From a virus, in the IMG/VR virus record IMGVR_UViG_3300010332_000008, positions 1 through 24,460 of that record: DNA of 24,460 bases; one strand, 5' to 3'. This document shows, one piece after another, positions 1 to 24,460 of this stretch. The notes under the pieces were generated by a model. The model saw only the letters and a program-made list of their open reading frames with translations. It was not told where the DNA came from and searched no databases. The translations under genes and the position numbers were made by a program. Within the stretch, counting starts at the first letter, position 1. Each line of letters opens with the position of its first letter.

Positions 1-1
1 A

Positions 2-556
2 GAATGGAAAGGTAAATGCTATCTGAAAATAGGAAGAACTTATGCCACTGCTGAGAAGTGCAAGAAAGGAGATATCATTGTAGTCAGACCAATTAGAATA
101 GCTGAGTTTCAAGATCCTCAAGGGAAGCTCTATTACACTTGGATGTTCCCATACTTTGATGGAAAACATCCTGCTAAGAAAGAACCAGACACAATTGATG
201 TCGTGAAGAAGTTAGTGAAAATAGGAACAGGTCCACCTCCAGAACAGTTGAGTGAGTTTGTCATTTACTTGAGAGAATGTCCCTTCTGGAAAGATCCTAG
301 AATCTGTCCCTTGCACATGAGATTTAGAATCCCAAGAGACCACTTGTCTAAAATAGAAGATATTCATGTGAAAGTTCAGTACTTAAGATTTCCAATAGTC
401 TGCAAGTTTGCTAACACTTATAGATGTAGATTTGTGAAGAGCTACTATTATGGCTTCAAAGACTTTATCATAACAGCTGAAGTAGATGAAGATACTGGAG
501 AAATCTTAAATGTTAAGTCAGTGAAAGTTAAAGAGGAGAAAGAAGATGAGAATTAA
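2..556 (+). CDS. ATP-dependent DNA ligase-like protein, C-terminal part (5' end outside window)
   Basis: The frame is open from base 2, so the ATG at 143 is internal and the true start lies upstream of the window. The first ~50 residues resemble the C-terminal OB-fold of ATP-dependent DNA ligases: GRTYATAEKCKKGDIIVVR matches the 'G.tfkt..kakkGDiI.V' strand pair, and YYTWMFPYFDGKHPAKKEPD sits where ligase motif VI (R.P.F...R.DK) should be. Motif VI looks degenerate, so ligation activity is uncertain. About 110 further residues rich in Tyr, Phe and Lys form an extension I do not recognise. The stop overlaps the start of the next gene, whose repeats resemble the LigD phosphoesterase module, so the two probably act together, perhaps on DNA ends. 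Family assignment is from motif resemblance only; the nucleotidyltransferase core is not visible here. Confidence 0.5.
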   Translation, partial: EWKGKCYLKIGRTYATAEKCKKGDIIVVRPIRIAEFQDPQGKLYYTWMFPYFDGKHPAKKEPDTIDVVKKLVKIGTGPPPEQLSEFVIYLRECPFWKDPRICPLHMRFRIPRDHLSKIEDIHVKVQYLRFPIVCKFANTYRCRFVKSYYYGFKDFIITAEVDEDTGEILNVKSVKVKEEKEDEN

Positions 557-2861
557 GAAAGAGATGATTAATTGGTTGATGATTCAAGAACTATTGACTA
601 AACCACCCAAGGAAGGAGAAGGTGGAGAAGGGGGTTTCTTCTTAGCTCCATACATGGAATATCCAACGTGTAAACAATGTCGTTATGTTATTCAACATCA
701 CTGGAGAGGAGCTTCAGTACACAAAGATTGGAGAATGGAAGTAAACGATCATCTTGTTGGTTGGACTATTCTTGACAATCCCAAAGGAACACCTAAAGTA
801 ACTACTGTGAAAGAAGCAAAAGAAGTTTATGAGAAATTCAAGTCTGAGTTTAACTTTACACCAGAGAAGAAGAACATTGGTCTAAGAGCAGAGACTAAAT
901 GTCCTTCTGAAGTATGTGATGAATGGACTTATGACATAGTCAAAGTGGAAGATGGAGTAATTTACACTAAACCTAAAGAAGAAAGACTAAGTAGATCACT
1001 CGAAGAACTAGCTAAACAACCAAAGATCTGGCTCACTGTTGAAGGAGTAGTTCCTCCTGGTTCTGTTGGTGCTACCAAACAGAATCCAGGTGTCTTTCAC
1101 ATCATAGATAAAGGAAGAGTCTACTTTGGTGCTCAGAAACCCTACTTCCATGAATACTTCTTAAAGTCAACTATGAAGAATGGACTTTTCAAGAAAGATG
1201 ATTGGACTAGAGTAGTAGTGAGAGCAGTTAATGTCCAAGTGATTGATCCAGAGACAAAGAAACCTAGACCAGGAAAAGAATTGATGTGGAGAGTACTGAT
1301 ACCAGGAGATCAAACACCTTATTGTCTAGGAAGAGGAATGAAGAAGAAGTGGGTACCACCTAAAGATTACATTCCTGTTCCACCTGAATGGAGAAAAGGA
1401 GAGAAGTATGAAGAATGGCTAGCATGGGTCAAAGAAATGTGGAAGAAAGGATATGGAGGGAAAGAAGGAGAAGAAGTCAAAGAACCTAAAGAAAAGAAAG
1501 AGAAAGAAGAGAAGGCCAAGGCTAAATTTGTTGTTCAATTCTTAGCATGGATGGGTCCAATACATGTCAGAGGAATACCAAACATGAGATGGTTCTTACG
1601 TTTTGAAGAAGATGGAAAAGTAAGATCTTTCTGGTCTGAGATTGACTTTACAAGATTTAGACCAGCTCCTATGGTAGATGAAGGTTATGTCAATAAGAAG
1701 TGGTTGACTTTTGAAGGAGACATACCACCTCTAACAGAATATAATCCAACAAAGGACTTGACAGCCAAGATGACTATTATTGACAAAGGAACAGTTGAAG
1801 TAGAAAAAGATGAAGTTGAAGGTGCTGAAATAATTACACTTCACCTCAATGGTAAACGACTGAAAGGAATTTTCATGCTAGCTCAGGAAGAAAAAGATTC
1901 TGAAATGTACACTTGGGAAAAGCTAAGTAAGATAGATCTTTCTGAAGCTAAATTTGTCCTACAATTGCATGAAATAGAAACACCTGAAGGATTGAAAGCT
2001 CATTGGGACATCAGAATAGCTAATGAAGACAAGTTTGAATTCAACTTGTATAAAGATCCACTGACAATGACTAATGAAGGAGACAACTGTAAAGCAGTCT
2101 ACAAGAAATGTCCAAATATTGAGAAGTGGATGGCTATAGACAAACCCAAGACAAAGATGATGGTTGCTGACTTAGTTACTTATGTCACACCAATTGATGA
2201 AGGCACAGTAAACATAATAGAATACAATCCTCCTTCATTCATCTCAATGGAATTCCATGGTGAGAAGTTGGAAGGATATTTTGTCTATAGAGATTTAGCT
2301 GGAAGAGGAGGAGTATTTGAGAGAGCTAAAGTACCACATCCATTGAAAGCTAGAACAGGAGATCCTGCTAAAGGAGATTATTACATACCCTTCAAAGTAG
2401 AAAAGAAGAGAACATGGGACTACTATTGGGTCAGAATTTATAACATGGGCAAGTTCACTAGATGTGTAGCTGATCCTACAAAATACATTCCTGAGTTGAA
2501 AGACAAACCTGAAGAAATCTTAGATGTTTTAGTCTGTCTCTATCCAAGACCAGGAACTATTCATGGAGCAAGGGTAGCAGCAGTAAAAGTATCTGACAAA
2601 TGGCCTCCAGAAAAAGCGTTCAAATGGATCAAAGACAATAAACTTCATACTTGGCAAGGAGAACTCATAAGAGAGAAAAGAAAGAAGTCAGACAACTTGG
2701 AAGTCAAGATTGATGAAGCACTAGCAGAATTACTTGATAACTTAAGAAACCTTAAAGAAAAGAAAGCACAAGCTGAAGCAAAAGAAGAAGAGAAATTGGA
2801 CAGAGAAATAAAGAAACTTAAGTTGGAACTGTTGAAGAAATTGTTGGAGGCTAATCAATGA
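546..2861 (+). CDS. 771-aa protein with three LigD 3'-phosphoesterase-like repeats
   Basis: Repeat 1 (about residues 46-210) carries YVIQHHWRGASVHKDWRMEV, close to the PE-domain signature FVVQ.H.a..LHyDfRLE; His52, His59, Asp61 and Arg63 fit the metal/phosphate-binding set. It is followed by VEGVVPPGSVGA, the usual EGVIPEG.YGAG loop. Repeat 2 (about 326-449) keeps FVVQ and FEGDIPP but has lost the H-x-D-x-R set. Repeat 3 (about 468-585) keeps HWDIRI (His486, Asp488, Arg490) and an LEGYFVYRD end like the GeKLkG.w.L.R terminus of PE domains. Two Cys (C42, C45) precede repeat 1. A separate C-terminal domain (about 590-735) and a Lys/Glu coiled coil (735-771) follow. LigD PE heals 3' ends in nonhomologous end joining; here the domain may be active, or reused as a structural part. 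GAGGAG lies upstream of the ATG, which overlaps the preceding gene. Confidence 0.6.
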   Translation: MRIKKEMINWLMIQELLTKPPKEGEGGEGGFFLAPYMEYPTCKQCRYVIQHHWRGASVHKDWRMEVNDHLVGWTILDNPKGTPKVTTVKEAKEVYEKFKSEFNFTPEKKNIGLRAETKCPSEVCDEWTYDIVKVEDGVIYTKPKEERLSRSLEELAKQPKIWLTVEGVVPPGSVGATKQNPGVFHIIDKGRVYFGAQKPYFHEYFLKSTMKNGLFKKDDWTRVVVRAVNVQVIDPETKKPRPGKELMWRVLIPGDQTPYCLGRGMKKKWVPPKDYIPVPPEWRKGEKYEEWLAWVKEMWKKGYGGKEGEEVKEPKEKKEKEEKAKAKFVVQFLAWMGPIHVRGIPNMRWFLRFEEDGKVRSFWSEIDFTRFRPAPMVDEGYVNKKWLTFEGDIPPLTEYNPTKDLTAKMTIIDKGTVEVEKDEVEGAEIITLHLNGKRLKGIFMLAQEEKDSEMYTWEKLSKIDLSEAKFVLQLHEIETPEGLKAHWDIRIANEDKFEFNLYKDPLTMTNEGDNCKAVYKKCPNIEKWMAIDKPKTKMMVADLVTYVTPIDEGTVNIIEYNPPSFISMEFHGEKLEGYFVYRDLAGRGGVFERAKVPHPLKARTGDPAKGDYYIPFKVEKKRTWDYYWVRIYNMGKFTRCVADPTKYIPELKDKPEEILDVLVCLYPRPGTIHGARVAAVKVSDKWPPEKAFKWIKDNKLHTWQGELIREKRKKSDNLEVKIDEALAELLDNLRNLKEKKAQAEAKEEEKLDREIKKLKLELLKKLLEANQ

Positions 2862-3205
2862 AAATATTTGCAGACAAAGAGTTGAAGGAAGAGATAAAGA
2901 CAATTCACTTTGGAAAGGTAGAAGCTGGTAAGGAAAAGACAATTACTGTCTGGTTGTACAATGATTCCAAAGCTATTCTCACCAACTTGAAAGTAAAGAT
3001 AATTGGAAAGTTACCTAAGACAGAAAAAGTGGAAATCTTAGATGCACCAGTAACTATCCAACCAGGAGAAGCTAGTCCATTAGTCTTAAGATGGAAACCT
3101 TCCCTCAATTTCAAACAAGCATTAGAGGTAACGTTAAAAATAACAGGAGAAGAAGTTTATACAAAGACAACTCAAGTTCAAGTTGAAGAGGTGAAAGAAG
3201 AATGA
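2858..3205 (+). CDS. small Ig-like (CARDB/fn3-type) beta-sandwich protein
   Basis: This 115-residue protein has alternating beta strands throughout. The pattern (HFGKVEAGKEKTITVWLYND, then ILTNLKVKI, then IQPGEASPLVLRWKP) is that of Ig-like adhesion/decoration domains, where 'G.v.aG....v.v.l.N.s...l.n..v' is common. It has no signal peptide and no membrane segment. Its ATG overlaps the preceding stop and follows GGAGG, and its own stop overlaps the next start, so it is translationally coupled within the operon. A capsid- or tail-decorating role is inferred only from the fold and the neighbourhood. Confidence 0.45.
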   Translation: MKIFADKELKEEIKTIHFGKVEAGKEKTITVWLYNDSKAILTNLKVKIIGKLPKTEKVEILDAPVTIQPGEASPLVLRWKPSLNFKQALEVTLKITGEEVYTKTTQVQVEEVKEE

Positions 3206-3636
3206 TAGCCTTGTTATTCATTTGGGATTCAGGAAGCTTGCATCCATGGACAGAACTCAACATGTGGAAACAGTTAGCTGAAGCTTTTCAAGTTGACTTA
3301 GTAATAATGATTCCAAACTTGAAGATGGACCTTGGATCTGGAACAGTTACCTTTGAAGCATATGACACAGTTGAAGAAGCATTAGCATCCCACCCAGAAC
3401 TGAAAAGAGTCTTCTTAGAACCTAAATCAATAGTGCCAGATGCCATTGACTTAAAAGATTATGTTCATGAGGACAATGTAATCTATATCTTTGGAAATTC
3501 AGCTAAGTCAAATGTAGGACTAATAACAGAAGATGACACTGTTGTCTCTGTAGATACACCTAATCCTGATGCTCAATTATGGGCAATAGAAGTTGCTTCA
3601 ATAGTCTTGTATGATAGAAAACTGAAACAGGGGTAG
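3202..3636 (+). CDS. possible SPOUT/SpoU-like fold protein, function unknown
   Basis: The C-terminal half reads DNVIYIFGNSAKSNVGLITE, then DDTVVSVDTP, then AQLWAIEVASIVLYDRKL. This resembles the SpoU/TrmH arrangement in which a VfG.E..GL loop, a v.IP loop and an SLNv..A.ai.lye helix make the trefoil-knot SAM site. The key SLN and glutamate positions are not conserved, so methyltransferase activity is doubtful. The first ~90 residues are alpha/beta with two hydrophobic strands (ALLFIWD, DLVIMIP). At 144 residues it is near the minimal SPOUT size. Its start overlaps the upstream stop and follows GAGGTGA, and it is the last gene before the large beta-rich virion proteins. It could instead be an unrelated Rossmann-like protein. 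Confidence 0.35.
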   Translation: MIALLFIWDSGSLHPWTELNMWKQLAEAFQVDLVIMIPNLKMDLGSGTVTFEAYDTVEEALASHPELKRVFLEPKSIVPDAIDLKDYVHEDNVIYIFGNSAKSNVGLITEDDTVVSVDTPNPDAQLWAIEVASIVLYDRKLKQG

Positions 3637-3640
3637 TTAA

Positions 3641-5233
3641 ATGACTGCTACTATCATTTCTCTGATGAACAAGCTTTATGATGCAGAATCTACAAATGGT
3701 TGGACACTCAACAAAGGAGATGTGTATTCAGGATTTCAACGTGAAGGGAATTATTGTATAGGTGACCAAGTTTCAAATACAACTTATCATTTCTACAAGA
3801 CACTTGCTTCTTCTGTCAATTTGCAAGGTAAACTGGTTACTTTCTGGGTAATGCTATGGGGCAACCCTGATACTCTAGCTAATGGAGGTATTAGATTTGT
3901 AGTTGGTGATGGCACTAATAGAGTAGCTATTTATGTTGGTGGTTCTGACAAGAGAGGTCTAAGATTTGGTGGTTGGGAATGTTTTGCTCTGTACATGGAT
4001 GCTACCTATATTCAGAATAATTTGACAGTAGAACAGTTAGCTGGTTCTGCCTTTCCTGACTTGACTAATGTCACTGAAGTAGGGCCTGGTTTCAAGATGA
4101 CAACGAAAGTAGTTGGTACTGCTCCTAACGTCTTATGGGATGTTTGTTATTATGGAGATGGTCTTAAAATAGTGGGAGGAACTGCATCTGATCCTGGTGT
4201 TTTCAAAGACATAGCTGATGCAGATGCTAGTACCTCTAATGCTTGGGGTATTATTTCAGAAACAGAAAGTGGAGTTTTTGAAATACAAGGCAATTTAATC
4301 TTTGGTGATGAAGGAGGTAGTTATGATACATACTTCAATGATAAGAACGTAACTCTCTTCTACAAAGACATGTGGGTTCCATCCAACTACTACAAATGGG
4401 AAATAAGAGGGAACACAAGCACAACTACTTCTTTCAAGTTAGGAGAGAAATCAGATTCATCTGGTATCAATGGTGTTGTTATTAGAAGTCCTTCTTCTAA
4501 GAACCTCATAATTGATGCTCACACTTACTCAAGCAGTATAGATGAGTTTGGTCTTTATGGTTGTTCCATTATATCAGCTGGTACAATAGACTTACCTGAT
4601 TCTTCAGCTGCAGAAGTCTTAAACACTTCATTTGTCTCTTGTGGAATAGTGAAAGGTTATTCAGCTACTTTCAAGAACAACAACTTTATCACTGCACCTA
4701 ACCAAGCATTTAAAATGGAACTCAACCACAATATTACTTCTTCACAGTTTATTAGCAACAATGTTGGTGTTTTAATAGAAACACCAGGTACATTCACTTT
4801 TGATGCTCTCAAGTTCTCGGGAAACACTTACGACATAGAGAACAATTCTGGAGGATATGTTGAAATCCAGTGTACAAATGGTGCTAACCCAACTACTGTC
4901 TTGAACCAAGGAAGTAGCACTACAACAATTATTAACACTGTCTATGTGACAGTTAAAGTGGTTGATTCCTCTCTTAATCCAATTCAAGGTGCAAGAGTCT
5001 ATGTCTACAACACTACTGATGACCAAGAAATAATGAACCAGTTAACTAATGAGAATGGAGTAGCTGAGACAACAGTCAATTATCAAGGAGACAAAGATCT
5101 ATTGATCAGAGTGAGAAAATCAACAGTTGGAAACACCAGATACATACCAGTCACTACGTATGGAACTTTAACAGTTGATGGATTCGACACAACTATCGTT
5201 CTTTATGAAGATACTGTTGCTGAAGGAAGTTAA
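3641..5233 (+). CDS. beta-helix virion protein with C-terminal carboxypeptidase-regulatory-like domain
   Basis: This 530-residue protein has three parts. Residues 1-240 look like a jelly-roll/concanavalin-type domain (GKLVTFWVMLWGNP, IYVGGSDKRGLRFGGWECFA). Residues 245-435 are rich in Ser, Thr, Asn and short hydrophobic strands, with turns such as VVIRSPSSKNLIIDAHTYSS and FISNNVGVLIETPGTFTFDA, which is the look of a right-handed beta helix. The last ~90 residues read VTVKVVDSSLNPIQGARVYV and GVAETTVNYQGD, typical of the carboxypeptidase-regulatory-like/Ig fold. Proteins of this type are usual virion surface or fibre components of tailed viruses. GGGG precedes the ATG. No enzyme motif is seen. 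Confidence 0.5.
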   Translation: MTATIISLMNKLYDAESTNGWTLNKGDVYSGFQREGNYCIGDQVSNTTYHFYKTLASSVNLQGKLVTFWVMLWGNPDTLANGGIRFVVGDGTNRVAIYVGGSDKRGLRFGGWECFALYMDATYIQNNLTVEQLAGSAFPDLTNVTEVGPGFKMTTKVVGTAPNVLWDVCYYGDGLKIVGGTASDPGVFKDIADADASTSNAWGIISETESGVFEIQGNLIFGDEGGSYDTYFNDKNVTLFYKDMWVPSNYYKWEIRGNTSTTTSFKLGEKSDSSGINGVVIRSPSSKNLIIDAHTYSSSIDEFGLYGCSIISAGTIDLPDSSAAEVLNTSFVSCGIVKGYSATFKNNNFITAPNQAFKMELNHNITSSQFISNNVGVLIETPGTFTFDALKFSGNTYDIENNSGGYVEIQCTNGANPTTVLNQGSSTTTIINTVYVTVKVVDSSLNPIQGARVYVYNTTDDQEIMNQLTNENGVAETTVNYQGDKDLLIRVRKSTVGNTRYIPVTTYGTLTVDGFDTTIVLYEDTVAEGS

Positions 5234-5239
5234 GTTAAC

Positions 5240-5247
5240 TTTAAATA
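5240..5247 (+). promoter_or_regulatory. archaeal TATA box (TTTAAATA)
   Basis: The box lies in the 50-nt gap after the preceding stop. Its last base is 37 nt before the ATG at 5284. A start of transcription about 25 nt downstream would fall just before the GGTGA SD at 5271. Confidence 0.65.
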
Positions 5248-5283
5248 GAAAAGAAAAGAAAAGGATAGTAGGTGAAACTTAAA

Positions 5284-7470
5284 ATGGCAGTTGGTGATGA
5301 ATGGACTATTGATGCATTGAACAAGAGAATCTATTCATCTGGCCCTTCTACTTTCACAGTCAATGAACTCTATTCCTGGTTGATGGATCAATTTGACAAC
5401 CAAGAGTACATGGACGATCCTATACCAATGACTGCTCAGACACCAACAGAATACACGTTAGTAAATGGTTGGTTCATTGATGAAGAATCTCTTAAGTTTC
5501 TGAAAGGTGGTGCTATTAAGACATCAGGTTGGACCAATGAGATTTACATTCTTACTTTCCAGGAATCAGGTTATACTGACTGTGTATCTTCAGACATTGG
5601 CAAATTTGTCAACACTGGTGGTACTGACTTTGGTACATTGCTTTTCTATAATAATACTAAACGAAAATGGTGGATAAGAATAAAAGAAGGACAGTCTGTT
5701 CCTTCTCCAGGTTCGACTGTTAGTGTTACTGATGGAACTGGTTCAGGTACTTTAGAGTCTTCTGCTACTGGTGAAGATCTTTATGCCAACATTTACACAC
5801 TAGGTACGATTGAATCAGGAACTAACATTTACGTCATTCAAGCAGGTGAAAGATATCCTGCTTATTGGGGCATAAACAACTCTAGTGAATGGTGGCCTGC
5901 AGGACATATAGACATTCTGATCAGAGTGAAAGAAGCAGACACTGAAGTTGATGAAGGAAAAGTTACTATTTATGCAAGAGAGTACACAGATTATTATGAC
6001 TTCTATGAAATAGACCTATCAGCTGGAGGTAGGAACGCTGTACCATTGGCTACTTCAGATGACTTGGACAACCAAACTGCAGGTTCCACAGTTGCCAACT
6101 ACATTGAAGACATAAAGATTTGGTTCGTACATGGTACACTTCCTTATGATTCTGGTTCTGGAAGCTTTCCAACTGGTGGAATTGTTGGTCATGTTATCTA
6201 TGACTCAACTTCTGATGGAGTAGGAGTAGTAGTAGAACAAGTTGCAGGAGATGAAACAGCAGGAACATTCCGTCTTGCTAATGTCTCTGGCAACTTTGCT
6301 GACAACGATTCTCTGATGATCTTATCTGAATTGACTTTTGGTTCACCTTCTGGAACATTCCATGTGGGAGACACAGTAACTGGTGAAACATCAGGTGCTT
6401 CAGGAGTAATTCGTTATCTGGAACAAATACAGGGTGGAACAATTGGATATCTCTACTTGTCAGACAGAAATGCCAATGACTTCCAAGACGGAGAAAACTT
6501 ATTGGTAAATGGAAACACAATTGCAGTAGCAGTTGGAACACAGACAGATTACAACTGGTCAGGTTCAGTAAATGGTAGCTTCACCTTTGGAAACACAATT
6601 GACAAGGACATAGATGATGGTCAAGGAGCACAACCTTACAATGTTGTTATTGACCTAGGTGGAAAGACAGTAGCTGAACTATATGAATTTGTCAAGTACA
6701 TTTGCAGAAGAGGTTCAAACTATATTCTGAAACCAACAGATGGTACGTCAACAATTTATTCAGTTCCTGGTGAACAATACCAGAAAGCAGTAACAACTTA
6801 TACTCAGGTCAAGAAAGCTTCACCTCTAGGAACATTTGCAGGTGGCAAGTTCTTCGGTGCTAGAGGTATATGGATACAGAACATGGATGTCAACGACATA
6901 CGTAACTATCAGTTGATAGATGCTAACAATGTAACTCATGATCCTCCAAACTGGCAAGCATTTGTTGTGACTAACTTGCAAGCAGGAGACAGAGTAGCAA
7001 TCTTCCCAACTGTAGCACAAGGTTCAACTACAATCAATAAGTCACAGTTCACTCTAGCTGGACAATCTTCAGGAGTAGACTACATTGAAGTCCAAGAAGA
7101 AATACCAGTAGACACACCATACAAGGAAGAAGACATGCCTGGAGTCATAAGAGTAAGATACAATGTAGGACAACCAAATGAGGGAGAAGACATCTATCAA
7201 TATGACTCAATAGATTTTGCTAACAAGAGATTCCACTTGACAACTACAACTGTAAGAGCTTACACTAGCTCAGACAAAGCATATGTACCATACATGGACA
7301 GAACAGCTTCTTCAAGTGAAGAATCAGTGACAGTAAAGTATGTAACTGACAGATATGTAGTTGTCATTGTAAGAAGAAAAGGAATAATTCCATTCCAGCT
7401 AGCAGCTACATTCACTGACACAGGACTAAGAGTGTCAGCAATTAGAACAACTGACTCAATAGTAACTTAA
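5284..7470 (+). CDS. large virion structural protein (baseplate/fibre type)
   Basis: I prefer the ATG at 5284 (728 aa) over an in-frame GTG at 5272, because GGTGA at 5271-5275 gives an 8-nt SD spacing and the TATA spacing then matches the other promoters. The N-terminus reads NELYSWLMDQFDNQEYMDDP followed by IPMTAQTPTEYTLVNGWF, a module widespread in large virion proteins of tailed phages. The middle has Gly/Thr-rich beta hairpins such as FGSPSGTFHVGDTVTGETSG, like the G.f..G..vtG..SGa repeats of phage fibres. The C-terminal ~200 residues are mixed beta (VIRVRYNVGQ, VVVIVRRKGIIPFQLA). It is likely a baseplate or fibre subunit; the exact role is not known. It opens a four-gene block that runs to 9297. 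Confidence 0.6.
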   Translation: MAVGDEWTIDALNKRIYSSGPSTFTVNELYSWLMDQFDNQEYMDDPIPMTAQTPTEYTLVNGWFIDEESLKFLKGGAIKTSGWTNEIYILTFQESGYTDCVSSDIGKFVNTGGTDFGTLLFYNNTKRKWWIRIKEGQSVPSPGSTVSVTDGTGSGTLESSATGEDLYANIYTLGTIESGTNIYVIQAGERYPAYWGINNSSEWWPAGHIDILIRVKEADTEVDEGKVTIYAREYTDYYDFYEIDLSAGGRNAVPLATSDDLDNQTAGSTVANYIEDIKIWFVHGTLPYDSGSGSFPTGGIVGHVIYDSTSDGVGVVVEQVAGDETAGTFRLANVSGNFADNDSLMILSELTFGSPSGTFHVGDTVTGETSGASGVIRYLEQIQGGTIGYLYLSDRNANDFQDGENLLVNGNTIAVAVGTQTDYNWSGSVNGSFTFGNTIDKDIDDGQGAQPYNVVIDLGGKTVAELYEFVKYICRRGSNYILKPTDGTSTIYSVPGEQYQKAVTTYTQVKKASPLGTFAGGKFFGARGIWIQNMDVNDIRNYQLIDANNVTHDPPNWQAFVVTNLQAGDRVAIFPTVAQGSTTINKSQFTLAGQSSGVDYIEVQEEIPVDTPYKEEDMPGVIRVRYNVGQPNEGEDIYQYDSIDFANKRFHLTTTTVRAYTSSDKAYVPYMDRTASSSEESVTVKYVTDRYVVVIVRRKGIIPFQLAATFTDTGLRVSAIRTTDSIVT

Positions 7471-7482
7471 GAGGGTTAGAAG

Positions 7483-7698
7483 TTGAAGTTCAAAGATCCA
7501 CAAGGCAGAATACGAGAAGGACTATACTTCAAGAAAGTTAAGTTTCCTGTCAGAGATGCAGTTCATGGAGACACTTTGAAACTAGAAGAATATGTAGAAG
7601 TGAAGATAAAAGGCAGAAACAGAGAATGGGTACAATGGTACAAGTACGATGAATTCAAGAGACTCAATCCTCACATAGTGATTGAGAATGCCAATTAG
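7483..7698 (+). CDS. small basic hypothetical protein
   Basis: This 71-residue protein is rich in Lys/Arg and aromatics (GLYFKKVKFPVRDAVHGDTL, REWVQWYKYDEF). Translation should start at TTG 7483, which has GAGGG at 7471-7475 with 7-nt spacing; no in-frame ATG is nearby. The stop lies inside the start of the next gene, so the two are coupled. I do not recognise the family. Its place between two large virion proteins suggests a small linker or adaptor in the same structure. Confidence 0.5.
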   Translation: MKFKDPQGRIREGLYFKKVKFPVRDAVHGDTLKLEEYVEVKIKGRNREWVQWYKYDEFKRLNPHIVIENAN

Positions 7699-8845
7699 AT
7701 TTATACCGACAGTCAAATGGATTCAAATAGATTCATGGAAATATACTATTCAGTCAGCTAATGAAGGAGAGAGTGTTGTAACAGTCAATGAAACAATTTC
7801 TTCTGACACTCCTTCTTCTGGTCAAATTTCTCTTGGTATTTCAAGAGCTTCAGTATTAGGAACAAAGGACATGACTAGTGGTTATGACTGGTCATCTAAT
7901 CCTCAGAATTTTTACATCTATTCTAAAGCATCTTACAAACAATTCACTCTTGTCACTCTTGATGCTAATTGTCCCACAATTGATGACATTGTCAACCACA
8001 TAAATGAGAAATTAGGAACTCCTTTTCCTCATAATCAATACATTGAAGCTTATCATGATGGTGAAAGAGTAGGTCTTAGATATAAGGCAGGATATGAAGG
8101 AGACACTTATGCCTTTAGAATCAAGCCAGGAGATCCTGATGCATTAGATACATTGGGCATAACTCCTGGAATTTATGTAGGTGAATCTGATAGATATGAG
8201 TATTCATCTTGGTCAGGTAATCAGTTCAACTTAACTAGTTCTCTCACTAGATCTTATCCTTCTGGGTACAAAGCTACAGTCCATCCACTGACAATTGAGG
8301 TTCAAGAAATTTACAATGAAGCAATGGATTGGGCAGACTCTGATGAAGGAATGGTCCATCCTGTTCCAATGTCAGCCACTGGTTATGCTCCTCTAGGAGG
8401 AGGAGTCTATACAGACAAGATTTTCATCTTAACAAATGGTTGGAAACTAGCTCCTGAAGAAGGAAATTACACTTTGACATTCATAGGAACAATTATTACT
8501 GATGATGGTTCTCCAAGAGTAATTCTTCCTCCAGCTGGAGTCGTAACTGTCACATTCCAAGTCTCTTCTCAAGGAATTATTTCATTGACTTCTGGTTTGA
8601 CAGAAGAAGATAAGACTGACATAGCTACAAAAGTATGGACTGTTGAAGATGGAAACTTAGTTAAAACAAAAGTAGAAACAGTAGAATCTGATGTCTCTCT
8701 TCTAAGGAAGATGGAGACTGGAAGGTGGAAGATAGAGAATGACTATCTCATTATTTATGATGAAGATGGAGTGACTCCATTAAAGAAGTTCTTGTTGAAA
8801 GGAGAACAGACAAAGGCATACAGTGAGAGGGTTCCTGTTCAATGA
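7688..8845 (+). CDS. virion structural protein sharing a module with the 728-aa protein
   Basis: About 385 residues from ATG 7688; an in-frame TTG at 7682 would add two residues and neither start has a strong SD, so translation is probably coupled to the upstream gene. Near residue 205 it reads VQEIYNEAMDWADSDEGMVH followed by PVPMSATGYAPLGGG and FILTNGWKL. This matches the N-terminal module of the 728-aa protein (NELYSWLMDQFD, IPMTAQTP, LVNGWF). The following stretch, VVTVTFQVSSQGIISLTSGL, is a common phage structural motif leading into a short stalk-like end (KVETVESDVSLLRKMETGRW), reminiscent of the C-termini of baseplate or fibre adaptors. It is probably part of the same tail or fibre assembly. 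The N-terminal 200 residues are beta-rich and not recognised. Confidence 0.55.
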   Translation: MPIRFIPTVKWIQIDSWKYTIQSANEGESVVTVNETISSDTPSSGQISLGISRASVLGTKDMTSGYDWSSNPQNFYIYSKASYKQFTLVTLDANCPTIDDIVNHINEKLGTPFPHNQYIEAYHDGERVGLRYKAGYEGDTYAFRIKPGDPDALDTLGITPGIYVGESDRYEYSSWSGNQFNLTSSLTRSYPSGYKATVHPLTIEVQEIYNEAMDWADSDEGMVHPVPMSATGYAPLGGGVYTDKIFILTNGWKLAPEEGNYTLTFIGTIITDDGSPRVILPPAGVVTVTFQVSSQGIISLTSGLTEEDKTDIATKVWTVEDGNLVKTKVETVESDVSLLRKMETGRWKIENDYLIIYDEDGVTPLKKFLLKGEQTKAYSERVPVQ

Positions 8846-9297
8846 GTATAGTCACGAAAGGACTAGGTGGTCCATCTCTTATCACTTTAGGCTATGGTTG
8901 GCTAAAGAAGATAATCAAGGTCATAAAGAAAATAGTCTCTAGAGCAATACCATGGAGAAGGAAGAAATTCACTGTTAAAGTGAAAGTCCTTGGTGACTTG
9001 GTAAGACCTTTTAGAAGCACAGTTAAAGTGACTGGAGACTACTTGTTCCCTGTTGAGAAAACTTTAATAGTTTCAGGAACTTTTGTCCTTCCTGTTTCTT
9101 GTTTGTTAGAAGTAGAAGGAGAAATCTTTAGAAAATTTGGGTACAATATACCTCTTACTGGAGAAGTCAGACAACGTCTTTCACTAAGTTATCCTGTCAC
9201 AGGTTATCCAGTTCATGTGTTCCAGAAAGAAATATTGTGTGAAGGAAAGAAAGACTTGTCCACTATAGTATGGTTATTGTTGGAGGATGAAGAATAA
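8842..9297 (+). CDS. small virion protein built of 14-residue beta repeats
   Basis: The N-terminus GLGGPSLITLGYGW is a motif I associate with small phage structural proteins encoded after fibre/baseplate genes. A basic hydrophobic helix (residues 20-41, KKIIKVIKKIVSRAIPWRRK) follows. Residues 49-132 then fall into six 14-residue units, each beginning [VL]-x-G, for example VTGDYLFPVEKTLI and VSGTFVLPVSCLLE. That periodicity suggests a regular beta stack. GAGAGGG precedes the ATG, which overlaps the previous stop. It is the last gene before the head-module promoter. The function is unknown; a spike or tip protein is possible. Confidence 0.5.
   Translation: MSIVTKGLGGPSLITLGYGWLKKIIKVIKKIVSRAIPWRRKKFTVKVKVLGDLVRPFRSTVKVTGDYLFPVEKTLIVSGTFVLPVSCLLEVEGEIFRKFGYNIPLTGEVRQRLSLSYPVTGYPVHVFQKEILCEGKKDLSTIVWLLLEDEE
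8986..9237 (+). repeat. six tandem 42-nt coding units (14-residue beta repeat)
   Basis: The units start at residues 49, 63, 77, 91, 105 and 119 with VLG, VTG, VSG, VEG, LTG and VTG; a seventh CEG begins at 133. The repeat is clear in protein but weak in DNA, so it is old. Confidence 0.7.
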
Positions 9298-9298
9298 A

Positions 9299-9306
9299 CT
9301 TAAATA
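9299..9306 (+). promoter_or_regulatory. archaeal TATA box (CTTAAATA) for the head module
   Basis: It begins right after the preceding stop codon (TAA 9295-9297). Its last base is 37 nt before ATG 9343, the same spacing as the box at 5240. An AGGAG SD lies at about 9329-9333. Confidence 0.7.
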
Positions 9307-9342
9307 GAAAGGACTCAAGAAATAGTTTAGGAGCAGGTAAAA

Positions 9343-11475
9343 ATGTCTGATGAAACAGGAATTGAATTGATGACACAGAAAGAACTTGAAGAGATAAGAA
9401 AGAGAATTGCTAATGGTGAGAAGCCTACTAGAGTATCTATTGACTTGAACTATCCATTCATCACTCTTGAACAAGAAGGAAAACTGATAATCTCTGGAAT
9501 AGCTCTCTGTGAAGGTACATGGAAGAATGTCATGTATCCAGCTGATGAGATAAAGAAAGCAGCTGATACTCTTCTAGGAAAACCATTGAAAGTAGAACAT
9601 GGTCTTGATCCTCACTTTGGCAACAAGACAGTTGGTAAGGTCATCTATACAAAGTATGATCCTGTCCTAAGAGCAATTGTCTTCAAAGCAGAAGTAACTG
9701 ATCCTGAAGCAATAGCAAGAATTAAAGATGGCACATTCCCTGCTGTCTCTTGTTCAACTTGGGTAGACAAACTACCTCTTGATAAAGATCTCTTTGTAGG
9801 CTTCAATTACAACTTCAATGAACTGTCCCTAGTAAGAGAACCTGCTTGTGATCGTTGTTACATATTTGCTCTAGAAGAATTAAGTAAGCTTATAAATGGC
9901 AAATCCTTAAATAGTGAAATAGTTAAAGAAGAGATAGGTGAAAGACCAATGGAAGAAGAGCTAGAAGAGACAGAAGTTACTGCTGAAGATATTGTCTGTT
10001 CTCCAGACGAAGAAGAACTAGATATCTCAGAGCTTGAAGCTCCAAGACTCTTTGCTGTTGTGGAATTGACTGAGGATGAACTGGAAAACTTAAAGAAAGT
10101 TGTGAAAATTGTTAGTTACTATTACGGCTATCCTTATCCATATCCTTACTATGGCAAGTATCCTTATCCATACTATCCGTACTATCCGTATTACCCATAC
10201 TATTATCCACCTAAAGAAGAGGAAGAAGAGAAGAGCAAAAGAAAGGAGATGAAACAGTCACTTTGGGCAGTCATTGAACTTGACTCTCCTGATGCTCTTC
10301 AAGAGTTGAGACAGAAAGTCAAGAAAATAGTTGCAGTTTACTATGGCTATTATGGTTATCCATATCCAGGATATCCTGGCTATTACAAGTATCCATATCC
10401 TTACCCATATCCCTATCCGTATTATGGCTATCCTTACTATGGTTATCCTTACCCTTACAAGTATCCTGCACCTACTGAGAAGAAAACCAAGTTAGGTGTA
10501 GCTCTTATCAGTGACGAAGAAGGTCATATTACAGCTGAAGAGTTCTCCTCAAAAGAAGAACTGGAAGAACTTAAAGCTAAGAAGAAAGTCATCTTCTATT
10601 ACTATTATCCTTATCCAGGATATCCTTACCCTTATCCTTACCCCTATCCTTACAAGTATCCTATGCCTGAACTAGCTGAAATCAAATGTCCAGTTTGTGG
10701 TAAAACTTTTGATACGGAAGAAGAATTCATGGAACACTGGGCAGAAGAACATGAAGAAACTTACGGAAAACCAGAATTAGCTGCTGATGAGAAATATAGA
10801 ATAGTCAAGAATCCAAAGACAGGAAAGTTCATACTAATGGTTCCAACTGGAAAGAAGTTTCCTGCCTTTAAGATAGTAGGACAGTTTGACAGTGAAGAAG
10901 AGGCAAAGAAAGAAGCAGAAAAACTTATAAGTTCACTATCACAGTTAAGTGTTAAGGAGGTAAGTCAAATGGAAGAGGAAGAGAAGAAAGAAGAAGCTAA
11001 AGAGGAAGAAGTCAAACAGGAAGAAGCCAAACAGGGAGAAGTTGAAACCCCTAAGGAAGAAGTGAAAGAGACTCCAACTATCTCTGTTGATGAACTTAAA
11101 ACAGTTCTAGCTGATGCACTAAAGACAGGAATAATGGAGGCAATAAAGGCTATCAGAGAGACTGAGATAGAAAAGAAAGAAGCTCCTACTGAAGAAGAAC
11201 TCACACCTGAGAAAGAAGCAGAGAAACCAATAGTAGGTCAAGAGAAAGAGGAAAAGAAAGAAGAACAGACAGAAGCCAAGACCGAAGAGACTGAAAAGAC
11301 TGAGGAAAAAGCTGAAGAAAAGAAAGTTGAAGTCACAGTAGTGGAACAGAAAGAAGGTGAAGAGGGCCCTACCGAAGAGAAGAAGGAAATGACACTGGAC
11401 GAACTATACCAGAAACTGAAGGAAGAGGGAGTTTCTTCAGCAGAACTTCTGTTGAAAGTTTATCGTACAAAGTAG
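9343..11475 (+). CDS. XkdF-like prohead protease fused to Tyr/Pro-rich modules, zinc knuckle and scaffold-like tail
   Basis: This protein has 710 residues. Residues 30-190 resemble the XkdF/S78-type prohead protease: LIISGIALCEGTWKNVMYPA, then GKPLKVEHG with the likely catalytic His86, then GTFPAVSCSTW with the likely nucleophile Ser136 or Ser138. After a Glu-rich linker come three modules (236-442), each a short beta-alpha-beta unit of the AVxEL...L..L...VKKIV type followed by a YGYPYPYPYY-type tract. Next is a C2H2 knuckle (C449-x2-C452-x12-H465-x4-H470), a small beta domain (about 482-530) and a Glu/Lys-rich helical tail (543-710) like phage scaffolds. Known prohead proteases cut scaffold and themselves during maturation; a fusion of both keeps them in fixed ratio. 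Two in-frame internal starts probably make shorter forms. The major capsid gene lies two genes downstream. Confidence 0.75.
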   Translation: MSDETGIELMTQKELEEIRKRIANGEKPTRVSIDLNYPFITLEQEGKLIISGIALCEGTWKNVMYPADEIKKAADTLLGKPLKVEHGLDPHFGNKTVGKVIYTKYDPVLRAIVFKAEVTDPEAIARIKDGTFPAVSCSTWVDKLPLDKDLFVGFNYNFNELSLVREPACDRCYIFALEELSKLINGKSLNSEIVKEEIGERPMEEELEETEVTAEDIVCSPDEEELDISELEAPRLFAVVELTEDELENLKKVVKIVSYYYGYPYPYPYYGKYPYPYYPYYPYYPYYYPPKEEEEEKSKRKEMKQSLWAVIELDSPDALQELRQKVKKIVAVYYGYYGYPYPGYPGYYKYPYPYPYPYPYYGYPYYGYPYPYKYPAPTEKKTKLGVALISDEEGHITAEEFSSKEELEELKAKKKVIFYYYYPYPGYPYPYPYPYPYKYPMPELAEIKCPVCGKTFDTEEEFMEHWAEEHEETYGKPELAADEKYRIVKNPKTGKFILMVPTGKKFPAFKIVGQFDSEEEAKKEAEKLISSLSQLSVKEVSQMEEEEKKEEAKEEEVKQEEAKQGEVETPKEEVKETPTISVDELKTVLADALKTGIMEAIKAIRETEIEKKEAPTEEELTPEKEAEKPIVGQEKEEKKEEQTEAKTEETEKTEEKAEEKKVEVTVVEQKEGEEGPTEEKKEMTLDELYQKLKEEGVSSAELLLKVYRTK
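9906..9913 (+). promoter_or_regulatory. internal archaeal TATA box inside the protease gene (CTTAAATA)
   Basis: The same 8-mer as at 9299 lies inside the protease gene at the end of the protease domain. Its last base is 36 nt before in-frame ATG 9949, which is preceded by AGGTGA at 9936-9941. The spacing matches the genuine intergenic promoters (34-37 nt). Confidence 0.5.
9949..11475 (+). CDS. probable nested gene: Tyr/Pro-rich, zinc-knuckle, scaffold-like protein (508 aa)
   Basis: In-frame ATG 9949 (residue 203 of the long protein) has AGGTGA with 7-nt spacing and a TATA box at the standard distance. The product would lack the protease domain and begin with an acidic stretch (MEEELEETEVTAEDI). 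It keeps the three PY modules, the zinc knuckle and the scaffold-like tail. Making a protease-free form in excess is the usual need for a scaffold, as only a few protease copies enter a prohead. Expression from this start is an inference from the promoter and SD, not observed. Confidence 0.5.
   Translation: MEEELEETEVTAEDIVCSPDEEELDISELEAPRLFAVVELTEDELENLKKVVKIVSYYYGYPYPYPYYGKYPYPYYPYYPYYPYYYPPKEEEEEKSKRKEMKQSLWAVIELDSPDALQELRQKVKKIVAVYYGYYGYPYPGYPGYYKYPYPYPYPYPYYGYPYYGYPYPYKYPAPTEKKTKLGVALISDEEGHITAEEFSSKEELEELKAKKKVIFYYYYPYPGYPYPYPYPYPYKYPMPELAEIKCPVCGKTFDTEEEFMEHWAEEHEETYGKPELAADEKYRIVKNPKTGKFILMVPTGKKFPAFKIVGQFDSEEEAKKEAEKLISSLSQLSVKEVSQMEEEEKKEEAKEEEVKQEEAKQGEVETPKEEVKETPTISVDELKTVLADALKTGIMEAIKAIRETEIEKKEAPTEEELTPEKEAEKPIVGQEKEEKKEEQTEAKTEETEKTEEKAEEKKVEVTVVEQKEGEEGPTEEKKEMTLDELYQKLKEEGVSSAELLLKVYRTK
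10048..10668 (+). repeat. three beta-alpha-beta plus Tyr/Pro-rich modules
   Basis: Module 1 is 10048-10212, module 2 is 10258-10473 and module 3 is about 10492-10668. Each has a ~25-35-residue folded part (LFAVVELTEDELENLKKVVK; SLWAVIELDSPDALQELRQK; LGVALISDEEGHITAEEFSS) and then a tract of alternating YP/YG/PY. The PY tracts are at about 10117-10212, 10339-10473 and 10597-10668. In DNA they are runs of TAT/TAC and CCT/CCA codons, which are prone to expansion and contraction. Confidence 0.8.
10969..11475 (+). CDS. probable nested scaffold protein (168 aa)
   Basis: In-frame ATG 10969 (residue 543 of the long protein) is preceded by AAGGAGGT at 10954-10961 with 7-nt spacing, the strongest SD in the window, and it has no role unless translation starts here. 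The product is almost all helix-forming charged residues (MEEEEKKEEAKEEEVKQEEA), has one less charged helix (TISVDELKTVLADALKTGIM) and ends in DELYQKLKEEGVSSAELLLK, a capsid-binding-like amphipathic end. The layout is that of lambda gpC/Nu3, where scaffold is an internal in-frame start of the protease gene. I see no TATA box directly upstream, so it would be translated from the longer mRNAs. Confidence 0.6.
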   Translation: MEEEEKKEEAKEEEVKQEEAKQGEVETPKEEVKETPTISVDELKTVLADALKTGIMEAIKAIRETEIEKKEAPTEEELTPEKEAEKPIVGQEKEEKKEEQTEAKTEETEKTEEKAEEKKVEVTVVEQKEGEEGPTEEKKEMTLDELYQKLKEEGVSSAELLLKVYRTK

Positions 11476-11489
11476 AAGAGAGTACTTCC

Positions 11490-11777
11490 ATGTCTGAGAT
11501 TGAAGAACTCAAGAAGAAAGTGAAGGAACTAGAAGAACAACTACTTGAACTTAAAGCAGAAAATAAAGCACTCCAGAAATACATTGATCTTTTGGAGAAG
11601 AGAGCTTCTGTTCCTTCATTTTCTCAACAGAATCTTCAACCTCAACAGAGACAGATGACAAAGAAAGAAATAGAAGAGAAACTTAAAGAAATCAAGGAGA
11701 ATGTTGACCTAGGACAAATAGTTCTTTACTGTATTGAGAAAGACCTCATCAAACGAGGTAGGGAAGAAGTAGGCTAG
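11490..11777 (+). CDS. small coiled-coil protein between scaffold and capsid genes
   Basis: This 95-residue protein has a heptad coiled coil at residues 2-45 (EELKKKVKELEEQLLELKAE), a Gln/Pro linker (SFSQQNLQPQQRQ) and a second helix (KKEIEEKLKEIKENVDLGQI) ending in IVLYCIEKDLI. It starts 14 nt after the protease/scaffold stop and has only a weak SD. It lies directly before the major capsid promoter. Candidates are a second scaffold-type factor or a head-assembly accessory; the sequence does not decide. No membrane segment is seen. Confidence 0.5.
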   Translation: MSEIEELKKKVKELEEQLLELKAENKALQKYIDLLEKRASVPSFSQQNLQPQQRQMTKKEIEEKLKEIKENVDLGQIVLYCIEKDLIKRGREEVG

Positions 11778-11799
11778 TTCTTCTAGACAAAGAGAAGGT

Positions 11800-11807
11800 T
11801 TTAAATA
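11800..11807 (+). promoter_or_regulatory. archaeal TATA box (TTTAAATA) of the major capsid gene
   Basis: It lies in the 63-nt gap before the capsid gene, 34 nt from ATG 11841 (49 nt from the alternative ATG 11856). A T-rich initiator stretch (TCTTTCTTTTTCTT) lies around 11817-11830. Confidence 0.7.
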
Positions 11808-11840
11808 ACTCATCTATCTTTCTTTTTCTTCAGAAAGAAA

Positions 11841-12872
11841 ATGGTGAAAGGGAAAATGAAAAGTCTAGAAGAACTAGCTACTGGTACTACACAAATCCTC
11901 GATCTGTTACCTAAGATCATCCTCGATGAAGTAGAGGAAGCTGCTAGAGCTAGGCGTTTTGGTCGTAACTTGGTCAGAATAAATGAAGACCTAGTTAGGA
12001 CCAAAGGTAGAAGCCTAGTCATTGGCAGACGTGGAACTCTCACTGCTTCATCTGTCTCTGAAGGTGGAACTCCAACTGAGAACACTCTGACCTATTCTGC
12101 TCACACTATAACTGTGGGCAAAATAGGAACTTGTGTCAAGATCACTCAGGAAGCTATTGACGGTGCAGAGCTAAACCTGATCAAGGATGCTATTGCAGAG
12201 GCAGGTATAGCTCTGGCTGACAAGGAAGACTTAGACATTGTTCATGAACTTATTGGTTACACGACTGCTTCAACAATCTCTTCAGGTGCAGGTACTTTGT
12301 CCACAGGCAAGAAAATCCTAGAGATAGTCTCTGACCCTGCAGGAATTGTCTCTAAAGTAGACTACTATGATGGAAAGATAGTAGTGACAGGAGCAGGAAC
12401 AATAACTTATGCTTACACTGTCAGAACTTATGTAGAAGATGCTCAATCAGCAGGAACTCTGTCCTATGACGACATAGCTATTGCTGCTGGCAAGATAAGA
12501 TCAAGGAAATGGAAGCCTAACTTCATGCTAATTCATCCTAACCAAATGGCTGACCTACTCAGAGACACTAGGTTCATTGATGCTTCCAAATACGGAAGCA
12601 ATGAGCCTATTGTCAATGGTGAGATAGGCAAGATCGCTGGTCTGAAAGTACTAGTCTCAACTCACATACCAGATGGTGTGATGCTGATCGTGGACTCAAC
12701 AAGAGCTGCTTGGTTGGCTATCAAGAGACCAATTGACATGAAGAGATGGGACAATCCTGCTACTGACTCAGTAGAACTCTACTTCTACGAGGAATATGGT
12801 GTCAAGGTAACAGATGAGGATGCAGTAGAAGTTGTAGTCAACCTCAACAAGACATACGCCACTGACCTCTAA
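11841..12872 (+). CDS. HK97-fold major capsid protein
   Basis: This 343-residue protein has the features of HK97-fold major capsid proteins: an N-terminal helix with ARARRFGRNLVRINEDLVRT, an E-loop-like beta region (RRGTLTASSVSEGGTPTENT), a spine helix (ELNLIKDAIAEAGIALADKE) and the P/A-domain signature FMLIHPNQMADLLRDTRFID, then NGEIGKIAGLKVLVS and RAAWLAIKRPIDMKRW. I see no long delta domain. It is a single-gene unit with its own promoter and a terminator, and it uses more C-ending codons than its neighbours, as expected for the most abundant virion protein. ATG 11841 has only a weak SD. In-frame ATG 11856 (338 aa) has GGTGA at 11843-11847 with 8-nt spacing and may be the real start; the TATA distance favours 11841. 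Confidence 0.85.
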   Translation: MVKGKMKSLEELATGTTQILDLLPKIILDEVEEAARARRFGRNLVRINEDLVRTKGRSLVIGRRGTLTASSVSEGGTPTENTLTYSAHTITVGKIGTCVKITQEAIDGAELNLIKDAIAEAGIALADKEDLDIVHELIGYTTASTISSGAGTLSTGKKILEIVSDPAGIVSKVDYYDGKIVVTGAGTITYAYTVRTYVEDAQSAGTLSYDDIAIAAGKIRSRKWKPNFMLIHPNQMADLLRDTRFIDASKYGSNEPIVNGEIGKIAGLKVLVSTHIPDGVMLIVDSTRAAWLAIKRPIDMKRWDNPATDSVELYFYEEYGVKVTDEDAVEVVVNLNKTYATDL

Positions 12873-12903
12873 ACCAGTAGCTAGTTTATTTTAAAAGATA
12901 TTT

Positions 12904-12940
12904 CGAGTCTCACCCTAAAGTGGTGAGATTCGTTTTCTTT
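12904..12940 (+). terminator. hairpin plus T-tract terminator after the capsid gene
   Basis: CGAGTCTCACC (12904-12914) pairs with GGTGAGATTCG (12922-12932) in an 11-bp stem with one G-T wobble and a 7-nt loop. TTTTCTTT follows, then more T-rich sequence. It lies 31 nt after the capsid stop and before the next promoter, so it should separate the capsid transcript from the connector operon. Confidence 0.75.
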
Positions 12941-12957
12941 CTATCTCTTGTAGAAAA

Positions 12958-12965
12958 CTTAAATA
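12958..12965 (+). promoter_or_regulatory. archaeal TATA box (CTTAAATA) of the connector/tail operon
   Basis: Its last base is 35 nt before ATG 13000, with TAGGGA at 12988-12993 as SD. It directly follows the capsid terminator. Confidence 0.7.
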
Positions 12966-12999
12966 ATTTGTTTGATGATTCTTGTTTTAGGGATATTAG

Positions 13000-13701
13000 A
13001 TGTATACGACTCCACAAGATGTAAGAGACTTGCTTGGTGTAAGTATTGAAGATGCGTCAGATGAAATCTTAAAAGAATTTATTGAGAAAGCACAGAGAGT
13101 GGTACTGAAGCACATTACTGTCAAAGTCAAAGATGAAGTGATGTCTGGTAGCATAAATGGACAGAACAACACTTTCTCTGTCTCAAACAAATATTTGGCT
13201 GATGTAGATTTTGATGAACAAGTAACAACTTCAGACTTCAAAATATATGGTTGGAAAGATGCTGATGATCCTGGTACGAAAGTAGAGTTGACTTGTTCCA
13301 CTTTCTATCCTGAATATGGAATCTTTGTTCTTTCTGAAGCACCTGATCCTAATACTTATGAAATTCTTACTTGTGACTATTCTTATTACACTTGTCAGAT
13401 AGACTGGACATTAGTAGAACTGGCAACAGCTTATTATGCTGCCTTCTTGTGGGTAGCAAGAGAACTGTTTCTTGTACCAGAAGAGTGGGCACTAGGAAAC
13501 TTAAGAATTAGACAGAGAGAACCGTGGAGACATTACAGAACAGAATTCTACAACATCATAAAGTATCTTAGAAGATTACCCATGGACATGACCAGTTACA
13601 GAAAGATGGTGACAACTCCAAGAGTAAGAGGAGAATTCACTGGACCTAGAACACTGCAGGAATATCTTGATAGACTGTCTAGAATGAAGGTGAAAACTTA
13701 A
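13000..13701 (+). CDS. head-tail connector (HK97 gp6/SPP1 gp15-like)
   Basis: This protein has 233 residues. The N-terminus YTTPQDVRDLLGVSIEDASD followed by EILKEFIEKAQRVVLKHI has the form of connector proteins of the gp6/gp15 type, which begin with a 'Y.t..dvr.ll.....diSD..l..li..A' helix pair. A beta insertion (residues 45-120) and a second helix pair (TLVELATAYYAAFLWVARE) complete the expected fold. The C-terminal 60 residues are basic. These proteins form the ring below the portal. It is first in an operon running through the tail genes, and its stop overlaps the next start (TAATG). Confidence 0.65.
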   Translation: MYTTPQDVRDLLGVSIEDASDEILKEFIEKAQRVVLKHITVKVKDEVMSGSINGQNNTFSVSNKYLADVDFDEQVTTSDFKIYGWKDADDPGTKVELTCSTFYPEYGIFVLSEAPDPNTYEILTCDYSYYTCQIDWTLVELATAYYAAFLWVARELFLVPEEWALGNLRIRQREPWRHYRTEFYNIIKYLRRLPMDMTSYRKMVTTPRVRGEFTGPRTLQEYLDRLSRMKVKT

Positions 13702-14075
13702 TGTACAAAATACCAAAGTGGCAAGTAAAGAAGTTTCTCAAGAAAGAAGTTACTTTGAACAAGTATTCTATTGAAGCAACTGATGAATATGGTCAAGCAC
13801 AGAAAACTTTAGTTGGTTCTTATTCTATCAAAGCAGAAATTCAACCTATAACTTTTGATCAATTAATTCACTATCCTCCTGGAGAAGTGGAAATAGGAGA
13901 TGCATGGGGATACTTCCAAACATCTTATGTTGTGAAGGGAGTCACTGTCAGTCTTGAACCAGATGATGAAATAGTCTGGAATGGACAAACTTTCATTGTC
14001 AGAAACATAGAGAAATACATAGCTGGTGAAGATGAAATTTATTTGAGAGTCTACTTGAAGAGGATAGAAGGATGA
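13701..14075 (+). CDS. head-completion/stopper-like protein
   Basis: This 124-residue, mostly beta protein includes VTLNKYSIEATDEYGQAQKT, a Pro-bounded strand (IKAEIQPIT), then DEIVWNGQTFIVRNIEKYIA. The order 'modified strand, q..G...G.f..y....v..gD.i...g..y.V..ie' is that of stopper/head-closure proteins (SPP1 gp16 type). AAGGTGA lies 8 nt before the ATG and the stop overlaps the next start. Its place directly after the connector supports the role, but the family match is by pattern only. Confidence 0.55.
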   Translation: MYKIPKWQVKKFLKKEVTLNKYSIEATDEYGQAQKTLVGSYSIKAEIQPITFDQLIHYPPGEVEIGDAWGYFQTSYVVKGVTVSLEPDDEIVWNGQTFIVRNIEKYIAGEDEIYLRVYLKRIEG

Positions 14076-14674
14076 AACTGAAACCTTATATCAAAGCTAA
14101 AGTGACAAGAGGAAAGGGAATACAACGACAAATCTATGAAGCATTCTATCAAGCTTTTTCTGAATGGATGGAAGAAGTCTATCCTAAAGTATTGAGTGAA
14201 ACACCTAGATATTCTGGACCAGAAAGACCTAGAACACCAGCTAATATTGCTTCTTACATTAAATTGATGACAGTACCAGGAATCTTTGGAATCAAATACA
14301 GAACAATAGGAGTGCCAGGAGCAGACAGAGTAGGTTCACCTCAGTGGAGAGCATGGGTGGTGATAAATGTACTTCATTCTGGTTGGAGAAAACCTTTCAT
14401 CAGAAGACCAAAGAGAAAAAGAGTAATGACATTTCCTCTTCAACGTGGAGCAGTTGTAAGAAATCCTGATGTATTGAGAGGACCACCAGGTTCACCTAGA
14501 GGACCTAAGACTTGGGTAGTCACAAGAAAAGCTCAACAGTTACCAAGAGTGAAATTGAATCCTTGGATACGTAGAATTGTTCATGCTTCTTATCCCAAAC
14601 TATTAGTGAAGTATGAGAAAGCACTTAAAAGTCTGAAAGGTAGAGTTAAAATTAGGAGGATTGAGTTCCATTGA
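14072..14674 (+). CDS. neck/tail-completion protein (HK97 gp10-like)
   Basis: The protein is 200 residues and strongly basic. It has an N-terminal helix (IQRQIYEAFYQAFSEWMEEV), a TPRYSGPERPRTPANIASYI segment like the 'tP.dTG.L..si' start of gp10 proteins, then beta strands with a Gly/Pro-rich loop (RNPDVLRGPPGSPRGPKT). The C-terminal helix (ASYPKLLVKYEKALKSLKGR) fits too. Proteins of the gp10 family join the head-tail interface during tail attachment. The position between the stopper-like and tail-terminator-like genes agrees. It is longer than typical gp10, mainly in the basic loop region. Confidence 0.5.
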   Translation: MKLKPYIKAKVTRGKGIQRQIYEAFYQAFSEWMEEVYPKVLSETPRYSGPERPRTPANIASYIKLMTVPGIFGIKYRTIGVPGADRVGSPQWRAWVVINVLHSGWRKPFIRRPKRKRVMTFPLQRGAVVRNPDVLRGPPGSPRGPKTWVVTRKAQQLPRVKLNPWIRRIVHASYPKLLVKYEKALKSLKGRVKIRRIEFH

Positions 14675-15156
14675 AAATAGTAACAGTCAATAAGATCTTA
14701 GTTGATCTCTTGAGAAACAACTTACCAAATTTGCATGGTGGAAAGCCTTATGTTTATGTGGATTATCCTAGAGTAGATGCTACTTTCCCACGTGTCTCTG
14801 TTACTCATGTAGGAGGAAACTTAACTCCTATAGCTGTTGGAGAAGTAGTCACTTCTACTGACGGTCACACTTTTGCTCTACTTTCAACATTAGACTTTGA
14901 CATTGATGTATGGGTCAAGATGGACAACAGAGCAACAATAGATGGAACAACTTATGTTGGTACTAAGTTGAGAGATGAATTGGCTGACAGGATAATTCAA
15001 ATCTTAATAGAGAACAAGAAAACTTTGAAAGAGGATTATGGCATTCTAGACGTTGAAGTTTTAGGTGTCTATTCTCATCCTTTAGATGAGGATTTAATGT
15101 TGCATCGTAAAACAATAACTATTAGAATAACTTCAGAGAGAGTGAAGAGTGAGTAA
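14671..15156 (+). CDS. tail terminator-like protein
   Basis: This 161-residue protein is predicted to start at TTG 14671, with AGGAGGA at 14654-14660 (10-nt spacing). The N-terminus VNKILVDLLRNNLPNLHGGK and PYVYVDYPRVDATFPRVSVT match the gpU/gp17 tail-terminator layout, an N-terminal helix followed by 'v..dyP....fPrvsv', then a long strand (LDFDIDVWVKM) and a helix (GTKLRDELADRIIQILIENK). These proteins cap the tail tube at its correct length. The tail-tube genes follow immediately. I am fairly sure of the role from order plus pattern. Confidence 0.6.
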   Translation: MKIVTVNKILVDLLRNNLPNLHGGKPYVYVDYPRVDATFPRVSVTHVGGNLTPIAVGEVVTSTDGHTFALLSTLDFDIDVWVKMDNRATIDGTTYVGTKLRDELADRIIQILIENKKTLKEDYGILDVEVLGVYSHPLDEDLMLHRKTITIRITSERVKSE

Positions 15157-15157
15157 A

Positions 15158-15538
15158 ATGACAGCATACAAAGGTTGGAATGCAAAGATACTGAAAGATG
15201 GTCAAGTGATAGGAACTGCTAGAGAAGTAAGAGTCACAGTAGACCATTCTCTTGAAAGATATTACATCCCATTCAGTAGGACACCTTATGAAATACGAGA
15301 AGGACAGATAAAGATAGACGGAACAATACGAAAGTTGTGGGTTGACAAGACTTATCTAACTTTGTTGGCAAATACTGGTACTCTAACTAATTTTGATCTT
15401 GAATTACAGGTGAACAATTTGCATCTCTATATCTACAATTGTAAGTTTTCTAAAGGAGAGATCACTGTTCCTCAAGATGGTTGGATAACAGAAGACCTTG
15501 ACTTTATTGGTTCTTCTATTGCTGTTGTAGAAACTTAA
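15158..15538 (+). CDS. tail tube protein, first paralogue
   Basis: ATG 15158 (126 aa) is preferred over in-frame GTG 15149, because MTAYKGWNAK then aligns with the start of the second paralogue. It is a small beta protein with GQIKIDGTIRKLWVDKTYL and TLTNFDLELQV, typical of tail-tube subunits, and it ends in ITVPQDGWITEDLDFIGSS. It has roughly 45% identity by eye to the gene at 15585, including YKGWNAKI, TGTL and PQDGW. It lacks its own promoter and its codon use is less C-rich than that of the second copy. It may be a minor tube protein such as the first ring, or an older duplicate. Confidence 0.65.
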   Translation: MTAYKGWNAKILKDGQVIGTAREVRVTVDHSLERYYIPFSRTPYEIREGQIKIDGTIRKLWVDKTYLTLLANTGTLTNFDLELQVNNLHLYIYNCKFSKGEITVPQDGWITEDLDFIGSSIAVVET

Positions 15539-15540
15539 GG

Positions 15541-15548
15541 TTTAAATA
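15541..15548 (+). promoter_or_regulatory. archaeal TATA box (TTTAAATA) of the major tail-tube gene
   Basis: Its last base is 37 nt before ATG 15585. A GGTGGTGAGAG SD region sits near 15571-15581. It gives the second tube gene its own transcript. Confidence 0.65.
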
Positions 15549-15584
15549 ACAATCAAAGATAAGATAGAAGGTGGTGAGAGAAGA

Positions 15585-15962
15585 ATGGCGACATATAAAG
15601 GTTGGAATGCTAAAATCTACAAGGATGGACTGTTGATAGGACACTGTGATTCAGCATCAGTAGAAATAGCCACTAACCTAGAAGCCTACTATGAAATAGG
15701 CTCCAGAGTACCAACTGATCTAGTTGCTGGTAATCAAGAAGTCACTGGCTCCCTCTCAAAGGCTTGGGTCAACAAGGACTATCTACAACTAGTTGCTGGT
15801 ACAGGAACACTCTCTGAATTTGATCTTTGCTTTGAAGTTGAAAATGGACCAAAAATCTATTGCTACGACTGTAAGTTTGAGAGAGGAGCAGTGGACATTC
15901 CACAAGACGGTTGGTTGAAAGAAGACTTTGACTTCAGGGCAAAATCAGTAGCAGTCCTCTAG
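15585..15962 (+). CDS. major tail tube protein, second paralogue
   Basis: This 125-residue protein begins MATYKGWNAKIYKDG and has the tube-type beta pattern (SASVEIATNLEAYYEIGSRV, QEVTGSLSKAWVNKDYLQL, GTGTLSEFDLCFEVENGP) with the end CYDCKFERGAVDIPQDGW shared with its neighbour. It has its own promoter, a strong SD and a stem-loop just after the stop, and its codons are closer to those of the capsid gene. These features point to the abundant tube subunit. Cys pairs (CYDC) are partly shared with the first copy (YNC). Tube proteins polymerise around the tape measure. Confidence 0.7.
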   Translation: MATYKGWNAKIYKDGLLIGHCDSASVEIATNLEAYYEIGSRVPTDLVAGNQEVTGSLSKAWVNKDYLQLVAGTGTLSEFDLCFEVENGPKIYCYDCKFERGAVDIPQDGWLKEDFDFRAKSVAVL

Positions 15963-15964
15963 AA

Positions 15965-15995
15965 GGATTAGTACCCTAAGTAAAGGGTTTAATCC
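15965..15995 (+). promoter_or_regulatory. stem-loop just after the major tail-tube gene
   Basis: GGATTA (15965-15970) pairs with TAATCC (15990-15995), and ACCCT (15973-15977) with AGGGT (15984-15988). The inner loop is AAGTAA and a small internal bulge separates the stems. No T-tract follows, so a stabiliser, processing site or weak terminator is more likely than a strong one. Confidence 0.5.
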
Positions 15996-16021
15996 GAATC
16001 TCCAAGAAGGAGGTGTTTCGG
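15994..16021 (+). promoter_or_regulatory. stem-loop covering the SD of the tail chaperone gene
   Basis: CCGAA (15994-15998) pairs with TTCGG (16017-16021), and CTCC (16000-16003) with GGAG (16009-16012), the core of the GGAGG SD of the gene at 16023. It shares two bases with the upstream stem-loop, so the two may partly compete. It could lower chaperone translation relative to the tube protein. Confidence 0.4.
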
Positions 16022-16022
16022 T

Positions 16023-16376
16023 ATGAGTGAAGAAATTAAAGAGTTTGCTGAAGCAGCTGACTTGCTAGCTCCAGATGAAACTAAAGAAGTGACTCTGAAG
16101 ACTATAAAGAAGAAAGTCAAGATAAGACAACTGACATTTGGTGAAATAGCTGACATAGCTAAAGTATCACAGAATGATCTAGAACAGTATGTTTGGGTAG
16201 TCTACAAAGGACTAGTAGAACCAAAACTGAAAGTAGATCAAGTCAGAAAGATGGCTCCACTGACTCTAGTTGAACTAGCCTATCATATTCAGAAGTATTC
16301 AGGACTAGACCAAGACTCTATCAAGAAACTAGAAAATTTATTGAAAACAAATATCTCTTTACAGCCTTCCAAGTAA
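16023..16376 (+). CDS. tail assembly chaperone (gpG-like), zero-frame product
   Basis: This 117-residue acidic/helical protein has LKTIKKKVKIRQLTFGEIAD, a pattern like tail chaperones ('v.v.g....vr.lt..e...i'), then a helical remainder (LEQYVWVVYKGLVEPKLKVD). It lies between the tube genes and the tape measure, the standard site of the G/GT pair. SD GGAGG is at 16009-16013 inside a hairpin. A slippery heptamer at 16334 allows a -1 extension (next entries). The chaperones coat the tape measure and recruit tube subunits in known tailed phages. Confidence 0.7.
   Translation: MSEEIKEFAEAADLLAPDETKEVTLKTIKKKVKIRQLTFGEIADIAKVSQNDLEQYVWVVYKGLVEPKLKVDQVRKMAPLTLVELAYHIQKYSGLDQDSIKKLENLLKTNISLQPSK
16334..16340 (+). 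other. probable -1 ribosomal frameshift site (A AAT TTA)
   Basis: The zero frame reads GAA AAT TTA TTG, so A|AAT|TTA is a canonical X XXY YYZ heptamer. After a slip the -1 frame is open without a stop from 16340 through the 41-codon downstream gene to 16501, which would give a fusion of about 159 residues. I see no clear pseudoknot or stem directly downstream. Confidence 0.6.
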
Positions 16377-16501
16377 TGTACTACATGAAGTGGACTTTAG
16401 AAGACTTAAAGAAACTGAGAATGCCTCAATACATTTGGATAGTGAAGTCACTAGAGAAACAGAAACGGATGGAGGCAAGAGCATTAAGAGGTAAAAAGTA
16501 A
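16376..16501 (+). CDS. tail assembly chaperone T-part (gpT-like), probably made as a -1 frameshift fusion
   Basis: This is a 41-codon frame, MYYMKWTLEDLKKLRMPQYI followed by WIVKSLEKQKRMEARALRGK and a last Lys. Its ATG overlaps the preceding stop (TAATG). The same frame stays open upstream to the slippery site, where it encodes IENKYLFTAFQV, and the merged stretch FTAFQVMYYMKWTLEDLKKL looks like the second half of GT proteins (usually W....l..mp...f). So the natural product is probably the G-T fusion, although separate reinitiation at the ATG is possible. It ends two bases before the tape-measure start. Confidence 0.65.
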   Translation: MYYMKWTLEDLKKLRMPQYIWIVKSLEKQKRMEARALRGKK

Positions 16502-16502
16502 G

Positions 16503-18878
16503 ATGACATTAAGATCAAATGTAATAGTAGGCTTTGAAGTTGCAGGAAGACCACTGCAATGGTTAGAGAAGACTCTTGACCGTTTTGGCATGAGAATGCG
16601 ACTGACAGCCAGAGACCTACTAAGATTAGGTGGCACTATTTCCTCTTATTTCTCTAGAGTTGAATCAATTTGGTTAAGATTTCTACGTCTAGGAGATGTT
16701 TTTGCTGGAGGAATGGAAGAAGTAGAATGGGTACTAGGAGATTTAGCTGATGTAGTGGGAGAAGCATTAGAACCTGCTCTTGAATTCTTAGCTGATATAC
16801 TGGAAAATGTAGTAGACTATGCTGAAGAAAATCCATGGTTACAATGGGCTATTATTCTACCACTTATAATTGCTTTAGTAGGTAAGTTAGCAGCTGGAAT
16901 ACTTAGGATGGTAGGTACTATCAAACTAGCTGCAGGAACATTGATGACATGGCACCGGGAAGCACTAGGCTTTGTTGATGGTATCAGATATGTCACTATA
17001 GCTTTGACAGAAGGAAAAGAAGCAGCTGATAAATGGTTAGTTACCACAGGAAAACTTCAAAGAATGATAGCTGAAGAGAGAGACAGATTCTTCCAACTTA
17101 GAGAGGCATTAGCTGACAAGATACAAGTTACACGACAGAACATCAGTTTTATTGACAAAGAAATAGCTTCAAGAAAACGAAATATAGCACAGATAGATCA
17201 ACAGATAAATGCTCTTACAGGATTATTGGGAACAAGTCCAGAAGTGGCTGATAGAATAGAAGAATTAACAGCAAAGAGAGAGAAAGAAAGTACAGCTATA
17301 GAGAAGTTACAAGCCAGAAGAGATAGAGAAGTCAAGAAGCTTTACAAGTATCAAGATCAATTGATTGAAGTTGAAGGAGAAATAGCTTCTATTAACAAGT
17401 TAACTAAAGAATATGCTAAACAGTCAAAGAAACAAGAGAAAGGAGTCAGAGGAGTATTTACAACCGTAAAGAAAGGACTCAAACCAATGGCTAAGTGGGC
17501 TGCTATAGGAACTTCATTAATAGGACTTGCTTTTGGACTGTTTCTTGCATGGGAACCATTACAAGATCTATTTGAAGTTGTGACTGACATTCTATATGAC
17601 TTACTTTCTCCATTAGAACCAATAATAGAAAGTTTTGCAGACTGGTTAGAAGAGAATCCTGATCTAGCTAAGGCACTTATACTCTTGATACTGCTCTTGC
17701 CTGCTGTATTTCTAGGAATGAAAGTTCTAGGAAAAGTGGGAGGAATACTAGGGAAAGTATTTGGTAAGTTAGGTGATATCTTAGGAAAAGTAACATCTCC
17801 ATTTGGTAAACTGGAACAAGGAACATGGAAGACATACTTGGCTGAAGCAGCATTGATAGGAGCAGTAGCTGCACTTATCTTTTCACTGGCTTACTTCTTC
17901 ACTTCACTTATGAAGACTGGTGTGGGACTGTGGGAAGCAGTAGGTGCTCTGTCAGCTGTCTTTGCTGCTATCTTAGGATTCTTAGGTGGACTAGTGTTAC
18001 TAGCTAGAGGACTAAGTACAGTATCTTCACAAGTGTGGATGGGAATAGCTGCTCTAGCTGCTCTAGTGGGAATAGTTACTCTTCTAACTTGGGCTTTCAC
18101 TATGTTGCTTCAACCACTGACACAGATAGAAGGAGGAATAGCTGCATTGTGGAACTTAGTAGGAGCATTACTGGCACTGTTAGCTGGATGCACAATTTTG
18201 ATAGCTGTTCTAGGTGCTCTAGGTCCTCTAGCTCTACTAGGAGCAATGGCATTCTTGATGTTAGGTGCAGCTGTCTTAATGGCAGGAACAGGATTCTATC
18301 TTGCTGGAATGGGTGCACAATTACTGGCTCAAGCAATAGGTTTCTTGATTGACAAATTGGTTGAAAGTATAAGTGTACTACCACAAGCTGTAGCACTCTT
18401 ATTTGGTCTTGGTGCTGGACTTATGGCAGTTGGTATGGGAGGACTAGTAGCTCTTGCAGGACTAATGGCTGCATTCATGGGATTTACAATGTTCTCTACA
18501 GCAATTGCAATGACAGCAGGAGCTTTGTACATGTTAGCAGGAGCAATTTCTGCTGTAGCTGCTGCTCTTAGAGCTGTACCTGACTGGGCAAGAGGAATAG
18601 TAGGAGGTTTCTTAGGTGGTCTTGCTTCTATAGGTAGAGCTATTGGAGGAATGTTTGGCATACCAGGAGCACAAAGAGGTGGTATAGTGGAAAGAGCAGG
18701 AATTGTCTATGTACATCCTGGAGAATTAATAGTACCAGCTAGAGTGACACCTGAAGTAGGAGGAGAATATCACAATACTTTCTTCATCACAGCTTACATC
18801 AGAGGAGAAGAAGACATTAGAGCATTAGCTGAAGAAATCAATAAATTGCAAGCAGCAAAGATAGGGAGGACTGTCTAA
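16503..18878 (+). CDS. tail tape measure protein
   Basis: This 791-residue protein is the largest in this module apart from the fibre and directly follows the chaperones. It has a predicted hydrophobic stretch (about 112-150, WLQWAIILPLIIALVGKLAA), a long coiled coil (about 185-320, IDKEIASRKRNIAQIDQQIN), a second hydrophobic block (about 340-420) and an extended Gly/Ala/Leu-rich helical region (450-720). The C-terminus has IVYVHPGELIVPARVTPEV, a tape-measure end motif. Two EENP segments (YAEENPWLQWAIIL and LEENPDLAKALILL) suggest an internal duplication. Its length predicts a tail of roughly 120 nm by the usual 0.15 nm per residue rule. A GAGGTA SD precedes the ATG, and the stop overlaps the next start. 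Confidence 0.8.
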   Translation: MTLRSNVIVGFEVAGRPLQWLEKTLDRFGMRMRLTARDLLRLGGTISSYFSRVESIWLRFLRLGDVFAGGMEEVEWVLGDLADVVGEALEPALEFLADILENVVDYAEENPWLQWAIILPLIIALVGKLAAGILRMVGTIKLAAGTLMTWHREALGFVDGIRYVTIALTEGKEAADKWLVTTGKLQRMIAEERDRFFQLREALADKIQVTRQNISFIDKEIASRKRNIAQIDQQINALTGLLGTSPEVADRIEELTAKREKESTAIEKLQARRDREVKKLYKYQDQLIEVEGEIASINKLTKEYAKQSKKQEKGVRGVFTTVKKGLKPMAKWAAIGTSLIGLAFGLFLAWEPLQDLFEVVTDILYDLLSPLEPIIESFADWLEENPDLAKALILLILLLPAVFLGMKVLGKVGGILGKVFGKLGDILGKVTSPFGKLEQGTWKTYLAEAALIGAVAALIFSLAYFFTSLMKTGVGLWEAVGALSAVFAAILGFLGGLVLLARGLSTVSSQVWMGIAALAALVGIVTLLTWAFTMLLQPLTQIEGGIAALWNLVGALLALLAGCTILIAVLGALGPLALLGAMAFLMLGAAVLMAGTGFYLAGMGAQLLAQAIGFLIDKLVESISVLPQAVALLFGLGAGLMAVGMGGLVALAGLMAAFMGFTMFSTAIAMTAGALYMLAGAISAVAAALRAVPDWARGIVGGFLGGLASIGRAIGGMFGIPGAQRGGIVERAGIVYVHPGELIVPARVTPEVGGEYHNTFFITAYIRGEEDIRALAEEINKLQAAKIGRTV

Positions 18879-19324
18879 TGGTAAAGTTAATAGAATACAT
18901 TTGGGATCCAGACCAACATAAGTATGTTTCCTCAGGGAACACTTTCACTTTTGATCCTCCCCCTTCATCTATTCAAAAGAATGTCAAGTGTGAATGGCGT
19001 GTAAAGCACATTGGAAAGAATGAACTTAAGAAGTTCAAGTGGAGATACAGAAGAACTTCAGCTATTAAGTTGAGAGGAGTCTTACATTCAGAAAGTGACA
19101 GACTTACTCTAGAAACTTTAGGTACAAGAAATGCTCTCTTCAAATTAGAGATAGACTTTCAAGAACCAAAGAGTGCAGGAGAAGACATTGGTTCTGCTTA
19201 TCCTCCAACTGGAAGATATGGATACTTCATCATAACAGAGATGGTCTTTCAAGGAGTACCAGGACAGAATGATATTCAATATGAAATAACACTAGAAAGA
19301 GTTAGAGAAGATCAGGTGGGCTAA
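18878..19324 (+). CDS. small distal tail/hub-associated protein
   Basis: This 148-residue, mostly beta protein includes FTFDPPPSSIQKNVKCEWRV, KKFKWRYRRTSAIKLRG and YFIITEMVFQGVPGQNDIQY, then EITLERV. The strand-turn pattern with a final 'yfI.e..f..vpG....y.itLer' is that of small tail proteins between tape measure and hub in several tailed phages, for example Dit- or XkdP-type, but LysM is not visible. GGGAGGA is 7 nt before the ATG, and the start overlaps the tape-measure stop. Function is inferred from position and fold. Confidence 0.5.
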   Translation: MVKLIEYIWDPDQHKYVSSGNTFTFDPPPSSIQKNVKCEWRVKHIGKNELKKFKWRYRRTSAIKLRGVLHSESDRLTLETLGTRNALFKLEIDFQEPKSAGEDIGSAYPPTGRYGYFIITEMVFQGVPGQNDIQYEITLERVREDQVG

Positions 19325-19325
19325 A

Positions 19326-22300
19326 ATGCAATATCAAGTGATCATCAAAGACAAAAACACTGGTTCAACACTTTACACTATCGATGAAGTGAAAATTGAA
19401 TATGTTGAGATAGAACTGAATCTGTCTGACTTGTCTAGATTTCATATCAAGGTATTGAATGATCCTCCAATGGACATTGAAGAAGGAGATCTACTGTACT
19501 TCCAAATACAAAACATTGGTACAGGACTAAAAACTGTCATAGGAGGAGAAATCTTAAGAGCAAAGAAAGTAATTGATGAAGGAGAGAACTACCTTGAATT
19601 AGAAGGTGAAGATTTCTCTGCTCTATTGCAGTACAAAACAATAACTTCTGCATGGGAAGACACAGATGCAACAGACATTGTTCTTGATGTTCTTTCTCAG
19701 TTTCCTGAAATAACAACTGGAACTTATGAGAGTGCAGGAACTATCTCTTATTCATGTACAGAAAAGACAGGTTTAGAAGTTCTCCAAGATCTACACAATT
19801 ACACTGGTTTTGAATTCTATGTTACACCCAACAAAGAACTCAAATGGTTTGATCCAAACGAACATACTGGGACGACACTTACTCTGTCTGATCTAGAAAA
19901 CTATGAATGTTATGAAGAAGCACATAACATCGTAAACTTTGTTAAAGTTGTAGGAGATTATAGGAGTCCTTATCCGGAAAATGAAGCAGCTACAGAAAGT
20001 GACACTTCCAATTGGACTAGTAAAAATGGAAAGACAATTGAGTTAGTGAATTCTGGTGGATTAACTCCTAAAGTTGGTGACTACTGTCTAAGAGTAGGAC
20101 CTTATTCTGGTGATGCCTCTGATGAAATTGTGTATGATTTGGGAGGAACTCTTGATCTTACTAAACCTGGTTGTTACAAGAAGATCGAAGCTTTCTATGG
20201 ATTTGACTTTGAAGGAAAACAGAATCTCACTACTACAATGAAAATAAGATTGTACACAGATGACAGCAACTACTTTGAAACACCTTTTGGTGGACATTGG
20301 GGTATTAACATCACTAAGTATTGGGAGAAGAAAACAGCTAAAGTAGGTCCTAGAAGAGGAGTCTGGTATGTCTATGGAAGTCCAGACTGGTCACAAATAA
20401 CAAAAGTTGGTTTCTATTTTGAACTAAGTGGTTATTCAGATACTTGGTATTTCTATTTGGATGGTTTCCAATTTACAGGAGGACAGTATAATGCAACTGC
20501 ATCAGATCAGACTTCACAGAATACATGGGGTCTAAGAAAAGCCAAGACTGTCAAAGACAACTCTCTAACTTCTGATGAAATGTGTCAAGAAGTAGCAAAT
20601 GCTATTATTGCTAACTTCAAAGATCCAGTACCTGTGTTGGATAACCTAGAACTGTCAGAAGGAAATGAAACATTAGAACTAGGAAAACTGATTGATGTCC
20701 AAATACCAGAAGGAACATTCACTGACAAGAAAATAGTAAAGATCGTTCACAAGATAGATGATGGTGACTTTATTACAACTCTTTCTCTTGAGAATCCACC
20801 TAAGACAATTAATGAATTGGTTGACAGTCTGAAACATAGAATTGAACATGAAGAGACTGAACCAATAATAGAAGAAGAACCTAGTCCTTCAGGAACAGAA
20901 TATCATCCACCTCCTGACATGAGTGAAGCTGTAGATACAAGTCCTGATCCACCAAGTTTCACTTGTGCTAATATTTCAGTTGTAAGAGCAGAATCAGAGA
21001 TAGAGACTAAAGTAGCAATACAAGTATCTATCCCAAGAGTAGAAGAAGCAGGAGGCTATCTAGTAGATTACAGAAGAACAGATGAACCTGAGTGGAGAAG
21101 CATTATAGTTGAACAACCTTCAGCTGGTCCAGCTACTGTTCTTATTTCTGATGTAGAACTAGGGAAAGACTATGAAGTACATGTTGCATCACTTTCAAAG
21201 TTAGGTACAGCATCTAATTTTGTACCAGATCCACCATGTGTAGTAACAATAGAAGCAGACACTGTTCCTCCTCCTGCTCCAAGTACTATTAATGCATATG
21301 AACTGTTCAATGGAATTCTCTTAGAATGGCCTGAAGTAACTGCTGCTGACTTGAAATGTTACAATGTCTTGCATAACACTATTAATGACTTGAGTTCTGC
21401 TTCAACTATTGCAAAGATAGATGCTACAACTTACTTGTGGAAAGTACAAGATCCTAGCACTGATTATGCTGAACAATATTTCTGGGTATCAGCTGAAGAC
21501 ATCTATGGAAATGAGAGTGACAAGACTGGACCAGCAAAAGGAACACCTGCAAGAGCTAAACCTATTGATCTAACTATAGAAACAAGACCATGGACTTCTG
21601 ACATAGGAATAATTGAAGACCATAGAACTTTTGGTAAATTCTACTATGGAAGTTCTCCAATATACTATGATGTCTCTCCTGACACAATCACAGTTGGTTC
21701 AAACACTTACAATCAGTTTGTAAATTATGAACCTGATTCTTCTGCCAATGTCGTTCATACTAGATCTAGCAGCACTTCTTATTACACTACTTATTGGGGT
21801 GTACGAGTATTCAAAGTAGACTCCTCAGGCAATGAGTCAGAAATAACTGATGGGAACCCTGTTGCAATTGTATCAAGAACTTCTGATGGAGAAGGTGTTC
21901 AAACTACTACATGGTCATTTCCTGGTTGTACTCTTGATCCAACTGACAGAATTTGCATAAAATACTATTCTAGAATAGGCACATCTGACTGGGTAGAAAA
22001 ACTTAACGTTGTGACTCCTGAATTAGGAGTTTCAAGTCTTCCCGCTCAGTTATGGAGATTCAAATACTACACGAAAAGATTAACTCTGTACTTTGATCAA
22101 TACTACACTAACAATTATCTTTTCTTTGGAAAAGACAAGAACACTAGTTTTCTTGGTTTAGCTGATGGTTTCATTAAGTTTGCAGATGGTTCTAGTAAGT
22201 CAATTCTAAGAGACACTGATGGCACTAAATTGACTTCATCAGTAGAAGGAGTTCACTATGTTTATTGGGAAGATGGTGTTTCAGACTTACAATGGTCAAC

Positions 22301-24173
22301 AGATTATTCAGACGCAGTTGGAGAAGGTAAAGGTTTAATTGCAATAATAGATAGAAAGACTTCCGAACCTTCTTCTATACTTCCTTTCAATACTTACAAA
22401 CCAACTATAAGTGCAGGTGTAATAGCTGCCAAAAGTATTTTAGCTGAACATATACGAGCCAATCAGATAACAGCAGATCATATAGTAACAGGTGCTATTC
22501 ACAGTGATCATATTGCAGCAGGACAAATAAAAAGTGATCATATTGCCACAAGTCAGATTGAAGCTAAACACATTAAAGCAGGAGAAATAACAGCTGAAAA
22601 GTTAACTGTTGGCTTTGCCAACTACTTACCAGATGGTGATTTTGAAATAGGAGATCTTTCCAAAGAATGGCAAGTAGAAACTGGTTCTGCAAGTCTAGAC
22701 ACATATGCTTATTCAGGAAATTATTCACTAAAAGTAACAGCTGATTATTACAATTCCGACACAGGAAACTATGAGGGACGAGTTCACAGTAGAACTTATA
22801 TTCCATGTATCGGTGGGGAACGATTTTATATACGAGCTAGATTAGACACAACCAACAATGCAAAAGCAAGAATAGAAATAGCCTTCTATGATCAAAACAA
22901 AAGTTATATTTCTTCAACTACTGCAATCTCACTTCCCTTTACAGGAATTGATTGGACAGAAGGAAAAGTCTCATTTACTGCACCAGACAATGCCTCTTAC
23001 TTTAGAGTCTACTGTATTGCATTTGAAAGTAGTAGTGGAGTGAGTGCTAATTTTGATGATATTTATATCAGGAAACAAATCTTCACAGAAGATATAGATG
23101 ATGATGCTATAGTAGCAAGTAAAATCGCAGCAGGAGAAGTCAAGACAGAACATATTAGATTCAGTGGTACTCAACCTTCTCAAGTTGAAGCAGGAATGTT
23201 ATGGTATGATTCTTCAGAACATCTGATAAAATTTGCAGAAGGCCCTAATGCAACTGATTGGTATTACATTCCCAAATATCCACTTTATGAATCTATGGCA
23301 CCTCAAGAAAACTTCATACCAAATCAAAGTTTTGAGTATGATAGAGATGGTGATGGACAACCAGATTATTGGGAACATCACTGGGATGAAGGAGGATCAC
23401 CAACTTATGATTATGTTTCCGACCATACAAGAAAGGGAGGCAAAGCTGTCAAAACAACATGTGACGTAGGTGAAAAGGCAGGTTGGATATCCACAGTCTA
23501 TATTCCCGTCGCTGAAGGACAGAAATACTATGCCTCGGTCTGGATCTATTCTGGAAGTGCGAATGCTAGTGGAACAGTCTATTTATTGGCTGAATGTTAT
23601 GATGCAGAGAAAAATTGGATCAACTACGTAAATTTCGCATCAACAAGTCCTCCAGTAAGCAGTTGGAAACAAGTGAGCGGTGTAGCAACTATTCCAACTA
23701 ACACACGATATATAAGACTAGCATTCAAACATGTAAATGAAGATGGTACAAACACAAAATCTGTTTGGTGGGATGACGTAACTCTAAGTGAACTAAGAAT
23801 GTTACCAGCTTCAGCCTACAGCTCTTCCAGTAGCGAACTGACTAATATGCTCGAAGGTCAACATACGTTACTAAGCAAAACAGTGTATTGCAATGAAGAA
23901 TCTTACCTTTGGATTATTGCAATATTCAAAAGAAAGAATCAAACTACTCAAGTCAGTTTCTTCTTTAAAGTCGACGGGAATGTAAAAGGTCTTACTTGGC
24001 CAGTCCTTAGTGAATCCTCTGATTACGTGACTGATTGCATCCAAGCCCTAGTTCCAGTATCAAAAGGCGATCACACTGTAGAATTAATCTGTTCAGTTGG
24101 GTCCTCACCAGCAGCAGCCTCGGTGTATCACAGGTACATGGTAATTCAAGTCCTAAGACAAATTTCTGCTTAA
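19326..24173 (+). CDS. tail hub/fibre protein with carbohydrate-binding, fibronectin-III and tip domains
   Basis: This protein has 1615 residues. Residues 1-225 are hub-like (FHIKVLNDPPMDIEEGDLLY, then TDIVLDVLSQ and TGLEVLQDLHNYTGFEFYVT), as in gp27/Tal baseplate hub proteins, and the fold resumes at 390-510 (ETLELGKLIDVQIPEGTF). A beta-sandwich, probably carbohydrate-binding, is inserted at 225-390. Two fibronectin-III-like domains follow (about 540-635 and 640-730). Residues 1040-1090 are five decapeptide I-rich stalk repeats. Two more carbohydrate-binding-like domains lie at about 1099-1250 (NYLPDGDFEIGDLSKEWQV) and 1329-1490 (NFIPNQSFEYDRDGDGQPDY). A C-terminal ~120-residue tip is probably receptor binding. 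AGGTGG precedes the ATG. The final ~0.75 kb is CpG-rich, unlike the rest of the gene. Confidence 0.7.
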   Translation: MQYQVIIKDKNTGSTLYTIDEVKIEYVEIELNLSDLSRFHIKVLNDPPMDIEEGDLLYFQIQNIGTGLKTVIGGEILRAKKVIDEGENYLELEGEDFSALLQYKTITSAWEDTDATDIVLDVLSQFPEITTGTYESAGTISYSCTEKTGLEVLQDLHNYTGFEFYVTPNKELKWFDPNEHTGTTLTLSDLENYECYEEAHNIVNFVKVVGDYRSPYPENEAATESDTSNWTSKNGKTIELVNSGGLTPKVGDYCLRVGPYSGDASDEIVYDLGGTLDLTKPGCYKKIEAFYGFDFEGKQNLTTTMKIRLYTDDSNYFETPFGGHWGINITKYWEKKTAKVGPRRGVWYVYGSPDWSQITKVGFYFELSGYSDTWYFYLDGFQFTGGQYNATASDQTSQNTWGLRKAKTVKDNSLTSDEMCQEVANAIIANFKDPVPVLDNLELSEGNETLELGKLIDVQIPEGTFTDKKIVKIVHKIDDGDFITTLSLENPPKTINELVDSLKHRIEHEETEPIIEEEPSPSGTEYHPPPDMSEAVDTSPDPPSFTCANISVVRAESEIETKVAIQVSIPRVEEAGGYLVDYRRTDEPEWRSIIVEQPSAGPATVLISDVELGKDYEVHVASLSKLGTASNFVPDPPCVVTIEADTVPPPAPSTINAYELFNGILLEWPEVTAADLKCYNVLHNTINDLSSASTIAKIDATTYLWKVQDPSTDYAEQYFWVSAEDIYGNESDKTGPAKGTPARAKPIDLTIETRPWTSDIGIIEDHRTFGKFYYGSSPIYYDVSPDTITVGSNTYNQFVNYEPDSSANVVHTRSSSTSYYTTYWGVRVFKVDSSGNESEITDGNPVAIVSRTSDGEGVQTTTWSFPGCTLDPTDRICIKYYSRIGTSDWVEKLNVVTPELGVSSLPAQLWRFKYYTKRLTLYFDQYYTNNYLFFGKDKNTSFLGLADGFIKFADGSSKSILRDTDGTKLTSSVEGVHYVYWEDGVSDLQWSTDYSDAVGEGKGLIAIIDRKTSEPSSILPFNTYKPTISAGVIAAKSILAEHIRANQITADHIVTGAIHSDHIAAGQIKSDHIATSQIEAKHIKAGEITAEKLTVGFANYLPDGDFEIGDLSKEWQVETGSASLDTYAYSGNYSLKVTADYYNSDTGNYEGRVHSRTYIPCIGGERFYIRARLDTTNNAKARIEIAFYDQNKSYISSTTAISLPFTGIDWTEGKVSFTAPDNASYFRVYCIAFESSSGVSANFDDIYIRKQIFTEDIDDDAIVASKIAAGEVKTEHIRFSGTQPSQVEAGMLWYDSSEHLIKFAEGPNATDWYYIPKYPLYESMAPQENFIPNQSFEYDRDGDGQPDYWEHHWDEGGSPTYDYVSDHTRKGGKAVKTTCDVGEKAGWISTVYIPVAEGQKYYASVWIYSGSANASGTVYLLAECYDAEKNWINYVNFASTSPPVSSWKQVSGVATIPTNTRYIRLAFKHVNEDGTNTKSVWWDDVTLSELRMLPASAYSSSSSELTNMLEGQHTLLSKTVYCNEESYLWIIAIFKRKNQTTQVSFFFKVDGNVKGLTWPVLSESSDYVTDCIQALVPVSKGDHTVELICSVGSSPAAASVYHRYMVIQVLRQISA
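22443..22592 (+). repeat. five tandem decapeptide repeats in the fibre stalk
   Basis: The units are AEHIRANQIT, ADHIVTGAIH, SDHIAAGQIK, SDHIATSQIE and AKHIKAGEIT, with a degenerate sixth (AEKLTVG). This 'x-x-H-I-x-a-g-x-I' period is typical of trimeric fibre stalks. Confidence 0.75.
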
Positions 24174-24180
24174 AGAAAAA

Positions 24181-24188
24181 CTTAAAAA
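24181..24188 (+). promoter_or_regulatory. archaeal TATA-like box (CTTAAAAA) before the last gene
   Basis: Its last base is 36 nt before TTG 24224. The sequence departs from the CTTAAATA consensus at one base. Confidence 0.45.
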
Positions 24189-24223
24189 TCTTAGAGTCTT
24201 TAATCACATTCGGGTGAAGAGAC

Positions 24224-24460
24224 TTGGAAGATGACATCAGAGAAATCTTACAAAGGTTGACAAGAATAGAAAGTAAGATGGAAGAAGTCTCACATCAATT
24301 CGAAAGAATAGACAAACGACTAGATAGAATAAATTCAGAAATGGGTTCTCTTGATTCAAGAATGGATGGACTGGACAGGAAGTTTGTGGCACAAGAAGAG
24401 AGATACAACAGAATGATATTCATCTGGAAAGTAGCAACAATGTTCCTTGCACCTATAATC
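24224..24460 (+). CDS. coiled-coil plus membrane-segment protein, XhlA-like (3' end outside window)
   Basis: The frame is open from TTG 24224 to the window end (79 codons). GGGTGA at 24212-24217 gives a 6-nt SD spacing; the nearby ATG 24231 opens only a nine-codon frame. Residues 1-60 are a charged coiled coil with heptad-like R-I-D-x-R-L repeats (RIDKRLDRINSEMGSLDSRM). A hydrophobic segment starts near residue 65 (MIFIWKVATMFLAPII) and continues past the edge. A coiled coil followed by one C-terminal membrane helix is the XhlA/haemolysin-type architecture seen in phage lysis regions, next to fibre genes. In an archaeal virus the role could differ, for example virion release or membrane anchoring. 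Confidence 0.45.
   Translation, partial: MEDDIREILQRLTRIESKMEEVSHQFERIDKRLDRINSEMGSLDSRMDGLDRKFVAQEERYNRMIFIWKVATMFLAPII

Follow-up and report, generated by a model that had tools for sequence, protein, structure and literature searches.

Tailed viruses and herpesviruses have related capsid and protease folds, and a gene in which the prohead protease is fused to the scaffold must give much scaffold and little protease. The herpesvirus solution is a promoter inside the protease gene, and the bacteriophage cases found use an internal ribosome site. In phage lambda, an internal in-frame start within the protease gene C gives rise to the scaffold Nu3. Mu and Mu-like Pseudomonas phages possess an internal in-frame Shine–Dalgarno (SD) sequence and start codon in the protease gene, from which the scaffold is made (PMC4378225). 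In HSV-1, the UL26.5 gene is in frame and 3'-coterminal with UL26, and its promoter lies inside the coding sequence of UL26 (PMC2949831). For Marek's disease virus, a separate transcript is supported by a start that lies 24 bp below a TATA motif (PMC10284419), and an alternative UL80.5 transcript of HCMV encodes the scaffold only (PMC9732275). The nested layout of herpesvirus protease and scaffold is also described in PMC12474303.

Here, we describe a locus of an archaeal-type tailed virus in which nucleotides 9906–9949 very probably constitute a gene start nested in the prohead protease gene, comprising an archaeal promoter and an SD-led ATG that would produce a protease-free scaffold. In the proposed mechanism, an upstream promoter (9299) would supply a modest amount of a 710-aa protease–scaffold fusion, and a TATA-type archaeal promoter in the protease–scaffold linker would generate a separate, 3'-coterminal transcript, on which the SD-led ATG at 9949 would open a 508-aa protease-free scaffold. 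The internal start would thereby provide scaffold in excess of protease, the common C-terminus would allow both proteins to co-assemble in one prohead, and the protease would cleave and clear the scaffold during maturation. A shorter form of the scaffold may additionally arise from another SD-led start, at 10969.

The window, which is the whole stretch of DNA analysed, is a 24.5-kb virus record with a head–tail gene order: DNA-processing ORFs, structural ORFs, the 710-aa ORF, a coiled-coil ORF, the major capsid protein (MCP) gene and tail genes, the latter including those for a tube protein and a tape-measure-like protein. The head genes and the elements within them are on the plus strand. The MCP (11841–12872) has the HK97 fold (Pfam Phage_capsid, 2e-13; PHROG major head protein, 5e-20), and the order of the two genes, protease first and HK97-fold capsid after it, corresponds to the HK97-like head module of the Caudoviricetes. 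The small coiled-coil ORF (11490–11777), located between the scaffold and capsid genes, is possibly a second assembly protein. A strong hairpin with a T-rich tract (12904–12932), a possible transcription terminator, lies directly 3' of the capsid gene. Upstream of the head genes, the region 2–2861 contains a LigD 3'-phosphoesterase-like gene (546–2861) preceded by an ORF with DNA ligase-like relatives, and this pair recurs in relatives of the virus.

The host is likely to be archaeal, and probably thermophilic. The archaeal assignment is based on three observations: a sigma-70 promoter scan of 9200–13100 gave fewer sites than shuffled sequences and none at the internal element; the contig of one relative (L025) sits in an Archaeoglobales MAG, a link that may be mere binning of a viral contig; and several window genes that follow intergenic gaps are preceded by [CT]TTAAATA boxes 41–44 nt from their ATG.

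The full-length ORF (9343–11475), 710 aa in length, comprises a protease domain, a linker, beta-alpha-beta and PY repeats, a zinc-finger-like motif and an acidic scaffold tail. Its ATG is preceded at -44 by the TATA-type box CTTAAATA (9299–9306). The protease domain (approximately residues 45–177; 9475–9873) is unrecognised by Pfam alone and yielded nothing convincing in an hmmsearch of the PDB, but a fold search did recover matches. The AlphaFold model of this domain (core pLDDT of about 85–94) is structurally similar to a herpesvirus protease (VIA Z of 11.2 and 2.3 Å over 108 residues with PDB entry 1vzv) and to T4 gp21 (Z of 10.8 with PDB entry 5jbl), compared with approximately 6.9 for unrelated entries; the best Foldseek match is the KSHV protease (E of 6e-4). 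Residues H86, S136, S138 and E160 are invariant in the homologue alignment, and the proteases of the relatives match the PHROG head maturation protease. The modelled assemblin/T4 gp21 fold supports the assignment of the N-terminal domain as a prohead protease, the label it had been given in the first-pass annotation. The nearest named protease relative is gp11 of the Halogranum tailed virus HGTV-1 (prohead protease, 888 aa; 29% over 137 aa), which also has a long C-terminal extension; no box, SD and ATG element was detected at the two in-frame Mets examined in that extension.

The internal ATG at 9949 is residue 203 of the full-length ORF, in frame and at the end of the protease domain. It is preceded by the SD sequence AGGTGA (9936–9941, with a spacer of 7 nt) and, at -43, by the TATA-type box CTTAAATA (9906–9913), all three elements being present as the first-pass annotation had claimed. 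The same annotation had held the box-to-ATG spacing to equal that of the intergenic promoters; we obtain 35 nt for the internal site and 33–36 nt for the intergenic ones, and its figures were right to within 1 nt. Counted from the first nucleotide of the box, the intergenic boxes are positioned at -44 (5240 to the ATG at 5284), -44 (9299 to 9343), -41 (the major capsid gene box, 11800–11807, to 11841), -42 (12958 to 13000) and -44 (15541 to 15585). The plus strand of the window has six TTAAATA cores, and all but the one at 9906–9913 lie outside genes. Given the archaeal TATA-to-start distance and a geometry like that of the intergenic promoters, transcription would be predicted to start at 9934–9938, close to the SD sequence, as at the other promoters of the window. 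RNA folding of 9930–10000 is ordinary (z of 0.07).

When coding positions were scored with a PWM trained on 26 intergenic boxes (exact [CT]TTAAATA), 9906–9913 scored highest of all 23,212 such positions in the window, and with a leave-one-locus-out PWM the window site outscored all 774 other in-frame internal ATGs. Synonymous resampling with the amino acids fixed placed a strict box upstream of ATG 9949 in 2.5% of trials and often produced SD-like strings. Because an exact box arises at that frequency, the window taken without its relatives is only suggestive of an internal promoter; it is conservation across the relatives that, in our judgement, makes the internal element compelling.

The protease, its alignments and the capsid protein were each used as search queries; together they yielded a set of 16 distinct homologous protease–scaffold ORFs including that of the window, and the protease domains of the 15 distinct homologues are approximately 39–64% identical to that of the window. 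Third-position identity between loci averages approximately 0.43, so that synonymous sites are near saturation and the loci are nearly independent there. An in-frame ATG is present at the end of the linker, after the protease domain, in 16/16 loci, the Met of each homologue having been picked by eye and the alignment made afterwards; nearly all other linker residues vary. Four loci (L026, L027, L031 and L033) came to light only once the pattern had been described and thus form an out-of-sample set, which fits throughout, L031 only through the one-mismatch box CTTAAGTA.

Alignment of the homologous loci, as the first-pass annotation had proposed, reveals that box and SD are kept beyond the needs of the amino acid sequence. 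A TTAA-cored box is found at -40 to -49 of the internal ATG in all 16 loci, and in eight of them (the window, L033, L027, L014, L013, L016, L026 and L021) it is an exact [CT]TTAAATA. SD matches of at least 4 nt are present in 14 of the 16, the exceptions being L018 and L020, and they are encoded through differing amino acids (IGE, VGE, EVK, EVI, EVN and REGD). Matches of at least 6 nt occur at 7/16 sites, compared with 9/763 other in-frame internal ATGs (Fisher p of 4e-9). Box and SD have not been lost from close relatives that keep the protein, the outcome that the annotation had named as counting against its proposal: the closest capsid relative, L033 (75% MCP identity), retains CTTAAATA at -43, the AGGTGA and the ATG. 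Promoter strength probably varies between loci, since the box is degraded to YTTAAAAG in L005, L018 and L020 and reads CTTAAGTA in L031 and L022, and the SD is absent from L018 and L020.

Conservation of the box extends to the choice of codon. Although the flanking residues differ, all 13 aligned cases use TTA for the Leu within it, whereas at eight further conserved Leu columns in these genes TTA accounts for 24 of 121 codons (Fisher p of 9e-9); the third-position divergence between the loci makes shared ancestry a poor explanation of this invariance. Inside genes, exact boxes are found only seven times across 12 loci (140 kb of CDS), five of them at the internal site, and looser boxes are rarer than in codon shuffles (49 compared with 74 ± 7). 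No other column with a box in more than one virus was found in 14 aligned gene families. Among coding positions, the internal box has the highest PWM score in 11/16 loci and ranks eighth or better in all 16, and 10 of the 16 sites beat all 774 other internal ATGs with the leave-one-locus-out PWM (Mann–Whitney p of 4e-12). The range of -40 to -49 is comparable to that of the intergenic boxes (mostly -39 to -47), in keeping with an archaeal TATA promoter.

An internal start of translation only, with the SD and ATG used on the full-length or operon mRNA and the TTAAATA not acting as a promoter, is the alternative that deserves most attention, although we regard it as unlikely. Promoterless internal in-frame scaffold starts are documented in Mu-like phages (PMC4378225), the boxes of L005, L018 and L020 are weak, and the distant relative L048 keeps an SD and ATG at the equivalent place with no box. 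The start in the L048 branch may thus be translational only, which may hint either that the translational start predates the promoter or that this branch has lost the promoter. This reading does not account for conservation of the box at the codon level, for its promoter-like spacing or for its uniqueness inside genes.

Two further readings have very little probability. The box could act as a booster promoter serving the coiled-coil and capsid genes downstream of it, with the ATG incidental; it is indeed upstream of the head genes on the same strand, but the capsid gene already has its own box at 11800, and a booster would need neither a conserved in-frame ATG, nor an SD, nor a constrained box-to-ATG spacing. 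If anything still less probable is a constraint on the protein only, by which the linker (a Leu-Asn/Lys step, Gly-Glu and Met) would be a cleavage or hinge site with no internal expression. The linker is placed where the protease would be released from the scaffold, and both Leu-Asn/Lys and Gly-Glu recur, but the invariant TTA, the SD encoded through different amino acids and the promoter spacing are left unexplained. The nested promoter with its SD-led ATG is the reading that we prefer.

The predicted product of the nested gene (9949–11475) is in frame and 508 aa long, as the first-pass annotation had stated, and its predicted N-terminal peptide is MEEELEETEVTAEDIV. The AlphaFold model of this product has a pTM of only 0.27, and its local structure alone is trusted. 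Three predicted beta-alpha-beta units with PY-rich tracts between them (10045–10605; local pLDDT of 81–96) begin approximately 30 residues after the internal ATG. The repeats of the PY region are of the type LWAVxELxSPEExxELKxxxKKVVxVYYGYYGYPYY, and their number differs among relatives. In L015 (704–1681), a change of frame within the PY tract interrupts the protease–scaffold ORF, owing either to a sequencing error in this repeat or to truncation of the gene. The zinc-finger-like motif CPVCGKTF...H...H follows (10687–10755): the CxxC...H pattern behind the zinc site of the first-pass annotation is present, and its Pfam match is below the cut-off. In the model, a long helix comes after the motif, then a stretch that is acidic and disordered, and finally a C-terminus of two helices. 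We infer that this C-terminal part is the scaffold because it lies between the protease and the capsid gene, is fused to the protease and has a composition that fits.

A second nested in-frame start (10969–11475) would give the 168-aa acidic scaffold tail with its two predicted C-terminal helices. The SD sequence located 7 nt before this ATG, AGGAGGT (10955–10961), is the strongest in the ORF. An equivalent ATG and SD are present in six relatives (L005, L018, L011, L013, L031 and L033), and L020 and L023 have the beginning of a separate gene at that place, with AAGGAGG. SD sequences were found in seven loci with no consistently conserved promoter box, and for that reason 10969 is at most a translational start. 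The distant relative L041 (2891–5977) carries its protease domain as a C-terminal fusion to a metallo-hydrolase/phosphoesterase-like ORF; the gene that follows (5522) encodes a separate acidic, PY-containing coiled-coil protein with an AGGTGAT SD. The separate genes of L041 and of L020 and L023 were considered as natural splits of the fusion and rejected, BLASTP showing no homology to the window scaffold; they are positional hints only. The second start, the UL26/UL26.5 parallel and the internal-start precedents of Mu and lambda are absent from the first-pass annotation.

The locus resembles the herpesvirus UL26/UL26.5 and UL80/UL80.5 genes in that an N-terminal protease of the assemblin fold is fused to a scaffold and an in-frame nested ORF shares its C-terminus, with a promoter element inside the protease–scaffold coding region that is recognised here at the level of sequence. 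The several nested 3'-coterminal transcripts of HCMV can be likened to the two nested starts of the window. Unlike the herpesviruses, the window belongs to an archaeal-type tailed virus, with an archaeal promoter and SD-led translation; its nested start sits exactly where the protease linker ends, and its scaffold carries PY-rich beta-alpha-beta repeats and a zinc-finger-like motif. The nesting in the two groups may be convergent. With Mu I/Z and lambda C/Nu3 the window shares an SD and an in-frame start located within the protease gene, but those are translational starts on a shared mRNA, whereas the window adds a conserved box that, judged by its sequence, would be a separate scaffold promoter.

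No description of a nested promoter–scaffold arrangement in archaeal viruses was found in the literature searched, which was covered in part. If the proposed arrangement is correct, a transcriptional solution exists outside the eukaryotic viruses, shared origin and convergence become testable, and the locus is a clear case of functional sequence hidden in a viral gene and missed by annotation. A broader proposal, to which we give somewhat less than an even chance, is that transcriptional nesting extends to archaeal HK97-fold viruses as an ancient Duplodnaviria trait or by convergence, the start at 10969 completing a three-protein family like that of HCMV UL80.

Other features were observed among the relatives. 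Probable LAGLIDADG inteins are present in a viral DNA ligase (L005, 2–2917) and in a phosphoesterase-like protein (L009, 5040–8051), and L006 (78–2279) encodes an archaeal LonB-like protease (Lon_C, E of 1e-20).
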